Assembly: GCF_017471675.1 (NCBI RefSeq)
Contig: NZ_JAFUSK010000022.1
Span: 1 to 64,000, forward strand
Length of the DNA stretch: 64,000 nucleotides
DNA from: Pseudobutyrivibrio sp.
GTDB taxonomy: Bacteria; Bacillota; Clostridia; Lachnospirales; Lachnospiraceae
Direction: 5' to 3'
The position numbers were made by a program, and so were the translations under genes. This document shows, piece by piece, positions 1 through 64,000 of this stretch (positions are counted from its first letter, which is position 1; each line of letters begins with the position of its first letter). Under the pieces are notes generated by a model, which had not been told where the DNA came from, did not search any database, and saw only the letters and a program-made list of their open reading frames with translations.

Positions 1-531
1 AAGGTTGAGAGAGATATCTTTTCAAAAGCTGAGATTGACAGGCTATGGGAACTCAAGGATGATCCGTTCTACCAGACAGTACTGATGCTGATTTACAACG
101 GCTGTAGAATATCTGAACTACTGGATTTGGAAAAGAAAAATGTTCATCTTGAAGAACAGTATTTCGATGTGATACTAAGTAAGACTGAAAATGGTATCAG
201 AAAGGTTCCTATAGCAGATAAGGTTCTACCATTCTACAAAGCCTGGTATGAATCCTCTGATTGTGAGTACCTTCTTCACACCGATGACAACAAAAAATTC
301 ACCTACAGAAACTATAAAGACAGCTACTGGACACCACTAATAGAAAACCTTGGGATGGAGCACAATCCTCATGATACTCGGCACACCTGCATATCAATGC
401 TGGCGGAAGCTCATGTGGATCCTACAATGATTAAGAAAATCGTAGGACACTCCGGAGCAATGTCTCTGACAGAGAAAGTGTACACACACCTTGATATCCA
501 GTCTCTGGTAGAAGCAATAAATAAAATCTAA
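1..531 (+). CDS. Tyrosine recombinase/integrase, C-terminal part (5' truncated by window)
   Basis: The frame is open from base 1, so the N-terminal SAM-like domain lies outside the window and only the catalytic domain is seen. The tyrosine-recombinase signature is present in order: Arg in NGCRISELL, the HDTRH box, GHS and the nucleophile Tyr in VYTHL close to the C-terminus. Such enzymes cut and rejoin DNA through a 3'-phosphotyrosine and move phages, ICEs or other islands. It converges on rpsI with about 150 bp between stops, so the left edge of the window may be the end of an element integrated beside rpsI. A XerC/D-like housekeeping enzyme is less likely in this place but cannot be excluded without the N-terminus. 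Confidence 0.85.
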   Translation, partial: KVERDIFSKAEIDRLWELKDDPFYQTVLMLIYNGCRISELLDLEKKNVHLEEQYFDVILSKTENGIRKVPIADKVLPFYKAWYESSDCEYLLHTDDNKKFTYRNYKDSYWTPLIENLGMEHNPHDTRHTCISMLAEAHVDPTMIKKIVGHSGAMSLTEKVYTHLDIQSLVEAINKI

Positions 532-620
532 GACTTGATAATTTTGCTGTCTACCTGCTGTTTACTCGCTGTTTACGGTACAAAATTTTCTGCGTTTCAC
601 CACAACTGAATACAATTATA

Positions 621-661
621 GATAAAAGAAAAACCCCAGAAACACTGAGTTTCTGAGGTTT
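621..661 (-). terminator. Rho-independent terminator after rpsI
   Basis: A 12-bp stem (AAACCTCAGAAAC pairing with GTTTCTGGGGTTT on the minus strand) is followed by a T-rich run. It ends the rplM-rpsI transcript and sits between the convergent integrase and rpsI stops. Confidence 0.85.
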
Positions 662-687
662 GTAAATTCTTTTTGAATCTCGAAAGA

Positions 688-1086
688 TTATCTCTTTGAG
701 AACTGTGGTGCGCGACGAGCAGCCTTTAAGCCGTACTTCTTACGCTCCTTCATACGTGGGTCTCTTGTGAGGAATCCAGCAGCCTTAAGTGTAGGTCTGT
801 ACTCAGCATCTACCTCAAGGAGTGCACGTGAGATACCGTGTCTGATAGCACCAGCCTGACCAGTGTATCCGCCACCCTTTACGTTAACGATAACATCAAA
901 CTTATCTACAGTACCTGTAGCTACAAGTGGCTGACGAACAACTACCTTTAATGTCTCAAGACCAAGGTACTCGTCGATATCTCTCTTATTTATTGTAATC
1001 TTGCCTGTGCCAGGTACAAGATATACTCTAGCAACTGAAGACTTTCTTCTACCAGTTCCATAATACTTTGTTGTATTCTTAGCCAT
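688..1086 (-). CDS. rpsI: 30S ribosomal protein S9
   Basis: The 132-residue protein has the S9 hallmarks: [14 protein letters not shown] near the N-terminus, [15 protein letters not shown] in the middle and the basic C-terminal tail ending PQFSKR that reaches the P-site tRNA. Length is normal for the family. It follows rplM by 13 bp, the near-universal L13-S9 pair, and both are read from the promoter at 1657-1685. The tail is intact, so whatever element lies to the left has not disrupted it. Confidence 0.98.
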
Positions 1087-1099
1087 GATCTACCTCCTA

Positions 1100-1528
1100 T
1101 TAAAATGTAAGCACTTCTGGCTTCTGTGCCTGCTGCTTGTGATCTGGTCCAGCGTAAACAAAAAGCTTTGTGTACATCTGACGTCCAAGTGGTCCCTTTG
1201 GAAGCATGCCCTTAACAGCGTGCTCGATAACTCTCTCTGGATGTGTGTTAAGCATTTCCTTAAGAGTTGTCTCTTTCATACCACCAACGTAATCAGAGTG
1301 ATGATAGTAAACCTTCTGATCAAGCTTCTTACCTGTAACCTTAATCTTCTCTGCATTAACTACGATAACATAGTCACCACAATCAGCGTGTGGAGTGAAG
1401 ACTGGCTTATTCTTACCTCTTAAAACCTTTGCAACTTCTGCTGAGAGGCGACCAAGTGTCTGTCCCTCTGCATCAACTACATACCATTTTCTCTCAAGCT
1501 GAGATGGGTTTGGCATATAAGTATTCAT
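1100..1528 (-). CDS. rplM: 50S ribosomal protein L13
   Basis: The 142-residue product carries the L13 core: [29 protein letters not shown], a [12 protein letters not shown] stretch and the [18 protein letters not shown] signature. It is an early-assembly 50S protein. A GGAGG ribosome binding site lies 6-8 bases before the ATG. About 120 nt of transcribed leader precede the gene, a place where Firmicutes often carry an autoregulatory L13 leader. Confidence 0.98.
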
Positions 1529-1656
1529 GAGAATTCCTCCTTAAATAAATCTGTAAAAGATTCCTGCCGGTGATGTCCGGGCACCTGCATGGAATGTTAT
1601 AGTAAACTTGTCTCTGGGCTAATAGACACAAGTCTCCTTACTACATCAACTGCTAT
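1529..1656 (-). promoter_or_regulatory. Transcribed leader of rplM-rpsI, possible L13 leader RNA
   Basis: Between the promoter and the L13 ribosome binding site lie about 120 nt that can fold: ACTTGT pairs with ACAAGT around 1600-1630, and TGCCCGG pairs with CCGGCA around 1565-1585, just before the gene. Firmicutes are known to carry a structured L13 leader for autogenous control. The assignment here comes from position and hairpins only; no covariance model was run. Confidence 0.4.
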
Positions 1657-1685
1657 ATTGTACAATAGAGTTTAATATCCGTCAA
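1657..1685 (-). promoter_or_regulatory. SigmaA promoter of rplM-rpsI
   Basis: On the minus strand TTGACG (1680-1685) and TACAAT (1657-1662) are separated by exactly 17 bp, close to consensus. It lies in the gap between truA and rplM, so the ribosomal pair has its own promoter even though the ecf-truA genes upstream are co-directional. Confidence 0.85.
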
Positions 1686-1705
1686 TAATTAATTTGACTT
1701 TATTT

Positions 1706-2443
1706 TTATTCTAAATATTCAATTCCTATCATGGTAAGACCATGGGCTGGGGCTGTTGGGCCAGCGAGCTCGCGGTTGCGACCACGGAAAATTTCAAGCA
1801 TGTACATAGGCTCCATCTCACCTGCTCCTACCTTAATAAGGGTGCCGGCTATGATACGGACCATGTTGTAAAGGAAGCCATCTCCTGTAAGGCGTATGTG
1901 GATTACATCATCTTCCCTGTACACCTTAGCAGTGTAGATGGTTCGGACACGGGATTTAACCTGTGCCTTCACTGATGAGAAAGATGTAAAATCGTGCTGA
2001 CCGATAAGATAAGCAGCTGCTTCATTCATCTTGTCCACATCCAAATCATAATAGTAATGGAAAGTATCCTTGCGCTTTGTTGGGTCTGGCATCTTGCGAT
2101 TTAAAATCTTGTATTCGTATGTCTTGCGACAGGCTGCATATCTAGGATGAAAATCATCCTCCACCTGGCAGGAATACTGAACAACAATATCATCAGGCAA
2201 ACGCTGATTAAGAGCGAAGCTAATTTTGTCAGCTGGCATTCTGGAATTAGTGTCAAACACTGCCACATTTCCAAGAGAATGCACACCTGCATCTGTACGG
2301 CTGGCGCCCATTATTGAAATAGGCTCCTGCAAAAGATCAGTCAAAGCCTCGTTTAACTTCTGTTCAATTGTCACTCCGTTAGGCTGAATCTGCCAGCCGC
2401 TATAGTTAGACCCGTCATAGGCCACTACTATCATTACTCTCAT
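1706..2443 (-). CDS. truA: tRNA pseudouridine(38-40) synthase TruA
   Basis: The 245-residue protein opens with VAYDGSNYSGWQIQPNG and contains the catalytic-loop motif MGASRTDAGVHS with the essential Asp. FLYNMVRIIAGTL is the conserved late motif. TruA isomerises uridines 38-40 in the anticodon arm. It starts 1 bp after the ecfT stop, so the two are translationally coupled. The order ecfA-ecfT-truA-rplM-rpsI is a conserved Firmicutes neighbourhood. Confidence 0.97.
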   Translation of the reverse strand: MRVMIVVAYDGSNYSGWQIQPNGVTIEQKLNEALTDLLQEPISIMGASRTDAGVHSLGNVAVFDTNSRMPADKISFALNQRLPDDIVVQYSCQVEDDFHPRYAACRKTYEYKILNRKMPDPTKRKDTFHYYYDLDVDKMNEAAAYLIGQHDFTSFSSVKAQVKSRVRTIYTAKVYREDDVIHIRLTGDGFLYNMVRIIAGTLIKVGAGEMEPMYMLEIFRGRNRELAGPTAPAHGLTMIGIEYLE

Positions 2444-2444
2444 A

Positions 2445-3245
2445 TTATAAAACTACCTTTACTGCATAAAAAATGATTATGTATGCTACTATACAAATGT
2501 ACGCTCTCTGGTCAAGTGAGCTGTATTTAAGCGGGCGCATCTTAGTTCTGCCCTCGCCACCATTGTAGCATCTTGCTTCCATTGCATAAGACAAATCGTT
2601 AGCACGTCTGAAGGCTGATACGAAAAGTGGAACCAGAAGTGGTACCATATTCTTAGCCTTCTTAATAAGACCACCTGTCTCAAAATCAGCACCTCGAGCC
2701 ATCTGAGCCTTCATGATTTTATCAGTTTCCTCAATGAGGATTGGAATAAATCTAAGGGCTATAGACATCATCATCGAAATCTCATGCACTGGAACATTAA
2801 ACTTCTTAAGAAAACCTAAGGATTTCTCCAATCCGTCTGTAAGCTGATTTGGTGTGGTTGTAAGTGTCATAACTGATGTGCCGATAATAAGAAGAATCAT
2901 ACGGCTAGTCATAAGCACTGCGTTCTTAAGTCCCACATCACTAATCTTTAAAAAGCCAAATGAAAATATGGTGATTCCAGGTGTTAAAAACAAATTAAAC
3001 AAGCCTGCTATTATAAGAAGCACCACAATAGACCTAAGTCCCTTTACCATAAAAGAAAAAGGTACATGGCTCATTTTTATAATTCCAATTAATGTAAGCA
3101 AAACTATTGCGAATAAAACAACATTATCCACAGAAAACAAAGTGATTATAAAAACCAATGTGGAAAACAGCTTCACTCTTGGGTCTAATGAGTGGAGAAT
3201 GGACTTTGCTGGATAATATTGTCCTAATGTAATTTCTCTAAGCAT
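2445..3245 (-). CDS. ecfT: ECF transporter transmembrane component EcfT
   Basis: This 266-residue integral membrane protein has several hydrophobic segments and the two Ala-Arg signatures used to couple to the ATPases: QMARGADFETGG and MEARCYNGG near the C-terminus. It is the shared T-component of a group II energy-coupling-factor importer, serving several vitamin or metal S-components encoded elsewhere. It lies directly downstream of the fused ATPase gene and upstream of truA. No S-component gene is visible in the window, as expected for group II systems. Confidence 0.95.
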   Translation of the reverse strand: MLREITLGQYYPAKSILHSLDPRVKLFSTLVFIITLFSVDNVVLFAIVLLTLIGIIKMSHVPFSFMVKGLRSIVVLLIIAGLFNLFLTPGITIFSFGFLKISDVGLKNAVLMTSRMILLIIGTSVMTLTTTPNQLTDGLEKSLGFLKKFNVPVHEISMMMSIALRFIPILIEETDKIMKAQMARGADFETGGLIKKAKNMVPLLVPLFVSAFRRANDLSYAMEARCYNGGEGRTKMRPLKYSSLDQRAYICIVAYIIIFYAVKVVL

Positions 3246-3291
3246 ATTTATAAATTCCTTTTTAAGTCAAATCCAAAACTGGTATCTGCTA

Positions 3292-5055
3292 TTAATTCAA
3301 GGCTTTTAAAATAGATTCTGTAGCCTCTGCCACTGTGGTAGCAGAAGAATCTACATCAAAGCCTGCCTCTATTAAATCGTTCATCACATAAGTAACCTGT
3401 GGTGCTGCAAGCCCCATCTTCTCAAGCTCCTTGTAATGAGCAAAAACCTCCTTAGGTGTGCCATCAAATGCAGGCCGTCCGCTGTCCATTACGATAATTC
3501 TATCTACGTAATTAGCAACATCCTCCATTGAATGGGATACAAGGATAACTGTATCGCCTCTCTTTTCATGCATATCCTTTATAAGGCCAAGGATATCATC
3601 ACGTCCCTTAGGGTCAAGACCTGCTGTTGGCTCATCCAAAATAAGTACTGCCGGCTTCATAGCAATAACACCTGCTATTGCAGCTCTTCTCTTCTGTCCA
3701 CCTGAAAGCTCAAATGGAGAAGCAAGATACAGCTCCTCAGGAAGCTTAACAAGGCTAAGAGCCTCGTATGCACGCTTTATCTGTTCCTTTTCGTCTAAGC
3801 CCTGATTCTTAGGGCCAAACTGAACATCCTTAAATACTGTAGTTTCAAAAAGCTGATGCTCAGGATACTGGAACACCATTCCTACCTGAGTACGCAAATC
3901 CTTTATATCAAAATCCTTATCGTAAATGTCCTGACCACGATAATAGATGTGACCTTCTGTAGCCTTGATAAGCCCGTTTAAATGCTGCACAAGTGTGGAC
4001 TTGCCACTACCTGTGTGACCGATAATGCCAATAAACTCACCTTCTTTTATAGAAAGGCTAACATCATCTAAGGCTGTCACCTCGTAGGCTGTTCCTGGTG
4101 AATACTTATATGATGCATGGTCAAGAATGAGTACATTGTCACCAAATGATTTTTTATCTTCTGGCTGTGATGCAACTGGTGTCTGACCTGCTGCTAACTT
4201 GCGTAGGTTTAATTTAGTAAGAGCCTCTATCAGTTCCTTTCTTGTAAGAATACATTCTGGAATCTGAAGACCAGCCTTTCTAAGCTCATGTGCCAAAAGA
4301 GTAACCTGTGGTACATCAAGACTGTGCTCCTTAAGAAGCTCCACATCCTTGAATATCTCTCTTGGAGTGCCCTCCATAAAGACCTTACCCTTTTCCATTA
4401 CGAAAACATAATCGGAATCAACAACCTCTTCCATGTAATGAGTAATAAGGATTACAGTGATTCCCTTTTCACGGTTAAGGGTATGAACAGCCCTAAGTAC
4501 ATCGGCCCTACCATCAGGGTCAAGCATGGCTGTTGGCTCATCTAAGATGATGCACTTTGGCTCCATAGCCATAACGCCTGCAATTGCCACACGCTGCTTT
4601 TGTCCACCTGAAAGCTTGTTAGGTGAATGATTACGATATTTTTGCATTCCCACCATCTTAAGAGATTTGTCCACACGAACAAGAATCTCCTCTGTTGGAA
4701 CGCCGATATTTTCCGGACCAAAAGCTACATCCTCATCAACAACAGATGCAATAATTTGGTTGTCTGGATTTTGGAAAACCATGCCTGCTGTTTGACGCAC
4801 TGCAAATGTATACTCATCGTCAGATGTATTCATTTCATCTACCCAGATGGTGCCCTCTGATGGAGTAAGAAGTGCATTGATGTGCTTGGCGAATGTAGAC
4901 TTACCAGAGCCATTATGTCCTAAAATAGAAATAAACTGACCTGGCTCTACATTAAGATTAACGTGATCAAGGGCAGTCTGAATGCTTTCAACATTGCCCT
5001 CTTCATCACGTCTTATATATTCATGTACTAAATCTTTAGATCTGATAATTGACAT
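3292..5055 (-). CDS. Fused EcfA1-EcfA2 double ATPase of ECF transporter
   Basis: The 587-residue chain contains two complete ABC ATPase domains. Domain 1 has Walker A GHNGSGKS at residues 46-53, signature LSGGQKQR near 148 and Walker B CIILDEPTAMLDP near 168. Domain 2 has Walker A GHTGSGKS at 346-353, LSGGQKRR near 450 and VLILDEPTAGLDP near 470. Each resembles a full EcfA of about 280 residues. The join lies near residues 270-305 and is rich in Lys, Gln and Pro. In most Firmicutes ecfA1 and ecfA2 are separate adjacent genes, so this is a head-to-tail fusion that fixes the heterodimer in one chain. The N-terminal half should be the EcfA1 equivalent by gene order. Confidence 0.93.
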   Translation of the reverse strand: MSIIRSKDLVHEYIRRDEEGNVESIQTALDHVNLNVEPGQFISILGHNGSGKSTFAKHINALLTPSEGTIWVDEMNTSDDEYTFAVRQTAGMVFQNPDNQIIASVVDEDVAFGPENIGVPTEEILVRVDKSLKMVGMQKYRNHSPNKLSGGQKQRVAIAGVMAMEPKCIILDEPTAMLDPDGRADVLRAVHTLNREKGITVILITHYMEEVVDSDYVFVMEKGKVFMEGTPREIFKDVELLKEHSLDVPQVTLLAHELRKAGLQIPECILTRKELIEALTKLNLRKLAAGQTPVASQPEDKKSFGDNVLILDHASYKYSPGTAYEVTALDDVSLSIKEGEFIGIIGHTGSGKSTLVQHLNGLIKATEGHIYYRGQDIYDKDFDIKDLRTQVGMVFQYPEHQLFETTVFKDVQFGPKNQGLDEKEQIKRAYEALSLVKLPEELYLASPFELSGGQKRRAAIAGVIAMKPAVLILDEPTAGLDPKGRDDILGLIKDMHEKRGDTVILVSHSMEDVANYVDRIIVMDSGRPAFDGTPKEVFAHYKELEKMGLAAPQVTYVMNDLIEAGFDVDSSATTVAEATESILKALN

Positions 5056-5064
5056 TGGTACCCA

Positions 5065-5562
5065 CTATTCCTTCCAGTTGAGTCTATGTAAATTACCCTC
5101 AGTCTCCAAACCGAGGAAGTCGTTTTGTCTCAGGGCCTCGTATAAAACTACTGCCACTGAATTTGATAAATTAAGTGATCTGATATCATGTCCCATTGGA
5201 ATACGAACGCAATTCTCCTCATTGTCTACAAGAATCTCCTCAGGGATACCTGCTGATTCCTTGCCAAACATTATGTAGCAGTCTGGTTCGTAATGAACAT
5301 CTGTATGTTTTCTTTTGGCTTTTGTGGTAGCCATATAAACCTTAGCATCTGGGTTCTTTGCCTTGAAATCTTCCCAATCATCATAACGGAAAACCTCTAG
5401 CTTATCCCAATAATCCATACCTGCTCGCTTCACTGTCTTATCTGTAAGCACAAAGCCAAGCGGCTCAATCAGATGAAGACGAGTTCCTGTAGCACAGCAT
5501 GTTCGCCCAATATTCCCCGTATTTGCAGGAATCTCAGGCTCATGTAATACAATATTTAACAT
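5065..5562 (-). CDS. trmL: tRNA (cytidine/uridine-34-2'-O)-methyltransferase TrmL
   Basis: The 165-residue SPOUT-class protein begins MLNIVLHEPEIPANTGNIGR and has FGKESAGIPEEIL and IPMGHDIRSLNLSNSVAVVLYE, the knotted SAM-binding motifs of the TrmL/SpoU family. It methylates the wobble ribose of certain leucine tRNAs. It ends 9 bp before the fused ecfA start, so the ecf genes may be read from its promoter. Confidence 0.95.
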   Translation of the reverse strand: MLNIVLHEPEIPANTGNIGRTCCATGTRLHLIEPLGFVLTDKTVKRAGMDYWDKLEVFRYDDWEDFKAKNPDAKVYMATTKAKRKHTDVHYEPDCYIMFGKESAGIPEEILVDNEENCVRIPMGHDIRSLNLSNSVAVVLYEALRQNDFLGLETEGNLHRLNWKE

Positions 5563-5597
5563 TTTAAAACCTCTAATCTGTGTTCAGAATGCTTCGC

Positions 5598-5675
5598 CTG
5601 TTACAGTAACAAGCATTATGATTTCTCCGCTCGGCAACACGCCTCCCTTGAGAAATATAATAGCTTGTTACTTAC
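5598..5675. repeat. Dispersed palindromic repeat, copy A
   Basis: Imperfect inverted arms GTAACAAGCATTATGATTTC and GAAATATAATAGCTTGTTAC flank a variable loop. Two more copies of the same element occur at 20493-20566 and, inverted, at 40970-41055; the arms are conserved while the loop differs. It lies upstream of trmL, in a 314-bp gap with no gene. Confidence 0.85.
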
Positions 5676-5758
5676 ATGCTTGCATTCTGTTCTTTACGTT
5701 ATTCTAATCAACTACGTATCGTAAACCGTACGAACAAAATCATCATAAACCTAACGAA

Positions 5759-5847
5759 CATAATTCAGTTAACAAAGTAAAAATGTTCTGAATGAGACAT
5801 TCTTAGTCGAATGAAGAATATTTTTACTTTGTTAACGTAGAATTATG
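5759..5847. repeat. Long inverted repeat downstream of the aminotransferase gene
   Basis: Arms CATAATTC-a-GTTAACAAAG continuing to 5784 and the exact complement 5820-5836 plus GAATTATG at 5840-5847 enclose about 35 bases. The central 17 bp of each arm pair without mismatch. It can act as a transcript end for the aminotransferase gene and shares the TTAACAA start with copy A, but is otherwise a different sequence. Confidence 0.8.
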
Positions 5848-5876
5848 CACACAGTCTACGCTGATTTGTGCTCAGC

Positions 5877-7046
5877 CTACGATTTACGTAGTTCGTCCAC
5901 AAATTCTTCGATGCGGTCCATGGCGCGCTTTAGGCTTTCAAGGGAATATGCGTAAGATATACGTACATTGCCTTCGCCACTTTCTCCAAAGGCTGTGCCT
6001 GGAACCACTGCAACCTCTTTCTCACGAAGGAGGCGTGTACAGAATTCTTCGGAAGACATTCCAAATTCTGCAATGGATGGGAAAATATAGAATGCACCGT
6101 ATGGCTCAAAGCATTTAATTCCCATTTTCTTAAAGCGATTAAGGAGATAACGACGTCTGTCATTATATTCCTCTCGCATGTGAGCAACATCCTCATCGCA
6201 GTCACGGATAGCTGTTACTGCAGCGTACTGGCTGGTGGTAGGTGCACACATAATAGCAAACTGGTGAATCTTAGTCATCTGCTTAATAATAACCTCTGGA
6301 GCACATACATAGCCAAGACGCCAGCCTGTCATAGCGTGACTCTTTGAGAATCCATTGATGTAGATTGTACGCTCCTTCATTCCAGTGAAGCTGGCAATGG
6401 ATACATGGCCTTCACCTGTATATGTAAGCTCACCATAAATCTCATCAGTAAGCACAAACAAATCGTACTTCTTAACAAGCTCTACAATAGGCTCCAAATC
6501 AGCCTTTTCCATAACAGCACCTGTAGGGTTGTTAGGAAATGGCATAATAAGAATCTTTGTTTTATCGGTGATTGCAGCCTCAAGCTCCTCAGGCTTAAGT
6601 CTGAATTCGTTTTCTTCCTTAAGAGCAATAGGAACTGGTACACCACCAGCAAGGATGGTACATGGTTCGTAGCTTACATAGCAAGGCTGAGGAATAAGTA
6701 CCTCATCACCTGGGTCAAGCATGGCACGAAGTGCAATATCTATACCTTCAGAACCACCTACTGTCATAAGCATCTCTGTAAGCGGATTATATTCAAGTCC
6801 ATAGTGACGCTTAAGAAAATCTGCAATCTCAACTCTAAGCTCCTTCAAGCCTGAATTAGATGTATAAAAGGTACGACCTCTTTCCAAAGAATAGATAGCC
6901 TCGTCTCTTACCTTCCATGGTGTATCGAAATCTGGCTCGCCAACACCAAGAGATATTGCCTCTGGCATCTCTGCAACTATATCAAAAAACTTACGAATGC
7001 CTGATGGCTTTATTTCTGTAATAGTCTGATTTAAAGGGTTTCTCAT
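5877..7046 (-). CDS. PLP-dependent class I/II aminotransferase
   Basis: The 389-residue fold-type I enzyme shows SLGVGEPDF, the FPNNPTGAVM loop, LTDEIYGEL with the PLP-binding Asp/Tyr and NGFSKSHAMTGWRLGY with Schiff-base Lys235. These are typical of the Asp/aromatic aminotransferase subgroup. Its start overlaps the Lrp gene stop (ATGA), so both are translated together. This Lrp-aminotransferase pair is common in Clostridia. The precise amino donor cannot be read from sequence; an alanine, aspartate or aromatic substrate are all possible. Confidence 0.93.
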   Translation of the reverse strand: MRNPLNQTITEIKPSGIRKFFDIVAEMPEAISLGVGEPDFDTPWKVRDEAIYSLERGRTFYTSNSGLKELRVEIADFLKRHYGLEYNPLTEMLMTVGGSEGIDIALRAMLDPGDEVLIPQPCYVSYEPCTILAGGVPVPIALKEENEFRLKPEELEAAITDKTKILIMPFPNNPTGAVMEKADLEPIVELVKKYDLFVLTDEIYGELTYTGEGHVSIASFTGMKERTIYINGFSKSHAMTGWRLGYVCAPEVIIKQMTKIHQFAIMCAPTTSQYAAVTAIRDCDEDVAHMREEYNDRRRYLLNRFKKMGIKCFEPYGAFYIFPSIAEFGMSSEEFCTRLLREKEVAVVPGTAFGESGEGNVRISYAYSLESLKRAMDRIEEFVDELRKS

Positions 7047-7525
7047 AGACTCACCTTCTCCCTCTCATCCACGTGCTTTTCTGCCATAATAATTCCGTGA
7101 TCCTTATACTTCTTAAGTACAAAGTTAGTCTGTGTGCTAAGCACTGAATCAAGTGGAGAAAGCTTAGCAGAAACAAAATCTGCAACCTCTCTAAGTGTAT
7201 GTCCCTCAATAGAAACCATGAAATCATAGCTTCCTGAAATAAGATAAACAGCATCTACCTCTGGATAATTATAGATGCGCTCTGCAACCTTATCAAATCC
7301 CATGCCGCGCTGAGGTGTAACTCTAACCTCAATAAGAGCAGACACCTTCTCAACGCTGGCCTTCTCCCAATTAATAAGAGTAGGATAACCGCAAATAATA
7401 TGCTCATTCTCCATGGCCTCAAGCTCATTCATAACTGTGGCCTGGTCGCAGCCTAGCATCATTGCCAAATCCTCTAAATCAATCTTACTATTATGCTCAA
7501 TATAAGTTAAAATCTTCTCTCTCAT
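7043..7525 (-). CDS. Lrp/AsnC family transcriptional regulator
   Basis: Start chosen at the ATG opening MREKIL because GGGGTG lies 6 bases before it; an in-frame upstream Met would add 19 residues with no matching homology. The remaining 160 residues have an N-terminal winged helix (YIEHNSKIDLEDLAMMLGCDQ is the recognition region, about residues 8-50) and a C-terminal RAM/AsnC ligand domain (VYLISGSYDFMVSIEG). It likely senses an amino acid related to its overlapping aminotransferase partner and binds near its own promoter. Confidence 0.88.
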   Translation of the reverse strand: MREKILTYIEHNSKIDLEDLAMMLGCDQATVMNELEAMENEHIICGYPTLINWEKASVEKVSALIEVRVTPQRGMGFDKVAERIYNYPEVDAVYLISGSYDFMVSIEGHTLREVADFVSAKLSPLDSVLSTQTNFVLKKYKDHGIIMAEKHVDEREKVSL

Positions 7526-7607
7526 TTTAATCACCCCTAAGTCCGTCAATTTCCATAGCCTATAAATATTATTATTCGCCACGCTTTCGCTCTTATTCGC
7601 TCATTGC

Positions 7608-7645
7608 CCTACATAAGATGCTGCTAAAGCACCATCTAAGTAGGG
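7608..7645. repeat. Palindromic hairpin upstream of the Lrp-aminotransferase pair
   Basis: CCCTACATAAGATGCTGC and GCACCATCTAAGTAGGG form a near-perfect 16-17 bp hairpin with a 4-base loop, between the divergently unrelated Lrp gene and the end of the AIR-synthase-like gene. It may serve as the terminator of an upstream transcript or as another repeat family. Confidence 0.65.
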
Positions 7646-7722
7646 ATGGCTCATCAAGGGCTCATAATAACATTTATAGTCTACTCCAATTGACTCATCT
7701 AAATTTGTTAGTTACTAAAATA

Positions 7723-8721
7723 CTATTTTCGTTCTACGTTTGGTACGGAATATAGTGCGTCGGCTTTGGGAGGTTCTAGGAAGCGAACCTCGTCGCCGCT
7801 GATAACGCGTTTATCGTTTGAAGAGTTGGACTTCCCGATAATGGCGGATGCTACCCCCGCTTCCGCAAGCTTTCTAACAAGTCCGTTGCCATCGTTTGTA
7901 GCTATTAGCATAGCACCTGATGAAATAAGCTCGTATGGATTGATACCAAAGAACTCGCACACTTCTATTGTCTCCTGCTTTACAGGAATAGATTTTAAAT
8001 CTACATCAAGGCCTACGCCGGAAGCTTCGCCCATTTCCCATAAGGCTCCAAATATACCGCCTTCTGTGATATCATGCATAGCCGCCACGCCATGCTCTAC
8101 AGCCACACGGCTTTCAGGAAGTACGCTTAAATATTTATCAAAGCTCTTTGCTGTATCTACAAGATTCTTTGGCAATCTGGTAAGAAGCTCTTCTTCGTGG
8201 TCCTTAGCAATAATAGATGTACCTTCAAGACCTATCCATTTGGTAACCACCAAGTCCATTCCAGGCTTGGCTCCACCTGTGGAAACCATCTGGCCCTTCT
8301 TTACCTTACCTACAGCTGTAACTGAGATAAGAGGCTGATTAACCACCTCTGTAACCTCTGTATGGCCACCCATAACCTGTACATTGTATCTTTTGCAGGC
8401 ATTATCAACCTGTTCCATAATAGCCTTTAGCTTGGCCTCACGCATTCGAGGGGTAAGCAGGATTGTAAGCAGGATTCCTATTGGCTCCGCCCCTGCGCTG
8501 GCTAAATCGTTGATAGATACAGTAACGGCAAGCTCACCTATATCTGAGGCTGTGCCTGTTATAGGGTCAGTGCTCATTACTATTTCTTCATCAGGGCCTA
8601 CCTGAAGGGTGGCGCAATCCTCACCGATGCTAGGACCACTACCTACCTCAGGACGTTTTACATGAAGTTGTTTTATAACTGAACGTTTAAGTACGCTTTC
8701 TTTAAGTTTTCCAATTTCCAT
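7723..8721 (-). CDS. AIR synthase-related / HypE-like protein
   Basis: The 332-residue protein follows the PurM/HypE/SelD fold: GPSIGEDCATLQ (ATP-binding Asp), STDPITG, SINDLASAGAEPIG and VMGGHTEVT, then a C-terminal half with HDITEGGIFGALWEM. It lacks the C-terminal Cys of true HypE and no hyp cluster is nearby, so a role in hydrogenase maturation is unproven. It ends a co-directional group with the VanW gene 18 bp downstream. The family is widespread in Clostridia with no settled function. Confidence 0.8.
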   Translation of the reverse strand: MEIGKLKESVLKRSVIKQLHVKRPEVGSGPSIGEDCATLQVGPDEEIVMSTDPITGTASDIGELAVTVSINDLASAGAEPIGILLTILLTPRMREAKLKAIMEQVDNACKRYNVQVMGGHTEVTEVVNQPLISVTAVGKVKKGQMVSTGGAKPGMDLVVTKWIGLEGTSIIAKDHEEELLTRLPKNLVDTAKSFDKYLSVLPESRVAVEHGVAAMHDITEGGIFGALWEMGEASGVGLDVDLKSIPVKQETIEVCEFFGINPYELISSGAMLIATNDGNGLVRKLAEAGVASAIIGKSNSSNDKRVISGDEVRFLEPPKADALYSVPNVERK

Positions 8722-8739
8722 AAGATTATTCCCTAAAAT

Positions 8740-10440
8740 CTAGTTAGCTGGTACTGTAGCCTGAGGCACTGGCTGCTCCACAGGCTGAGTTGTTGCATCT
8801 GGCGCTGGTGTCTCTGTAGCTGGTGTTGTAGCAGGAGCTTGTGTTGCATTAGTTGTGTCTTCTGTCTCTGTTGGATTTGTAACCTTGTACTTTGGTGTAA
8901 TTACAAATGGAGTAGAATTAACAACACCTGGTGCATACACTGCTATAGCATTTGCTATGGTTGTAGCATCCTGAGTGGCAACAGCCTGAAGCATTGCGTA
9001 TGAAAGATTAGGATCCTCTGATGCAATACCTACTGTAACAGTTCTATTAGATGGATTGTACTTGCTGTTGTTATATACCTCTCTGCTAACCTCTTCGTCG
9101 TTTTCATAAACAATCTTCCAAAGACGAGCTGTGTAGCCTGTGTGGCCTCCAACGGTTGTGGTCATCTTGCCAAGAGGCACATTAGGGTCAGCAACCCACT
9201 GGGTATTTTGAACATTTACACCAGTGATTTCTGTCTCGTATTTAACACTATGAGACTTGTCATCCTCTTCCTTACCATAGATGTTAAAGTAAGCCTTGTT
9301 GCCGTCACAGTATCCTTCTATATATATAGGATAATTCTTGTTATTTCTAATCTGGAAATCCTTACCACCGCTTTCTGCAATGGCTGCATCCTGTGATGGT
9401 GGAACATAAGTAACTATCATAGAATGACATGAACGGGTTACAATACCAAGCTCTGCCTCTCTAACTGCTCCGTAAAGTGTGGTAGATACCTGGCAGATAC
9501 CGCCACCATAAGTCTCTACAGTGGTTCCATTTTCATAAGAACCAGCTAACATATATCCATTCTCAGCAGAAAATGGAGTGATTGTATTAAGCACTGAGAA
9601 CTCATCACCAGGATAAAGAATAGTTCCGTTTATAAATCCTACACCGTTTGCCACGTTGTTCTTACGAGCGGCAGATGATGAACTATAATCTGTATTAAAG
9701 CTGCCAAGCAAATCCTTAATCTCTGCAAGCTCTTCCTTGCTACCTCTAGGTTCCTTAACAACGGTTGCAAGAGCGATTGTTGCTGATTCCTTGTTCCAAT
9801 CGTTTTCGATATAATCTGCAATTATTGCAACAGATTCATCAACCTGAACAACCACACCGCTTGTACCTTCGTGGAACACAAATTCCCCATTTTCTCTGGT
9901 AAGATAATCATCGCTTGCTTCATCATTAACCTGTGAAGATGCTGTCTGTAAATATGTGGTAAGAGCTGTTCTATCTACCCCTAATGAAAGTGCAAAATCC
10001 TTGCCTCTTCCATCCTCCAAATCCTTGCTAGCCTTAAAGCGCTCTGCAAAATTTCCATAGCTGCCATAAGATGCAGCCTTAGTAGTAACATCAGTATTCT
10101 TAGCACCTATACATAAATCTGCACCTGTGGCACTGATAGTTTGCTCGTTGGCAGAAAGTGTAAATTTCACATCATCATACTGTGCAAAATAATCGTCTAC
10201 AACCTCCTTAGCCTCAGCCACTGTCATACCACCTACAGATGTTCCTGCTATTGAAACGCCCTTAGGAATGATTCTAGTATCCTCCTCGTCTGCAGAAACT
10301 GCTTCTGCCTCTTCATTGGCTAATTCCTCTTCAGAAACTGTGTTTTCTTCTGTGACCTCTTCGGCGTATGCGCTAATTGGTGTAAATAAACCTGCTGTAA
10401 ATGTTAATGATAGTAATAGTGATAGAACTCTTTTTTTCAT
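8740..10440 (-). CDS. VanW family secreted protein
   Basis: Start set at MKKRVLSLLLSL, 23 codons inside the longest ORF, because the extra N-terminus is translated from the repeat at 10447-10500. The 566-residue product has a signal peptide, a PG-binding-4-like segment (residues about 60-230), then the VanW core with NGVGFINGTILYPGDEFS, ENGYMLAGSYENG and GGGICQVSTTLYGA. A YPIYIEGY strand and a G5-like region follow, with a Thr/Pro/Ala-rich tail. VanW proteins act at the cell wall; the exact role is unknown. The ribosome binding site GAGGG lies in the repeat. Confidence 0.88.
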   Translation of the reverse strand: MKKRVLSLLLSLTFTAGLFTPISAYAEEVTEENTVSEEELANEEAEAVSADEEDTRIIPKGVSIAGTSVGGMTVAEAKEVVDDYFAQYDDVKFTLSANEQTISATGADLCIGAKNTDVTTKAASYGSYGNFAERFKASKDLEDGRGKDFALSLGVDRTALTTYLQTASSQVNDEASDDYLTRENGEFVFHEGTSGVVVQVDESVAIIADYIENDWNKESATIALATVVKEPRGSKEELAEIKDLLGSFNTDYSSSSAARKNNVANGVGFINGTILYPGDEFSVLNTITPFSAENGYMLAGSYENGTTVETYGGGICQVSTTLYGAVREAELGIVTRSCHSMIVTYVPPSQDAAIAESGGKDFQIRNNKNYPIYIEGYCDGNKAYFNIYGKEEDDKSHSVKYETEITGVNVQNTQWVADPNVPLGKMTTTVGGHTGYTARLWKIVYENDEEVSREVYNNSKYNPSNRTVTVGIASEDPNLSYAMLQAVATQDATTIANAIAVYAPGVVNSTPFVITPKYKVTNPTETEDTTNATQAPATTPATETPAPDATTQPVEQPVPQATVPAN

Positions 10441-10446
10441 AATATA

Positions 10447-10500
10447 ACCCTCATCAGTCAGCTGCGCTGACAGCTTCTCCCTAAAAGGGAGAAGCCTCAT
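10447..10500. repeat. CCCTCATC-type palindromic repeat
   Basis: Two hairpins in series: GTCAGCTGCGCTGAC and GCTTCTCCC-taaa-GGGAGAAGC, preceded by CCCTCATCA. Related units lie at 43401, 54436 and 60863-60967. Read on the minus strand, its end TGATGAGGGT forms the ribosome binding site of the VanW gene. Confidence 0.85.
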
Positions 10501-10530
10501 TGTTGACATTAATAATCTATTAAAATAAAC

Positions 10531-10629
10531 TTAAATTAAAGCAGAAGCAAATGTGGTAAATACCATACATACCACTACAACTACTAATATTATTCCAGCT
10601 ATAAGCTGTTGTTTTTTAGATCTTTTCAT
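10531..10629 (-). CDS. Small single-pass membrane protein, 32 aa
   Basis: ATG at 10627-10629 is preceded by GAGGT at 5-base spacing. The product reads MKRSKKQQLIAGIILVVVVV followed by CMVFTTFASALI, that is a basic N-terminus and one hydrophobic helix. This layout matches the small DUF4044/Prli42-like membrane proteins of Firmicutes, of which Prli42 anchors the stressosome; the match is by pattern only. It lies directly upstream of the VanW gene repeat and is divergent from the TPR-like gene. Confidence 0.65.
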   Translation of the reverse strand: MKRSKKQQLIAGIILVVVVVCMVFTTFASALI

Positions 10630-10659
10630 AAAATACCTCGCATAAGTAAAGGAGAAACT

Positions 10660-11292
10660 ATGGGCTTCCCTATTTTACCTTTTTTCTTAATATTCCTAAT
10701 CTGGCTTGCAATCAGAATCAAAACCCTAGATGCTAAGCAAGAACAGCAGGAGGAAGAATTCTGGGCTAAAGAAAAAGCGGCCAAAGCAACCCCTGCCAAG
10801 GATATATCTAATCTAAGATATATTACCATTCCAATAGAGAAATTTCCATTAAATTTTAGTAATGATGAAAAAGTTATTGAGATTGAAACCCAGTTAAAGG
10901 AGCTTTCAACCCACAGGCTGCTTAATCTTTCTGGTGTTTCAAACACTGATTTAAAGCTTACCTACGGCACTTCTAACTTCGAAACAATGAGCCAGATAGG
11001 TGAAGATTTCGATAAAGCATGCATCCTTCTAAATTCCTATGCCAAGGCTTTAATAGAAGCTGGTATGGAAAATGATGCCGTAAATGTATTGGAATTTGCC
11101 ATTGGCGTTGGAACAGACATTAGCGAAAGCTACATTATGCTTTCTGATTGCTATAAAAAACGCTCACAGACAGAAAAGCTAAGCTTCCTTCGTGAGCGCA
11201 TATTAAACAGTAACCTGTTATTAAAAAATTCTATTTTAAACAAAATCGATGACTCTACTGAGGAAGATTTCAGCACCAGCTCCCCAGAGTAA
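10660..11292 (+). CDS. N-terminally anchored TPR-like protein, unknown function
   Basis: Start taken at MGFPILPFFLIF with AAAGGAG five bases upstream; this gives 210 residues. Residues 2-18 form a membrane anchor, followed by a charged linker (KQEQQEEEFWAKEKAAK) and two helix pairs that look like TPR units (SYAKALIEAGMENDAVNVLE, and SYIMLSDCYKKRSQTEKLSF). It is one of the few plus-strand genes. Its last 57 bp overlap the 3' end of the convergent MntP-like gene, so both messages would be complementary there. I do not recognise a named family. Confidence 0.75.
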   Translation: MGFPILPFFLIFLIWLAIRIKTLDAKQEQQEEEFWAKEKAAKATPAKDISNLRYITIPIEKFPLNFSNDEKVIEIETQLKELSTHRLLNLSGVSNTDLKLTYGTSNFETMSQIGEDFDKACILLNSYAKALIEAGMENDAVNVLEFAIGVGTDISESYIMLSDCYKKRSQTEKLSFLRERILNSNLLLKNSILNKIDDSTEEDFSTSSPE

Positions 11293-11820
11293 TGCTGCGC
11301 CTACTATGTAAGCTATAGTCTTCTTCTCAAAGCCAAAATGCATGCCTGTATAAAGACCGCCAAGAACTACAAGTACAGATATTGCAAGAATAAGTGCAAT
11401 AATCTGCCAAATGGTGGTGCCCACAAGCCCGCAGGCACAACCTGCAGCTGCTGTATAAGCACTGGATACAATAACAATTCTGATGTAATCTAAAACAATA
11501 AGAGCATCCCTTCTTCTTTCTTGAATGAATTCTCTTTTAATTGCCTTTGCAATAAGTCTTAGGCCCAGTAGCACAAGAACTACTACAGCCACAACCTCCC
11601 CACGCTTTACAGGATTAGCAATGTAGCCATTAACAGCCATTAATCTGCAGATTGCATAGCCCCCAAAATAAAAAACCAATTCAGATGCAGCAACCACTGC
11701 GCAAGCAACAGCCACTGTCCTTTTCTTAAGGTTTGCTATCATTGCCCCTTGTATTTCCATTGCAGCAAAAACATCTAATAATATACCTGCTATAATAAGC
11801 AAGTTTTCCAACCAAGTCAT
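11236..11820 (-). CDS. MntP-like/6-TM integral membrane protein
   Basis: Start set at MTWLENLL, where GGAG lies 7 bases upstream; the earlier in-frame ATG has no ribosome binding site. The 194 residues form about six hydrophobic segments, the first with IAGILLDVFAAMEIQG, similar to the DAFAVS-type first helix of MntP/YtaF manganese exporters, and a charged cytoplasmic loop (KREFIQERRRDA) in the middle. The metal-site Asp is seen in helix 1 but the repeat in the second half is less clear, so the family call is tentative. Confidence 0.55.
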   Translation of the reverse strand: MTWLENLLIIAGILLDVFAAMEIQGAMIANLKKRTVAVACAVVAASELVFYFGGYAICRLMAVNGYIANPVKRGEVVAVVVLVLLGLRLIAKAIKREFIQERRRDALIVLDYIRIVIVSSAYTAAAGCACGLVGTTIWQIIALILAISVLVVLGGLYTGMHFGFEKKTIAYIVGAALLWGAGAEIFLSRVIDFV

Positions 11821-11946
11821 AATATATTTACTCCATTTCACATTTATAACAGTTTGCTTAATAATAATAGCTCATTACATAGATTATATAAAATATTCAA
11901 TAATAAAAGCCTGTTTAAATAAAAACTACATTATCGTACATTTGTA

Positions 11947-12519
11947 TTAGCGCTTTTCATTAGTAATAACCTCTATAATTGGGCTCCTAAATATCTTAAT
12001 ATATACATCTGCCAATTCTTCCACTGGCACATTCATCCCTCTTTTAATCCATCGGATGGTAACCCAGCTTATGGAATGTGCCAAAAACTCAGCCACCAAT
12101 TCCTTTTTAAGCCAACTGTAATCTGCCATTGCAGCCAAGCTTTCTACATCAATGTATTTAAGAACTGCTTTTGCCACACACCTGTTATAGATTTCGTTAA
12201 ATGAATTCTGCCCTTCTAAGGCTGCAGCTCTTTTATAGAAATCCTTTTCCTTTTCCATGGTGGTAAGGATAAATGTTACACCTTCCTTTAGCATTCCATT
12301 TGAAAGAAGGGGATCCACAGGCGCGAACAATTCGTTAACAGTTATCCACTCAAGTAGCTCATATTTATCTTGAAAATGATTATAAAAGGTAGGTCTGATT
12401 ACCCCTGCTTTATCTGTAATCTCTTTGATTGTTATTTTATCGATAGGCTTAATTGCCGCAAGTTCTTTTAAGCTTTCTGCAAGCACAATATCGATTGCAT
12501 TCTGTGATTGATTATTCAT
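11947..12519 (-). CDS. TetR/AcrR family transcriptional regulator
   Basis: Start set at MNNQSQNA with GAGGAG four bases before; a TTG four codons upstream is inside that ribosome binding site. Residues 10-55 hold the TetR helix-turn-helix (KITIKEITDKAGVIRPTFYN-HFQDKYELL). The C-terminal part resembles the TetR_C_8 (DhaS-like) type. It ends an apparent operon DegV, DUF308, 81-aa protein, TetR, and probably represses it or the adjacent transporter-like gene. Confidence 0.85.
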   Translation of the reverse strand: MNNQSQNAIDIVLAESLKELAAIKPIDKITIKEITDKAGVIRPTFYNHFQDKYELLEWITVNELFAPVDPLLSNGMLKEGVTFILTTMEKEKDFYKRAAALEGQNSFNEIYNRCVAKAVLKYIDVESLAAMADYSWLKKELVAEFLAHSISWVTIRWIKRGMNVPVEELADVYIKIFRSPIIEVITNEKR

Positions 12520-12527
12520 AATTCTCC

Positions 12528-12773
12528 TCAAGAATCTTCAAATTCAGCTGTAACGTAAAATCCCTTTGGGGTCTCCTTAACATCTATAACCTTAGCTTCG
12601 GTCTTACCGTTTACAGTTTTGAGTCTTTCTAGTGTTGTATAATTTGCGGACATAGCATAAGACCTTCCTAACACATAATAATATGAGTTAGAAAGGGCAT
12701 ATTCAGTAACCGGAAGCACATCCCCTACCTCTAGTAAGCCTGTGCGTTCCATCTTAAATTCCATTTGTCTCAT
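12528..12773 (-). CDS. Conserved small protein of unknown function, 81 aa
   Basis: The ATG directly follows the DUF308 stop and the GGAGG inside the DUF308 end serves as ribosome binding site, so the pair is coupled. The soluble 81-residue chain (RTGLLEVGDVLPVTEYAL, then KTEAKVIDVKETPKGFYVTA) looks like a small beta-barrel. No family is recognised. Its stop is 8 bp before the TetR start. Confidence 0.6.
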   Translation of the reverse strand: MRQMEFKMERTGLLEVGDVLPVTEYALSNSYYYVLGRSYAMSANYTTLERLKTVNGKTEAKVIDVKETPKGFYVTAEFEDS

Positions 12774-12774
12774 T

Positions 12775-13347
12775 TTAGATATCTTCCTCCCTGGTGATGG
12801 TTCCATCTACAACAGAACCAGTGGCCTTTCTAACAGAGTGGACAATGCCAAAATCTGTAATGCCATCCCAGATAAGCATGATACCTATTATTCTTGTAGC
12901 AAGACTAACTACCTGAAATGCTGCACCGATGCAGATAATTCCAAAGAGTATATTAACAGCCGCAAGTACAAAGCTAATCCAAAAATTAGAAGCCTTAGCT
13001 CTGGCAGCCTCAACTGCCATTCCTAAATCCTGCACGCCGTGTATAACAAGAATTACACCGATTGCAATTGGAATAATGCTTATTATCTTACCTGAGTCGT
13101 TAAAAAGCCAAATACCTACGATAAGTATCATCATACCAACAGCTATTCCAAGGGCATTATCTACACCATGCTCAATAAGCTGATTCACAACAACAAATAT
13201 TCCTGAAAGAATAATTATAGCTGCTATCACCTTGCTTATAGTAGCCAAGCTTTCAACAGGAAATACTAAAAGCAAAATTCCAATGACCATAGTAAAAACT
13301 GCAGGTATTGTAATGTTTAATCTAAACTCTTTAATCTTATCCTTCAT
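12775..13347 (-). CDS. DUF308/HdeD-like membrane protein
   Basis: The 190-residue protein has six hydrophobic segments in three pairs, each with a G-x-x-L-L/V-x-G pattern (MVIGILLLVFP, GMMILIVGIWLF, VNILFGIICIG), the repeat layout of DUF308/HdeD. HdeD is linked to acid stress in enterobacteria; the role in Clostridia is unknown. The start lies 3 bp after the DegV stop, so it belongs to the same operon. Confidence 0.85.
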   Translation of the reverse strand: MKDKIKEFRLNITIPAVFTMVIGILLLVFPVESLATISKVIAAIIILSGIFVVVNQLIEHGVDNALGIAVGMMILIVGIWLFNDSGKIISIIPIAIGVILVIHGVQDLGMAVEAARAKASNFWISFVLAAVNILFGIICIGAAFQVVSLATRIIGIMLIWDGITDFGIVHSVRKATGSVVDGTITREEDI

Positions 13348-13350
13348 AGC

Positions 13351-14238
13351 TTAGTTCTCCTTTTTTCCACCCCAGAAACCAATAGCAACTGTACCAGGGC
13401 CTGTATGTGCACCGATTGTAGGACCAATATCGAATATACGAACCTTTTCTTTCATCTTAGGAAATGCCTCTTCTATCATATCAGCCATCTCCCTGGCATC
13501 ATCCATACACACTGAATGTGTGATAAAGATATTCTGGTCATAGTCAGCTCCGTTTTCAATACGCTCCTTGATAGCTGCAAGGCAAGCCTTCTTAACCATC
13601 TTCTTACCTCGACACTTCTGTCTAGGAATAAGCTTTCCTTCATCATTGATGTTAAGAAGCGGACAGATATTAAGGGCTGTACCAAACCAACCAGAGACCT
13701 TAGAAATTCTACCACCTCTGATAAAGAAGGTAAGGTCTGTGGTGAAGAACCATGTATTCTGATTCTGAATATTGTCCTCAGTCCACTTTACAAGCTCATC
13801 AAAGCTCTTCCCCTCATCACGAAGTGAAGCAAGCTTGTCCATGAACAAGCCATAGCCTGCTGATGCTGTAAGGCTGTCAAAAACCACTATCTTTCTATCA
13901 GGGAATTCCTCTGAAAGCTCCTCAGCTGCAATACGGGCTGAATTAATAACACCTGAAATACCACTGGATAATGTAAGATGAATAACATCCTTCCCCTGCT
14001 CTAAAAACTTACGGAAATACTGGGTAAACTCATCTGCATTAACCTGTGATGTCTTTGTCATGGCACCATCAACCATTGCCTGGTAAAAATCCTGTGGTGA
14101 CATTGACTGATACAAATCATCCTTATATGCCTTATCATCTAAATAATAGTGAAAGCAAATATACTGGATATCTCTTTCCTTTAAAAACTCATCTGTAACA
14201 TCTGCTGTTGAACAGCAACTAATAATATAATCTCCCAT
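13351..14238 (-). CDS. DegV family fatty-acid-binding protein
   Basis: The 295-residue protein shows the DegV pattern: N-terminal CCSTADVTDEFLKERDI, LTLSSGISGVINSARIAAEEL (the fatty-acid carboxylate-binding Ser region), DSLTASAGYGL, FIRGGRISKVSGWFG and a C-terminal GPTIGAHTGPGTVAIGFWG. DegV/FakB proteins hold a fatty acid for phosphorylation by FakA. No fakA gene is in the window. It is the first gene of the DUF308/TetR operon. Confidence 0.93.
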   Translation of the reverse strand: MGDYIISCCSTADVTDEFLKERDIQYICFHYYLDDKAYKDDLYQSMSPQDFYQAMVDGAMTKTSQVNADEFTQYFRKFLEQGKDVIHLTLSSGISGVINSARIAAEELSEEFPDRKIVVFDSLTASAGYGLFMDKLASLRDEGKSFDELVKWTEDNIQNQNTWFFTTDLTFFIRGGRISKVSGWFGTALNICPLLNINDEGKLIPRQKCRGKKMVKKACLAAIKERIENGADYDQNIFITHSVCMDDAREMADMIEEAFPKMKEKVRIFDIGPTIGAHTGPGTVAIGFWGGKKEN

Positions 14239-14302
14239 AACATCATCCTATTCTTTAAATTTTTCAGCATTTTGAGTATACTCCATCTACCCTACCAAAT
14301 GC

Positions 14303-14332
14303 AATAAGCCAGCAGATTTCTCTACTGGCTTA
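14303..14332 (-). terminator. Hairpin after GH51 operon
   Basis: AATAAGCCAG and CTGGCTTAT form a 9-10 bp stem about 40 bp after the GH51 stop. The U-run is weak, so termination may be partial. Confidence 0.55.
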
Positions 14333-14371
14333 TCGGAATTTATTATATGGAAGGATTTATGAAAAAGAAAG

Positions 14372-15892
14372 TTACTTGTTTAGGCGAATGCTAACAACTG
14401 AGCACTTAGGAAGTGTTACCTTAATGCCTTCAGCTGTCTTAGCGTAATCCTTAAATTCCTGCTCCTTAACAACCTCTGGATTCTCAAATGTGTTGTGTGC
14501 AGCCATAGCACCTGCTACATAAGTAGCTTCACATACATTGTAAGAAGCGGCGTCATGAGTTAGCTGAATATCTACAGTCTCATCTGCCTCAAGAGAGTTG
14601 TTTGTAAGAGTGATTGTGATTACACCATTTGCATCCTCAGATACTGATTCAAATACCTTTGGAAGCTCATTCTTACCGCTACCAACTATACTATTATTTA
14701 GTAAGTCACTGCCAAGGAGAGTAGCGCCCTGGTGATGACGATACATCTTAAATACATAGTAAGTAGGTGTTTTAATCATCTTCTCACCATCTGTGAGAAT
14801 AACTGATTGAAGCACGTTAACCATCTGTGCAATATTTGCCATCTTAACTCTGTCTGAATGCTTGTTGAAGAGGTTAAGATTCATACCAGCTACAAGTGCA
14901 TCACGCATTGTGTTCTGCTGATATAAGAAGCCTGGGTTTGTACCTGGCTCAACATCTGTCCAGATACCCCACTCATCAATAATAAGTCCAATCTTCTTAT
15001 CTGGATCATACTTATCCATGATTGCACCATGCTTATTAATAAGCTCTTCCATGAAGTAGCTACGCTTAAGTGTCTGGTAGAACACTTCCTCAGTGAAGTC
15101 TGTAGCACTTCCCTTGATGTTCCAATCATCTTCTGTCTCAGGAAGTGTATAGTAATGAAGTGAAAGACCATCCATAAAACCATGGAACTGCTCTGGTGTA
15201 TGGTCGAAGCATGTCTCAAGAACACCTTCTGTCCAGTGATAATCATCTACATTAGCACCGCAAGCAATCTTTGAGATTGGCTTATTTCCATTGTAGTTTC
15301 TAGCAAATGTCTGGTAACGTCTGTACTCATCTGCATAGTGCTGTGGACGCATATTACCGCCGCAGCCCCATGATTCGTTACCAACACCAAGGTAATCTAC
15401 TACCCATGGCTCTTCATGACCATTCTTCTTACGAAGGTCAGCCATTGGAGATACACCCTTAAATGTCATGTATTCAACCCATTCGCTCATTTCACGAACA
15501 GTACCTGAACCAACATTTGCATTTACATAAGTCTTGCAACCAAGCTGTCTGCAAAGCTCGAAATATTCATGTGTACCGAAGCTGTTGTCCTCTACAACGC
15601 CACCCCAGTGTGTGTTAATCATCTTCTTACGATTTTCCTTTGGACCGATTCCGTCCATCCAGTGATACTCATCTGCGAAGCATCCACCTGGCCAACGAAG
15701 TACAGGAACCTTCATTTCCTTAAGTGCCTCGACTACATCTGTACGCATTCCATTCACATTAGGAATATCGCTATTTTCACCTACGTAAAGTCCTTCGTAG
15801 ATGCAACGGCCCAAGTGCTCAGAAAAATGTCCGTAGATTTCTGGGGCAATTGTGCTCTTTTTGTTTTCGTTGTTAATTACTAATTTTGCCAT
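14372..15892 (-). CDS. abfA: GH51 alpha-L-arabinofuranosidase
   Basis: The 506-residue intracellular enzyme (no signal peptide) matches GH51: IYGHFSEHLGRCIYEGLYVG, VLRWPGGCFADEYHW, acid/base Glu173 in LGVGNESWGCGG and nucleophile Glu307 in IIDEWGIW. A C-terminal beta domain follows the barrel. It releases arabinose from arabino-oligosaccharides after import. The gene is last in the operon binding protein, permease, permease, GH51, with 9 bp after the preceding stop. Confidence 0.97.
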   Translation of the reverse strand: MAKLVINNENKKSTIAPEIYGHFSEHLGRCIYEGLYVGENSDIPNVNGMRTDVVEALKEMKVPVLRWPGGCFADEYHWMDGIGPKENRKKMINTHWGGVVEDNSFGTHEYFELCRQLGCKTYVNANVGSGTVREMSEWVEYMTFKGVSPMADLRKKNGHEEPWVVDYLGVGNESWGCGGNMRPQHYADEYRRYQTFARNYNGNKPISKIACGANVDDYHWTEGVLETCFDHTPEQFHGFMDGLSLHYYTLPETEDDWNIKGSATDFTEEVFYQTLKRSYFMEELINKHGAIMDKYDPDKKIGLIIDEWGIWTDVEPGTNPGFLYQQNTMRDALVAGMNLNLFNKHSDRVKMANIAQMVNVLQSVILTDGEKMIKTPTYYVFKMYRHHQGATLLGSDLLNNSIVGSGKNELPKVFESVSEDANGVITITLTNNSLEADETVDIQLTHDAASYNVCEATYVAGAMAAHNTFENPEVVKEQEFKDYAKTAEGIKVTLPKCSVVSIRLNK

Positions 15893-15901
15893 ATTCTCTC
15901 C

Positions 15902-16771
15902 TTATCCCTTAACAGCACCTGCTGTCATTCCATCGATGATGTACTTCTGGAAAATGAGGAAGATTATAAAGATAGGTAAAATTCCAAACATTGATCCTGC
16001 TATAAGTACATCATAGTTGTTACCGTATGGTGTAAGTAATGTATTAAGTCCGATTGGAAGTGTAAACTTCTCTGCGCCCTTAAGTACAAGCAGTGGCCAA
16101 AGGATAGCGTTCCAAGCGCCCATTGCACTAAGAATACCCATTGATGCAAAGGCTGGCTTTGCAAGTGGAAGGATGATTCTTACAGAAATACCATATTCGC
16201 TACAACCATCAATACGTGCTGCATCAAGCAAATCCTTAGGAAGTCCTGATAAGTACTGTCTAAAGAAGAAAATTGTTGATGCGGAGCAAAGTCCGATAAT
16301 GATAACACCTACATAAGTATCAACAAGCTTAAGTGCGATGATTTCCTTATATAATGGAAGCATAAGGATTTCAAAAGGTACCATCATTGTTGCAAGTACT
16401 ATTGTGAAGAGCAGATTCTTAAATCTAAACTCATACATTGTTAAACCATAAGCAACAAAATAACAGATTATAAGTGTAAGTGCTACCGAAATAATGGTAA
16501 TTAATAACGAATTCTTGTACCACATGAAATATTTAACACTGTCAGCGTTTCCGCCAAATAAATATTTGTAGTTGTCAAGATTCATTGTGGTAACATTCAA
16601 ATCTATTGAAAGTCCCCTACGAATAAGCTCTGTACCAGGTCTAAATGAAGCAAGTAAACCTGCAAATACAGGAAAAATGATTATTAAACAAAGGATTGCA
16701 AAAAATCCTGTTCCAAGTACTGTGCCCACAACTCTTTTAGGAGAGCTAGCCATTGTCTTTTGCTTTGCCAT
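15902..16771 (-). CDS. Sugar ABC transporter permease (MalG/AraQ type)
   Basis: The 289-residue protein has six transmembrane segments and the ABC-permease EAA loop DAARIDGCSEYGISVRIILP-LAKPAF. N-terminal KRVVGTVLGTGFFAILCLII fits the CUT1 type-2 permeases. Start overlaps closely the end of the partner permease (1 bp gap). It probably imports arabino-oligosaccharides given the GH51 next to it. The ATPase is not encoded here, so a shared MsmX-like ATPase is inferred. Confidence 0.92.
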   Translation of the reverse strand: MAKQKTMASSPKRVVGTVLGTGFFAILCLIIIFPVFAGLLASFRPGTELIRRGLSIDLNVTTMNLDNYKYLFGGNADSVKYFMWYKNSLLITIISVALTLIICYFVAYGLTMYEFRFKNLLFTIVLATMMVPFEILMLPLYKEIIALKLVDTYVGVIIIGLCSASTIFFFRQYLSGLPKDLLDAARIDGCSEYGISVRIILPLAKPAFASMGILSAMGAWNAILWPLLVLKGAEKFTLPIGLNTLLTPYGNNYDVLIAGSMFGILPIFIIFLIFQKYIIDGMTAGAVKG

Positions 16772-16772
16772 A

Positions 16773-17669
16773 TTAATCCTCTCCCTTCTTGAATGTACCG
16801 TTCACGATAAGCTGTGCAAAGTTGATAATAAGTGCTACAACAAGAAGTACTACACCTACTGCACATGCATAACCCATATCATTCTTTTCAATACCACGCT
16901 TGTATAGGTAGCCTACAATTGTAAGACCGATGTTGTTTGGTGATGAATTTCCTGCCCATAACATATATGATTCAAGGAACATTGCAAGACCAGCATATAC
17001 TGAAATTGTAAGTACATATACTGTTGTTGGCTTAAGAAGTGGAAGTGTTACATACTTGAACTTCTGCCATCCTGTTGCGCCGTCAATATCGGCAGCTTCA
17101 TATAATGAAGTATCAATTGATTTAAGACCTGAAAGGAAATAGAGCATATTTACACCTGTCCATCTCCAGCAGGCTACGATTAAGAGGGCGAGCATACCTG
17201 ACCAACCCATCTTTAACCATTTATATGTTCCAAGGCCTAAAGCCGCTGTAATCATGTTCATCTGACCTGTTGTGTACTCTGTAAACATCAGGCGGAATAA
17301 TGTACCAGAAATAACTACTGATGTTAATGCTGGCATGTAAAGAACTGCCTTCCATACGCCCTTTGCCTTTACCAAATTGCTATCAAGAAGCACTGCAAAA
17401 AGCATTGGGAATGGAATGAGAAGGACTAAAGTAAAGAACATGTATTTTACACTGTTCCATACTGCGATATGAAAAACGTTGTCCTTGAGAAGCTTTGCAT
17501 AGTTAGCAAAACCAACCCAATCAGATTTGATTGCTCCTATATCCTGGAAGCTCATTGTGAAAGCTGTAATAAGTGGGTAAACCCAGAAAAAGAAAAAGCT
17601 TAAAATAAAAGGTAAAACAAAAACATATGGTGCCACCTTTTGAGAGTATAAAAAGTTCTTGATTTTCAT
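16773..17669 (-). CDS. Sugar ABC transporter permease (MalF/AraP type)
   Basis: The 298-residue membrane protein begins KIKNFLYSQKVAPYVFVLPF, a standard CUT1 type-1 permease opening, and carries the EAA loop EAADIDGATGWQKFKYVTLP. Six hydrophobic segments are seen. It lies after a hairpin that separates it from the binding-protein gene and before the second permease. Confidence 0.92.
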   Translation of the reverse strand: MKIKNFLYSQKVAPYVFVLPFILSFFFFWVYPLITAFTMSFQDIGAIKSDWVGFANYAKLLKDNVFHIAVWNSVKYMFFTLVLLIPFPMLFAVLLDSNLVKAKGVWKAVLYMPALTSVVISGTLFRLMFTEYTTGQMNMITAALGLGTYKWLKMGWSGMLALLIVACWRWTGVNMLYFLSGLKSIDTSLYEAADIDGATGWQKFKYVTLPLLKPTTVYVLTISVYAGLAMFLESYMLWAGNSSPNNIGLTIVGYLYKRGIEKNDMGYACAVGVVLLVVALIINFAQLIVNGTFKKGED

Positions 17670-17697
17670 AATGCACCTTTCTCCATTTTTTAAAATA

Positions 17698-17723
17698 GGG
17701 ATGCCTGCCTAGGCCGGCATCCC
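17698..17723 (-). terminator. Intra-operon hairpin between binding protein and permeases
   Basis: GGGATGCC and GGCATCCC form a GC-rich stem, followed on the minus strand by TATTTTAAAAAA. In this position such hairpins usually stabilise the binding-protein message and stop part of the transcripts, giving more binding protein than permease. Confidence 0.75.
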
Positions 17724-17730
17724 GTAGAAA

Positions 17731-19158
17731 TTACTGTTCCATGTCAATCGCATCCTGAGCTTCTTGTAAAGCATCATCAATTGAGTAATCTGGATCTTCA
17801 AGTACCTCATTAAGTGTTGTTGTGCAGAGATACTCGTTGATTGTTGGGCTGATAGATACAACTGAAATCTTACCAATGTTGTCCATTCCGATATCGCTTA
17901 ATACATCGTATGGATAGTTGATGAAGAACTGGTTATACTGATTGTTGTCATCATGAGCGAATGCTTCATCACTCCAAAGAGCTGTGTTACATACATCAAA
18001 TCCAAGTGTATCCCAGATGTGCTGTTCACCAGCCTCTGACATCTTAGCCCAGCATGTGAACTCTGCTGCAAGCTCCTTGTTAGCTGACTGCTGTGTTACA
18101 ACTGTACCTGTACCACCTACACCAACTGAGCACTTCTGTCCCTCTTTGAATACAGGACACTTAGCGATGTACCAGTTACCCTTTTCATCAGGCATGTAGT
18201 TTGTGAAACGTGACATATACCACATTGCCTTAGGGAAAGAAACAATGTTTCTATCCATAATGTTCTGGAAACCAGCTTCAAGGTCAACATGTCCATCTGG
18301 AGAAACCATTGCAAATCCTGACTTTAACCAAGACTGCTGCATTGTAAGCATTTCCTTAACTGAATCAAGCTGAACATTTGCTGAACCTTCGAATCCACCT
18401 GTCCAGTCATCGCCATACTCAGCCATTGCAATCCAGAGCCAATCAACTCCGCCTGTATCAACTGATGTAAAGTACTTTGTATCATCTCCTAAAGCTGTAA
18501 GGTATTCATTACCAAGAGCTTCGTAATCTTTCCATGTCTTAACTGCATCAATCTTAGCAATTACTTCATCCTGGCTAAGTCCCATTGCCTCGCTCATTGC
18601 AGCTACGTTGTAGTACATTACTGTAGCACCTACGTGATAAGGAGCTCCGTAGTAGTTACCATCTTCACCCTGATATGTTTCCATTCTTGCAGGAACCATT
18701 GTATCAAGGTAATCCTTAGCGTAATCGTTAAGTGGTACAAGCCACTGATCAAGACCTTCAACTACGTTAGGGAACTGACCAACTTCTACATCACAGATAT
18801 CTGGAGCACCTGTGCCAGCCTCAAGAGCTGTAAGAAGCTTTGTGTGCATATCACCATAAGGATATGTTGTACATGTAATTTCGATTGTGTTGTCTGGGTG
18901 TTCCTTGTTCCACTCCTCTGCCATAACACCGTAGTGCTGACCGTGAAGTTCAACAAATGTCCACATCTCAAGATGTGTTCCGTTTGGATCACCAAATGTG
19001 TTAGTTACTACCTCTGACTCAGCTGACTCAGCAGCCTCCTCATCTGTTGCAGCAGCATCAGGATCAACCCCGCCTTCTGAAGCTGCTCCGCCGCAGCCTA
19101 CAAACAAGCTAGCTGCCATTGATGTGCAAAGTAATGCACTAATCAACTTCTTCTTCAT
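17731..19158 (-). CDS. Sugar ABC transporter substrate-binding lipoprotein
   Basis: Start set at MKKKLISALL, where AGGAGG lies 6 bases before; the longer frame adds 32 residues of untranslated leader. The 475-residue protein has a signal peptide ending in the lipobox SLFVGC with Cys anchored, a Glu/Ala-rich linker and a CUT1 family 1 solute-binding body (HLEMWTFVELHGQ near the N-terminus, AGTGAPDICDVEVGQFPN). It binds the sugar outside the cell and hands it to the two permeases downstream. It is first in the operon, under the element at 19289-19339. Confidence 0.93.
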   Translation of the reverse strand: MKKKLISALLCTSMAASLFVGCGGAASEGGVDPDAAATDEEAAESAESEVVTNTFGDPNGTHLEMWTFVELHGQHYGVMAEEWNKEHPDNTIEITCTTYPYGDMHTKLLTALEAGTGAPDICDVEVGQFPNVVEGLDQWLVPLNDYAKDYLDTMVPARMETYQGEDGNYYGAPYHVGATVMYYNVAAMSEAMGLSQDEVIAKIDAVKTWKDYEALGNEYLTALGDDTKYFTSVDTGGVDWLWIAMAEYGDDWTGGFEGSANVQLDSVKEMLTMQQSWLKSGFAMVSPDGHVDLEAGFQNIMDRNIVSFPKAMWYMSRFTNYMPDEKGNWYIAKCPVFKEGQKCSVGVGGTGTVVTQQSANKELAAEFTCWAKMSEAGEQHIWDTLGFDVCNTALWSDEAFAHDDNNQYNQFFINYPYDVLSDIGMDNIGKISVVSISPTINEYLCTTTLNEVLEDPDYSIDDALQEAQDAIDMEQ

Positions 19159-19288
19159 TCTTCTCCTCCTTTTGTAAAAAGAAAATATTGTTTTTAATTG
19201 TCTAGAACTTTCATAATGTAGTACAATTGACTGAGGCTTGTTAGTCAAAATCACTAAACCAGTAAAGCTCTTTAACGATTATGTAATT

Positions 19289-19316
19289 ATTATAAATCTG
19301 CATTGGTATAAGTCAA
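19289..19316 (-). promoter_or_regulatory. SigmaA promoter of the arabinoside importer-GH51 operon
   Basis: TTGACT (19311-19316) and TATAAT (19289-19294) with 16-bp spacing read toward the binding-protein gene, leaving about 125 nt of leader. Confidence 0.8.
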
Positions 19317-19339
19317 TAATTATTTTAGTTTTTTCTAAA
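19313..19339. promoter_or_regulatory. Shared 27-bp element at -35, copy 1
   Basis: The 27 bases here equal those at 23416-23442 in 25 positions; both begin TCAATAATTATTTTA and end TTTTTCTAAA on the plus strand and both overlap the -35 box of a minus-strand arabinan operon. Position fits an activator site or a specialised UP element. The divergent regulator is the obvious candidate ligand. Confidence 0.65.
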
Positions 19340-19430
19340 GTATTTTGGATATTCTTTTATTCTTCACAAATTCACCATAGTTTTTTTAGGCAAATTATAC
19401 AATTAGTTTCATAAATTCAGGTTTTTTAGA

Positions 19431-19460
19431 ACGAAAATATTATTATGTTTATATTTTCGT
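19431..19460. promoter_or_regulatory. Perfect 10-bp inverted repeat, candidate operator
   Basis: ACGAAAATAT and ATATTTTCGT are exact complements separated by 10 bp, so the two half-sites face the same side two turns apart. It lies 31 bp upstream of the regulator -35 box, a place suited to autoregulation by a dimeric winged-helix protein. Confidence 0.6.
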
Positions 19461-19490
19461 AAAATAAATTCCATATTTTCATCTTATTTA

Positions 19491-19519
19491 TTGACATGAA
19501 TTGTACTAGTTTTTATAAT
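19491..19519 (+). promoter_or_regulatory. Consensus sigmaA promoter of the regulator gene
   Basis: TTGACA (19491-19496) and TATAAT (19514-19519) match consensus in all twelve positions with 17-bp spacing, about 40 bp before the regulator ATG. Confidence 0.9.
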
Positions 19520-19558
19520 TATAGATATTATTTTATTTTCTTATAAAGGAGCAGTGTA

Positions 19559-20479
19559 ATGATTCATATCACATCACTGGAAGAAGGACTTGAATTATTT
19601 AAAGCCTTAGGCTCAGACGTGCGTATCCAGATACTTAACATATTGCTAGAAAACGATCATATGAGCATGAATCAATTAGCCACAGAGCTAAAGCTATCAA
19701 ACGGCGCTCTTACAGGTCATATTAAGAAGCTTGAAGAATGTGGTCTTATTTCTACATCTAACGAATCTGCCAGCCATGGCAATTCCAAGATTTGCTCTGT
19801 TATTCAGGACAAAATCGTAGTAGAAATTGAAAAGCCAGAAGACCTTACTAATGTATTTACTACTGATATTAAGGTTGGTCAGTTTTCTAAATATGATATC
19901 TGTCCCACATGTGGTCTTGCCAACAGTCAGTCAGTTATCGGAGAGATTGACGACAGCAGATACTTTAGTCATCCAGACCATTTCAATGCAGATATACTTT
20001 GGTTTACAAAGGGATATATAGAGTACTCTCTTCCAAATCTTATACCTAGCAACAATCAAATCACTCAGATTTCCATCTCATTTGAGATTTCATCTGAGGC
20101 ACCAGGCATTGATAACAACTGGCCAAGTGATATTTCATTCTCACTTAACGGCAAAAAGCTTGGTATGTGGACAAGCCCTGGTGATTTCGGTGGAGAAATC
20201 CGAGGAATGTTTACACCTGACTGGTTTCCACCTAACTGGAATCAATATGGTTTGTTAAAGCTTTTAGTTGTAAATAAGCATGGAACTTTCATTGATGGTT
20301 TACAGATTTCAGATATCACTATCGAAGATTTAGATTTAGCGCAGGGGGCGCCTCTTGATTTTAGAATTGCAGTTGAAGATGACGCTGAACATATCGGAGG
20401 TGTTACACTCTTTGGAAAGACCTTCGGAAATTATGGACAGGATATACGTGTAGCAATCAACTATTGTCCTGTAAAATAA
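19559..20479 (+). CDS. ArsR-like winged-helix regulator with large C-terminal sensor domain
   Basis: Of 306 residues, 5-80 form an ArsR-type winged helix (LFKALGSDVRIQILNILL, MNQLATELKLSNGALTGHIKKLEE). The rest is much longer than in metal-sensing ArsR proteins. It contains CPTCGL near residue 118 and a region rich in beta strands and Trp/Pro (LGMWTSPGDFGGEIRG, FTPDWFPPNWNQ) that looks like a jelly-roll or carbohydrate-binding sandwich. The gene is divergent from the sugar importer-GH51 operon, so arabinose or an oligosaccharide is a likely effector. GGAG lies before the ATG. Confidence 0.8.
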   Translation: MIHITSLEEGLELFKALGSDVRIQILNILLENDHMSMNQLATELKLSNGALTGHIKKLEECGLISTSNESASHGNSKICSVIQDKIVVEIEKPEDLTNVFTTDIKVGQFSKYDICPTCGLANSQSVIGEIDDSRYFSHPDHFNADILWFTKGYIEYSLPNLIPSNNQITQISISFEISSEAPGIDNNWPSDISFSLNGKKLGMWTSPGDFGGEIRGMFTPDWFPPNWNQYGLLKLLVVNKHGTFIDGLQISDITIEDLDLAQGAPLDFRIAVEDDAEHIGGVTLFGKTFGNYGQDIRVAINYCPVK

Positions 20480-20483
20480 AAAT

Positions 20484-20590
20484 GAAGCCAATCTGTTACG
20501 GTAACAAGCATTATAATTCTCCGTTCGGAAACACTCCTCACTTGAGAATTACAATAGCTTGTTACCTACAGATTGGCTTTTATTTTTTAC
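20484..20590 (+). terminator. Regulator terminator built from palindromic repeat copy B
   Basis: GAAGCCAATCTGT (20484-20496) pairs with ACAGATTGGCTT (20568-20579) followed by TTTATTTTTT. The inside of this stem is a copy of the dispersed repeat seen at 5598 and 40970, so the repeat has been built into, or has created, the transcript end. Confidence 0.85.
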
Positions 20591-20835
20591 CATAATTTCT
20601 TCGGGCAACGGGATACCTTGGCTGTGGCGCGAAGCTCTACGTAGCAGCCACATGCCATGCATGTGCCTTCATTAAGCTTGTCGCAGCCTTTGCATACATT
20701 AAGACGGCTTTCATATTCTTCATCACTAACAATATCCTCAGCCTTCAATGCTGCCTTGTATTTTTCAATCATAGAGGTGTCTGCATCAATCATATCTCTC
20801 AGCAGACACCTGGTACATACTCTATTTTCGATCAT
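20587..20835 (-). CDS. DUF6171-like small zinc-ribbon protein
   Basis: Start taken at MIENRVCTRC since the conserved block begins at CTRC; this overlaps the GH43 stop by 14 bp. The 82 residues carry CTRCLLRDM, then VCKGCDKLNEGTCMACGCYV and a closing RCPKKLW, eight Cys in pairs that suggest two zinc sites. This is the pattern of DUF6171 proteins found in Clostridia and phages; function is unknown. Its last codons run to within the repeat-terminator of the convergent regulator. Confidence 0.75.
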   Translation of the reverse strand: MIENRVCTRCLLRDMIDADTSMIEKYKAALKAEDIVSDEEYESRLNVCKGCDKLNEGTCMACGCYVELRATAKVSRCPKKLW

Positions 20836-21775
20836 AACTAAATACTGGTCTTCCATCCTGCCATCCAAACTTCATAAGCATTGCATGGCGATTAGGATTG
20901 TAAAGTGGATCTCCTACTATTTCAGTTTCTGTTCTAGCATGATAAACAAGAATATCATTTCCATCTTCATCAACTGTAAATGAATTATGACCTGGCCCGT
21001 ATACTACATGCTTTTCTGATGATGCAAGCACAGGGTATCTCTCCTTCCTCCAAGAAAGAGGATCTAGTAAATCGCTGTTTTCATCTGCAGTAAGCATACC
21101 CATGCAGTAGTTGATGCCAGTATCGCTGGCTGAGTAAGTCATGAAAATCTTGCCATTTCGCTTAATAACTGATGGTCCTTCATTTACCCAGAAGCCATGT
21201 CGCTCCCAATCATAGTCAGGAGTTGTAAGAAGTACCTGATCTGTCTCAAGGGTGTAGCCGTTTTTCATTCTGGCAATATAAAGATTAGATATCTGTTTAC
21301 CTACGCCTGTTTTCTCTGCCCAAATATAATACCACTTTCCATGATTTTCAAAAACAGTTGCATCCAAAGAAAATGCCTCAAATGAAAATTCATCTGTCGC
21401 TGCTCTTGTCATTTTGCCCTTTTCAATCCAAGGGTCACGCATTGGGTCATCCCCTTGGCACTCCAGCACATAAGGACGAATCTTCCAGATATCTTCCATT
21501 TCACCACCTGCATAATAGATATACCATTTGCCAAAAAGATAGTGAATCTCTGGTGCCCAGATATGCTTAGACTGTGGACCTGCTTCATGCTTGTGCCAGA
21601 TTTCTAGCTCTGGAGCCTCTTTAAGTCCTTCAAGTGTTCCACTGCATCTAAGAACTATTTTGTCATATTCTGGCACTGATGCTGTGAAATAATATTTGCC
21701 ATTAGTATGTCTGTACACATAAGGATCTGCTCGCTGTAAAATCCAAGGTTTATTGTATTCAAAATATTTGTCCAT
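20822..21775 (-). CDS. Intracellular GH43 exo-arabinofuranosidase (GH43_26-like)
   Basis: The 317-residue single-domain five-blade propeller has Asp17 (RADPYVY, base), Asp138 (SLDATVF, pKa modulator) and Glu199 (VNEGPSVI, acid). There is no signal peptide, so it works on imported arabino-oligosaccharides. The layout RADPYV...HIWAPEIHY is close to the exo-1,5-alpha-L-arabinofuranosidase subfamily. It follows the surface GH43 by 21 bp in the same operon. Confidence 0.92.
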   Translation of the reverse strand: MDKYFEYNKPWILQRADPYVYRHTNGKYYFTASVPEYDKIVLRCSGTLEGLKEAPELEIWHKHEAGPQSKHIWAPEIHYLFGKWYIYYAGGEMEDIWKIRPYVLECQGDDPMRDPWIEKGKMTRAATDEFSFEAFSLDATVFENHGKWYYIWAEKTGVGKQISNLYIARMKNGYTLETDQVLLTTPDYDWERHGFWVNEGPSVIKRNGKIFMTYSASDTGINYCMGMLTADENSDLLDPLSWRKERYPVLASSEKHVVYGPGHNSFTVDEDGNDILVYHARTETEIVGDPLYNPNRHAMLMKFGWQDGRPVFSYDRK

Positions 21776-21796
21776 TTTTTTATTTTTCTCTCCTCT

Positions 21797-23320
21797 TTAG
21801 TATTTAACTCCCCAAACTGATTCGTTACCACCTACAGCAGAAAAAGTCATCACATCTGTGCCTGCCTCATCTTTCATTTGACAAAATACACCGCTGAATT
21901 CTTTGTCTCCCATTTTAATATTCATGTAGTAGCTGCCATCCTTCATACTCCATGTACCTGACACTTCTTCTCCATCTACAGAACCATCCTTGTTTAGATA
22001 GAAGATTCTAGGATTAGCAATATCGCTTGAAATATCAGTGCCCTGGTTAATCACATAGTAGCGGCCAACTACATCATTCTTGCTGTATCCCTTATCAGAA
22101 ACAGTCTCCCCCTGTGTCTGATATGGAAGCTCACATGGCCAGCCTTCCGCATTCATAAGCATTTGATGAACACGTGGTGAATGATTTTCTCCACCATCAT
22201 TAAACCTGGTGTGGTAGACTACGTAAACCTTGCCATCCTTATCAACAAAGGCTGAATTATGACCTGTTGCCATATATGCCTTATCAAGACTAGGAAGCTT
22301 GTAATTACCTGAAAGCTTAAGTCCAAAGTTTTCATGCATTGCACTCTTTTCTGGATAAGCTCCATTCATATCTACATACTCTCCATCAACAGTCTTAGAG
22401 CGGAATACTCTCATCTGATATCCACCATTGCTGGTAAGACCACCGTATGATACGAACAGATAATAGTAATCTGTAGCTTCGTCATACATAATGTATGGTC
22501 CCTCAATAGAGATGTGACCACCGCCAAGCAGCTTCTTACCAAAGTATGCATCTACACCCTTTGCTTCATCAGCCTCAGGGTGAATAACAAGCCCAGTAGC
22601 TGGGTACAGCTCAAGAAGATATATACCACCTGACCAAGAACCGTAAACCATCCACATTCTGCCATCCTTATCATAGAACACTGTTGGGTCGATGGCATTT
22701 GGGTAATCTTCGTAGTTATAAGCACCGCCCTTAATGTAATGCTTCTTGGCATAATCCTCATCTACATAATCAAGCACATCAGTTGCTTCTATATTTTTAT
22801 TTGTAAAGCCTGAATAAATAAGTGCTCCCTGCCATTCAAATGGTCCCTCTGGGGATGTGCTGGTGCCAAAGCACAGGTTCGAAGCATTAAATGTACTGGT
22901 TGTGCAATAATACATATAATACAAACCTGTAGTTTCGTTGTAAATTACATCAGGTGCCCACACATGGGTACCACCATCATCTGTTTTGATGATACTGTCC
23001 TTTGAGCCAGAATAAGCAAATGCCTTATCCTTCACATCATAAATCTGACCGTAAACTGGATTGGTCTTCATATATCCATCTGCAATACTCTCCCAATTAA
23101 GTAAATCAGTACTTTTTGCAGCTGTCATATGAGAGCCGTAAATATAATATGTTCCGTCAACTTCTAAAATGGATGGATCATGGACAGATACGCCCGAAGA
23201 TACGTCACCTACTGCAATGCCGTCGTAGCTAACTGTAAAGTTTTTAGATTCTGAGCCCGCGCATGCTGTAAGACCTCCAACCATAGAAACTGCCAGAACA
23301 CATGAAATTAATCTTTTCAT
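21797..23320 (-). CDS. Surface GH43 endo-1,5-alpha-L-arabinanase lipoprotein
   Basis: The 507-residue protein has a signal peptide with lipobox GLTAC (Cys20), so it is anchored outside the cell. Catalytic residues are Asp48 (VHDPSIL), Asp211 (AIDPTVFYD) and Glu273 (SIEGPYIMY). TGHNSAFVD provides the metal-site His and the last 90 residues form the extra beta domain seen in AbnB-type two-domain arabinanases. It cuts arabinan into oligomers for the ABC importer. The promoter and a copy of the shared 27-bp element lie 70-120 bp upstream. Confidence 0.92.
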   Translation of the reverse strand: MKRLISCVLAVSMVGGLTACAGSESKNFTVSYDGIAVGDVSSGVSVHDPSILEVDGTYYIYGSHMTAAKSTDLLNWESIADGYMKTNPVYGQIYDVKDKAFAYSGSKDSIIKTDDGGTHVWAPDVIYNETTGLYYMYYCTTSTFNASNLCFGTSTSPEGPFEWQGALIYSGFTNKNIEATDVLDYVDEDYAKKHYIKGGAYNYEDYPNAIDPTVFYDKDGRMWMVYGSWSGGIYLLELYPATGLVIHPEADEAKGVDAYFGKKLLGGGHISIEGPYIMYDEATDYYYLFVSYGGLTSNGGYQMRVFRSKTVDGEYVDMNGAYPEKSAMHENFGLKLSGNYKLPSLDKAYMATGHNSAFVDKDGKVYVVYHTRFNDGGENHSPRVHQMLMNAEGWPCELPYQTQGETVSDKGYSKNDVVGRYYVINQGTDISSDIANPRIFYLNKDGSVDGEEVSGTWSMKDGSYYMNIKMGDKEFSGVFCQMKDEAGTDVMTFSAVGGNESVWGVKY

Positions 23321-23390
23321 GCGTCTCCTCCTTTGTCTTATTGCTTAGCATCAAGCCCCTATAAAAAATGCTTAGCTTTATTTCAAAGAT

Positions 23391-23419
23391 AATATATCAA
23401 ATTATATTTAGATTTTCAA
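23391..23419 (-). promoter_or_regulatory. SigmaA promoter of the GH43 operon
   Basis: TTGAAA (23414-23419) and TATATT (23391-23396), 17 bp apart, read toward the surface arabinanase gene. Confidence 0.7.
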
Positions 23420-23442
23420 TAATTATTTTATATTTTTCTAAA
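23416..23442. promoter_or_regulatory. Shared 27-bp element at -35, copy 2
   Basis: Same element as 19313-19339 with two changes (positions 16 and 17), again overlapping the -35 hexamer at the same phase. The match extends over A/T and the few G/C bases alike, which argues against chance AT-richness. Confidence 0.65.
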
Positions 23443-23463
23443 ACAATCATAGGTTATACTAAG

Positions 23464-23505
23464 AAAACCCCTCTACCGTAAGAATTTTTACGGTAAAGGG
23501 GTTTT
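23464..23505 (-). terminator. Terminator of the CoA-transferase gene
   Basis: AAAACCCCTTTACCGTAA pairs with TTACGGTAGAGGGGTTTT, an 18-bp stem with one mismatch, flanked by T-runs on both strands, so it may also protect the GH43 promoter. Confidence 0.9.
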
Positions 23506-23520
23506 ATCTTAATATACCAA

Positions 23521-24861
23521 TTATTTATTTGAACGTCTCCAAATGTGCATCTTCTCAGCCTCAGCAATAAGCTCATCTCTGAAATCAGGATGTGCAATAC
23601 TGATAATTTTTTCTGCACGTTCCCAAGCTGAAAGGCCCTTAAGGCAAACCTTACCATATTCTGTTACAAGGTAATGTGTGTTTGCACGAGTATCTGTAAC
23701 AATAGAGCCCTCTGCAAGTGTAGGACGAATACGGCTCTTAACAGTACCATCCTTTGTAGTAAATGTAGATGAAAGACATACAAAGCTCTTACCACCATTA
23801 GAAAGATAAGCACCAAGTACGAAGTCAAGCTGTCCGCCTGCACCAGAAATGTGCTTTGTTCCAGCTGACTCAGCGTTAATCTGACCATATAAATCTACAT
23901 CAACGGCGTTGTTGATAGAGATGAAGTTATCAAGTGCTGAAATCTGACGGATATCGTTAGTGTAATCAACAGGTGCGCTCATAAGCTCTGGGTTCTCATC
24001 CATGTAATCGTACATCTTCTTTGTACCAGCACCGAAAGCGTATGTCTGACGGAATCTGTCGATATTCTTCTTAGAACCGTTAATCTTACCAGCCTTTGCA
24101 ATGTCTACGAATGCATCAACGTACATTTCTGTATGAACACCAAGATCCTTAAGGTCTGAATCAGCAATCATAGCGCCTACTGTGTTAGGCATACCGCCGA
24201 TACCAAGCTGTAAGCATGCACCGTTTGGAATCTCCTCAACGATAAGCTTAGCTACTGCCTTATCTACATCTGTAGGAGCACCGCCTGCGCCCATCTCTGA
24301 GATAGCTGGGTTGTTGCTTTCTACGATAGCATCAACCTTTGAAATGTGGATGCCTTCCTCAAAACCGCCAAGGCAACGTGGCATGTTCTCGTTAACTTCT
24401 ACGATGATGTGCTTAGACTTTTCAACTGCAGCCATAAGATGAGATGCGTTAGGACCGAAGTTAAAATATCCATGATTATCCATTGTTGTTGTCTGGAGCA
24501 TAAGAACATCGTTTGGCTCAATGTGCTCACGATAGTATCTAGGAAGCTCAGAGTATCTGATAGGTGCATAGTATGAGCAGCCTTTTGCAATAAGCTTACG
24601 CTCGATACCACCCATGTGCCATGAGTTCCAGCAGAAATGCTCACCTGCATCTTCTCTTTCGAAGATAGCTGGAAGCTTCATTAAAATACCACCACGAACC
24701 TTAACATCACGTAACTCATCTGTACGTGCTGCAAGTGCCTTATCAAGTGCGTCTGGTGTACCTGTACACCAACCGTAATCTACCCAATCTCCGCTTTTTA
24801 CAACCTTAACAGCTTCTTCTGCTGTCGTAAGCTTGCGCTTATATTCAGCTTGAAAATCCAT
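23521..24861 (-). CDS. but: Butyryl-CoA:acetate CoA-transferase
   Basis: The 446-residue enzyme belongs to the 4-hydroxybutyrate/butyryl CoA-transferase family: [19 protein letters not shown] at the start, [15 protein letters not shown] oxyanion loop, catalytic Glu245 in [11 protein letters not shown] and the [19 protein letters not shown] segment. It moves CoA from butyryl-CoA to acetate, giving butyrate, the last step of butyrate formation in Roseburia, Butyrivibrio and relatives. It is monocistronic here between two strong terminators, and the crotonase-region genes of the pathway are elsewhere. Confidence 0.93.
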
Positions 24862-24900
24862 AATAAACCTCCGCTCGTTAAAAATTTATCAATTAGATAC

Positions 24901-24929
24901 ATTTTACCACGATAGGAGGTTTACTGCAA
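24901..24929 (-). promoter_or_regulatory. SigmaA promoter of the CoA-transferase gene
   Basis: TTGCAG (24924-24929) and TAAAAT (24901-24906) with 17-bp spacing, giving a leader of about 35 nt before a GGAGG site. Confidence 0.75.
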
Positions 24930-24956
24930 ATAAAAAAATATGTTGTTTAGATATGA

Positions 24957-24993
24957 AAAGACTTTTGTTTTTAATCTAAAAAACAAAATCTTT
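24957..24993 (-). terminator. Terminator of the Glu-rich surface protein gene
   Basis: AAAGATTTTGTTTTTT pairs with AAAAACAAAAGTCTTTT, an AT-rich stem of about 15 bp with a T-run inside the stem and after it. Confidence 0.6.
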
Positions 24994-25035
24994 AAATTTC
25001 GTTCAAGAATCCCATAAATATGCTTTTCTATTTAA

Positions 25036-26865
25036 TTAAAATCCAAAGATATATTTTACAATCTCGCAAAAATGAGACTGTACATATTTAATAATTGTTG
25101 GAATATAGCACTTAATCTCATTCCAATGAGCACATACGTATGGAATTACCACATCATTGATTACCTTAACTGCATTATCAATAGCTTCCTTCTCCTGCTG
25201 CTCTTTTTGGCTCTTTTCATCCTCACCTGGCTTTGTATCATCAATAACAGGCTCATCCTTTGATGGTGTATCATCTCCCGAAATCACTGGTGTTTCTGGA
25301 GTTGTTGGCTCACCTGGATTTTCTGGAGTTTCTGGAGTTTCAGGATTTTCAGGCTTCTCTGGTGTCTGTGGTTCTTCTTCACCACCAAGTGTTTCTGGAG
25401 TAACAGAAAGAATAATATCTGCATAGTTCTCATTTGAGATAGTTACAGTATAGGCTGTCTCTGGAATCAGCTCCTCTTCAACGTTAACCTTAACTACACC
25501 ATTTTCTACTGTTACAGGTGCACTATCTACTACACTTACTGTAGTTCTGCCTTCCTTGTATGAAAGTGAAAGTGTAGCCTCACCAATCTCCTTATCAATA
25601 CCTTCAACTGTAAGAAGCTTGTTATCATTTACATTGAAATATGTCTTAACGTTTGCTGTATCAAAAACAGGCTTAACATATACAGATTCATCAAAAACAT
25701 AGCTGTATACATCGTCAGCTGTAAGATAATCTACAGAATTAATGTAGCCACCTTCAAATGATGCACTTGCATTCATATCTGGCTCAAATGCGATTTCGTA
25801 TGTTGAAACCCAGATTTCCTTTAAGTGTCTTACACCAAGAGAAATAGCATTACCGTTAGCATCAACGCCTCTAAGGATAGCACCATGTACTGCATTATTT
25901 ACAGGATATATATCATTGTCTCTTGTTTTTCTAAGATAATTTGTAGATGATTCATTAACCTCTAGCTGGTATGTACCATATCTTGTAAAGTACTTAAGTG
26001 CAGCTGTTGCATCCTGAACCACAATCTTCTTTCTAATTACTGCCTTACCAAAGCTTTCTCCATCATATGGTAAATAATAAGATGGAATAACTGCCTGATT
26101 TTCATTTACTGCAACAGCAAGAATATTCTTGTAAGCATCCTTTACGCCTAAGCCTGCTGCATCTAAGATAGAAGCCTTAACATAAGCCTCCTTGCTAATA
26201 GCTACATTAGCACTCTTTAATCCATAGATATAATAACCTGATTCTGTTACCTCAGATGTATCTGTGTTTGCAAAAAGAGTATTCTTTCTAGTTGTTGCAG
26301 ATGATACAGCATCGTACTCATCAGCTGATGTCTGGCCCTTGTAAAGCTGTGTATAAGAAGCCTTAGCTGCGCCATAGATATTTCCTGATAAATCAGCTTT
26401 TGTATAATAGTAGATATCAGTTTCGTCTACCTTAGTAAAGTCTGCAAAGGGAATCTCTGATTCTTCTGTTCCTTCCCCTATAACCACTACAGTAGCTTCA
26501 TTGATATCATCTGTCTTACGGATAAAGTAATATGTCTCACCAATCACCTCTACTGATGTTGCTGTAACATTCTCTTCCTCAGCTTCTGGCTGTTCTTCCA
26601 CAACAGCTGCTTCCTCAGTAGTTTCGTCTTTAGCCTCTGTGCTATCCTTGGCAGCTTCTGTCTCTTCTTCCTTTACCTCGGCCTCTACTTCTTCCTTTAC
26701 CTCGGCCTCTTCCTTTACTTCCTCATTTGAAGTCTCTTCTACAGTCACATCTGTTTCTGCTACTACACTAGTATTGTCCTCAGTAGTTTCAGCGGCAAAA
26801 ACTGGAGTTTCAAGTGAAGTCACTGCAAGTCCAAGGATAAGTAGTTTCGCTACAAATCTTTTCAT
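25036..26865 (-). CDS. Secreted Glu-rich protein with Pro/Glu/Thr repeats, unknown function
   Basis: The 609-residue protein has a signal peptide (AVTSLETPVFA), then residues 25-105 of almost pure Glu/Thr/Val/Lys with VKEE repeats. Residues 105-475 are a folded, mostly beta region. A tail of about ten PETPE/PENPE units follows, and a C-terminal piece (VIPYVCAHWNEIKCYIPTII) has two Cys and a hydrophobic end. There is no LPxTG motif. The low-complexity parts suggest a wall-spanning spacer. No family is recognised. Confidence 0.75.
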   Translation of the reverse strand: MKRFVAKLLILGLAVTSLETPVFAAETTEDNTSVVAETDVTVEETSNEEVKEEAEVKEEVEAEVKEEETEAAKDSTEAKDETTEEAAVVEEQPEAEEENVTATSVEVIGETYYFIRKTDDINEATVVVIGEGTEESEIPFADFTKVDETDIYYYTKADLSGNIYGAAKASYTQLYKGQTSADEYDAVSSATTRKNTLFANTDTSEVTESGYYIYGLKSANVAISKEAYVKASILDAAGLGVKDAYKNILAVAVNENQAVIPSYYLPYDGESFGKAVIRKKIVVQDATAALKYFTRYGTYQLEVNESSTNYLRKTRDNDIYPVNNAVHGAILRGVDANGNAISLGVRHLKEIWVSTYEIAFEPDMNASASFEGGYINSVDYLTADDVYSYVFDESVYVKPVFDTANVKTYFNVNDNKLLTVEGIDKEIGEATLSLSYKEGRTTVSVVDSAPVTVENGVVKVNVEEELIPETAYTVTISNENYADIILSVTPETLGGEEEPQTPEKPENPETPETPENPGEPTTPETPVISGDDTPSKDEPVIDDTKPGEDEKSQKEQQEKEAIDNAVKVINDVVIPYVCAHWNEIKCYIPTIIKYVQSHFCEIVKYIFGF

Positions 26866-26921
26866 AAATATCCTCCTGTTTTTATTAAGTTTTTAGATTT
26901 AAAACATATAATGGGATTAGC

Positions 26922-26977
26922 GTTAGTGCTTGCTAACAAGAACTATTAGACTATAACATATGTTAGCCTGCCCTAAC
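26922..26977. promoter_or_regulatory. Pair of GTTAG-N6-CTAAC inverted repeats
   Basis: Two copies, 26922-26937 and 26962-26977, with the same arms and the same 6-bp spacer, lie 40 bp apart between the surface-protein gene and the divergent thioesterase gene. The second overlaps a candidate minus-strand promoter (TTGTTA, 18 bp, TATAGT). This is the layout of a repressor bound as two dimers. Confidence 0.6.
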
Positions 26978-27048
26978 AATAAAAATCTTGAATATTTACA
27001 TGAAAAAAAATATCATATAATTAAAGATATTCATCAGGAGGTGTAGCT

Positions 27049-27504
27049 ATGGCTAAACAAGAAATTGAAGTTGCTGGTGCACCAAAACAGGTTACCATTA
27101 CCCCTTTTGAGCATCACACAAAATATCATGAAACAGATTTGCAGGGTGTTATTCACACATCTAATTATCTTAATTGGATAGAAGATGCCCGAATGAATTT
27201 GATGGAGCAGATGGGTCTTTCATTTAAACAGATGTTAGACATGGAGATTAGTTCTCCAATGATTTCCCACTCCATAGAATACAGAAGTGAAGTTAAATTT
27301 GACGAAACTGTTGTTGTAGAAACAAAGCTTTTGTCCTATGATGGGCATGAAATGGAGGTTGCCTATCGTATTTACGATAAAGCTACTGGAGAAGACAGGG
27401 CTATTGCCAAAACCAGCCATTGCTTTGTAGATAGAAGTGGTATACCGATTTCTATGAAGCGCGCTTATCCGGAGCTGGATACGAAGTTCTTTGAATTTAA
27501 ATAA
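27049..27504 (+). CDS. Acyl-CoA thioesterase, 4HBT/YbgC hot-dog family
   Basis: The 151-residue single hot-dog domain has TKYHETDLQGVIHTSNYLNW, the signature with the catalytic Asp, and LSFKQMLD/EYRSEVKFDETV further on. AGGAGGTG precedes the ATG. It should hydrolyse an acyl-CoA; the chain is unknown. It is read alone, ending in the double hairpin at 27510-27580, and shares its upstream region with the divergent surface protein. Confidence 0.88.
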   Translation: MAKQEIEVAGAPKQVTITPFEHHTKYHETDLQGVIHTSNYLNWIEDARMNLMEQMGLSFKQMLDMEISSPMISHSIEYRSEVKFDETVVVETKLLSYDGHEMEVAYRIYDKATGEDRAIAKTSHCFVDRSGIPISMKRAYPELDTKFFEFK

Positions 27505-27509
27505 AAAAT

Positions 27510-27580
27510 CGGATGAGGTGCTTTTTATACACACCTCATCCGGCCCTTGGCCACCTTCCCCTCAAGGGGAAGGCTTTTTT
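27510..27580 (+). terminator. Double-hairpin repeat serving as terminator
   Basis: CGGATGAGGTG pairs with CACCTCATCCG (27510-27542), then CCTTCCCC-tcaa-GGGGAAGG (27554-27573) runs into CTTTTTT. The second hairpin recurs at 42660-42681, so this terminator belongs to a repeat family. Confidence 0.85.
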
Positions 27581-27818
27581 ATTGTTTCGCTCCTATTTCC
27601 ATTAACAGGTTGATAAGCTCGATGTCCGATTCCTGAACACGAAGGTTTGTTTCAATCTTCTCTCCTTTAGGATCTGTAATAGCAATCTCGATAACTGAAC
27701 CCGGTGTCATTGCCTTTCCCCTAGCTGCATTAAAAAATGGTAAAAGCTTAGGGTGATTTGAATTAAATTTTGCTGCTGCACTTCTTACTCTTAATAAGTC
27801 TGCTGGATTAAATGCCAT
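27579..27818 (-). CDS. Small conserved protein of unknown function, 79 aa
   Basis: The chain (MAFNPADLLRVRSAAAKFNS, then GSVIEIAITDPKGEKIETNL) has a helical start and a beta hairpin and ends in NLLMEIGAKQ. GGAG precedes the ATG. It is downstream of the hybrid kinase gene by 15 bp in the same direction. It is too short for a firm family call, but composition and codon pattern look like a real gene. Confidence 0.65.
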   Translation of the reverse strand: MAFNPADLLRVRSAAAKFNSNHPKLLPFFNAARGKAMTPGSVIEIAITDPKGEKIETNLRVQESDIELINLLMEIGAKQ

Positions 27819-27833
27819 AATTCTATTCTCCTA

Positions 27834-30170
27834 CTACAATATATATTTACGCAGTAGCTTACGAAGCTCCTCTTCCTTAATTGGCTTTTCAATATAATCA
27901 TCAAAGCCTAAGCGCTCATACTCTTCCTTGGCGCCAACTACTGCATTAGCCGTTTGCATGATAAGAGGTGTATCTTTATTAGGATTCTCGTCTAAGGAAT
28001 CTAATATGTTCTTAAGCTCTATACCATCCATACCTGGCATTAAATGATCAATAAATATCATATCATATTTTGTACTTTTTATCTTCTCTATTGCTTCTGC
28101 TCCACTAATGGCAGTTTCTACAGCCACATCTGTATTGTTAAGCAAAACTGAAAATACTCTAAGATTAATAGCAACATCATCTACTACAAGAATCTTGCCT
28201 AATATATCAAAGGTTTCGTGTCTGTCAGCCACACGTCTATCTCCGTTTGGTCCCATAGAGAATATGCCACATGGTTCAATAGAGCGTATTTCCTGAGGAA
28301 GTACAACTGTAAATGTGGTGCCCTTGCCCACTTCTGATTCAACAGATATAGAGCCATCCATCAAATCTATCAGCTGCTTTGTGATAGTAAGGCCTAATCC
28401 GGTTCCTTCTATCTTTTTGTGTTGGAACTCTCCTACTCTTCTAAATGAATCAAAAAGATATGGGATATTTTCTTTCTCAACACCAATTCCAGTGTCACTA
28501 ACCTTTACTATTAAAAGAAGACGGCCTTCAAATATTTTGCCATCGATGCCTAGACTAATTCGTCCCTCTGGTGTATATTTTACAGCGTTTGTAAGAAGAT
28601 TGGTGATAACCTGAATAATTCTTTCCTTATCACCCCTTAATACAGAAGGAAGCACATCACTCATATCTACCTCAAAGGCTAATCTGCTGGCCTTTGCTCT
28701 TGGGCGAACCAAAGCATAGCATTCTCTTACCATATCAATCAAATCATAATCTTCTTCCTCAATCTCTATCTTTCCTGCATTTACTTTTGCAAGGTCTAAC
28801 ACCTCGTTTACTATGCTAAGAAGGTAATTGCCTGCGCCATTAACATCTCTGGCGTAATCTAAGATATTCTCTTCCCTGCTTTCCCTAAGAATCATTTTGT
28901 TCATTCCAAGGATTGCGTTGATTGGAGTACGCATTTCGTGAGACATTCTTGTGAGGAATGCTGTGCTGGCCTCTTGCGCCTGTACTGCGGCGTACATATC
29001 TCGTTCCATGCTGCGGACATTACCAAGGGATCTTATATAAGACATTACTATCATAAACAATAAGCCCAAAAGAATTATCACTCTATCCATAGATGTTGGA
29101 TGATTGTGATAAGAAACAATCTGTACAACACCTGCAATCATGGCTCCTAATATTCCAATCATTTCAGGTAATAGCCTCTTGATATAGCCCTGAATAAAAT
29201 CGCACACACAGGTAACTATAAAAATAACTATAGAAAGAAGTATTCCCATAAAGGCAAATGGTAAAACGCCACTTAAATCAATCTTGTTAAAAAACTGAAG
29301 TATGATTCCAAGATACCCTACAAATATAGTAAGAACCTCGGTAACCATGTAGAATATGCGGTATCTCCCCTCCTGCAATCTGTCAAAATACATAGACATA
29401 ACGAAAGGCAACATAATCAGACTAATATAAGTAATATAGGAAATAAGGGAAAAATTAGGTGCAATAAACTGTCTTGTTGTGGATTCTGAAAGTGCCCAAA
29501 GTCCTGCACACATTACACCCCATCCAGCAAAGAAAAGAGGCTGGGTCTTATTGTAAGAAAGCTTTACTCCCACACCTATTACAAAGGCTATGAAGCCAAG
29601 CATTATAAGAAGCCCCGATAAAAACATGGAAAGCTTTTCTCTCTCAAACAAATCCAGTGTGATTCCAAGCTGAGTACCAATCGTTATCTCATCAAGGACG
29701 CCTGAATAATTGTTGTTGCCTACAAATTCGATTCTAAGAAGCTTCCCCTCATCAACCTTTTTAACTGGAACAAACATCAATGCCCCTGGGCTATTGTTAC
29801 CAAATTTGCGGGTATACTTAGTAGAATACTCATATATAAGCTTATCGTTAATATAGGCATATACATCCTGCTTTTCAGAATTAAAGGATACATACAATCG
29901 GTCAGCAAAAACACCAGTAATCTCCTTTTGAATTACCAGCCTATTACCTGTTGACATTTCGTATTCTCCAGGAACTGTAATATCCTTATAACTACCATCG
30001 GAATCTAACCGCTGCCATCCTTCACTATAGTTTTCTAAAGAAAAATCACTGTACGTGCGTTCATCAGGCCAGAAATGCTCGCCATATATCATAAGTCCTA
30101 TGACAAAGACATATAAAACAACACTACAGGTAATTATTATCTGAAAAACAAATCTACTAGTCTTTTCCAT
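27834..30170 (-). CDS. Hybrid sensor histidine kinase with fused receiver
   Basis: The 778 residues hold a TM segment (8-29), an extracytoplasmic beta-sandwich (40-165, similar to 7TMR-DISM sensors), seven TM helices (180-380), a HisKA domain with H411 in RMSHEMRTPINAILG, an HATPase domain (DTGIGVEKENIPYLF, GTGLGLTITK) and a C-terminal receiver with phospho-Asp708 in FIDHLMPGMDG. Lys in DYIEKPI completes the receiver. The 7TMR-DISM layout suggests sensing of an outside ligand, possibly sugar. There is no response regulator gene beside it. Confidence 0.93.
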   Translation of the reverse strand: MEKTSRFVFQIIITCSVVLYVFVIGLMIYGEHFWPDERTYSDFSLENYSEGWQRLDSDGSYKDITVPGEYEMSTGNRLVIQKEITGVFADRLYVSFNSEKQDVYAYINDKLIYEYSTKYTRKFGNNSPGALMFVPVKKVDEGKLLRIEFVGNNNYSGVLDEITIGTQLGITLDLFEREKLSMFLSGLLIMLGFIAFVIGVGVKLSYNKTQPLFFAGWGVMCAGLWALSESTTRQFIAPNFSLISYITYISLIMLPFVMSMYFDRLQEGRYRIFYMVTEVLTIFVGYLGIILQFFNKIDLSGVLPFAFMGILLSIVIFIVTCVCDFIQGYIKRLLPEMIGILGAMIAGVVQIVSYHNHPTSMDRVIILLGLLFMIVMSYIRSLGNVRSMERDMYAAVQAQEASTAFLTRMSHEMRTPINAILGMNKMILRESREENILDYARDVNGAGNYLLSIVNEVLDLAKVNAGKIEIEEEDYDLIDMVRECYALVRPRAKASRLAFEVDMSDVLPSVLRGDKERIIQVITNLLTNAVKYTPEGRISLGIDGKIFEGRLLLIVKVSDTGIGVEKENIPYLFDSFRRVGEFQHKKIEGTGLGLTITKQLIDLMDGSISVESEVGKGTTFTVVLPQEIRSIEPCGIFSMGPNGDRRVADRHETFDILGKILVVDDVAINLRVFSVLLNNTDVAVETAISGAEAIEKIKSTKYDMIFIDHLMPGMDGIELKNILDSLDENPNKDTPLIMQTANAVVGAKEEYERLGFDDYIEKPIKEEELRKLLRKYIL

Positions 30171-30347
30171 TTTAGTCCCTCAATACACATAAAAATTGAA
30201 ATTCTTAAGATTTATTTTAATCTTTAATCCTATTCAAAACAACAAGTTACGAAAAATGTCACAGAATTTTAAACATTATATACACTTTTAAATGATATAC
30301 TGATTTTAAATGAGCAGATTCTTATTAAAATCTCGTAGGAGGTGACT

Positions 30348-31295
30348 ATGGCCAGTTCAGAACAGATTGCAAGAGAATATTATGATAAAGGTATGGAGTT
30401 AATCCACTCAACTAATGTGGAGCTTGCTATTGATAATCTAAATATGGCTCTTTCTATTTATGAAGAATTAGATGATGCTATTTCTTATATTTGGACAATG
30501 CGAGGCCTTGCTATTGCATACGGTATTCTAGGATATGACAGTAAGGTGCTGCAAAAATGTCTTATTGCGCTTAACTATGCTGATAAAAAAGGAATACAAG
30601 GAGCAAAGCATCTATTCTATACAACCATCTGCGATAGATATATGATTCTTGGTGATTATGACAGTGCCATAAACTACGGTAAAATGGCGCTTCAGGATTT
30701 AGAGGATCATGGCACCGATTTTCCTAATGAGCCTCACTCTTATATGGTGGCCTGCATGAATTTAGCATATTCATATTTGCACATTCGCAGATACCCGGAC
30801 GCAGAAAACTATCTGAAAAGAGCCAAGGAAATCGCAATGAAAAACGACATGCACCACCACGACCTTAGTATTTCTGTACTTAGTGCTAATTTACATTTTC
30901 ATATTGGCGATGAGCAATATGTCTACGACCATATTGATGAATTAGTTACCTTTATTAAGAACTCAAGGATTACCATTCAGGATTATATTCAGGATTTACG
31001 TCTTCTAATTGAAACCTTCTGCGGAATGAAGGAATTCGCTAAAGCTGAAGCTGTTGCCACAAGCCTTGAATCATCTGCTACCATCTCTAATGATGTACAC
31101 ATGAAGCTTGCTGCTGCTCAGCTTTACATGATGGTGTACAAGCTAAGTGGTGAAACAGAGAAATATCATAATTCCTGCGTTAAGTTTGCTGAGGGAACCA
31201 TTGCCGTAAAAGAAGCAGAGGCTGCAGAACATTTGCTGGAGATGGACACTGCAATCGCATTGTCTATTGCCGATACTCCTTTGGATTTATTATAA
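30348..31295 (+). CDS. TPR-repeat protein
   Basis: Start set at the ATG 8 bases after AGGAGG; a GTG two codons earlier lies in the spacer. The 315-residue all-helical protein has TPR units at about 15-50, 52-90, 92-130 (YDSAINYGKMALQDLEDHG) and 135-175 (YPDAENYLKRAKEIAMKN), then irregular helices. It resembles the N-terminal TPR half of Lachnospiraceae GGDEF proteins, but no GGDEF domain follows. It is divergent from the sensor kinase and is followed after 25 bp by an unknown surface protein. Confidence 0.8.
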   Translation: MASSEQIAREYYDKGMELIHSTNVELAIDNLNMALSIYEELDDAISYIWTMRGLAIAYGILGYDSKVLQKCLIALNYADKKGIQGAKHLFYTTICDRYMILGDYDSAINYGKMALQDLEDHGTDFPNEPHSYMVACMNLAYSYLHIRRYPDAENYLKRAKEIAMKNDMHHHDLSISVLSANLHFHIGDEQYVYDHIDELVTFIKNSRITIQDYIQDLRLLIETFCGMKEFAKAEAVATSLESSATISNDVHMKLAAAQLYMMVYKLSGETEKYHNSCVKFAEGTIAVKEAEAAEHLLEMDTAIALSIADTPLDLL

Positions 31296-31320
31296 TCTCT
31301 GTTATGGAGAGTAATGAATC

Positions 31321-32505
31321 ATGAAGAAAAAATTAGGAATTGCATTAATTATTATTTTTACTGTAGCTATTTTCATTAAAGCTGAGTTGGATTTCAATCC
31401 CTCTGTTCGAGTATTGGCCTCTGTAATTAATTTTTCAGAGTCCACCCTTAAAAGCTCAGATTATCTGGCTTACAATATTGACCTGAAGGATTTGTTTAGA
31501 AATTATACAAATGCAGACATTAGCTACACCGGTAGCGCTTATATTAAAAAGGTTAAAGGCTTCCCTTATTCTATCAGCGGTAGCATTAAGGGTGAACGTT
31601 CTTCAGAACAAAAAAAATTCTCATGTAAAGCTGATTTGGATGTGCTGGTATTAAACGTTGGAAAAATGGATGTTTATGCTGAGGATGACACTATATATCT
31701 GGTGGCACCTATGCTTGGTAACATATCCTACGGATTTGATACTAATGAGAATCTATTCTTAAAAGCACCTAATCTTAACAATGATATCAACAGGGAATGG
31801 TTCCACAATAATAAAAAGAATATTTTCAATTTCATTCGCAAAATCGATATTAAAAAAACTGATAAAACTTATACAGACGAAGATGGAACCAAAGCCACTG
31901 AGTTTGCCATTACCATCCCTAAGGGCGAAGGCGATTTCATTTGGGAATTGCTTGGTATGGATGCCCCTGACCATGATATTAAATCCTACATTTATCTGGA
32001 CAAGTTCAATCACACAAGAAAGCTTGTATTTGACCTTTCTTACAAAAGAAAGGGCGCTTACATTTCCATCTATGGCAAAAACCTAAGTACCTTAGAGCTT
32101 TTCAGCCCTCTTCCAGATAATGAACAGGTTATAGCAACCATAAAAAGAGATGGCAATACAACCTACACTAATGCTTACATTAATAATATCACCTATACCA
32201 CAAATGCTGGTGACAAGTTCACTATAGATTCCGGAGCTCTTTTAAACTATGTTGATGATGGAATTAAGATGGAATTGACAGATTTGGTGGTGGCCAAGAA
32301 TAGCACTTCTTTAGCAGAAGGCTATGTAAAGGGCAAAATCAAACAGGTTGATAATATGGGGGATGTGTTTAAAAATGCAGGTGCCGATTTGTCCCATGTT
32401 GATATTATTGATTGGGATGAAATAAAAAATGACACCGCCTCATTTATAGACGATGTCATTTCAAAAGCTCGTGATAATGTAGATATATTTGATATATTCG
32501 ACTAA
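31321..32505 (+). CDS. Secreted or membrane-anchored protein of unknown function
   Basis: The 394-residue protein has a single N-terminal hydrophobic helix (LGIALIIIFTVAIFI) and a long beta-rich body with LolA/LppX-like features (ADISYTGSAYIKKV, MDVYAEDDTIYLVAP), the kind of cup fold that carries lipids. It lacks a lipobox Cys, so it is likely anchored by the first helix. It is in an operon with the TPR protein. Function is not known. Confidence 0.75.
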   Translation: MKKKLGIALIIIFTVAIFIKAELDFNPSVRVLASVINFSESTLKSSDYLAYNIDLKDLFRNYTNADISYTGSAYIKKVKGFPYSISGSIKGERSSEQKKFSCKADLDVLVLNVGKMDVYAEDDTIYLVAPMLGNISYGFDTNENLFLKAPNLNNDINREWFHNNKKNIFNFIRKIDIKKTDKTYTDEDGTKATEFAITIPKGEGDFIWELLGMDAPDHDIKSYIYLDKFNHTRKLVFDLSYKRKGAYISIYGKNLSTLELFSPLPDNEQVIATIKRDGNTTYTNAYINNITYTTNAGDKFTIDSGALLNYVDDGIKMELTDLVVAKNSTSLAEGYVKGKIKQVDNMGDVFKNAGADLSHVDIIDWDEIKNDTASFIDDVISKARDNVDIFDIFD

Positions 32506-32507
32506 TC

Positions 32508-32951
32508 TTAGCTTTCCTCTGGGAAGCTTCCTAAAATTTTATATAGCAATTCGTATAGCTTAGCCGATTCATCAGGCGATAGCTGAACGCATTTGCCCAT
32601 TTTAGCAGGTATTTCACATGCCTGCTTTTTTAATTCCAAACCTTCGTCAGTAAGAGTAATAATAAGATTTCTCTCATCATCCTTAGAACGGCTTCGTTTA
32701 ACATATCCCTTCTGCTCTAGCTTTTTAAGTACTGGAGTAAGTGTACCTGAATCAAGGAACAGCTTATCACCAAGAGCCTTAACTGTAATCTCCTTCTCCT
32801 CCCACACTACCATCATGGTAATGTACTGAGTGTATGTAAGGTCGATTGGATCAAGGTATGGCTTGTACCTTTTCACTATCTCCTTAGAGCATGCATAAAG
32901 TGGAAAGCATAGCTGATTTGAAATTTTCAAGCAATCAAATTTATCGCCCAT
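32508..32951 (-). CDS. OhrR-type MarR family peroxide-sensing regulator
   Basis: The 147-residue protein has LKISNQLCFPLYACSKEIVK at the N-terminus, with Cys15 in exactly the position of the OhrR sensing Cys, then YTQYITMMVVWEEK, the winged helix (LGDKLFLDSGTLTPVLKKLE) and the wing DERNLIITLT. OhrR senses organic hydroperoxide by oxidation of this Cys. Here it is transcribed with trxA and trxB, not with ohr, so the loop links peroxide to the thioredoxin system. A matching operator lies at 34260-34274. Confidence 0.9.
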   Translation of the reverse strand: MGDKFDCLKISNQLCFPLYACSKEIVKRYKPYLDPIDLTYTQYITMMVVWEEKEITVKALGDKLFLDSGTLTPVLKKLEQKGYVKRSRSKDDERNLIITLTDEGLELKKQACEIPAKMGKCVQLSPDESAKLYELLYKILGSFPEES

Positions 32952-32970
32952 TGTAATTCACCTCTATTAA

Positions 32971-33282
32971 TTATAGATTTTTAGACACAAAATCTGTAAG
33001 TGCGTCCTTTGGAACAAAGCCTACGTTCATGTCTACCTTTTCGCCATCCTTTAAGACAACGATAGCTGGAATATTCATTATACCATATTCTCTAGCTAAA
33101 TCTGGATTATCATCAGTATCTACGCTATAGAAATTAGCCTTATATGCAAGCTCCTCTGATACTTCTTCGAGAACTGGAGCAAGCATCTTACATGGGCCAC
33201 ACCATGTAGCATTAAAATCTAAAACTGAAATTCCTGACTTATCAAGTGTCTTAAATTCATCCTGATTAATTTTCTTTACCAT
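32971..33282 (-). CDS. trxA: Thioredoxin
   Basis: The 103-residue protein has the active site TWCGPCKMLAPVLEE and the cis-Pro loop MNIPAIVV, both standard for thioredoxin. It is reduced by the TrxB encoded just upstream (30 bp gap) and precedes ohrR. GGAG lies 6 bases before the ATG. Confidence 0.96.
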   Translation of the reverse strand: MVKKINQDEFKTLDKSGISVLDFNATWCGPCKMLAPVLEEVSEELAYKANFYSVDTDDNPDLAREYGIMNIPAIVVLKDGEKVDMNVGFVPKDALTDFVSKNL

Positions 33283-33312
33283 AGTATATCTCCTTTCAAA
33301 TTAAATCAACAA

Positions 33313-34185
33313 TTACTCTGTAGCTTTCTTTAGTTCTGTTAAATATGAAACAGCTGAAAGAGCTGCAACATTTCCCTCTCCTGCTGCCTTGATGTACTGA
33401 TAAGGTGTACCAGTAATATCACCACAAGCAAACAAGCCCTTGATGTTAGTAGCCATCTGTCTATCTACTGCTACATGATTGCCATCCATTGTAAGACCAG
33501 GTACAAGCTGTGATGGAGCTATCTGCTGTCTAAGAATAAAAATACCATCTGCCTTATATGTATCCTTATCTGTTTCAAGAGATGCAACACCATCCTTATA
33601 ATCTATAGATTTAGGCTTAACATCACAGGTTACTTCTATATTACCACCAAGTGAACCTGAATATTCATACTGAGGTAAATAATAAACCTTATCTGCGCGC
33701 TCTGCCAAGAACTCAGCCTCTTCCTCGTCCTCTGCACCATATGCAACGATTATAGCTGTCTTACCCTTATAAAGCGCTGCATCACATGTAGCACAATAGC
33801 TAACGCCACGTCCTAAGAATTCCATCTCGCCTGGGAATGGCTTCATAGTAGTCATTCCTGCTGCTACGATAACTGAGCTGGCCTCATAGTCACCACCGTG
33901 GCATTGAATAGCAAAATACTTACCCATGGAATAAACAGCATTAACCTTGTCCTCAGTAATCTCTACACCCATTGATGTGGCATGGTCAAGAAATGCCTTA
34001 GCCATATCCTCACCAGAAACATTAGGAAGCCCCAGGTAGTTCTGAATTGTGTGAGCCTTAGCTACCTTATCAGATGAGCCCTTTCCTCCAATAAGTAATA
34101 CTGATTTATTTCTAACCTTAGCAGTAATAGCTGCCTCTAAGCCTGCTGGACCAGTACCAATAACTGCAATATCATATCTTTCCAT
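33313..34185 (-). CDS. trxB: Thioredoxin reductase-like flavoprotein
   Basis: The 290-residue protein has GTGPAGLEAAITA for FAD, the redox pair CATC in YCATCDAALYKG, and the late FAD motif GLFACGDITGTPYQYIKAAG. The NADPH motif is degenerate: VAYGAEDEEEAEFLAERA replaces the usual GGGDSAxEEA and no HRR follows. This pattern occurs in ferredoxin-linked or atypical reductases (FFTR, DFTR), so the reductant may not be NADPH. It is the first gene of the trxB-trxA-ohrR operon. Confidence 0.85.
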   Translation of the reverse strand: MERYDIAVIGTGPAGLEAAITAKVRNKSVLLIGGKGSSDKVAKAHTIQNYLGLPNVSGEDMAKAFLDHATSMGVEITEDKVNAVYSMGKYFAIQCHGGDYEASSVIVAAGMTTMKPFPGEMEFLGRGVSYCATCDAALYKGKTAIIVAYGAEDEEEAEFLAERADKVYYLPQYEYSGSLGGNIEVTCDVKPKSIDYKDGVASLETDKDTYKADGIFILRQQIAPSQLVPGLTMDGNHVAVDRQMATNIKGLFACGDITGTPYQYIKAAGEGNVAALSAVSYLTELKKATE

Positions 34186-34253
34186 ATTATAACCTCCTTA
34201 AAAAAACACTTAGGAAGCCTATTAGATTTAATACAATCTTTTAGGTTGATTAA

Positions 34254-34282
34254 ATTGTACACAATCCAATTGTATTTGTCAA
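34254..34282 (-). promoter_or_regulatory. Promoter of trxB-trxA-ohrR with OhrR-like operator
   Basis: TTGACA (34277-34282) and TACAAT (34254-34259), 17 bp apart. The spacer holds TACAATTGGATTGTG (34260-34274), close to the TACAATT-AATTGTA type palindrome known for OhrR. Binding there would block polymerase, so the operon is probably released by organic peroxide. Confidence 0.75.
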
Positions 34283-34302
34283 CACGTTTTTTCGAAAAAA
34301 TT

Positions 34303-34333
34303 TAGGGCTCTAGGATTATTATCCTAAAGCCCT
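34303..34333 (-). terminator. Terminator of the surface-protein gene
   Basis: AGGGCTTTAGGAT and ATCCTAGAGCCCT form a 12-13 bp stem followed by AAATTTTTTCG on the minus strand. Confidence 0.85.
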
Positions 34334-34372
34334 GTGTTAAAAGCAAATATTACAATTAAAGTAAAGGTAAAA

Positions 34373-36574
34373 CTATTTTGCTCTCTTCTTGATTGATACT
34401 GTAACAACTGCTGCTACAGCACATGCACCAATGATTATTGCAATAATAATCCATGGGAAGCCTGTCTCTACTTCTTCCTCTACTGCAAGAGGTGTATCCT
34501 CATCTTCGATTTCTGTGGTATCTTCTACCTCAGGCTCTTCTTCTGGTACTTCCTCTTCTTCAACCTCTTCCTCAGCATCTGCTCCTGAGCGACGGCCTGT
34601 AGCTGATGCTACGCTTCTTCTAGCTCTTCTAGTAGATACTGCTGCAGCAGGTACTGCCTCATCCTGAATAAGCATATTTGTAGCTGCTGTAAGTGTAGGT
34701 GAAATCATACTTGCAAAATCAATTGTCGCTCCTGTAGTTGTATTATTAACAGAAGTGCTTGAACCATTATTTCCACCATTTGATGGATTAGCAGGAGTAA
34801 CTGTTGGACCTGCTGGTGTTGGTGTAGGTACAACTGGAACAACCTTTTCTCTGAAAAGCTTAATAATATCAAATGTAGTAACACTTGTATTAACAGTGTT
34901 TGTAACAGCCTTACCTGTAACATATGTCATAGGTCCAATGTAACCAGAAAGATTAGACATATTCTTGATTACATTCTTTACAACAACTGGGAAATCAAAT
35001 TGGTAACCTAATACATTGAAACCAGGATTAACATAGTAATCTGATGCAACAACCTGTCCATCATCATTTGTCTTGAAACCAAATACTGCGTTCCATGCAC
35101 CGGCACCAACTGTTGTACAGTTGTGTGACATCATATTAAAGCTGCTTTCCTTACCGAAGTAATCCATCATGGTTTTAGTCTGATCAGCAGTAATATCCTG
35201 CTCAATTACTTCATTTGGTCCCTGATCGTAGCCAAACTTCTGATTGTAAAGCTCACGGTTAATAAATACACCACCTGGTGTCTTGCCCTTAAGAACGCTA
35301 TCAACCATAATCTGGCTGCTCTGTCCAAGGTGCATAATTACCTCGTAGAAATGATCCTTAACATATTGCTCATCTCTGTTCTCGCCTGTTGCCGCATTCC
35401 AAAGCTTAACAAGCTCATCATAGTTATCCTTGAAAAGTACTTCAGCCTGCTTTACATAGTCTGCAACAACTTCCTGTGTAGTTGCCATACCATAGTTACC
35501 GATAGAAACATAATCTCCACGATTAAGAACTACTGAACCGGCAGTATGTAATTCGTGCTCCTGTGGAACAAACATCTCGCTTGCAGCAGCATCTCTCTCT
35601 GAAGCGTTAGCATCAGTAATTTCATTAACTGTACTTCTCCAAGAAACAACCTGAGCATTATCGCCCTCTGCTGCAGCCTTAAGCTGAGCCTGGTACTGTG
35701 GATTTGTAAGGTAATATCCATACAAATCATCAATGCTAATAGTAAGATTGTTTACATAGCTTGTGTATACAATATATACATGTCCATGTGTTGGATTGCC
35801 TGTAGATTCGTCATGACGAGCCACTAATCTAACGGAACCAACTACACCGCCTGCAAGACCATACTCAAATGGTGCTGTATCATCTGCATCATTAATACCA
35901 TCTTCATCTGTGTCAAGCTTTGTTGGATCTGATAAAAGCTCTGCATACTCCTTACCATTGTCATCTGTCTTAATAACAAATTCATCACCATTTAAAAGGT
36001 TGTCACCATCTAAATCATTAGTCTTCTGAACATCAAGATAAGAATAACCTCCAAATACCTTGTTGCCATCAGCTGTAAGAATCTCTCCATCACATAAAAG
36101 CTTTGTCATTAAATCAGATACACCATCAGAATTGAAATCTTTACCATCCTCTGGTTCAATAAGCTCTAGCTTATCTAAATCGATTTCTTCTGATTCTTCA
36201 GTTTCTTCTGATTCCTCAGATTCTTCTGTCTTTTCTATCTCTTCTTTAGCGTCTACTAATACGTCCTGTGCTATCGCCTCAGAAGCTGTCTCAACTGGCT
36301 CTACTACAGCGGCTTCCTCTGCTGATACGCCGACTGTATCAAGTATAGAATCATCTGTAACATCTTCTGTATGCTCTATTACTACATCCTCAATAGGAGT
36401 CACTTCCGTCTCAGGAATAACGGCTTCTGTAACTACCGTATCTTCTGCAGCCTGTCCATCTGCCACTGCTTCCGTAGAAGCATCAGCCTCAGCGTATACT
36501 GAAACAGGAACAAAAGATTGCAATAAAAAAGCACTGGCAATAGCCAATGAAAGAATTTTACAATACTTTTTCAT
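34373..36574 (-). CDS. Large surface protein with Ca-binding repeats and possible permuted papain-like domain
   Basis: The 733-residue protein has a signal peptide, a Glu/Thr/Val-rich stretch to residue 140, then three Asp-rich Ca loops (DFNSDGVSDL, DLDGDNLLNGDEF, DTDEDGINDADDTAPFEYG) of thrombospondin-3 type. A domain with HGHVYIVYTSYV and later MSHNCTTVGAGAWNAVFG follows; His before Cys is the order of circularly permuted NlpC/P60 (LRAT-like) enzymes. A Pro/Thr linker and a C-terminal membrane helix with KKRAK stop-transfer close it. The acidic N-terminus recalls the gene at 25036. Confidence 0.75.
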   Translation of the reverse strand: MKKYCKILSLAIASAFLLQSFVPVSVYAEADASTEAVADGQAAEDTVVTEAVIPETEVTPIEDVVIEHTEDVTDDSILDTVGVSAEEAAVVEPVETASEAIAQDVLVDAKEEIEKTEESEESEETEESEEIDLDKLELIEPEDGKDFNSDGVSDLMTKLLCDGEILTADGNKVFGGYSYLDVQKTNDLDGDNLLNGDEFVIKTDDNGKEYAELLSDPTKLDTDEDGINDADDTAPFEYGLAGGVVGSVRLVARHDESTGNPTHGHVYIVYTSYVNNLTISIDDLYGYYLTNPQYQAQLKAAAEGDNAQVVSWRSTVNEITDANASERDAAASEMFVPQEHELHTAGSVVLNRGDYVSIGNYGMATTQEVVADYVKQAEVLFKDNYDELVKLWNAATGENRDEQYVKDHFYEVIMHLGQSSQIMVDSVLKGKTPGGVFINRELYNQKFGYDQGPNEVIEQDITADQTKTMMDYFGKESSFNMMSHNCTTVGAGAWNAVFGFKTNDDGQVVASDYYVNPGFNVLGYQFDFPVVVKNVIKNMSNLSGYIGPMTYVTGKAVTNTVNTSVTTFDIIKLFREKVVPVVPTPTPAGPTVTPANPSNGGNNGSSTSVNNTTTGATIDFASMISPTLTAATNMLIQDEAVPAAAVSTRRARRSVASATGRRSGADAEEEVEEEEVPEEEPEVEDTTEIEDEDTPLAVEEEVETGFPWIIIAIIIGACAVAAVVTVSIKKRAK

Positions 36575-36695
36575 TCTATTATCCTCCCTTATTACTAAAA
36601 CCGAAAAAATTATAGCACAGAAATACCATTATGGAAACTACTTTTTTGGACACAGGTTTCCTAAAAGTGTATAAAATTACTCAAAATACAAAATA

Positions 36696-36721
36696 AACCC
36701 AAGCCAATTTAGGCTTGGGTT
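36696..36721 (-). terminator. Terminator of the short flagellin gene
   Basis: AACCCAAGCC and GGCTTGGGTT pair in full with a 6-base loop, followed by TTTATTTTG on the minus strand. Confidence 0.9.
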
Positions 36722-36736
36722 GCTTAACTTACAAAA

Positions 36737-37552
36737 TTATGCTTCAAACATCTTAGTTACAAGGCTTTCTTCACTATCCATTTGCTTCTTCAAAGCCATG
36801 TTCTGTGCCTGATTAACAATCCTGCTGTTCTTCATTTTCGTAACAGCATCCGCAAAATCCGCATCCTCCTTGCGAGACTGGGCTGCTGTAAGGTTTTCAG
36901 CGGTATTATTGTTTACACTATAAGCAGCTGATAGACCATTAGTTTCAGCACCGATTTTACTCCGCATAGATGAAAGTGATGAATATGTCTCATCTAAAGC
37001 GTCGGTAGAAATTTTTTCAGGATTTACAGAAACATCAAAATTCTCTAATCCTGCCATAGCTGACTTGGCATCAGCTTCTGTTATAGTAGCGCTGGCTGTA
37101 CCTGTATAAATGTTTATATCACCAGTACTTCCGTCTAAAAGATTTTTTTCATTGTACTGAGCCTGATTGATTGTCTGATTGATAGTGGCAACAGATTGCT
37201 TATTAGCCTCCTGCAAAATAGCTCTATCACTATCAGAGTAAAGCCCATTCATTGCTCTTACTGTGTTTTGCTCTATATCTCCAAGTGAATCTGAGATGTT
37301 AGAAAGAGCTCCATCTGCTATGTTAGTAGCATCTATTCCATAAGAAATATTCTTGCTACCCTGATTTAGACTGTTAACTTCTTTTTCAATCTGCTTAGAA
37401 ATTGCAAGAGCTACTGCATCATCAGCTGCTCCATTAACTTTCTTTCCAGTAGAAAGCTCCTTAGCACTTTTCTTTTGCTGCTCCTCAGTAGCTTTCATGT
37501 GATTAACGCTGTTCTGATACTGTGATGTATTTACGTTAGATTGAATCCTCAT
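36737..37552 (-). CDS. Short divergent flagellin
   Basis: Start set at MRIQSNVNTSQYQ with GAGGTG six bases before; a GTG three codons upstream lies in the site. The 271 residues hold only the D0/D1 helices: KSAKELSTGKKVNGAADDAVALAISKQIEK at the start and NRIVNQAQNMALKKQ-like helices at the end, with a 60-residue central part. The Leu/Asn pattern differs from the three long flagellins at 47-54 kb. It could be a minor filament or cap protein. Its promoter is of sigmaA type, unlike the long flagellins. Confidence 0.85.
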   Translation of the reverse strand: MRIQSNVNTSQYQNSVNHMKATEEQQKKSAKELSTGKKVNGAADDAVALAISKQIEKEVNSLNQGSKNISYGIDATNIADGALSNISDSLGDIEQNTVRAMNGLYSDSDRAILQEANKQSVATINQTINQAQYNEKNLLDGSTGDINIYTGTASATITEADAKSAMAGLENFDVSVNPEKISTDALDETYSSLSSMRSKIGAETNGLSAAYSVNNNTAENLTAAQSRKEDADFADAVTKMKNSRIVNQAQNMALKKQMDSEESLVTKMFEA

Positions 37553-37610
37553 AACACTCACCTCAATCTTTTCCGTTATATATTGTTATTATTTATCAAT
37601 TCTTAACAGA

Positions 37611-37639
37611 ATTATAACACCACAGTATTTAATTGTCAT
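37611..37639 (-). promoter_or_regulatory. SigmaA-type promoter of the short flagellin
   Basis: ATGACA (37634-37639) and TATAAT (37611-37616) with 17-bp spacing. No sigma28 TAAA-N15-GCCGATAA site is seen here. Confidence 0.75.
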
Positions 37640-37654
37640 GTGAAAATTTTGTTA

Positions 37655-38713
37655 CTAATCCTCAGTGTCCCCATGGACGTTACCAAACTTTTCAAGGTTG
37701 TCAGTTTGCCTTTTGATTTCGGCATTGTAACGTTTTTCTACAGAATCCCAGTATTTTGCGAGTTTTTCATCCCCTCTTCTATCAGGAACCTTCATATCAT
37801 TAGAAAGAATCATTCCAAAATATTTTGAAAGCTTCTCTGCTCCAGCTAAATTAAGATGCAAGCCTCCATCATAAGTATCCTTGCTCCAATCTAAGCCTAT
37901 TTCATCCTGAGCTTCAAGGAAATTAATATAGGTAAGATTATTCTCATCAGCATAGTCTACAATCTGCTTATCCCACTCATCATACCAATAAGGATAAAGT
38001 GTTGGGGCCTTTACAAGCACAAGCTTTACGTCATTCTCCTTACAAAGCTTTGTAAGCTTATCCAGATAATAGTAAGCATTTTCTCCAAACTGATAATCAG
38101 CAAGAGGTCGTCCCTCTGGAACATCAGTGGCTTCCTTTACATCCACTCGCATGTAGTAACCATTGAAGGAAACCTTGTCGCGATGAAACAGATATTTAAA
38201 ATCATCTGAATTCAAATCACTCCATCTGCTGTGATATCTTAATATAGGAAATAAATACTCAATAAAATGCTCATCCTCAGTCATAGATGCATTGATTGTA
38301 TCAACCTTGCTTTTAGACCATTTCATTCCATCAATAGTCATACGATTGTATGCCTCGTTTTGTGGCTCGTTATATTTCATAGAAAGCACATTGAACACTA
38401 TCATATCAGGATGCTCTCTTTTAATAGTCTCCTCTGCCAGATAGTATGACTGCCAGATAAGCTGTTGAGCGCTGCCACGTATATACGAATTGATGCCATA
38501 ATTTTCCCACAAGTAAACAGGTGATATGTTTTCATATAGCTCGCAGTCGCCGATAAAAACCACATCGTGGTCTATTGGGTCGTCGTAGTATTCACCTATC
38601 ATTGCACCTTCTAAGATGCCTGTCATGTATTTAGGCTCTAGGAGTTTGGTGGTGAAGAATAGGCCTGTGATGGATATGGTGACAGCTAGTAGTATTGTAA
38701 TAATTCTTTTCAT
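37655..38713 (-). CDS. SGNH-hydrolase-like membrane protein (DltD-like position) with Cys in block I
   Basis: The 352-residue protein has an N-terminal membrane anchor and an SGNH body outside the cell. Block I reads VFIGDCELYENISP, so Cys57 replaces the nucleophile Ser of GDS. Block V reads YDGGLHLNLAG with Asp282 and His286. Gene order A-domain, carrier, MBOAT, SGNH equals dltA-C-B-D, so it fills the DltD role: O-acyl transfer at the cell surface or hydrolysis. Overall sequence is far from classical DltD and nearer to AlgX/PatB-type helpers. Confidence 0.75.
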   Translation of the reverse strand: MKRIITILLAVTISITGLFFTTKLLEPKYMTGILEGAMIGEYYDDPIDHDVVFIGDCELYENISPVYLWENYGINSYIRGSAQQLIWQSYYLAEETIKREHPDMIVFNVLSMKYNEPQNEAYNRMTIDGMKWSKSKVDTINASMTEDEHFIEYLFPILRYHSRWSDLNSDDFKYLFHRDKVSFNGYYMRVDVKEATDVPEGRPLADYQFGENAYYYLDKLTKLCKENDVKLVLVKAPTLYPYWYDEWDKQIVDYADENNLTYINFLEAQDEIGLDWSKDTYDGGLHLNLAGAEKLSKYFGMILSNDMKVPDRRGDEKLAKYWDSVEKRYNAEIKRQTDNLEKFGNVHGDTED

Positions 38714-38734
38714 TTAACACCTCATTATTTAAAG

Positions 38735-38870
38735 TGCCAACCACTTAACCTAGGCAAGCGCGAGGAAGAGGGCCCCATGGAGTTAAGGAGGGACCCTTTA
38801 GGGAGGTTCCCTTGACTACAATGGGAGATGGCTTCCGGGAGCATGCAGTACTAGGAGGTTGGCACTTTCT
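38735..38870. repeat. Mosaic palindromic repeat, copy 1 (near dltD-like gene)
   Basis: Terminal inverted repeats AAAGTGCCAACC and GGTTGGCACTTT bound a 136-bp unit. Inside is a block (38779-38862) that matches the complement of 40722-40804 in about nine of ten bases, opening CCATGGAGTTAAGGAGGG. It resembles a MITE. Confidence 0.85.
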
Positions 38871-38873
38871 TTA

Positions 38874-40466
38874 TTAAAACTGATTATAAATGAACTGGCT
38901 GGCCGAATATCCGATGCCGTAGGCGCCGAAGATTAGGGTGGCCATAAATAGACTGTACCAGATAATGAAGCGCACTGGAGCAGCGCAATTTGCAATCTTC
39001 ACTCTTACGCTTCCACTTCTTTGAATAAGGCTCACAGCAACCAGAATTAACATTCCTATAAATACTACTGCATAATCAAATCCTGTGATGCCCATTCCTG
39101 TGAAGGCTGCTGGTGTAAGCTGAGCTAAGCATGAATCTGCAAAGATGCTTCCAAACATTTTGAAGGTAAGTGGTACATCTCTGTAGCAGTCAAACATACG
39201 AAGTGATGACATGATAAGTACTGTTCTGATTACTTGGAACAATCTCCAGCCGAAGGTGCCATCTACGTGAACCTTGCTGTGGAACCATCTGTAGAATGGC
39301 TCTAGCTCCTGAGAAATCATGATGACAACAAAGTTGCCCAATCCCCATACGATAAAGTTCCAGCTGGCTCCATGCCAGATACCTGTAGTAAACCAAACTA
39401 TAAAACTGGATAGGTAAACGGGTACACGCTTACCAAGATTATTTCCAAGACGCGCTCTACTCTTCTTTGAAAGCTTCATCATAAACTGGCTGGCAGATAT
39501 AGGATAGAAAATGTAATCTGTGAACCAGGTTCCCATGGTGATGTGCCATCTATTCCAGTATTCCTTGATATTCTTTGAGAAGTATGGGCGAATAAAGTTT
39601 TCTGTAACCTTAATTCCCATTGTCTCTGCCACACCGATAGTAATATCTATACCTCCGGTGAAATCTGCATAAAGCTCTAAGGCATAGAACATTGCGCCTG
39701 CAAAGGCATAGAAACCATTATAGGTATCTGGATCTGCAATGATTGCCTGAACAACCACAAGTATTCTATCTGCAATAACAAGCTTCTTGAAAAATCCCCA
39801 TAGGATTCGCTCCAAGCCAAAGCTTACAGTTCTCCAATCAAATTTGTGCTCCTCATAAAGAGTCTGGCTCAAATCAGCGTAACGGCTGATAGGTCCCTGC
39901 ACCAGCTGTGGGAAGAAGGATACAAAAAGTGCGAACTTAAACAGATTATCCTGAGCCTTGAACTTGCCATTAAAAACATCAATAAGGTAGCCCATAGACT
40001 GGAAAGTGTAGAAGGAAATACCCATTGGGATAATCAGATCTACAAAGGAGATTCCATCTGGCCTTCCAAAGGTGTTTAAAATAGAATTGATATTTGCAAT
40101 AGTGAAATTAGTGTACTTTGTAACTGCAAGTATACCTAAATTAAAAAGAAGGCAAGCTAAGAATATCTTCTTTTCCGCAGAGTGCTCCTTAGCCTTAAGA
40201 GCTTTTCTTTCTTCCTTTTCATATTCCTTTTTATGCTCTTTAAACCATGCATCAAAGCTTTCCTTTTTATCAGAAATCTTTTTGGCGGCAAAAAAAGTAG
40301 TCACTGTAGTGACCATAATAAAAATCAAATATCTTGGGTCACACATAAAATAGAATGCGTAACTTGCAAGAAGCAGGAAGGACCACTGGGCCCTTCCTGG
40401 CAACAAATAATACATTATAAATACTACTAATAAAAATAATAAAAATTCGTAGCTTGTAAATAACAT
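38874..40466 (-). CDS. MBOAT family O-acyltransferase (AlgI/DltB type)
   Basis: The 530-residue multi-spanning protein has MBOAT motifs KEYWNRWHITMGTWF with His308 and TGIWHGASWNFIVWG with catalytic His365. A charged cytoplasmic insertion at residues 65-100 (KKISDKKES, EYEKEERKALKAKEHSAEKK) makes it longer than DltB and similar to AlgI-like enzymes. It should move an acyl group from the carrier protein, encoded 4 bp upstream, through the membrane to a wall or exopolymer. Confidence 0.92.
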   Translation of the reverse strand: MLFTSYEFLLFLLVVFIMYYLLPGRAQWSFLLLASYAFYFMCDPRYLIFIMVTTVTTFFAAKKISDKKESFDAWFKEHKKEYEKEERKALKAKEHSAEKKIFLACLLFNLGILAVTKYTNFTIANINSILNTFGRPDGISFVDLIIPMGISFYTFQSMGYLIDVFNGKFKAQDNLFKFALFVSFFPQLVQGPISRYADLSQTLYEEHKFDWRTVSFGLERILWGFFKKLVIADRILVVVQAIIADPDTYNGFYAFAGAMFYALELYADFTGGIDITIGVAETMGIKVTENFIRPYFSKNIKEYWNRWHITMGTWFTDYIFYPISASQFMMKLSKKSRARLGNNLGKRVPVYLSSFIVWFTTGIWHGASWNFIVWGLGNFVVIMISQELEPFYRWFHSKVHVDGTFGWRLFQVIRTVLIMSSLRMFDCYRDVPLTFKMFGSIFADSCLAQLTPAAFTGMGITGFDYAVVFIGMLILVAVSLIQRSGSVRVKIANCAAPVRFIIWYSLFMATLIFGAYGIGYSASQFIYNQF

Positions 40467-40470
40467 CTAA

Positions 40471-40704
40471 TTAGTCCTCATCATCTAATTTAGCTTTAAT
40501 CAAAGCATAGATTGTCTCTGCTGATGCAAAATTCTCAGGTGTAAGTTCTGCTGCACCAATTGTAATATCAAACTCCTCATTAATCTCCGAAATCAGTGAC
40601 ACAATATCAAATGAATCAAGTATTCCTCCTGTCACTAAATCCTTTGCAGTTGTGAAATCCACCTCTGGGTGTAAGTCTCCTAAAATCTCTAATAATTCTT
40701 CCAT
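40471..40704 (-). CDS. Acyl/aminoacyl carrier protein (DltC-like)
   Basis: Start set at MEELLEILGD, with AGGAGG six bases before; the 52 residues upstream in frame translate the repeat and are not real. The 77-residue four-helix protein has the phosphopantetheine site Ser31 in GGILDSFDIVSL. It would carry the aminoacyl group activated by the adenylation enzyme and pass it to the MBOAT protein, whose start follows after 4 bp. Confidence 0.92.
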   Translation of the reverse strand: MEELLEILGDLHPEVDFTTAKDLVTGGILDSFDIVSLISEINEEFDITIGAAELTPENFASAETIYALIKAKLDDED

Positions 40705-40721
40705 TTTTTCCTCCTTATTAT

Positions 40722-40958
40722 CGTAGCGGCCTCCGAGTACTCCGTGCTCCCGCAAGCCATCTCCCATTGGAGCCAAGGGAACCTCCCTAAAGGGTCCCTC
40801 CTTAACTCCATGGCATGTCCTCAAAGGCATCCTTGCTTTGCAAGGAACTTTGAGGGCCACTGATGTAAGCTCCGCTTACTAGACCAACATTTTCCTTCAT
40901 TACACTCGGAAAATGATGGTCATATCTTGCTCGCGCTTGCCTAGGTTGAGTAGCCGCT
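40722..40958. repeat. Mosaic palindromic repeat, copy 2 (inverted), between adenylation and carrier genes
   Basis: The unit repeats 38757-38862 in opposite orientation but carries about 100 extra bases made of three more hairpins: CCTCAAAG...CTTTGAGG with inner CCTTGC-GCAAGG, GTAAGC-tcc-GCTTAC (40865-40879), and GACCAACATTTTCC...GGAAAATGATGGTC (40882-40921). So these repeats are assembled from movable palindromic modules. No gene is in this 354-bp gap. Confidence 0.85.
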
Positions 40959-40969
40959 TATTATATGAG

Positions 40970-41055
40970 CCTGTAGTTAACAAGCTATTATATTTCTCAA
41001 GGAGAGCTTTCTTCAGCTCGACGGAGAAATCATAATGCTTGTTAGCGTAACAGGC
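40970..41055. repeat. Dispersed palindromic repeat, copy C (inverted)
   Basis: In the complement it starts CCTGTTACGCTAACAAGC and ends GCTTGTTAACTACAGG, matching copies A and B at both arms with a different loop. It lies 3 bp after the adenylation-gene stop and can act as its transcript end. Confidence 0.85.
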
Positions 41056-41058
41056 GGA

Positions 41059-42570
41059 CTAACGGCTTTCGAACATCTGAGTTAAGCGCACGCGGTCAAT
41101 TTTGCCGTTGGCTGTGAAAGGCATTTCTTCAAGTCGGTTTACCTTGTTAGGTAGCATGTAGCGTGGTAGCTTGGTCTTTAGGGCTTTGATAAGGTCGCCT
41201 TCTGTGATGTCGCCTACATAGTAAAGGACGATTTTGCCCTGTTCCTTGGCGTAGATACAGCCTGAGAGCTTTATTTCTGGAACAAGGTTTACATTGGCTT
41301 CGATTTCGCCTAACTCGATGCGGTGTCCCATGTGCTTTATCTGGAAATCTTTTCTAGAGTGGAACACAAGCTCCCCATATTCATTAATGTGGCCCATATC
41401 TCCTGTGCGGTAAATGATTTCTGGATAAGCAGTGTTCAAAGGATTTTGAACATAGGCTTCGCTAGTCTTTTCTGGGTTGTTGTAGTAGCCAAGTGTAACT
41501 GATGTACCGCGGATGCAGATTTCGCCCTGCTCTCCATCTGCTGCAAGGGTGTTGTCATCCTTTAGTAAAAGGATTTCAGTGTTCTTGAATGGGAAGCCTA
41601 CTGGGATTACTTCGTCATCAGCAAACTCGCGAGTGACTGGATAATAGCAGCACATTCCTGTTCCCTCTGTAGGGCCGTAAAGATTGAAGAACTTTGCCTC
41701 AGGGCAAGCCTCTCTCCACAGTCTAAACTGCTTGATTGGGAATACCTCGCTACCAAATGCGATAGTGCGAAGTGTGGTAGGCTTTACTGTATCAAATGTA
41801 GCAAAGGCGCTAATCATTGTAAGTGCTGAAACTACCCAGCATACTGTATTGATGTTGTGCTCATTAATATATTCCACCAGCTTTACTGGGAACATAAAAT
41901 ATGAGTGTGGAATCAAATATGTAGTTGCTCCAAACTTAAGTGTTGGATAAAGCTCCTTAAGGCAGGCATCAAAATAAAGTGGTGTCTGATTTCCAAATAT
42001 AGTGTCCTCGTTGAAGCCAAGTGTTTCTGATAGCTGCTCTATGTAATCGATAACAGAACGATGGCAGGCACACACACCCTTTGGCACACCTGTAGAGCCT
42101 GATGTAAATACTATGTATATTGGGTCTGTATCGATTGCCTTCTTTCTTACAAGAGCAAGTGCATCATAATCTGGCTTCGTATTTACGATATCTGAAAACA
42201 GAACAATGTCTGCTTTATAATCAAAGCCTTTTGCGATTTCCACTGTGCTATCATCGCAGATAATTACACGTGGCTTGCAGTTATCTAAAATAAGATTAAT
42301 TCTTGTAGCAGGCATTTCGCTATCGATTGGAACATAATAGCAGCCTGCATTGATTACCCCAAAAAAGGTTGCTATGGTGTTTGGACTCTTTTTCATGAAC
42401 ACGATAACTGGCTCACGCTTGCAACCTTTGTTTATCAAGCCTGTTCCTACGGAATCCATGATATTTTTTACGTCTGAAAAAGTAAGCTGTACCTCGTCAT
42501 CTGCGTAGGCGATTTTGGTTGGTACTCGGTTTAAAGATTCGTTTAAATAGTCTAGTACGTTGTTTTGCAT
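41059..42570 (-). CDS. Amino acid adenylation enzyme (DltA/NRPS A-domain)
   Basis: Start set at MQNNVLDYL: the ORF four codons longer begins in its own ribosome binding site GAGGTG. The 503-residue stand-alone A-domain has A3 IVFTSGSTGVPKG, A4 YFDACLKELYP with the amine-binding Asp, A5 NLYGPTEGTG, A7 YRTGD, A8 KDFQIKHMGHRIELGEIE and A10 Lys in FTANGKIDR. It loads the carrier protein downstream. Core motifs are closer to NRPS A-domains than to classical DltA, so D-alanine is likely but not certain; the racemase next to it hints at an acidic amino acid. Confidence 0.9.
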   Translation of the reverse strand: MQNNVLDYLNESLNRVPTKIAYADDEVQLTFSDVKNIMDSVGTGLINKGCKREPVIVFMKKSPNTIATFFGVINAGCYYVPIDSEMPATRINLILDNCKPRVIICDDSTVEIAKGFDYKADIVLFSDIVNTKPDYDALALVRKKAIDTDPIYIVFTSGSTGVPKGVCACHRSVIDYIEQLSETLGFNEDTIFGNQTPLYFDACLKELYPTLKFGATTYLIPHSYFMFPVKLVEYINEHNINTVCWVVSALTMISAFATFDTVKPTTLRTIAFGSEVFPIKQFRLWREACPEAKFFNLYGPTEGTGMCCYYPVTREFADDEVIPVGFPFKNTEILLLKDDNTLAADGEQGEICIRGTSVTLGYYNNPEKTSEAYVQNPLNTAYPEIIYRTGDMGHINEYGELVFHSRKDFQIKHMGHRIELGEIEANVNLVPEIKLSGCIYAKEQGKIVLYYVGDITEGDLIKALKTKLPRYMLPNKVNRLEEMPFTANGKIDRVRLTQMFESR

Positions 42571-42681
42571 TATACACCTCATCCACCGCTAAAGCGGTCC
42601 CCCCTTGTCTCCCCTCCCGGCTCGGTCGTTGCTAAGCAGGCTCCACTGGAGCCTAGCAACCCTCAAGGGGAAGGCTTTTTT
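42571..42681. repeat. Mosaic hairpin repeat between racemase and adenylation genes
   Basis: From left: CACCTCATC with CCGCTAAAGCGG, then GTTGCTA...TAGCAAC enclosing GGCTCCACTGGAGCC, and a CAAGGGGAAGGC-T6 end as at 27554. It supplies the GAGGTG ribosome binding site of the adenylation gene. Confidence 0.8.
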
Positions 42682-43396
42682 ATTTTGTTATTAATTCTTC
42701 GTATTCTTTTCTTAGCTTTGCGCATTTTTTTACGCAGTCGGCGGCTAGTACGTCTATGATGTCTAGCACCTTATCTCCTACAGCGTGGTCGCGTTTTACT
42801 ATGGATAATTCTGTGCAGCCTAGTATTATCACATCTGCCCCTGCTTCTAGAAGCTCTGTTTTAATCAACTCGAATTCCTTCATTGCCACACGTCTGCCTG
42901 CTTTAACATCATCATAGATTATTGACATAACAAGCTTCTGGCATTCTGTAGATGGGTAGATGCATTTAATATCGTAGTCCTTGAACACAGAATCAAATAG
43001 ATGCATCTGAGCTGTGCCATCTGTAGCCATGATACCTACATTTTTAATTCCTCTTTCGTGTAGATACAAGGCAGCTTCCTTTACTCCATTCGATACAGGC
43101 ACAAATACGCTATCTGCAATCTGGTCGTGGAAAAAGTGAGCTGTAATGCATGGCATAGCTATATAATCAACATTCTGCCGCTCTAATTCATGTGCAAGCT
43201 CTAGTATCTTAGGCAAAGGGCTCTCTTCGCTCTCACCTAAGATGTAGCCTGTTCTGTCCGGAATGGTTGGGCAGTTGTATATAATCATTTCAATGTTATC
43301 CTGGTCTGTGGCGGCGTCCGTCATTTCGATAATGCGGCGCATGAAATAGGCTGTTGCCATTGGACCAAGGCCACCGATAATTCCTAGTTTTTTCAT
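42680..43396 (-). CDS. Aspartate/glutamate racemase family protein
   Basis: Start set at MKKLGIIGG; the upstream ATG lies in the repeat. The 238-residue protein has the two catalytic Cys of the family: Cys83 in IAMPCITAH and Cys194 in ILGCTEL, and the N-terminal GGLGPMATAYFM of aspartate racemases. Asn in the usual PCNT is replaced by Ile. Cofactor-independent, it would invert Asp, Glu or a related amino acid. Its position just before the adenylation gene implies it makes the D-amino acid used by the dlt-like system. Confidence 0.88.
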   Translation of the reverse strand: MKKLGIIGGLGPMATAYFMRRIIEMTDAATDQDNIEMIIYNCPTIPDRTGYILGESEESPLPKILELAHELERQNVDYIAMPCITAHFFHDQIADSVFVPVSNGVKEAALYLHERGIKNVGIMATDGTAQMHLFDSVFKDYDIKCIYPSTECQKLVMSIIYDDVKAGRRVAMKEFELIKTELLEAGADVIILGCTELSIVKRDHAVGDKVLDIIDVLAADCVKKCAKLRKEYEELITK

Positions 43397-43400
43397 ATTC

Positions 43401-43452
43401 ACCCTCATCAGTCAGCTTCGCTGACAGCTTCTCCCAGAGGGAGAAGCCTCAT
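43401..43452. repeat. CCCTCATC-type palindromic repeat
   Basis: Same unit as 10447-10500: GTCAGCTTCGCTGAC and CTTCTCCC-aga-GGGAGAAG. Its end GATGAGGGTG is the ribosome binding site of the racemase gene, and its other end touches the transglutaminase-like stop. Confidence 0.85.
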
Positions 43453-44700
43453 TCAATTAAAATAAGTATATATTTCTCTGTCGTAATTGTGGGAACGATA
43501 GTGGGCGTTGGAATATTCCATCAGCTCCTCGTCTGTAAGATAAAATCCTTTGAATTCCTTATCTGTACGAGGTGTAGTATCAAAGTGTCTCCAGCCCTCG
43601 CCACAATCTATTACATTCCAGAAATGATGTCTGGTGGCAGTCGGAATGATTTCGATATCCTCATTCTTAATACCTGCCCTGGTAAGAAGTTCCTTGCTGA
43701 CAGCGAAATAGTTGTAGCAATCTCCATGGCGATTCTTAAGGCCATCATAGGCACCCTTATGCCAATCACCTCTATCTTCACTTTCGCTATAGCCAATATT
43801 GCCCTTCACCCACACATAGATTGCATGAGCCTTATCGTAGTCTGACATATCCTCTGTAATAATTCCTGACAGTACCTCATCGGCTAGTGCATTAACCTCG
43901 TCCTCTGTGTACTCAGCCTTAATTACAGTGATAACCCCTTCTTTTAAATCCATGTTTCCCATAGAATCCGTTGCTGTATATTCTATAGGATATTCCCCTG
44001 GAACATCTAGGTTCACATGGCTGCTATCAACCTGCACTTCTATATCTGTATCTACATTATCTGTAACTATAATTCCCTGCTTAAAGCTAACTGCCTGTCC
44101 TGTGTAGACAGTCTTATCCAGCTGCCCCTCTATAACAGGTGGAACAATATCATACTCTTCCACAAGATGAAGGGTTGTATTGACACTTGTGCAATTGCAT
44201 GATGAATCCTCTGCAACAATATTAATAGGAATATCACCATAATTATCAAAGCTGATTCCCTCACCAAAATATACCTTAACATCATTTGAGGCATCACTTA
44301 CCGATTCTACAAAATCTTCTGGCTTTGGAATCTCTTCCTTAGTGCGTGTCAGTTCCTTTACTGAAAGCTCTGGAGCTACGGTATCCACCACCTCTAGCAC
44401 GCAATCATAAGTATATCTGCCACATATCACTTTTACATCATAGCTGCCTGCAATATCTGTTGAATATACACTACCAGTGGCAAATTCAGCCGTATCAGAT
44501 GGATTTTTTAGAAAGTCGGTAGCTTTTACCTGCCCTCCAAGCTCCACCTGGCATTTTGTATAAACTCTATTGGAATAATCATAATAAAAGTAGGCCCCCA
44601 CCCCTGCACAGACTGCCACAACTGCAGCTGCGATAAGTATAATGAGCCTACTTGTTTTTTGCATTTTTTTATGATTTTTTCTTCTGACATCATTTTCCAT
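43453..44700 (-). CDS. Membrane-anchored transglutaminase-like protein with Ig-like domains
   Basis: The 415 residues have an N-terminal anchor (LIILIAAAVVAVCAGVG), two or three DUF5011-like Ig domains (SYDVKVICGRY, PGEYPIEYTATDSMGN), then a transglutaminase-like fold with Cys328 in RHGDCYNYF, His359 in HHFWNV and Asp374 in RHFDTTP. Such domains often act as cysteine peptidases or cross-linkers at the wall. It heads the dlt-like locus in transcription order and may share its substrate polymer. Confidence 0.85.
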   Translation of the reverse strand: MENDVRRKNHKKMQKTSRLIILIAAAVVAVCAGVGAYFYYDYSNRVYTKCQVELGGQVKATDFLKNPSDTAEFATGSVYSTDIAGSYDVKVICGRYTYDCVLEVVDTVAPELSVKELTRTKEEIPKPEDFVESVSDASNDVKVYFGEGISFDNYGDIPINIVAEDSSCNCTSVNTTLHLVEEYDIVPPVIEGQLDKTVYTGQAVSFKQGIIVTDNVDTDIEVQVDSSHVNLDVPGEYPIEYTATDSMGNMDLKEGVITVIKAEYTEDEVNALADEVLSGIITEDMSDYDKAHAIYVWVKGNIGYSESEDRGDWHKGAYDGLKNRHGDCYNYFAVSKELLTRAGIKNEDIEIIPTATRHHFWNVIDCGEGWRHFDTTPRTDKEFKGFYLTDEELMEYSNAHYRSHNYDREIYTYFN

Positions 44701-44768
44701 AATAATACATTCTCCAGAGTGAATTCACTCGAAGATAATTTTATCAATCATGGAACATATAGTCAAAT

Positions 44769-45446
44769 CTAACAGGGCTTAATAATATCAGTTACTACTA
44801 GTCCCCCATCTGTTGCCATAAAGACAATATCATAACCGTGATATGCCATTCTGAAATCTCTTTGCTTTCCTCTATCATAGCCCGCTCTTGGATCCTGAGA
44901 TAACACCTGTATTGCAGACCTTCTAATATCTTCTGGAAGCTTCTCAAGAAGCTCCTTTGGAAAATCAACCTGCACCTGCCGATCTTTTGACAATGAATCG
45001 GTAAAACCTCCCCTGGCATCTGGATGTGCATCGGCATAAGGGATATAAGGCTTTATATCATAAATAGGTGTGCCGTCTAACATATCAACGCCACTTACCA
45101 CTAGAATATGTCCTTCATTTTCTGTTTGTCTTACCTCTAAAAGCCTCACAGAGGACATACCTATATTGTTAGGCCTATATGGTGCTCTTGTTGCAAACAC
45201 TCCCATGTGCTTTTCTCCCCCTAGACGTGGCGGACGCACTGTGCCACCTTCTAATGGCTTGTTCTTAGAAAACCCCCATAGCAACCACAGATAATCATAA
45301 TCCGTAATACCTTCTATGTATGTAGGATTTCTATATTCTGAGGTGAATACAATATAACCTATTTCATCTGCCAGCCCGCTTTGCCTAGGTATGCCAAATT
45401 TCTGTGTAAATCCTGTTTTAATGTATGCAATTTCTTTTAATTCCAT
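44769..45446 (-). CDS. trmO: tRNA (t6A37-N6)-methyltransferase TrmO
   Basis: Start set at MELKEIAYIKTGF with GAGGT four bases before. The 225-residue protein matches TsaA/TrmO: IPRQSGLADEIGYIVF, YLWLLWGFSKN, RPPRLGG, GVFATRAPYRPNNIGMSSVRLL and DIKPYIPYAD. It methylates threonylcarbamoyl-adenosine at position 37 of tRNA-Thr. It is monocistronic, with a long gene-free region upstream. Confidence 0.94.
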   Translation of the reverse strand: MELKEIAYIKTGFTQKFGIPRQSGLADEIGYIVFTSEYRNPTYIEGITDYDYLWLLWGFSKNKPLEGGTVRPPRLGGEKHMGVFATRAPYRPNNIGMSSVRLLEVRQTENEGHILVVSGVDMLDGTPIYDIKPYIPYADAHPDARGGFTDSLSKDRQVQVDFPKELLEKLPEDIRRSAIQVLSQDPRAGYDRGKQRDFRMAYHGYDIVFMATDGGLVVTDIIKPC

Positions 45447-45503
45447 CTTTACCTCAGCTTGTTTAATCAAAAATAGTACTGCTTATATGCAGCTTCAAAT
45501 ATC

Positions 45504-45531
45504 ATTATACTAATACATATAAAAAAAGTAA
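45504..45531 (-). promoter_or_regulatory. Probable promoter of trmO
   Basis: TATAAT (45504-45509) is a full -10 box preceded by TAG; the -35 is TTACTT (45526-45531), weak, at 16 bp. It lies just outside the repeat array. Confidence 0.5.
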
Positions 45532-45549
45532 TGTATTCTTGTAGAAAAT

Positions 45550-46040
45550 CTTAATTAACTGAGGGAATAAAAAGAAATAATTGAGTGTATTTTTCAAATT
45601 ATAATAATCCACTTAACAGCGTTTTTTACTTTTAAGCGGAAATAAGAAGCTTTTGAAATCCACTTAACTTTTGAGATTTTAATATGTGGGTGAATTTCTG
45701 AGAATTGCTAAACCGCTTAACTTTTGCTGGAATTCTTAAGCTGAATATGGCTATAGAAGAAAAACACTTACCACCAATTTTAAAAAGTTAAGTGTTTTTG
45801 GAGAAAACCTAGAATAAACGCACTTTTTAGGATGTGAATTAAGTGATTCTCACTAGATGTGCAAAAGCACTTACATTTTTTATAAGTGTAATTGGAGATG
45901 TCAAATATACCACTTAACTACCTACCAAAATAGTAAGCTTTCTAGGATAAAAGCCTATTTACACTTAACTTTTTCTTGGGAGTGATAAGTGGATTTTATA
46001 AACAAATAAATAACACTTATATTTATAAACGATTTTATTT
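45550..46040. repeat. Periodic array of CACTTA/TAAGTG inverted repeats, about 51-52 bp period
   Basis: Forward half-sites CACTTA (or one change) start at 45610, 45661, 45714, 45765, 45821, 45868, 45911, 45962 and 46014. Reverse half-sites TAAGTG (or one to two changes) start at 45582, 45633, 45683, 45737, 45789, 45840, 45883, 45934 and 45986. Steps are mostly 50-54 bp, with two or three units of 43-47 bp. Each unit is a spaced palindrome (CCACTTAAC ... TTAAGTGG, centre gap about 15 bp) plus about 20 unrelated bases. No ORF or recognised RNA fills the region. Confidence 0.85.
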
Positions 46041-46093
46041 AATAGGGAAATACACCTGACTAATTCAATGTTTTTAGGACCAAAAATTAAAAC

Positions 46094-46121
46094 ACCCACA
46101 AAAAGCTATGACTTCTTGTGG
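46094..46121 (-). terminator. Second hairpin after apt
   Basis: CCCACAAGAAG and CTTTTTGTGGG form a stem followed by TGTTTTAATTTTT on the minus strand. Together with the one at 46163 it isolates the repeat array from apt transcription. Confidence 0.7.
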
Positions 46122-46162
46122 GCTACTTAAGGAAAAAGCCTACAAAAACCTATATTATAAAA

Positions 46163-46183
46163 GGCAGTACCTAAAGTACTGCC
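46163..46183 (-). terminator. Terminator of apt
   Basis: GGCAGTAC-tttag-GTACTGCC, a perfect 8-bp stem, followed by TTTTATAAT, 16 bp after the apt stop. Confidence 0.85.
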
Positions 46184-46198
46184 CAATAATAATCTCTA

Positions 46199-46723
46199 TT
46201 ACTTTCCTTCGTATGTAACAACTGATGATACATCATACTTAGCAAGCTTCTCACGTCCATTAAGACCTGCAAGCTCCATAAGGAAGATAATCTTAACAAC
46301 CTCTCCGCCAAGCTCCTCAACAAGCTGAGCTGCTGCTTCGATAGTACCGCCTGTAGCGATAAGGTCATCTACGATAACAACCTTCTGGCCTGGCTTAACT
46401 GCATCCTTATGCATTTCGATAGTAGCTGTGCCGTACTCAAGGTCGTAAGTCTTCTCGATAGTTTCGCATGGAAGCTTACCTTTCTTACGAATAAGTACAA
46501 ATGGTTTGTTAAGTGCATAAGCAAGTGGTGCACCAAATATAAATCCACGGCTCTCAGCGCCTGCGATAACATCGCAATCAACATTCTCAAGTAACTTCTT
46601 CATCTCATCAATAGCGAGGTGGAAGCCTTCAGCATCCTGTAAAATACTTGTAACATCACGGAACATGATGCCTGGCTCTGGGAAATCCGGAATAGTTCTG
46701 ATGTAATCTTCTACTTTTTTCAT
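46199..46723 (-). CDS. apt: Adenine phosphoribosyltransferase
   Basis: The 174-residue enzyme has IRTIPDFPEPGIMFRDVTSIL at the start, AGAESRGFIFGAPLAYALN, the PRPP-binding loop VVIVDDLIATGGTIEAA and FLMELAGLNGREKL, all diagnostic for Apt. It salvages adenine to AMP. It is transcribed alone from the promoter at 46808-46836 and ends in two terminators. Confidence 0.97.
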   Translation of the reverse strand: MKKVEDYIRTIPDFPEPGIMFRDVTSILQDAEGFHLAIDEMKKLLENVDCDVIAGAESRGFIFGAPLAYALNKPFVLIRKKGKLPCETIEKTYDLEYGTATIEMHKDAVKPGQKVVIVDDLIATGGTIEAAAQLVEELGGEVVKIIFLMELAGLNGREKLAKYDVSSVVTYEGK

Positions 46724-46807
46724 ATGACTCCTTCTATCTTATGTGCCGCATAATTTCCATTGGAGCGGCTAACAAAAACATTGGATAAAAAGATATTATC
46801 CTTATAA

Positions 46808-46836
46808 ATTATACGGTTTTTGTATCTATATTTCAA
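46808..46836 (-). promoter_or_regulatory. SigmaA promoter of apt
   Basis: TTGAAA (46831-46836) and TATAAT (46808-46813), spacing 17 bp, with about 75 nt of leader. Confidence 0.8.
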
Positions 46837-46859
46837 GTGCATTGTATAAACCTAAAAAA

Positions 46860-46877
46860 GGGGTCCCGGAGGACCCC
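46860..46877 (-). terminator. Terminator of flagellin 1
   Basis: GGGGTCC-tccg-GGACCCC followed by TTTTTTAGG on the minus strand, a strong intrinsic terminator. Confidence 0.92.
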
Positions 46878-46944
46878 AATTTGTGGATAGTACTAAGCTT
46901 CATTTCGGGAAGCTTGTGTGTACCGATGCGTTTGGCCACGCTAA

Positions 46945-48453
46945 TTACTGAAGTAATGAAAGAACACCCTGTGTTGCCTGATTTGCCTGAGCGAGCATTG
47001 ACTGGCCTGCCTGAGCAAGAATATTGTTCTTGCTGTATGTAACCATCTCGTCAGCCATATCTGTATCACGGATACGTGATTCAGCGGCATCTGTGTTCTC
47101 AACTACGTTATCAAGATTTGCTATACTGTGCTCTAATCTGTTTTGGATGGCACCAAGGCTAGATCTCTGAGCAGAAACCTTTGTTAAAGCATCTGCAATA
47201 GAATCAATTGCGTATGTTGCTGCCTTACCTGTGGCATCACTTACATTTAAGCCCTGGATTCCAAGTGCTGTTGCTGACATTGATTCGATATTTACGCTAA
47301 TCTTATTTGTCATATCAGCGTCTGAACCTACATGCAAATTGAATGAAAGATCATTCTGAACTACTGCTGTTCCCTTCTGGATGATGAACTGAACCTTATT
47401 ATTAGCTGTTGTGATTTCAGATGGTAACTTATTGCTTGCTGTAGCAATATTACTCTCTGCTTGACCATTTGTCATGATTGTTGTATTACCGATTTTAACT
47501 GTCAATCCATCAATAACAGCATCTGCACCAATAGAAGATGCAGCTCTTAGCTCATTTGCCATAAGCTCATATGCTTTTGCCTGAGTAATGACGGTTGTAT
47601 TCTTAGAATCCACACCAGTCTCTGTTACACCTGTTGTTCCTGTAGTTGGTCCAGTCGCTCCCATATCGTTGAATAGTGTCACTGTTTTACCATTGTATTC
47701 AATAGTAGAACCGTTGCTGGCAAATTTGATAAACTCATTCTTGTTAAGCTCAGATGTGTTAACATTTGTGTTGTCAGCAATTGTAAATGACTTACCATCA
47801 ATCTTAACTACAGAACCATTAGTCAGATTTGTTGCACCCAAAATAGCTAAACCATTATTAATCATTGTTGCGGTTGTAGCTCCAGCGACACCAATTGTGT
47901 ACTTTGTACCACCAATTGTTACTGTATCACCCATTGCAAGAGCGTTGATTGTAAATGTTGCCTTTGTGGTGTTCTGTGTAAGTGTGCCTTCAAGACCCGC
48001 ATCATGCGCCTTAATTACTTGTGTCTTGGTGCCAAAGTCCCCCTTGAGAAGATAGGTCTCATTGAACTTAGTCGTCTCAGCGACACGGTCGATTTCTGTA
48101 GTTAACTGTATAATTTCATCCTGGATAGATGAACGGTCATCTTCAGAGTTTGTACCGTTTGCTGCCTGGACTGCCAATTCATTCATTCTCTGTAACATAG
48201 AATGTACCTCTGTAAGGGCACCCTCGGCGGTTTGTACTGCTGAGATACCGTCTGATGCGTTGGTTGAAGCCTGATCCAGACCACGAATCTGCTTTCTCAT
48301 TTTCTCTGAAATTGAGAGACCAGCTGCATCATCAGCGGCTCTGTTGATTCTAAAACCACTTGAAAGTTTCTCAGTAGACTTAGACTGAGCATTTGTTGTT
48401 ATTCCTAACATTCTTGAAGCATTAGCTGCCTGCATATTGTGTTGTACTACCAT
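46945..48453 (-). CDS. fliC: Flagellin 1
   Basis: The 502-residue protein has the D0/D1 N-terminus VVQHNMQAANASRMLGITTN and AADDAAGLSISEKMRKQIRG, and the C-terminal AESRIRDTDMADEMVTYSKN and ILAQAGQSMLAQANQ. The central 200 residues form the variable outer domain, Thr/Asn/Gly-rich. It differs from flagellins 2 and 3 mostly in the centre and at a few end positions (SKSTEKLSSGFR, FGTKTQVIKA). A sigma28 promoter lies 310 bp upstream; GGAGGT lies 6-7 bases before the ATG. Confidence 0.95.
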   Translation of the reverse strand: MVVQHNMQAANASRMLGITTNAQSKSTEKLSSGFRINRAADDAAGLSISEKMRKQIRGLDQASTNASDGISAVQTAEGALTEVHSMLQRMNELAVQAANGTNSEDDRSSIQDEIIQLTTEIDRVAETTKFNETYLLKGDFGTKTQVIKAHDAGLEGTLTQNTTKATFTINALAMGDTVTIGGTKYTIGVAGATTATMINNGLAILGATNLTNGSVVKIDGKSFTIADNTNVNTSELNKNEFIKFASNGSTIEYNGKTVTLFNDMGATGPTTGTTGVTETGVDSKNTTVITQAKAYELMANELRAASSIGADAVIDGLTVKIGNTTIMTNGQAESNIATASNKLPSEITTANNKVQFIIQKGTAVVQNDLSFNLHVGSDADMTNKISVNIESMSATALGIQGLNVSDATGKAATYAIDSIADALTKVSAQRSSLGAIQNRLEHSIANLDNVVENTDAAESRIRDTDMADEMVTYSKNNILAQAGQSMLAQANQATQGVLSLLQ

Positions 48454-48770
48454 AATTTCTACCTCCTTGTAGATACTCTCACGATTCCATTCATGAGAGA
48501 TGCGATATTTTTTCGCATAACATTAGTTAATAATCTTAAAAAAGTTTCATGACATGGAAACATACATACTTTAGGCTTATTTCCAGTATCTATATTACAA
48601 GGGAGTGACCAACCTCCGCGTGTAATCAAGGAAAGAAATTAAAGTAGTTTAGCCTTATTAAATTGTAAAGCTACTAGTGTAGTTTAGTCACTTTTCCGCG
48701 CGATAATGAAAAACAACTAAACTTAGGTGGACAACAAAAACAATTTGTTTACTGTTTCCATCTACTACAG
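48454..48770 (-). other. Long 5' leader of flagellin 1
   Basis: About 310 nt lie between the sigma28 promoter and the start. A hairpin CTCTCA...TGAGAG (48475-48499) sits beside the ribosome binding site and GCGAT-ATCGC-like pairing occurs at 48501-48517. No ORF is seen. Long flagellin leaders are often targets of post-transcriptional control. Confidence 0.5.
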
Positions 48771-48797
48771 TTATCGGAAAAGATTTTCGAAACTTTA
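48771..48797 (-). promoter_or_regulatory. Sigma28 (FliA/SigD) promoter of flagellin 1
   Basis: TAAA (48794-48797), 15 bp, then TCCGATAA (48771-48778), one base off the consensus TAAA-N15-GCCGATAA. Confidence 0.85.
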
Positions 48798-48813
48798 GAA
48801 TAGATTTCAAAAA

Positions 48814-48842
48814 AATAGGACCTCCCGGCTGGAAGTCCTATT
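48814..48842 (-). terminator. Terminator of the HTH gene
   Basis: AAATAGGAC-TTCC pairs with GGAG-GTCCTATTT and is followed by TTTTTG; it separates the HTH gene from the flagellin 1 promoter. Confidence 0.85.
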
Positions 48843-48848
48843 TCTATT

Positions 48849-49397
48849 CTAACTATTCTCATCTAATACTGCTTGCATAATATCCATTAGCTGAACAACT
48901 TTACTGAGTGGTACAGGTGTGTTAACATCTCCATTTGAAATAAATAACTGATTGCCACTAACAGATAGGTCTGTAACAGCGTCTGATGCTGATATTGTTA
49001 TCTTAACACCTTCATATTCTTCTAATGTTTTATGGCGAAATCTGAATCCAGATTCCATCAGGCTTTTGATTTGGACATCTCCTAAATTATCCAACATACT
49101 TATATCTAATAACTTAGCATCTGCTGCGGCATTAGCATATGCAACCAAAGCCTTAGCACGCCCTACCTTGCCATCAGTTAAATCTCCATAAAACTGCCAT
49201 GGCTCAATATTAAAGTATTGCCCAAGCTTTTCTAAAAAGCTATAGCTTGGGGTTGTGTTTCCATTGACCCAATCGCAAAAGGTAGTATATTTATATCCTA
49301 AATCGGTTGCTACCTGTTTACGGGTCTTCTTTTTAACTTCAAGCAAATATTTTATATTCTTTGAAACTCTACTTTTTTCATCTGCTGTTGATATCAT
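48849..49397 (-). CDS. XRE/Cro-like helix-turn-helix regulator
   Basis: Of 182 residues, about 10-65 form an HTH_3 domain (NIKYLLEVKKKTRKQVATDL, YKYTTFCDWVNGNTTPSYSFLEKLGQYF). The rest has a short helical part and a beta C-terminal piece (VKITISASDAVTDLSVSGN) of unknown role. It starts 2 bp before the end of the preceding small ORF and could regulate the hic operon or the flagellins around it. Confidence 0.8.
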   Translation of the reverse strand: MISTADEKSRVSKNIKYLLEVKKKTRKQVATDLGYKYTTFCDWVNGNTTPSYSFLEKLGQYFNIEPWQFYGDLTDGKVGRAKALVAYANAAADAKLLDISMLDNLGDVQIKSLMESGFRFRHKTLEEYEGVKITISASDAVTDLSVSGNQLFISNGDVNTPVPLSKVVQLMDIMQAVLDENS

Positions 49398-49399
49398 AA

Positions 49400-49582
49400 T
49401 TATTTAACCGTATTAGCATACTCATCATATAGCTTCTTGCGAAGACTGCTATTTTCCTTTATCATAATGTCCCTTGCCTCTGTGTCGCGGCCATTCTCTA
49501 TAAGCCAAGAATACAGGTTAAGTATGTTTTCTTCACCTTGCTCTATTCCCTCTTGTTTCAAATCCATGACAGCTTTACACAT
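49400..49582 (-). CDS. Small protein or remnant, 60 aa, Rpn-like tail
   Basis: MCKAVMDLKQEGIEQGEENI and the following helices resemble the C-terminal tail of Rpn/PD-(D/E)XK recombination-promoting nucleases of Lachnospiraceae, where an MCKALEDL-EG-EG segment ends the protein. The catalytic domain is absent, so this is either a truncated remnant or an independent small protein. It lies 7 bp after hicB and 2 bp before the HTH gene. Confidence 0.5.
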   Translation of the reverse strand: MCKAVMDLKQEGIEQGEENILNLYSWLIENGRDTEARDIMIKENSSLRKKLYDEYANTVK

Positions 49583-49589
49583 ATTGTAG

Positions 49590-49988
49590 TCACCCCATAT
49601 TTACTCTCTGTAATAGTGCTTCCTGCAACACTTGAGAAAAATTAATTCCCATTTCTGTAGCTGTTTCATTTAACCATTCTGGGATAGTAAGTGTTTTCTT
49701 AACAGCTCTATTATTATGTAATTTTCTATATTTCAAGGTATCACATGCTATGTAATTTACAAACTCATTTGGCTCATGCTTTACATCTAATAAATCAGAA
49801 GATGAAGGTATAGCTAAACCTTCTCGTTCTAAATCAAATAATGCATATGCTAAAACATCTTGTGCCATATAAATTGCATCTGCAAGATTTTCTCCGCTAG
49901 TATAACAACCTTTAATATCCGGAAAATATACTGAATACAATCCGTCATCTTCTGGTGTAAAAATAGCAGGGTATGTATACTTCGCCAT
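49590..49988 (-). CDS. hicB: HicB family antitoxin
   Basis: Start set at MAKYTYPAIF after GGAGG. The 132 residues have the partial RNase H fold of HicB (YPAIFTPEDDGLYSVYFPDI-KGCYTSGENLADAI) and a C-terminal ribbon-helix-helix (KKTLTIPEWLNETATEMGIN) for DNA binding. It neutralises HicA and represses the operon, likely at the tandem palindrome 50218-50235. Confidence 0.92.
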   Translation of the reverse strand: MAKYTYPAIFTPEDDGLYSVYFPDIKGCYTSGENLADAIYMAQDVLAYALFDLEREGLAIPSSSDLLDVKHEPNEFVNYIACDTLKYRKLHNNRAVKKTLTIPEWLNETATEMGINFSQVLQEALLQRVNMG

Positions 49989-50009
49989 AAACAATTCCTC
50001 CTTAAATAA

Positions 50010-50192
50010 TCATTTCAAACCTGCGTCTTTCAAAATTCTATTTGCTGTTCCCTTTGCAATTTCTCTTCCTGGATGTCTAGGTACTCTGAAGTACTCATCT
50101 GTTATAGGGCTATACCATTTATCATGCTCCGCACCATTTTCAACCAAATAACACCCATTTCTTCTAAGTATTTTTGTTAATTCGCTTGTTTT
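50010..50192 (-). CDS. hicA: HicA family mRNA interferase toxin
   Basis: Start set at TTG 50190-50192 with GGGAG 8 bases upstream; the longer ORF would run through the operator. The 60-residue protein has a dsRBD-like fold: KTSELTKILRRNGCYLVENG, HDKWYSP and FRVPRHPGREIAKGTANRIL with the catalytic His in VPRHPG. It cuts mRNA in translation-dependent fashion. Toxin first and antitoxin second is the usual hic order. Confidence 0.9.
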   Translation of the reverse strand, partial: KTSELTKILRRNGCYLVENGAEHDKWYSPITDEYFRVPRHPGREIAKGTANRILKDAGLK

Positions 50193-50217
50193 CAAGTAAT
50201 ACTCTCCCTTAATAATA

Positions 50218-50235
50218 ACACGTGTCCACACGTGT
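50218..50235. promoter_or_regulatory. Tandem palindromic operator of hicAB
   Basis: ACACGTGT-CC-ACACGTGT: two 8-bp palindromes with centres 10 bp apart, one helical turn, just upstream of the hicA ribosome binding site and downstream of the -10. It is a natural target for the ribbon-helix-helix domain of HicB. Confidence 0.75.
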
Positions 50236-50268
50236 GTAAAGCAATAATTATTTGTATTATTCGTAATT

Positions 50269-50297
50269 ATATTACGGTGTATTCGTATTTATGTCAA
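50269..50297 (-). promoter_or_regulatory. SigmaA promoter of hicAB
   Basis: TTGACA (50292-50297) and TAATAT (50269-50274) with 17-bp spacing. Confidence 0.75.
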
Positions 50298-50322
50298 GTG
50301 AAAATTTTTGCACAAAGAAAAT

Positions 50323-50342
50323 GGACCTCCAAGTGGAGGTCC
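50323..50342 (-). terminator. Perfect hairpin beyond flagellin 2
   Basis: GGACCTCC-actt-GGAGGTCC followed by ATTTTCTTT; a back-up terminator that shields the hic promoter from flagellin transcription. Confidence 0.8.
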
Positions 50343-50417
50343 AAATCAATTACATCCTTGTAAGTTACTCTTTGAAGTCCCTTTCCAAGAGAGTGCCAGA
50401 GGCACTGTTTTGAAAAT

Positions 50418-50452
50418 TTAGGGGCCTGCTAGGGGATAGCAAGCCCCCTAAT
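50418..50452 (-). terminator. Terminator of flagellin 2
   Basis: TTAGGGGGC-TTGCTA pairs with TAGCA-GGCCCCTAA, followed by ATTTTC on the minus strand. Confidence 0.85.
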
Positions 50453-50455
50453 TTC

Positions 50456-50576
50456 ACTAGTTATTTAACTAGTCTGCGCGAAACGAATAATCGGATACTC
50501 GCCTATTTAAAAATCACCTGCGGTGATAGGCTCGTCATGTTCGTGATTTTTCAAGTCAAGCTTTAAAAATCACGAA
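50456..50576 (-). ncRNA. Structured 3' UTR element of flagellin 2
   Basis: Read on the minus strand right after the stop: TCGTGATTTTT pairs with AAAAATCACGA, then GCCTATCACC pairs with GGTGAT...ATAGGC, then ACTAGTTA with TAACTAGT, then the terminator. The same three hairpins follow flagellin 3 (52365-52514) with a paired T-A to C-G change, evidence that the fold is selected. It is part of the flagellin mRNA, not shown to be a separate RNA. Confidence 0.6.
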
Positions 50577-52028
50577 TTATCCTAAGATTGAAAGTACACC
50601 CTGTGTAGACTGGTTAGCCTGTGCAAGCATTGCCTGACCTGCCTGCTGAAGAATATTATTCTTGCTGTAGTTAACCATTTCGTCAGCCATATCTGTATCA
50701 CGGATACGAGATTCAGCAGCGTTAGTATTCTCAACTACGTTGTCTACGTTAGCGATTGTATGCTCTAATCTGTTCTGGATAGCACCAAGAGAACCTCTCT
50801 GTGCAGATACTGTTGCAACTGCATCAGCAATTGCATCAATAGCGTATGTTGCAGCCTTACCTGTTGCATCAGCTACGTTAAGTCCCTGGATACCAAGTGA
50901 AGCAGAGCTCATGTCCTTGATTGTTACGCCAATCTTGTTTGTCATATCAGCATCAGAACCAACATGAAGGTTGAATGTAAGGTCATTCTGTACTTCTGCT
51001 GTTCCCTTTGTCATTGTGAATGTAAACTTATCATTTGCTCCTGCTTGTACTACGTTTGCACTAGTCTCATCCATAGTATCTGTTCCATTCTTCTTAACAG
51101 TAGGATCACCGATAACTGTATCTGCGCCAATTGATGAAGCTGCTCTAAGCTCATTCTGCATTAACTCATAAGCTTTCTTTTGAGTGATTACTGTAGTGTT
51201 CTTAGAATCAACACCAGTAGAAGGTCCTTTGTCTCTTACATCATTAAATAATGTTACAGACTTGCCATTGTACTCGATTGTAGAACCGTTGCTTGCAAAT
51301 TTGTTAAGCTCAGTAGCTGCAAGCTCTGATGTCTCAACGTTAGTTGTAGATGCGATTGTAAATGACTTTCCATCAATCTTTACAACTTCACCGTTTGAAA
51401 GGCTTGTAGCACCAAGAATAGTCTGTGCATTTGAAAGCATTGTAGCTGTGTTTGTACCAGAAACACCGATTGTATAATTTGTGCCACCAATTGTTACTTC
51501 ATCGCCCATTGAAAGAGCCTTTACTGTAAAGGTAGCCTTTGTTGTGTTCTGAGTAAGTGTTCCATCAAGACCTGCATCATGAGCTTTGATATTGATTGTC
51601 TTTGTACCATAATCGCCCTTAAGAAGATATGTCTCGTTGAACTTTGTTGTCTCAGCAACACGGTCGATTTCTGTTGTAAGCTGATCAATTTCATCCTGGA
51701 TTGAAGCACGGTCTGACTCACTGTTTGTTCCATTTGAAGCCTGCACTGCTAGTTCATTCATTCTTTGAAGCATTGAGTGAACTTCTGTTAAAGCACCTTC
51801 AGCTGTCTGCACTGCAGATACACCATCCTGTGCGTTTGTAGAAGCCTGATCAAGACCTCTAATCTGCTTACGCATCTTCTCTGAAATTGAAAGACCAGCT
51901 GCATCATCAGCTGCACGGTTGATTCTGTAACCAGAAGAAAGTTTCTCAGTTGACTTTGCCTGATTTCCAGATGTGATGTTGAGCATTCTTGAAGCATTAG
52001 CTGCTTGCATGTTGTGTTGTACTACCAT
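50577..52028 (-). CDS. fliC: Flagellin 2
   Basis: This 483-residue flagellin is nearly the same as flagellin 3 at both ends (ASRMLNITSGNQAKSTEKLS; NILQQAGQAMLAQANQSTQG) and differs in the outer domain (VRDKGPSTGVDSKN, GDPTVKKNGTD). Shared GGTNYTIGVSG repeats occur in the centre. GGAGGT lies before the ATG. No clear sigma28 promoter was found upstream, only a poor TTCGATAG near 52297, so its level may be low or controlled otherwise. Confidence 0.95.
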   Translation of the reverse strand: MVVQHNMQAANASRMLNITSGNQAKSTEKLSSGYRINRAADDAAGLSISEKMRKQIRGLDQASTNAQDGVSAVQTAEGALTEVHSMLQRMNELAVQASNGTNSESDRASIQDEIDQLTTEIDRVAETTKFNETYLLKGDYGTKTINIKAHDAGLDGTLTQNTTKATFTVKALSMGDEVTIGGTNYTIGVSGTNTATMLSNAQTILGATSLSNGEVVKIDGKSFTIASTTNVETSELAATELNKFASNGSTIEYNGKSVTLFNDVRDKGPSTGVDSKNTTVITQKKAYELMQNELRAASSIGADTVIGDPTVKKNGTDTMDETSANVVQAGANDKFTFTMTKGTAEVQNDLTFNLHVGSDADMTNKIGVTIKDMSSASLGIQGLNVADATGKAATYAIDAIADAVATVSAQRGSLGAIQNRLEHTIANVDNVVENTNAAESRIRDTDMADEMVNYSKNNILQQAGQAMLAQANQSTQGVLSILG

Positions 52029-52110
52029 AATTTCTACCTCCTTGTAGATACTCCCCGGAATCCTTTCCTAGGAGAAGTGCTTTTGCACTTGATTGTTATT
52101 ACCCTACTCT

Positions 52111-52252
52111 GTTTCATTCAGCTCCTATTCGCAAAATCGCTGCTACGCAGCTTTCCTTTTGCTCATATGAGGTTCTCGTCAAATAGATTTTTCTTAAAAT
52201 TTGAATGCAAGCATTCAATTTTATTCAAAATCTACTTGCCTCTGAATGAAAC
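52111..52252. repeat. 142-bp closed palindromic element in flagellin 2 leader
   Basis: GTTTCATTCAG (52111-52121) is the exact complement of CTGAATGAAAC (52242-52252). Inside lie GCTGC-tac-GCAGC (52139-52151) and a long hairpin around TTGAATGCAAGCATTCAA (52201-52218). It looks like a MITE-type insert or a structured leader. Confidence 0.65.
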
Positions 52253-52332
52253 TATATAATAACTACGGTACTCGCGCGACATACCATAAATTACTATCGA
52301 AGTTAAAGTGATTCTTTTCGCTTTTAATAAAT

Positions 52333-52357
52333 GGGGCCTTAAGGACCTTAAGGCCCC
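52333..52357 (-). terminator. Terminator of flagellin 3
   Basis: GGGGCCTTAAGG-t-CCTTAAGGCCCC, a perfect 12-bp stem, followed by ATTTATTAAA. Confidence 0.88.
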
Positions 52358-52364
52358 AAATACT

Positions 52365-52514
52365 CTAGTATTTAACTAGTCTGCGCGAAAACGAATCGTT
52401 GAAAGTTTTCTCATTTAATAAATTAGCCAATGATACTCGCCCATTTGAAAATCACCTGCGGTGATGGGCTCGTCATGTTCGTGATTTTGAAAGTCAAGCT
52501 TTAAAAATCACGAA
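52365..52514 (-). ncRNA. Structured 3' UTR element of flagellin 3
   Basis: Second copy of the element at 50456-50576, with a 30-bp insertion in the single-stranded part. Stem GCCCAT/ATGGGC (52439-52444 with 52464-52469) replaces GCCTAT/ATAGGC; the change keeps pairing. The outer TCGTGATTTT stem is unchanged. Confidence 0.6.
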
Positions 52515-53993
52515 TTAGCCTAAGATTGAAAGTACGCCCTGTGTAGACTGGTTAGCCTGTGCAAGCATTGACTGACCTGCCTGCTGAAGAATATTATTCT
52601 TGCTGTATGTAACCATCTCATCAGCCATATCTGTATCACGGATACGAGATTCAGCAGCGTTAGTATTCTCAACTACGTTATCTACGTTAGCGATTGTATG
52701 CTCTAATCTGTTTTGGATAGCACCAAGTGCACCTCTTTGCGCAGATACTGCCGCTACTGCATCTGCGATTGCATCGATTGCGTATGTTGCAGATTTACCT
52801 GTTGCATCTGCTACGTTAAGTCCCTGGATACCAAGTGAAGCAGAGCTCATATCAGCTATTGTTACACCAATCTTGTTTGTCATATCAGCGTCAGAACCAA
52901 CATGAAGATTAAATGTAAGGTCATTCTGCACCTCAGCTGTTCCCTTTGTCATAGTAAATGTTACTTTCTTGTCTGTCAATTCATCTGGACGCTTGTTAAC
53001 ATTTGCTGCTGTAGCCTCCTGAGATGTATCAAACTTAACAGTAGGAGCCGCAATAACATTATCTGCACCGATTGAAGATGCTGCTCTAAGTTCGTTTGCC
53101 ATAAGCTCGTAAGCTTTTGCTGCAGTAATAACTGTAGTATTCTTTGAATCAATACCTGATGCTGGTCCATTTGCATTAGCTGTTCCTGTATCATTAAATA
53201 ATGTTACAGATTTGCCATTGTACTCAATTGTTGAACCATTACTTGCGAACTTATCCAACTCGTCTTTGTTTAATTCAGAAGTCTCAACATTTGTAGTAGA
53301 TGCAATTGTAAATGACTTTCCATCAATCTTTACAACCTCTCCATTACCCAATGTTGAAGCTGAACCATTACCAGCACCAATAACTTTAAGTGCGTTCTGT
53401 AGCATAGTTGCTGTAGTTGAACCAGAAACACCGATTGTGTAATTTGTACCACCAATTGTTACCTGGTCGCCCATTCCAAGAGCTTTAACTGTAAAGGTAG
53501 CCTTTGTTGTGTTCTGAGTTAATGTTCCTGCAAGACCTGCATCATGAGCTTTAATCTGGATTGTCTTTGTACCATAATCGCCCTTAAGAAGATATGTCTC
53601 GTTGAACTTTGTTGTCTCAGCAACACGGTCGATTTCTGTTGTAAGCTGATTAATTTCATCCTGGATAGATGAACGGTCTGACTCACTGTTTGTTCCGTTT
53701 GAAGCCTGAACTGCTAGTTCATTCATTCTCTGAAGCATTGAGTGAACTTCTGTTAAAGCACCTTCAGCTGTCTGCACTGCAGATACACCATCCTGTGCGT
53801 TTGTAGAAGCCTGATCAAGACCTCTAATCTGCTTACGCATCTTTTCTGAAATTGAAAGTCCTGCTGCATCATCTGCTGCTCTGTTGATTCTGTAACCTGA
53901 AGAAAGTTTCTCAGTTGATTTTGCCTGATTGCCAGATGTGATGTTAAGCATTCTAGAAGCATTAGCTGCTTGCATATTGTGTTGTACTACCAT
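52515..53993 (-). CDS. fliC: Flagellin 3
   Basis: Start set at MVVQHNMQAANA, 20 codons inside the longest ORF, because GGAGGT lies 7 bases before it and all three paralogs align there. The 492-residue product shares nearly all of its first 160 and last 110 residues with flagellin 2; the centre differs by insertions such as GAGNGSASTLGNG and GTANANGPASG. It probably arose by tandem duplication, including the 3' UTR. Two sigma28-like promoters lie upstream. Confidence 0.95.
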   Translation of the reverse strand: MVVQHNMQAANASRMLNITSGNQAKSTEKLSSGYRINRAADDAAGLSISEKMRKQIRGLDQASTNAQDGVSAVQTAEGALTEVHSMLQRMNELAVQASNGTNSESDRSSIQDEINQLTTEIDRVAETTKFNETYLLKGDYGTKTIQIKAHDAGLAGTLTQNTTKATFTVKALGMGDQVTIGGTNYTIGVSGSTTATMLQNALKVIGAGNGSASTLGNGEVVKIDGKSFTIASTTNVETSELNKDELDKFASNGSTIEYNGKSVTLFNDTGTANANGPASGIDSKNTTVITAAKAYELMANELRAASSIGADNVIAAPTVKFDTSQEATAANVNKRPDELTDKKVTFTMTKGTAEVQNDLTFNLHVGSDADMTNKIGVTIADMSSASLGIQGLNVADATGKSATYAIDAIADAVAAVSAQRGALGAIQNRLEHTIANVDNVVENTNAAESRIRDTDMADEMVTYSKNNILQQAGQSMLAQANQSTQGVLSILG

Positions 53994-54362
53994 AAATTCT
54001 ACCTCCTTGTAGATACTTCCTGGATTCCTTTCCTGGAAGAAGTGCCTTCGCACTCAATATTTTTAGTTACATTTATATCTTACAGCACTCGCGCATATGC
54101 TGCTTAGATATCATCTGTATGTGCATTTTCACATTTTAATGTGAAAATCACTTGCTATGAGTGGCCATCTAATGACCATCTCCTCCTTATTAAAAAAAAA
54201 GCGTGCATGAAAAAACACTATTGTGAGTACAATAGATAAATAAAAAGATATAACGAATATTTCGATCCTTAACATCCTTGTCCTGGTAACGAAACCTATA
54301 TGAGGTTGTGATGTAACTTAAAATCGAGATTCAGAAATCCTTTTCATTTATCTCTAAATACT
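53994..54362 (-). other. Long 5' leader of flagellin 3
   Basis: About 360 nt without a gene. Hairpins ATTTTCACAT-ttta-ATGTGAAAAT (54125-54148) and CTATTGT...ACAATAG (54210-54227) are clear. A GTGGCCATCTAATGACCATC stretch between them has no known role. Confidence 0.5.
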
Positions 54363-54389
54363 TTATCGGATGATGATTGGAAAACTTAA
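54363..54389 (-). promoter_or_regulatory. Sigma28 promoter P1 of flagellin 3
   Basis: TTAAGTTTT (from 54389) and TCCGATAA (54363-54370) with N15 match the flagellin 1 promoter in the -10 and in AAGTTT after the -35. Confidence 0.75.
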
Positions 54390-54435
54390 CCCCTAAATTG
54401 AAAAAATTTAAAAAATATTTCTGTAGGTAGTTTTT

Positions 54436-54483
54436 ACCCTCATCCGTCACCTGCGGTGACACCTTCTCCCGGAGGGAGAAGGC
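54436..54483. repeat. CCCTCATC-type palindromic repeat between two sigma28 promoters
   Basis: GTCACCTGCGGTGAC and CCTTCTCCC-gga-GGGAGAAGG, the same plan as 60863-60910. It sits exactly between the two copies of the flagellin promoter. Confidence 0.85.
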
Positions 54484-54509
54484 TAGGCTTTTTTAGCCTT
54501 GCAATACTT

Positions 54510-54536
54510 ATATCGGACGTACCGTTATAAACTTAA
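54510..54536 (-). promoter_or_regulatory. Sigma28-like promoter P2 of flagellin 3
   Basis: TTAAGTTT (from 54536), N15, TCCGATAT (54510-54517). The GGGGTTAAGTTT flank equals P1, so one copy is a duplication; the -10 has lost its last A. Confidence 0.55.
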
Positions 54537-54582
54537 CCCCTTTTTGAAAAATTTTTCAAAAAATTATTTTAGCTATAAAAAA

Positions 54583-54618
54583 GGTGTTACAGCAAAGACT
54601 TAGTCTTCTTGTAACACC
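54583..54618 (-). terminator. Terminator of ppaC
   Basis: GGTGTTACA-AGAAGACT pairs with AGTCTTTGC-TGTAACACC and is followed by TTTTTTATAG. Confidence 0.9.
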
Positions 54619-54679
54619 TATTATAACATCTTTAATTGTTCTTTACCGTTTTTCACGGAATTGTCATAAATAAATTATT

Positions 54680-56323
54680 CTATTCCTGCAATGATTCCAT
54701 AATTGGTGGAATGAGCTGCTTCTTACGGGAAACAACTCCCTCTAGCATGTAGCTGTCTGTTGCAACTGGCATACGGAATGCGTCTGCAATAATCTTGCCA
54801 GCATCTGAACCTACAAATAAAAGCTCTGTAGTTTCATTTAGAATATCTGTAAGCATTACAAATACTGCATTAAGGCTAGATGATGCAAGAACTGTATCCA
54901 TATAAGCCTGCAAATCTGGCTTAATGATATTTAGCTGGCTTCGGGAAACTGAACTAACCTGTGCCACGCCAAACTTAATCTCACCGCTTGTAAATACCTT
55001 GTAATCCTGATGGAATATCTGGTCTGCTGTACGATCCTTGAAATCACTTCCTGCTTCAAACATAGATGTTGCAAGCTCTGTAACATCTACACCTGCTATC
55101 TCAGCAAGCTCTCTTGCAAGAGATTCATCTGTAGGTGTGCAGGTTGGTGACCTAAACATAAGGGTATCCGAAAGGATAGCTGAACAAAGTATACCTGCAA
55201 TATCCTTTGGAATATCAACCCCTCGCTCCTTAAACATAAGGGTAACGATGGTAGCTGTAGAACCTAAAGGCTGATTTCTAAATAATATAGGAGAAACAGT
55301 CTCCAGTGAACCTAATCTGTGGTGGTCGATGATTTCTAGAACATCAGCCTGGTCGATTCCATCTACCGCCTGAGATTTCTCATTGTGGTCAACAAGAATT
55401 ACTCTCTTCTTTTGCATATTCAAAAGAAGACGTCTTGAAACCATACCAATATAATGTCTATTCTCATCTAAGATAGGGAAATCTCTATGTCTAACAGATT
55501 TCATTACCTCTCTTACTTCATCAACATAGTCGTCTAATTCGAAGCTTATGATATTATCCTTTTGCATAAACTGTCTAATAGGCATAGACTGATGAATAAG
55601 ACGAGCTACTGTAAATGTATCAAACTCAGTAGTAATAAGAACTACCTGCTTCTTTTCAGCAAGCTCTGCTACCTCTTTTTCAACCTTGCTTGCGCCGCAA
55701 ACAATCAGGCAGCTACATCCTGCCTCAATACAGATAAGCTGACGGGCTGTAATGTTACCAACAATCGCCAAATCATCTGTCTTAATATCATCAATAAGCT
55801 CCTCACGGCTGTTTGATGCAATAACCACAGAACCTTTTACAAAATAAGCATGTGGATTTCCTGTAACAAGTCTACCATTAAGTGTGCTTATAATATTAGA
55901 ATACTGAGTACGTGAACGGGATAAAATACTGTTATCGTATATATCCATGTATGAATAAGCGATATCACCATTTACGATAACACCCTCTAGCTTACCTGTT
56001 CTTGCTACAACAGGAAGAGTAACAACATCCCTATCAAGCATGATTTCCCATGCCTTCTTTAACGAGATGTGTCCGTCAACACCCTCTAACTGTCTGTACT
56101 CGATATCCATTAGCTGTGCACCTACGTCAGAGATTGTCTCTGGCTCCGGTACGTTAAAACGATTTAAAACATAACGGGTTTCTTCATTTAGTGGACCCGC
56201 CTTCTTTGGAACAAAATTATCACCACTGCTAAGTGCATTCTTAAGATAAGAATAAGCTATAGCAGCACAAATACTATCTGTGTCTGGATTTTTGTGACCG
56301 ATTATATAAACTGACTTCGGCAT
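54680..56323 (-). CDS. ppaC: Mn-dependent inorganic pyrophosphatase with CBS domains (family II CBS-PPase)
   Basis: The 547-residue protein has DHH motifs GHKNPDTDSICAAIAY and VDHNEKSQAV...IIDHHRLGSLETV, and a DHHA2 C-terminal domain with SVSRSQLNI. Between them (residues about 65-290) lie two CBS domains (RDVVTLPVVARTGKLEGVIV; VRHRDFPILDENRHYIGMVS) with a DRTGG-type domain in the gap. Such CBS-PPases are regulated by adenine nucleotides. GGAGG lies just before the ATG. It is the last gene of the era-recO-glyS operon. Confidence 0.95.
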   Translation of the reverse strand: MPKSVYIIGHKNPDTDSICAAIAYSYLKNALSSGDNFVPKKAGPLNEETRYVLNRFNVPEPETISDVGAQLMDIEYRQLEGVDGHISLKKAWEIMLDRDVVTLPVVARTGKLEGVIVNGDIAYSYMDIYDNSILSRSRTQYSNIISTLNGRLVTGNPHAYFVKGSVVIASNSREELIDDIKTDDLAIVGNITARQLICIEAGCSCLIVCGASKVEKEVAELAEKKQVVLITTEFDTFTVARLIHQSMPIRQFMQKDNIISFELDDYVDEVREVMKSVRHRDFPILDENRHYIGMVSRRLLLNMQKKRVILVDHNEKSQAVDGIDQADVLEIIDHHRLGSLETVSPILFRNQPLGSTATIVTLMFKERGVDIPKDIAGILCSAILSDTLMFRSPTCTPTDESLARELAEIAGVDVTELATSMFEAGSDFKDRTADQIFHQDYKVFTSGEIKFGVAQVSSVSRSQLNIIKPDLQAYMDTVLASSSLNAVFVMLTDILNETTELLFVGSDAGKIIADAFRMPVATDSYMLEGVVSRKKQLIPPIMESLQE

Positions 56324-56342
56324 ATTTCCTCCATTTTATCTC

Positions 56343-56993
56343 TTAAAAAATTCCTAAAGAATGAATAAATGAAGCTGCTGATAATCCAAGTGAAACTACT
56401 AATAAAACTATTACTACAACAGAAAGTTTCTTAAGTGAGCTGTAATGCTCTACAGCCTTAAGAGCCTGTTCTTCACTGTTGTCATGCTCCTTTAATAAAT
56501 CCTGAATCAAGCGATATAAATGAACTGATTCTGAATGTGTCTTCTCAGAAAGCTCGCTTTGGATTGAATCAAGACCTGCTGATACATTCTTAAGTGTATC
56601 CTGTAAATTCTTGCTGTGAGTCTCGTAAGATTCCTGGTTGCCACTAACCTGTCCTTTAATATCAACCTCAAGCTGATCCATGTTGTTCTTAACAACCTGC
56701 ATCATTCTGTCTACCTGAGTCTCTACATCAGCAACAAGATTATCTGCTTCCTCTTGCTTTCTTGCAAGCTCCTCCTGCAACTTTACATTTATTGCTTCTT
56801 TTTCTCTAACTATTGCTTCTAACTCAGCAGCCTTCTGCTCCTTCTGAGCGATTAGCTGCTGAAGCTGTGTTGCTTTTTCACGAAATGCATCGATTTGCTC
56901 TAATAATAAATCCTCACCTAAATCAACAGAAGGTTTAGCTTCTTCAAGCTCACGAACATCTCCTTTAACGCCCTCTACATTAGGGTTTTCCAT
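56343..56993 (-). CDS. Coiled-coil protein with C-terminal membrane anchor
   Basis: The 216 residues have a long coiled coil (about 30-100, AQKEQKAAELEAIVREKEAI), a second helix (100-185) and a C-terminal membrane helix (LSVVVIVLLVVSLGLSAASF), making a tail-anchored protein facing the cytoplasm. It is between glyS (28 bp) and ppaC (19 bp), conserved neighbours of era-recO. No family recognised; the KH-like or Septum-site similarities I considered do not hold. Confidence 0.75.
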   Translation of the reverse strand: MENPNVEGVKGDVRELEEAKPSVDLGEDLLLEQIDAFREKATQLQQLIAQKEQKAAELEAIVREKEAINVKLQEELARKQEEADNLVADVETQVDRMMQVVKNNMDQLEVDIKGQVSGNQESYETHSKNLQDTLKNVSAGLDSIQSELSEKTHSESVHLYRLIQDLLKEHDNSEEQALKAVEHYSSLKKLSVVVIVLLVVSLGLSAASFIHSLGIF

Positions 56994-57021
56994 AGCATTA
57001 ATCCTCCTTAATATACATTAA

Positions 57022-58419
57022 TTAAAATGTAAACTTGTCTGCAAAGTATGCATCCAAATCAGCGATAGCAATACGCTCCTGCTCCATTGAATCACGATGA
57101 CGGATTGTAACCATATGGTCTTCCTCTGAATCGAAATCGTATGTTACGCAGAATGGAGTACCAATCTCATCCTGACGACGATAACGCTTACCAATGTTAC
57201 CTCTGTCATCAAACTCGCAGTTATACTTCTTAGAAAGCTCTGCAAAAATCTTTTCTGCACCCTCATTAAGCTTCTTAGAAAGTGGAAGCACACCAATCTT
57301 AACTGGTGCAAGTGCTGGATGGAAATGAAGTACTGTACGTACATCGCTTCTATTCTCATCACCGATTTCTTCCTCATCATATGCTGCGCAAAGGAATGCT
57401 AAAACTACACGGTCAGCACCAAGTGATGGCTCGATAACGTATGGTAAATACTTCTCATTTAACTCATCATCAAAGTATGTAAGATCCTGACCAGAAACAT
57501 TCTGATGCTGAGTAAGGTCGTAATCTGTACGGCTTGCGATACCCCAAAGCTCGCCCCAACCAAATGGGAATAAGAACTCGATATCTGTAGTGCCTGTTGA
57601 GTAGAATGAAAGCTCCTCTGGATCATGGTCACGAAGACGCATCTCATCTTCCTTCATGCCAAGTGAGATTAACCAATCACGGCAGAAGCCTCTCCAGTAC
57701 TGGAACCACTCATCCTGTGTGCCTGGCTTGCAGAAGAACTCAAGCTCCATCTGCTCAAACTCACGTGTACGGAATGTAAAGTTACCAGGTGTAATCTCGT
57801 TACGGAATGACTTACCAATCTGGCCAATACCAAATGGAACCTTCTTACGAGATGTACGCTGAACATTCTTAAAGTTAACAAAGATACCCTGAGCTGTCTC
57901 TGGGCGAAGATAAACAGTATTCTTAGCATCCTCAGTAACACCCTGGAATGTTTTAAACATAAGGTTGAACTCGCGGATATCTGTAAAATTATGCTTACCA
58001 CATGTAGGACATGGAACATTGTTGCTTTCGATGAATTCCTTCATCTCTTCCTTGCTCCAACCATCTACTGATGACTTAAGCTCAATACCCTTTTCAGCTG
58101 CAAAATCCTCAATAATCTTATCAGCTCTAAAACGCTCGTGACATTCCTTACAATCCATAAGTGGATCTGAGAAAGAACCAAGATGTCCTGAAGCAATCCA
58201 TGTTTGTGGATTCATAAGAATAGCACAATCAACACCAACATTGTATGGATTCTCCTGAACAAACTTCTGCCACCATGCCTTCTTAACATTGTTCTTAAGC
58301 TCTACACCAAGGTTACCATAATCCCATGTGTTAGCAAGACCACCATAGATTTCGGAGCCTGCATATACAAAGCCTCTAGCTTTTGCAAGAGCAATTATTT
58401 TGTCCATTGTTTTTTCCAT
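57022..58419 (-). CDS. glyQS: Glycyl-tRNA synthetase (alpha2 type)
   Basis: The 465-residue class II enzyme has [20 protein letters not shown] at the start, motif 2 [20 protein letters not shown] and motif 3 [14 protein letters not shown], plus a C-terminal anticodon domain beginning [17 protein letters not shown]. It is the single-chain dimeric form. No T-box lies before it; only 15 bp separate it from the upstream gene, so it is read as part of the era-recO operon. Confidence 0.97.
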
Positions 58420-58434
58420 GATATATATTCCCTT

Positions 58435-59207
58435 CTATTTATTACTATATATTATATAAACCAAATCCGTAGCATCTGCATTGCCATCCGCCTGAGAAAT
58501 GGTAATGGTATCTGAATCTACAAGTGTGATATCTGCATTAGAGACGTAGGTAATGTCGCCAGGGACTGTAACAGTAACATTCTCATTAACTACTGCAACA
58601 TAAGAATCAGCAAATATCTCATCTGCATTAATGACATTAGCCTCTAGTAGCTTACCATCTGCCACCTGTGAAAACAAGGCTGCAAAATCATATCCTGCCT
58701 CTACTGCATCAGTATAAGACCCATTATATGTTTCATATGAAGTAAATGAACTATAGCACTGGGCATCCTTATAAGTAGCCTTAACATAGGCCTTGTCACC
58801 ACTAACCTTTAGCTTGTTAAGAGCAATAGCCTTATTGCCATAGGTATCATTAAAGCTATCTATTAAATCTGTAGTGTAGCTTTTAAACTCTGACTTAGAA
58901 TAAGTGTCTGAGTCAAAGTCTGTAACTTCCTCGAATACAACCTGTCCATCTGCTGTAAATGTAAGCTTGGATGTATCGGCTGTCTTGCTTGAATTAAGCG
59001 CAATACCTATCAACTTTATAATGATAAAAATTAACAGGGCTGCAACTATTATAATGCCTGCTCCAAAAATTATTCGATTGCGTAAAACTTCTCGCTGTCT
59101 TCTTTTCTTCTGGCCTCCTGCAACTCCCTTGAAGCCACTCCCTGTCTAGGACGGGCCCCTGTATTTCTAGAGCGCATACCAGGTGTCCTTGACTTATTAG
59201 TTGTCAT
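58435..59207 (-). pseudogene. Single-pass membrane protein with frameshift near residue 36
   Basis: The ATG at 59207 overlaps the recO stop (ATGA) and encodes MTTNKSRTPGMRSRNTGARP and REL-QEARRK before running out of frame at a GAAGAAAAGAAG stretch near 59106-59094. One base shift restores RRQREVLRNRIIFGAGIIIV, a membrane helix, then a secreted domain (SKLTFTADGQVVFEEVTDFD ... VTVPGDITYVSNADITLVDS) to the stop at 58435. The downstream part alone has only a TTG start with no ribosome binding site. It could be a sequencing error, a true lesion or a -1 slip on the A-rich run. The family is unknown. Confidence 0.7.
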
Positions 59208-59929
59208 AAAAATTCCTCGCTCTTATATTTGTGCGACCTATAGTTTAATCTATAAGCGTCCAAAATTCTAGTCAATTCTTCCTCAGTTTCTCCATTCAAC
59301 ACAAAAGTATACAACTTTTCAATGCTTGAGGAAACAATAAATTGCATAGCATATAGGGTTGAGGTGGAAATTTTTATTCCTGCCTCAAGATTTTCGCATT
59401 TATCACATAGCATTCCATGGTGTTTTACAGAAAATGCTGTAAGATTTTCCTTGCTGCCACATTTCATACAGCTAAATACATTTGGATACTCTCCATCTAT
59501 AACCCATGTTTTTAAATCATAGATGTTCTTAAGTAACCGATGACTAAACTTGCCCGACTCCAATGCCCTAAGGCTTTGATATAAAAGTGCTAGTCTAAGC
59601 CTTTCGTCTGCGCCGTCCACTGCAAGAAAGTTTGCCACCTCTAAAAAATATGACCCTAAGCAAACCTTATCATAATCCATTACAAGATCCCTAAAGTAAT
59701 TAGAAATATTAGCCTTGCTAACATGATAAGAATTTCTTCCTTCAAAAGCATCAAATGTACCGAAGCAAAATGGTGAACAGGCTGCTATAAGGGGATTATT
59801 AGGGCGTCTGGCTCCCTTTGCAAAGGCAGTCACTTTACCGGATTCCTTTGTAAGGATAACCAATCTCTTATCAAATTCGCCCACATCAGAGCTTGATAGC
59901 ACTAACCCTGTCAGGGTAACAAGTCCCAT
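59204..59929 (-). CDS. recO: DNA repair protein RecO
   Basis: The 241-residue protein has the OB-fold start TLTGLVLSSSDVGEFDKRLVILTKESGKV and the TAFAKGARRPN motif, with a zinc-type CMKCGSKENL...LCDKCE site in the helical C-terminal half. RecO loads RecA on gaps with RecR. The start is directly adjacent to the era stop and the stop overlaps the next ATG, so coupling is tight. Confidence 0.93.
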   Translation of the reverse strand: MGLVTLTGLVLSSSDVGEFDKRLVILTKESGKVTAFAKGARRPNNPLIAACSPFCFGTFDAFEGRNSYHVSKANISNYFRDLVMDYDKVCLGSYFLEVANFLAVDGADERLRLALLYQSLRALESGKFSHRLLKNIYDLKTWVIDGEYPNVFSCMKCGSKENLTAFSVKHHGMLCDKCENLEAGIKISTSTLYAMQFIVSSSIEKLYTFVLNGETEEELTRILDAYRLNYRSHKYKSEEFL

Positions 59930-60844
59930 TTAGTTCAAATCCTCTTTCTTGTATCCAAAATTCTTAAGTTCGAAATCACTATCTCGCCAATCCTTCTTAA
60001 CCTTAACAAAAAGCTTTAGATTGACCTGAGCCTCTAGCAGCTTTTCAATCTCATAGCGGGAATTAGTGCCGATTTTCTTAATCATGGCGCCGCCCTTTCC
60101 TATGATAATGCCCTTGTGGGAATTCTTCTCGCAAATGATAGTAGCTTCAATATCCCACATAGGTCTTTTCCCTGGTCTTTCCTTCATACTGTCAATAAGG
60201 ATTGCAATGCCGTGTGGCACCTCGTCATTAAGAGCATGAAGAGATTTCTCACGAATAATCTCTGCTGTAATCTCTCTAAGGGTTTGATTGGTAACAGTCT
60301 CCTCATCATAGAAGGCTGGTCCCTCAGGAAGATAATTAAATATGGTTGAAAGCAAATCATCACAGCCTTCCCCATGAAGAGCTGATACTGGAACAACCTC
60401 TGCAAAATTGCACAAATCCTTGTACGCTGAAATAGCTTCACCAACCTTGGCACCATCTGCCATATCTATCTTGTTAATTACAAGAATAACTGGTGCATCT
60501 ACAGTGCCAAGAAGCTCTGCAATCTTCTTATCACCTGCGCCTACCTTAGTGTCCGGCTCAATAAGCCAAAGAATAAGGTCTACGTCATTAATGGTACCCT
60601 TGGCTGCTGTCATCATGTATTCACCAAGCTTGTTCTTAGCCTGATGCATACCTGGAGTGTCCAAAAAGACAATCTGTCCCTTTTCGCTGTCTGTGTAGAC
60701 AGTCTGGATTCTGTTTCGTGTTGTTTGAGGTTTGTTGCTGGTGATGGCAATCTTTTGACCGATAATATGGTTCATAAGAGTGCTCTTGCCTACGTTTGGG
60801 CGGCCTACTATAGTAACGAAACCTGATTTAAAATTTTCACTCAT
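59930..60844 (-). CDS. era: Ribosome-assembly GTPase Era
   Basis: Start set at MSENFKSGFVTIVGRP; the ORF 15 codons longer starts in the repeat. Residues 9-18 are G1 GRPNVGKST, then FLDTPGMH (G3), INKIDMAD (G4) and SALHGEG (G5). The C-terminal KH domain carries GIIIGKGGAMIKKIG for 16S rRNA 3'-end binding. The 304-residue length is normal. It heads the era-recO-glyS operon. Confidence 0.97.
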   Translation of the reverse strand: MSENFKSGFVTIVGRPNVGKSTLMNHIIGQKIAITSNKPQTTRNRIQTVYTDSEKGQIVFLDTPGMHQAKNKLGEYMMTAAKGTINDVDLILWLIEPDTKVGAGDKKIAELLGTVDAPVILVINKIDMADGAKVGEAISAYKDLCNFAEVVPVSALHGEGCDDLLSTIFNYLPEGPAFYDEETVTNQTLREITAEIIREKSLHALNDEVPHGIAILIDSMKERPGKRPMWDIEATIICEKNSHKGIIIGKGGAMIKKIGTNSRYEIEKLLEAQVNLKLFVKVKKDWRDSDFELKNFGYKKEDLN

Positions 60845-60862
60845 TCTAATACCTCTAGATAC

Positions 60863-60967
60863 ACCCTCATCCGTCGCCTGCGGCGACACCTTCCCCCTTT
60901 TGTGGAAGGCTTTCTTATGGCTTCCCCCTCTGGGGGAAGCTGTCAGCGCAGCTGACTGATGAGGGTG
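60863..60967. repeat. Two CCCTCATC-type repeats in inverted array
   Basis: A CCCTCATCCGTCGCC unit (60863-60910) and its mirror (60919-60967) meet at a TTCTTATGG centre. The far end TGATGAGGGTG lies at the M16 stop. The arrangement resembles an excised or fused pair of REP units. Confidence 0.85.
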
Positions 60968-60978
60968 CTCTTCCTAAA

Positions 60979-63891
60979 TTAATTATATAAACTCTCTATA
61001 TTATTAAATAGTTCCTTATTCGCCTCGATTACAGATTCATTACCTACGACGCATACATATCCCTGCTCCATAGCTGCATCCACAGGCGCAGCTAGTGCAC
61101 GTATATCCTCCACAGTAGCATCCAATACCTCATCACGAGTGCGCTGAAGAATATCCTGTGTAACACCAGATAAGTAACAATTAAGCCCTCTAAGCCCTCT
61201 CTGGGATGGTGTAAGAGGTGTATCCATTCCACTAACTGTTCCTATTATATATTTGGTCATGTCGCGTTCGTCTGCATCAAAGCTTCTTAGATAATCACCT
61301 GTCTGCTCAAATACCTTTATTGTCTCAGCAAGATTTGGGTCACGGTATGAAACAAATACCATATCTCCCTGGCGACTTGCATTCATATTGCAGCCATAGG
61401 CTCCACCCTGAACTCTTACCTTTATCCAGAAATAATCATAGCCTAGGATTGTGTTGAGAATCTTATAAGCTCCACTATAATTATATCCTGCTTTAACAAA
61501 ATCTCCAGCCATGGCAACATATTGAATCTGAGAGGCATCCTTTAAAGCTTCCTTAACAGGATGTATCTCAAAGCTGTCACTACCCTCAAACTCTAACCTT
61601 TGCTGGGTAAGCATTGGCTTTATTTGAGCTACAAGCTTCCTTGATTGTTCTAAAGCCTCACCCTTGCCAGTTGAAGAAATCAGCAGCCTATCCTTAGAAA
61701 AGATAATCTCGCTAATTTTATTAAGTGTAGATATAATTTCCTCTTTTCTAGCTTCAAAGTTGTCTTCTATATCTTTTAGGAAGCGATAAAAGCGAACTCC
61801 GTTTCCAAGGTCTGCTATATTTGCACGCCTTGAATATCCACAGCGAGCTCTTGTGGCAGCCACCTGATTGCCTCTGGAATTTAGGATGTATTCCATTTGA
61901 GACTTTTCAGCTGTAATAAGCTCCTTTAACCTCTTTTCATCTGAGAAATTAGTATTGCATATCATTTCAAGGACAAGATCCTTGGCATTTTCTGCTTCCT
62001 CATAAATGAACTTTGAACGAACCTCAAAGGTCATTTTGCACTTATCACTTTCACCATATATCTCATGAACTGCTGTGTTTGTAGTAATTCCACCAGTGTG
62101 CAAATACATCTCATTGGTAAAATCAGTATAGCTGTAATTCTTTGTATCCATTAGACCAATAAACCGTTCTAGCATTGATACATAAGGCACTGATTCAAGT
62201 GGAAGGTCTGATATATCAAACACCATATTAAAATAATGGATGCCATTAGTGCTTACCTTGTGATGAAGGATTGTGGTTCCATCTTCCTCATAAACAGCCA
62301 AATCAATAGGCCTAGCCTGGCGGGTTAAATCGTATCTGCTAAGAAGAGGAATCTTTGCCAAATCCTCCTTAGGGCTAGGTGTTTGTTGATATTCCTTTAA
62401 ATAAGCTGTATGCTCAACAATCTCTTTTATCTCTTCTGCAGACATGGATGCTTTGATGCCTGCAAGCTTAACCTTAAGTGCTTCGTCATCGGCTGCTGTA
62501 AGACCCTGCTTAGGGCGAAGTGTAACTATAGATTTATGCTTATTTGATAAAAGGAATACATCGGCAATATAATCAAACAATCCGTTATCAACTCTTGATT
62601 TAATTTTCTCCAATATCTCTACACCATGTAGATGTAAGAATGGCTGATTCCTATCATATAGCCAACTATCAAGAAGCTGCAGACCTATAATGAGTCCCTT
62701 AGGCGCACTACCAAAATCTAACTCTCTGGCCCTAAACTGCTCTCCATTAATAGCAGCGTATAATGATTTTTTATCGATGCCCTTTTCAATCTGCTGCTTA
62801 AGAGTGCTTTCGATTATCTCAACAAACTTATCCTTGTCTTCTTCATTGGCACCTCTTGCCACAATAGAAAAATACATCTGTCTTTGAGAAGATTCAAAAG
62901 AACAATCAACATCTTCTGCAATGTTAGCATCTATCAAAGCCTGATATAGTGGCGCACCAGGTGCTGAAACAAGTGCATAATTTAAAACATCAAAAGCCCT
63001 GTACATATTAGGGTCTAGAACATCTCCAATACAGACATTATAAGAAAGATATGCATTGTTAGCCGTATCCTGGTCTGCCCCGATTGGATAATCAACTGTT
63101 ATCTCTACAGGCTTATCAAAGGCAGGCTGCATATTAATCTCAGAATCCACCTGCAAATAGTCATAGTAACGAAGATATTTAGTATCCAGGTATTCTAACA
63201 GCTCATCTATATCCACATCTCCATATACATATATGTAAGAATTGCTAGGATGATAGTATTTACTATGGAATGCCAAAAAATCCTCATAGGTAAGAGTTGG
63301 TATTACCTTAGGATCACCGCCTGATTCAATAGCATAGGTGGTATCAGGAAATAGAGAATTAAGTATCTGGCGAGACAACACATCATTTGGTGAAGAATAT
63401 GCGCCCTTCATTTCGTTGTAAACAACGCCGTTGATGGTTAAATCACTATCTTCATTCTCCATCTCGTAGTGCCAGCCCTCTTGCTCAAAGATTTCACGAT
63501 ATTTGTAGATGTTTGGATGGAAAACTGCATCCATATATACATCTATAAGATTCATGTAATCTGTTTTGTTAGTGCTGGCTATTGGATAAACTGTCTTATC
63601 CGGATATGTAATAGCATTAAGGAATGTGTTAAGACTTCCCTTTACAAGCTCTACAAAAGGGTCCTTTACTGGATATTTTTCAGAGCCGCAAAGTACAGTG
63701 TGCTCAACTATGTGAGCTACACCTGTAGAATCTTTTGGGGGAGTCCTAAATCCAATATAAAATACTTTATTATCGTCATCATTTGAAATAAAACAAATAC
63801 GAGCCTTTGTCTTCTTGTGCTCAAATATAAATCCTAAGGAATCAAGCCCCTCTAGCTTTTCCTCTTTTAATAATTCGTATGCGTTATTCAA
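60979..63891 (-). CDS. M16C family (insulinase/presequence-protease) metallopeptidase
   Basis: The start is a TTG with AAAGG 7 bases upstream (63889-63891); no ATG occurs before the conserved part. The 970-residue protein has inverted zinc motif HIVEH (His60, Glu63, His64) in GVAHIVEHTVLCGSEKYPVKD, and VVYNEMKGAYSSP with the third ligand Glu. Four domain halves are seen as in PreP/Cym1. It should degrade small peptides in the cytoplasm, as there is no signal peptide. It is read with the MscS-like gene upstream. Confidence 0.9.
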   Translation of the reverse strand: MNNAYELLKEEKLEGLDSLGFIFEHKKTKARICFISNDDDNKVFYIGFRTPPKDSTGVAHIVEHTVLCGSEKYPVKDPFVELVKGSLNTFLNAITYPDKTVYPIASTNKTDYMNLIDVYMDAVFHPNIYKYREIFEQEGWHYEMENEDSDLTINGVVYNEMKGAYSSPNDVLSRQILNSLFPDTTYAIESGGDPKVIPTLTYEDFLAFHSKYYHPSNSYIYVYGDVDIDELLEYLDTKYLRYYDYLQVDSEINMQPAFDKPVEITVDYPIGADQDTANNAYLSYNVCIGDVLDPNMYRAFDVLNYALVSAPGAPLYQALIDANIAEDVDCSFESSQRQMYFSIVARGANEEDKDKFVEIIESTLKQQIEKGIDKKSLYAAINGEQFRARELDFGSAPKGLIIGLQLLDSWLYDRNQPFLHLHGVEILEKIKSRVDNGLFDYIADVFLLSNKHKSIVTLRPKQGLTAADDEALKVKLAGIKASMSAEEIKEIVEHTAYLKEYQQTPSPKEDLAKIPLLSRYDLTRQARPIDLAVYEEDGTTILHHKVSTNGIHYFNMVFDISDLPLESVPYVSMLERFIGLMDTKNYSYTDFTNEMYLHTGGITTNTAVHEIYGESDKCKMTFEVRSKFIYEEAENAKDLVLEMICNTNFSDEKRLKELITAEKSQMEYILNSRGNQVAATRARCGYSRRANIADLGNGVRFYRFLKDIEDNFEARKEEIISTLNKISEIIFSKDRLLISSTGKGEALEQSRKLVAQIKPMLTQQRLEFEGSDSFEIHPVKEALKDASQIQYVAMAGDFVKAGYNYSGAYKILNTILGYDYFWIKVRVQGGAYGCNMNASRQGDMVFVSYRDPNLAETIKVFEQTGDYLRSFDADERDMTKYIIGTVSGMDTPLTPSQRGLRGLNCYLSGVTQDILQRTRDEVLDATVEDIRALAAPVDAAMEQGYVCVVGNESVIEANKELFNNIESLYN

Positions 63892-63908
63892 TATTATGCC
63901 TTTCTAGT

Positions 63909-64000
63909 CTATTTATCTTTAATATGGACATCCAACTGATTGAAGCAAATCTCAATACCAGCTTTATCAAATCTATTTTTAATTTCTTCTAAGGTGTCCC
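63909..64000 (-). CDS. MscS-family mechanosensitive channel, C-terminal end (partial)
   Basis: Only 30 codons are inside the window: DTLEEIKNRFDKAGIEICFN then QLDVHIKDK and stop. This matches the end of MscS channels (IK-RFDEAGIEIPFPQ-DVHI). The rest lies beyond 64000. It ends 18 bp before the M16 start. Confidence 0.75.
   Translation of the reverse strand, partial: DTLEEIKNRFDKAGIEICFNQLDVHIKDK

Follow-up and report, generated by a model that had tools for sequence, protein, structure and literature searches.

Dispersed repeats of bacterial genomes are usually short palindromes, and they are often derived from transposons. MITEs and other non-autonomous transposons are short and dispersed, they have inverted ends, and empty sites are found in relatives. 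Sites of the parS or centromere-like kind are palindromic and load a structural protein, the parS consensus being 16 bp long, and a CRISPR array is composed of near-identical repeats with unique spacers. BIMEs are dispersed elements that have been reported to bind gyrase and IHF, and BIME/REP copy numbers are usually above 100 per genome (both as given in an excerpt of PMC2817692). For the Lrp-type protein Ah-BarR, the excerpted text of PMC10201364 describes palindromic sites spaced by 17 or 27-29 bp, with the DNA appearing to be wrapped on an octamer.

As judged from its sequence, the array described here would belong to the known kind of dispersed intergenic palindromic repeats; its plan was found in none of the libraries and literature that were searched. 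This agrees with the first-pass annotation of the locus, which had recognised no known family.

The half-site array between trmO and apt

The DNA analysed here (the window, 64,000 nucleotides of a Pseudobutyrivibrio genome, on contig C82) carries an array of ACTTAA-type half-sites that runs from 45555 to 46020 in the intergenic gap between trmO and apt. The first-pass annotation had placed the array at 45550..46040, which is the right place although the exact run is shorter, and it had counted about nine CACTTA and about nine TAAGTG half-sites, whereas 7 and 4 of these, respectively, are exact hexamers and the rest are variants. When one mismatch was allowed, the stretch 45550-46040 contained 15 half-sites (7 of the TTAAGTG type and 8 of the CACTTAA type) and 9 lattice-spaced pairs. 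By comparison, 5000 dinucleotide shuffles had a mean of 3.3 half-sites and 0.04 pairs, with maxima of 13 and 2, and the 1250 overlapping 491-bp stretches of the remaining window reached at most 6 half-sites and 1 lattice-spaced pair. The array is therefore real and far above chance.

The half-sites from 45581 to 46014 follow one another in steps of 29, 22, 29, 53, 22, 29, 23, 51, 29, 14, 29, 51, 23 and 29 bp. The window copy belongs to a form that we call type A, with ten half-sites from 45736 onwards (the first one weak) at gaps of 29, 23, 51, 29, 14, 29, 51, 23 and 29 bp; two positions are replaced by conserved variants, and there is an extension to the left. The type A core is 82.6% identical to the copy on contig C37 over 321 bp, and 81.5% identical to the copy on C52 over 330 bp. 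The features of the locus are the following:

44769..45470, minus strand: trmO-like gene, left neighbour (open reading frame; name from the first-pass annotation)
45532..46160, approximate: DNA that the empty sites in G013 and G023 lack (edges by eye)
45555..46020, no strand: whole array of ACTTAA-type half-sites
45555..45735, no strand: left extension, extra half-sites on the same 29/22-23 lattice
45736..46020, no strand: type A element core, common to the copies on C37, C52, C27, C83, C89 and C88
45581..45587, minus strand: half-site TTGAGTG, start of the regular steps
45610..45616, plus strand: half-site CACTTAA, step of 29 bp
45632..45638, minus strand: half-site TTAAGCG, step of 22 bp
45661..45667, plus strand: half-site CACTTAA, step of 29 bp
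45714..45720, plus strand: half-site CGCTTAA, step of 53 bp
45736..45742, minus strand: half-site TTAAGCT, weak (two mismatches), step of 22 bp
45765..45771, plus strand: half-site CACTTAC, step of 29 bp
45788..45794, minus strand: half-site TTAAGTG, step of 23 bp
45839..45845, minus strand: half-site TTAAGTG, step of 51 bp, with the conserved variant GCACTTTTT within the step
45868..45874, plus strand: half-site CACTTAC, step of 29 bp
45882..45888, minus strand: half-site ATAAGTG, step of 14 bp; the dyad centre lies between the preceding site and this one
45911..45917, plus strand: half-site CACTTAA, step of 29 bp
45962..45968, plus strand: half-site CACTTAA, step of 51 bp, with the conserved variant AGTAAGC within the step
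45985..45991, minus strand: half-site ATAAGTG, step of 23 bp
46014..46020, plus strand: half-site CACTTAT, the final one of the array, step of 29 bp
46162..46184, minus strand: apt-side terminator hairpin; a similar hairpin is present at the empty sites
46199..46723, minus strand: apt-like gene, right neighbour (open reading frame; name from the first-pass annotation)

A sister copy in genome G006 lacks a block of about 115 bp of the left extension. The two terminators that had been described between the array and apt are both present, on the minus strand (46123-46094 and 46184-46162), although the first of them lies in DNA that is absent from G006 and from the empty sites. A flagellin-like ORF (46945-48453) lies about 1 kb from the window array, and flagellin-like or flagellar-looking ORFs, recognised by eye, were seen near arrays in several genomes (L131 4822-5132 and 9694-10005, L073, L084 and L095).

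Lattice geometry and constraint on the half-sites

The main form of the array, type B, has 14 half-sites with the core ACTTAA that make up seven modules TTAAGTG-N21/22-CACTTAA, joined by gaps of 25, 22, 33, 24 or 14, 33 and 22 bp (start to start). A TTAAGTG-type site comes first and a CACTTAA-type site last, and the gaps of modules 2 to 7 are two-fold symmetric. Fitting of this lattice to 49 loci resulted in 34 type B fits with scores of at least 40, the maximum among 25 shuffled controls being 10.1. Same-locus repeats were dropped, which left 23 type B copies, and since L045 and L054 still represent one locus, counts were made on 22 loci. Each copy was turned with its stronger end first, which partly explains why the last two type B positions are weak; in L041 and L068, both ends carry sites.

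As a control for selection by the fit, the distances between adjacent perfect sites were counted at 32 unselected loci, one per locus. In the TTAAGTG..CACTTAA sense, these distances were 28 bp (48 cases), 29 bp (27 cases) or 30 bp (1 case), and 11 were longer (72-123 bp). In the other, facing sense, distances of 13/14 (4), 21-23 (29), 24/25 (19), 33 (8), 35 (1) and 43 bp (4) were found; in addition, 2 pairs overlapped (3 bp), 11 distances were of 64 bp or more, and none of 15-20, 26-32, 34 or 36-42 bp occurred at these loci. The constant spacing is therefore the one from TTAAGTG to CACTTAA (28-29 bp), and not that of the unit chosen in the first-pass annotation, which in its literal form does not occur in the array; CCACTTAA-N10-20-TTAAGTGG had a single match in the genome, which lies on contig C88.

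The linkers between the modules vary in a particular manner. With both bounding sites perfect, deviations from the canonical linker length at the 22 loci (within ±15 bp, and conditioned on a fit that allowed shifts of 1 or 10 bp only) were 0 bp in 48 cases, -10/-11 bp in 4, +10 bp in 5 and -1 bp in 1, so that 9 of the 10 deviations equal about one helical turn. In the 23-copy set, which includes the L045/L054 pair, the periodicity of same-orientation distances peaks at 10.2-10.3 bp per turn. However, a random shared architecture attains the mean periodicity at 10.25 bp with P = 0.019, which is only moderately unusual if the copies share an architecture, and the turn-wise variation of the linkers is therefore the stronger argument.

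These data bear on the view that the array arose by chance or by simple tandem duplication of a 50-bp unit. In its left extension, the window copy does show a default repeat near 51 bp, and there are also short direct repeats (12-17 nt). Nevertheless, this explanation was rejected, being refuted by the shuffle test, by the identical position-specific gaps that recur across copies and by the unselected spacing counts. Moreover, the sequences between the half-sites for the most part do not repeat one another, in line with the earlier suggestion that the array is not a simple tandem duplication. We therefore assign practically no probability to it. A CRISPR array was likewise considered and rejected: direct repeats in 45300-46300 reach no more than 12-17 nt and are present in 2-3 copies, and the order of the gaps recurs in copies elsewhere.

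In addition, the first-pass annotation had raised the possibility of a transcribed string of small hairpins, to which hairpins extruded from single strands can be added. Facing half-sites can indeed pair over 7 bp. Covariation and change counts, for which the 23-copy set including the same-locus pair L045/L054 was used, left some signal that would favour hairpins or cruciforms, namely a weak covariation 2-4 bases outside the facing half-sites (z 2.4-2.9), another pairing with two half-site positions at z 4.2 and 3.5, and double changes that kept the pairing in 12 of 13 cases (symmetric, position 0). Against this, covariation inside the loops of facing half-sites was no better than in shuffled columns and none was found across the dyad, the 12 paired double changes compare with 80 single changes that broke a pair, and the loop lengths jump by one DNA turn. 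In Rfam, the whole window had no match at curated score, and a further search gave 4 matches (best E 0.14), all below the gathering scores. Promoter-like matches were not above the level in shuffles (5 versus 3.6, sd 2.0). A structured RNA or extruded hairpins are therefore disfavoured, and we consider them very improbable.

The half-sites are constrained. Across seven orthologous pairs, 17 of 707 half-site positions (2.4%) and 274 of 1883 spacer positions (14.6%) had changed, with a Mantel-Haenszel odds ratio of 0.13 and a p-value of about 6e-19 that is indicative because the sites were treated as independent. The core length was equal in 6 of the 7 pairs, including two with 30% spacer divergence (364 bp in both). 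L085/L097 and L050/L082 were excluded from this count as same-locus repeats, and L047/L064 and L034/L060 because not both members belonged to the lattice set. When aligned apart, L034/L060 showed a weaker contrast, with 11 of 86 half-site and 78 of 210 spacer positions changed. The pair L045/L086, also excluded, showed no contrast (20 of 91 and 74 of 357), because one copy misses an internal block and the alignment slips. At this place (L045 4314-4468), the second array of the C88 locus is without the internal block in the relative, and the same-orientation half-sites that bound the block are 154 bp apart, which is near 15 turns of 10.25 bp. For all aligned pairs pooled in both directions, the changes amounted to 42 of 1973 half-site and 929 of 8851 spacer positions. 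For many copies, the locus is the same in several genomes. Helical phasing and the combination of conserved half-sites with less constrained spacers give the array the appearance of a repeated protein site on double-stranded DNA, as had been proposed from the window.

Dispersal of the arrays and their genomic context

A second array was found via one exact pair on contig C88, which holds two forms in tandem; an ABC-2 transporter-like gene (PF12698) is located to the right of this array. Searches with the C88 array and the paired-site pattern, after which 12 regions were read, yielded about 12 places with arrays in the window's own genome (C7, C10, C27, C37, C51, C52, C65, C81 as a partial one, C82 with the window, C83, C88 and C89). 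The reversed control pattern had no match in this genome. A match on C85 was not an array on reading. The elements have a size of roughly 300-450 bp.

Among the GTDB species genomes, a 21-base pattern of three half-sites with lattice gaps matched 52 stretches, in a scan that may not include genome records close to that of the window. Of these stretches, 37 were from Pseudobutyrivibrio, and 36 of the 37 had at least 4 clustered perfect half-sites. The 15 stretches from other taxa were all viewed, 12 as half-site pattern and 9 as sequence, and the lattice was present in none. Five records from Chryseobacterium (L061, L062, L065, L080 and L081) contain repeats of a palindrome that differs from that of the arrays, with motifs similar to CACTTAAGTT / TTAAGTGAC, and by their sequence look like another palindrome family. 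Within the genus, the strict pattern was found in 10 of 29 genomes with 0 control matches and blastn gave matches in 11 of 29, the union being 12; a simpler pair pattern matched in 16 of 29 with 0-2 control matches per genome, and some of the single matches may be due to chance. Long type A matches were obtained in G000, G006, G013 and G026 and, by alignment, in L073 and L086. In the genomes G003 and G004, clusters that include a perfect module number 7 and 12, respectively, counts that leave out arrays without such a module. In G003, the array positions (on one 2.70-Mb contig of two) showed no clear pattern relative to dnaA. Five viral stretches of IMG/VR matched, none of them with the lattice, and one 361-bp type B copy used as query had no match in phage and plasmid collections. 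A search for other repeated 7-mers at the 67 loci that had been collected for apt, M42 and TrkA detected nothing comparable outside the known arrays.

We compared orthologous loci among the genomes of the genus. apt is present in 27 of 29 genomes, with trmO adjoining in 23, and only G000 and G006 have the array between them; the other 21 have gaps of 48-338 bp and no array. Compared with G013 and G023, G000 has extra DNA that is located between the leader of trmO and the terminator of apt, and AAAAG was seen by eye at either edge of it. The M42-RACo pair is kept at 9 of 26 loci, with an array in G000 and G013 and gaps of 9-64 bp in the other 7. For the TrkA gene, the neighbour is kept at 3 of 14 loci, with an array in G000 and a 21-bp gap in two. 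G006 has the trmO-apt array in common with G000 and misses the M42-RACo array, while the reverse is true for G013, which indicates that gain, loss or exchange of arrays is going on. As copies are present or absent among relatives with a 97-98% identical flanking protein, no single copy appears to be needed.

The first-pass annotation had named absence from the same locus in close relatives as an outcome that would speak against the array. This absence was in fact observed in 21 of the 23 trmO-apt genomes, and it indicates dispersal rather than an artefact. The centromere-like site and the iteron-type array that had also been suggested are, in the sense of a unique locus, not supported, in view of the same absence, the approximately 12 copies in the own genome and the 7 and 12 clusters in two others.

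At the M42-RACo locus (L150, L154-L156), a hairpin seen by eye between the convergent genes of G004, G023 and G024 occupies the place of the G000 array. The arrays might act as bidirectional transcription blocks.

Dispersal raises the question whether the array is a MITE-like non-autonomous mobile element, whose half-sites would be bound in trans by a transposase or recombinase and whose copies would spread by insertion. The up to 82.6% identity of dispersed type A copies is consistent with this, as are the empty sites at trmO-apt (21 of 23) and M42-RACo (7 of 9), the 21-bp gaps at 2 of 3 TrkA loci, and the ends of type B, which starts with a TTAAGTG-type and finishes with a CACTTAA-type site. 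The AAAAG at both edges of the trmO-apt insert also fits, but is weak as a target duplication because it lies inside an A-tract. A further supporting observation comes from L130 (G003:C1:922000-933000), where two arrays about 1.1 kb apart (4820-6310) are 89.9% identical over 395 bp. These flank a 193-aa ORF without Pfam match, which in G002 is found among other neighbours and with a single array. The region therefore resembles a gene island undergoing shuffling, whose joints are marked by arrays. On the other hand, half-sites are constrained at loci that are fixed in several genomes, which a dead insertion would not show. The Y1 transposase (PF01797, Y1/RAYT) was found in 2 of the 10 strict-array genomes, most of which are draft assemblies, and not in the other 8, including the own genome. 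Among the 30 scanned neighbour proteins, there was no transposase match. On balance, mobility as the explanation for the arrays is rather unlikely, without being negligible, and it is the strongest rival of the reading proposed below.

The proteins next to the arrays also inform on a possible regulatory function. The Pfam scan covered 29 of the 57 neighbour entries and one L130 protein, in total 30 proteins, of which 22 had a family and 8 had none; no family was common to different loci. Mechanical ORF calls for both neighbours at 26 loci gave 19 tandem, 5 convergent and 2 divergent arrangements. The neighbour gene of the C10 array (L039:3003-3572, minus strand) encodes a SAP_new25 and DUF6434 protein that was seen next to this one array only. 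SAP domains bind DNA, and this protein is a possible candidate for the binder. The arrays could also be compound operators of a local transcription factor and its regulon. In favour of such operators, helically phased palindromic half-sites resemble multi-site operators, for example those of the Lrp-type BarR in the excerpt of PMC10201364. However, arrays also lie between convergent genes, the families of the neighbours are unrelated, and the copies at the three tested loci can be missing in relatives. Furthermore, all perfect modules of G003 (19 of 19) and G004 (29 of 29) lie among at least 10 half-sites within 350 bp, and as all 48 are thus inside arrays, no isolated operators of such form were seen in these two genomes. 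We therefore regard a regulon operator as improbable.

A proposed architectural element and its comparison with known systems

The constant modules, turn-wise linkers, two-fold symmetry and conserved half-sites fit a large oligomer that would contact one face of the double-stranded DNA. We propose, with a probability of roughly 55%, that the array is a dispersed architectural element on which a putative oligomeric protein assembles, probably wrapping the DNA. Each copy would be a scaffold of at least 10 half-sites with the core ACTTAA on a double-stranded DNA lattice, where modules TTAAGTG-N21/22-CACTTAA are joined, in a two-fold symmetric order, by linkers that differ by whole helical turns between copies. 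A sequence-specific oligomeric DNA-binding protein, or stacked dimers, may dock on these half-sites and would then wrap or bridge about 300-360 bp into a symmetric nucleoprotein particle. With copies in many unrelated intergenic regions, the elements would serve as architectural or insulating nodes, and not as operators of particular genes. The analysis demonstrates the lattice and its symmetry, the turn-wise changes of length, the dispersal, the presence or absence of copies at single loci among relatives and the constraint on the half-sites, from which the binding of an oligomeric protein, the wrapping and the architectural role are inferred. The architectural reading and that of a mobile element moved in trans can both be true.

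A more far-reaching version is that the array is a bacterial counterpart of a nucleosome-positioning element. Its main conserved content would be the two-fold symmetric set of half-sites at a phase of about 10.25 bp, which would programme the assembly of one large protein particle on some 360 bp of DNA, at several places in the chromosome. The whole would amount to a system of chromosome organisation specific to the clade, with a putative protein of its own. We put this forward tentatively, as a possibility that we ourselves hold to be somewhat doubtful.

The array carries a detailed geometric plan that is kept by selection at fixed loci while the remaining sequence drifts. If a protein is found, this plan would predict the symmetry and the contacts of the particle. 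If the proposal is true, a genus from the rumen would offer sequence-programmed DNA wrapping that is genetically addressable, and would allow one to test whether bacterial chromosomes are organised by dispersed repeats.

Compared with known systems, the array shares with parS that it is a palindromic site, proposed to load a structural protein. It differs from parS by its several dispersed copies without a clear link to the origin, and no parS-like sequence was detected in the window with up to 3 mismatches. Like MITEs, the arrays are short and dispersed, with inverted ends and empty sites; unlike MITEs, they are without a firm target duplication or a found transposase, and their half-sites are constrained at fixed loci. 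Several palindromic sites on one face of the DNA, at spacings about one turn apart, are also a property of Lrp-type operators as described in the excerpt of PMC10201364. The Ah-BarR sites of that excerpt regulate one divergent gene pair, whereas for the dispersed arrays no connection with gene function was apparent. BIME/REP elements differ from the arrays in several respects: the arrays have AT-rich 7-bp half-sites, a two-fold symmetric plan of 12-14 positions and turn-wise linkers, they number about 12 in the own genome as compared with more than 100 (excerpt of PMC2817692), and 8 of the 10 strict-array genomes yielded no Y1 transposase. Nevertheless, both are dispersed intergenic palindromic units with alternating orientation and regular spacing, as far as the excerpted text of PMC2817692 describes them for BIME/REP, and by analogy the BIME is the nearest kind of element.
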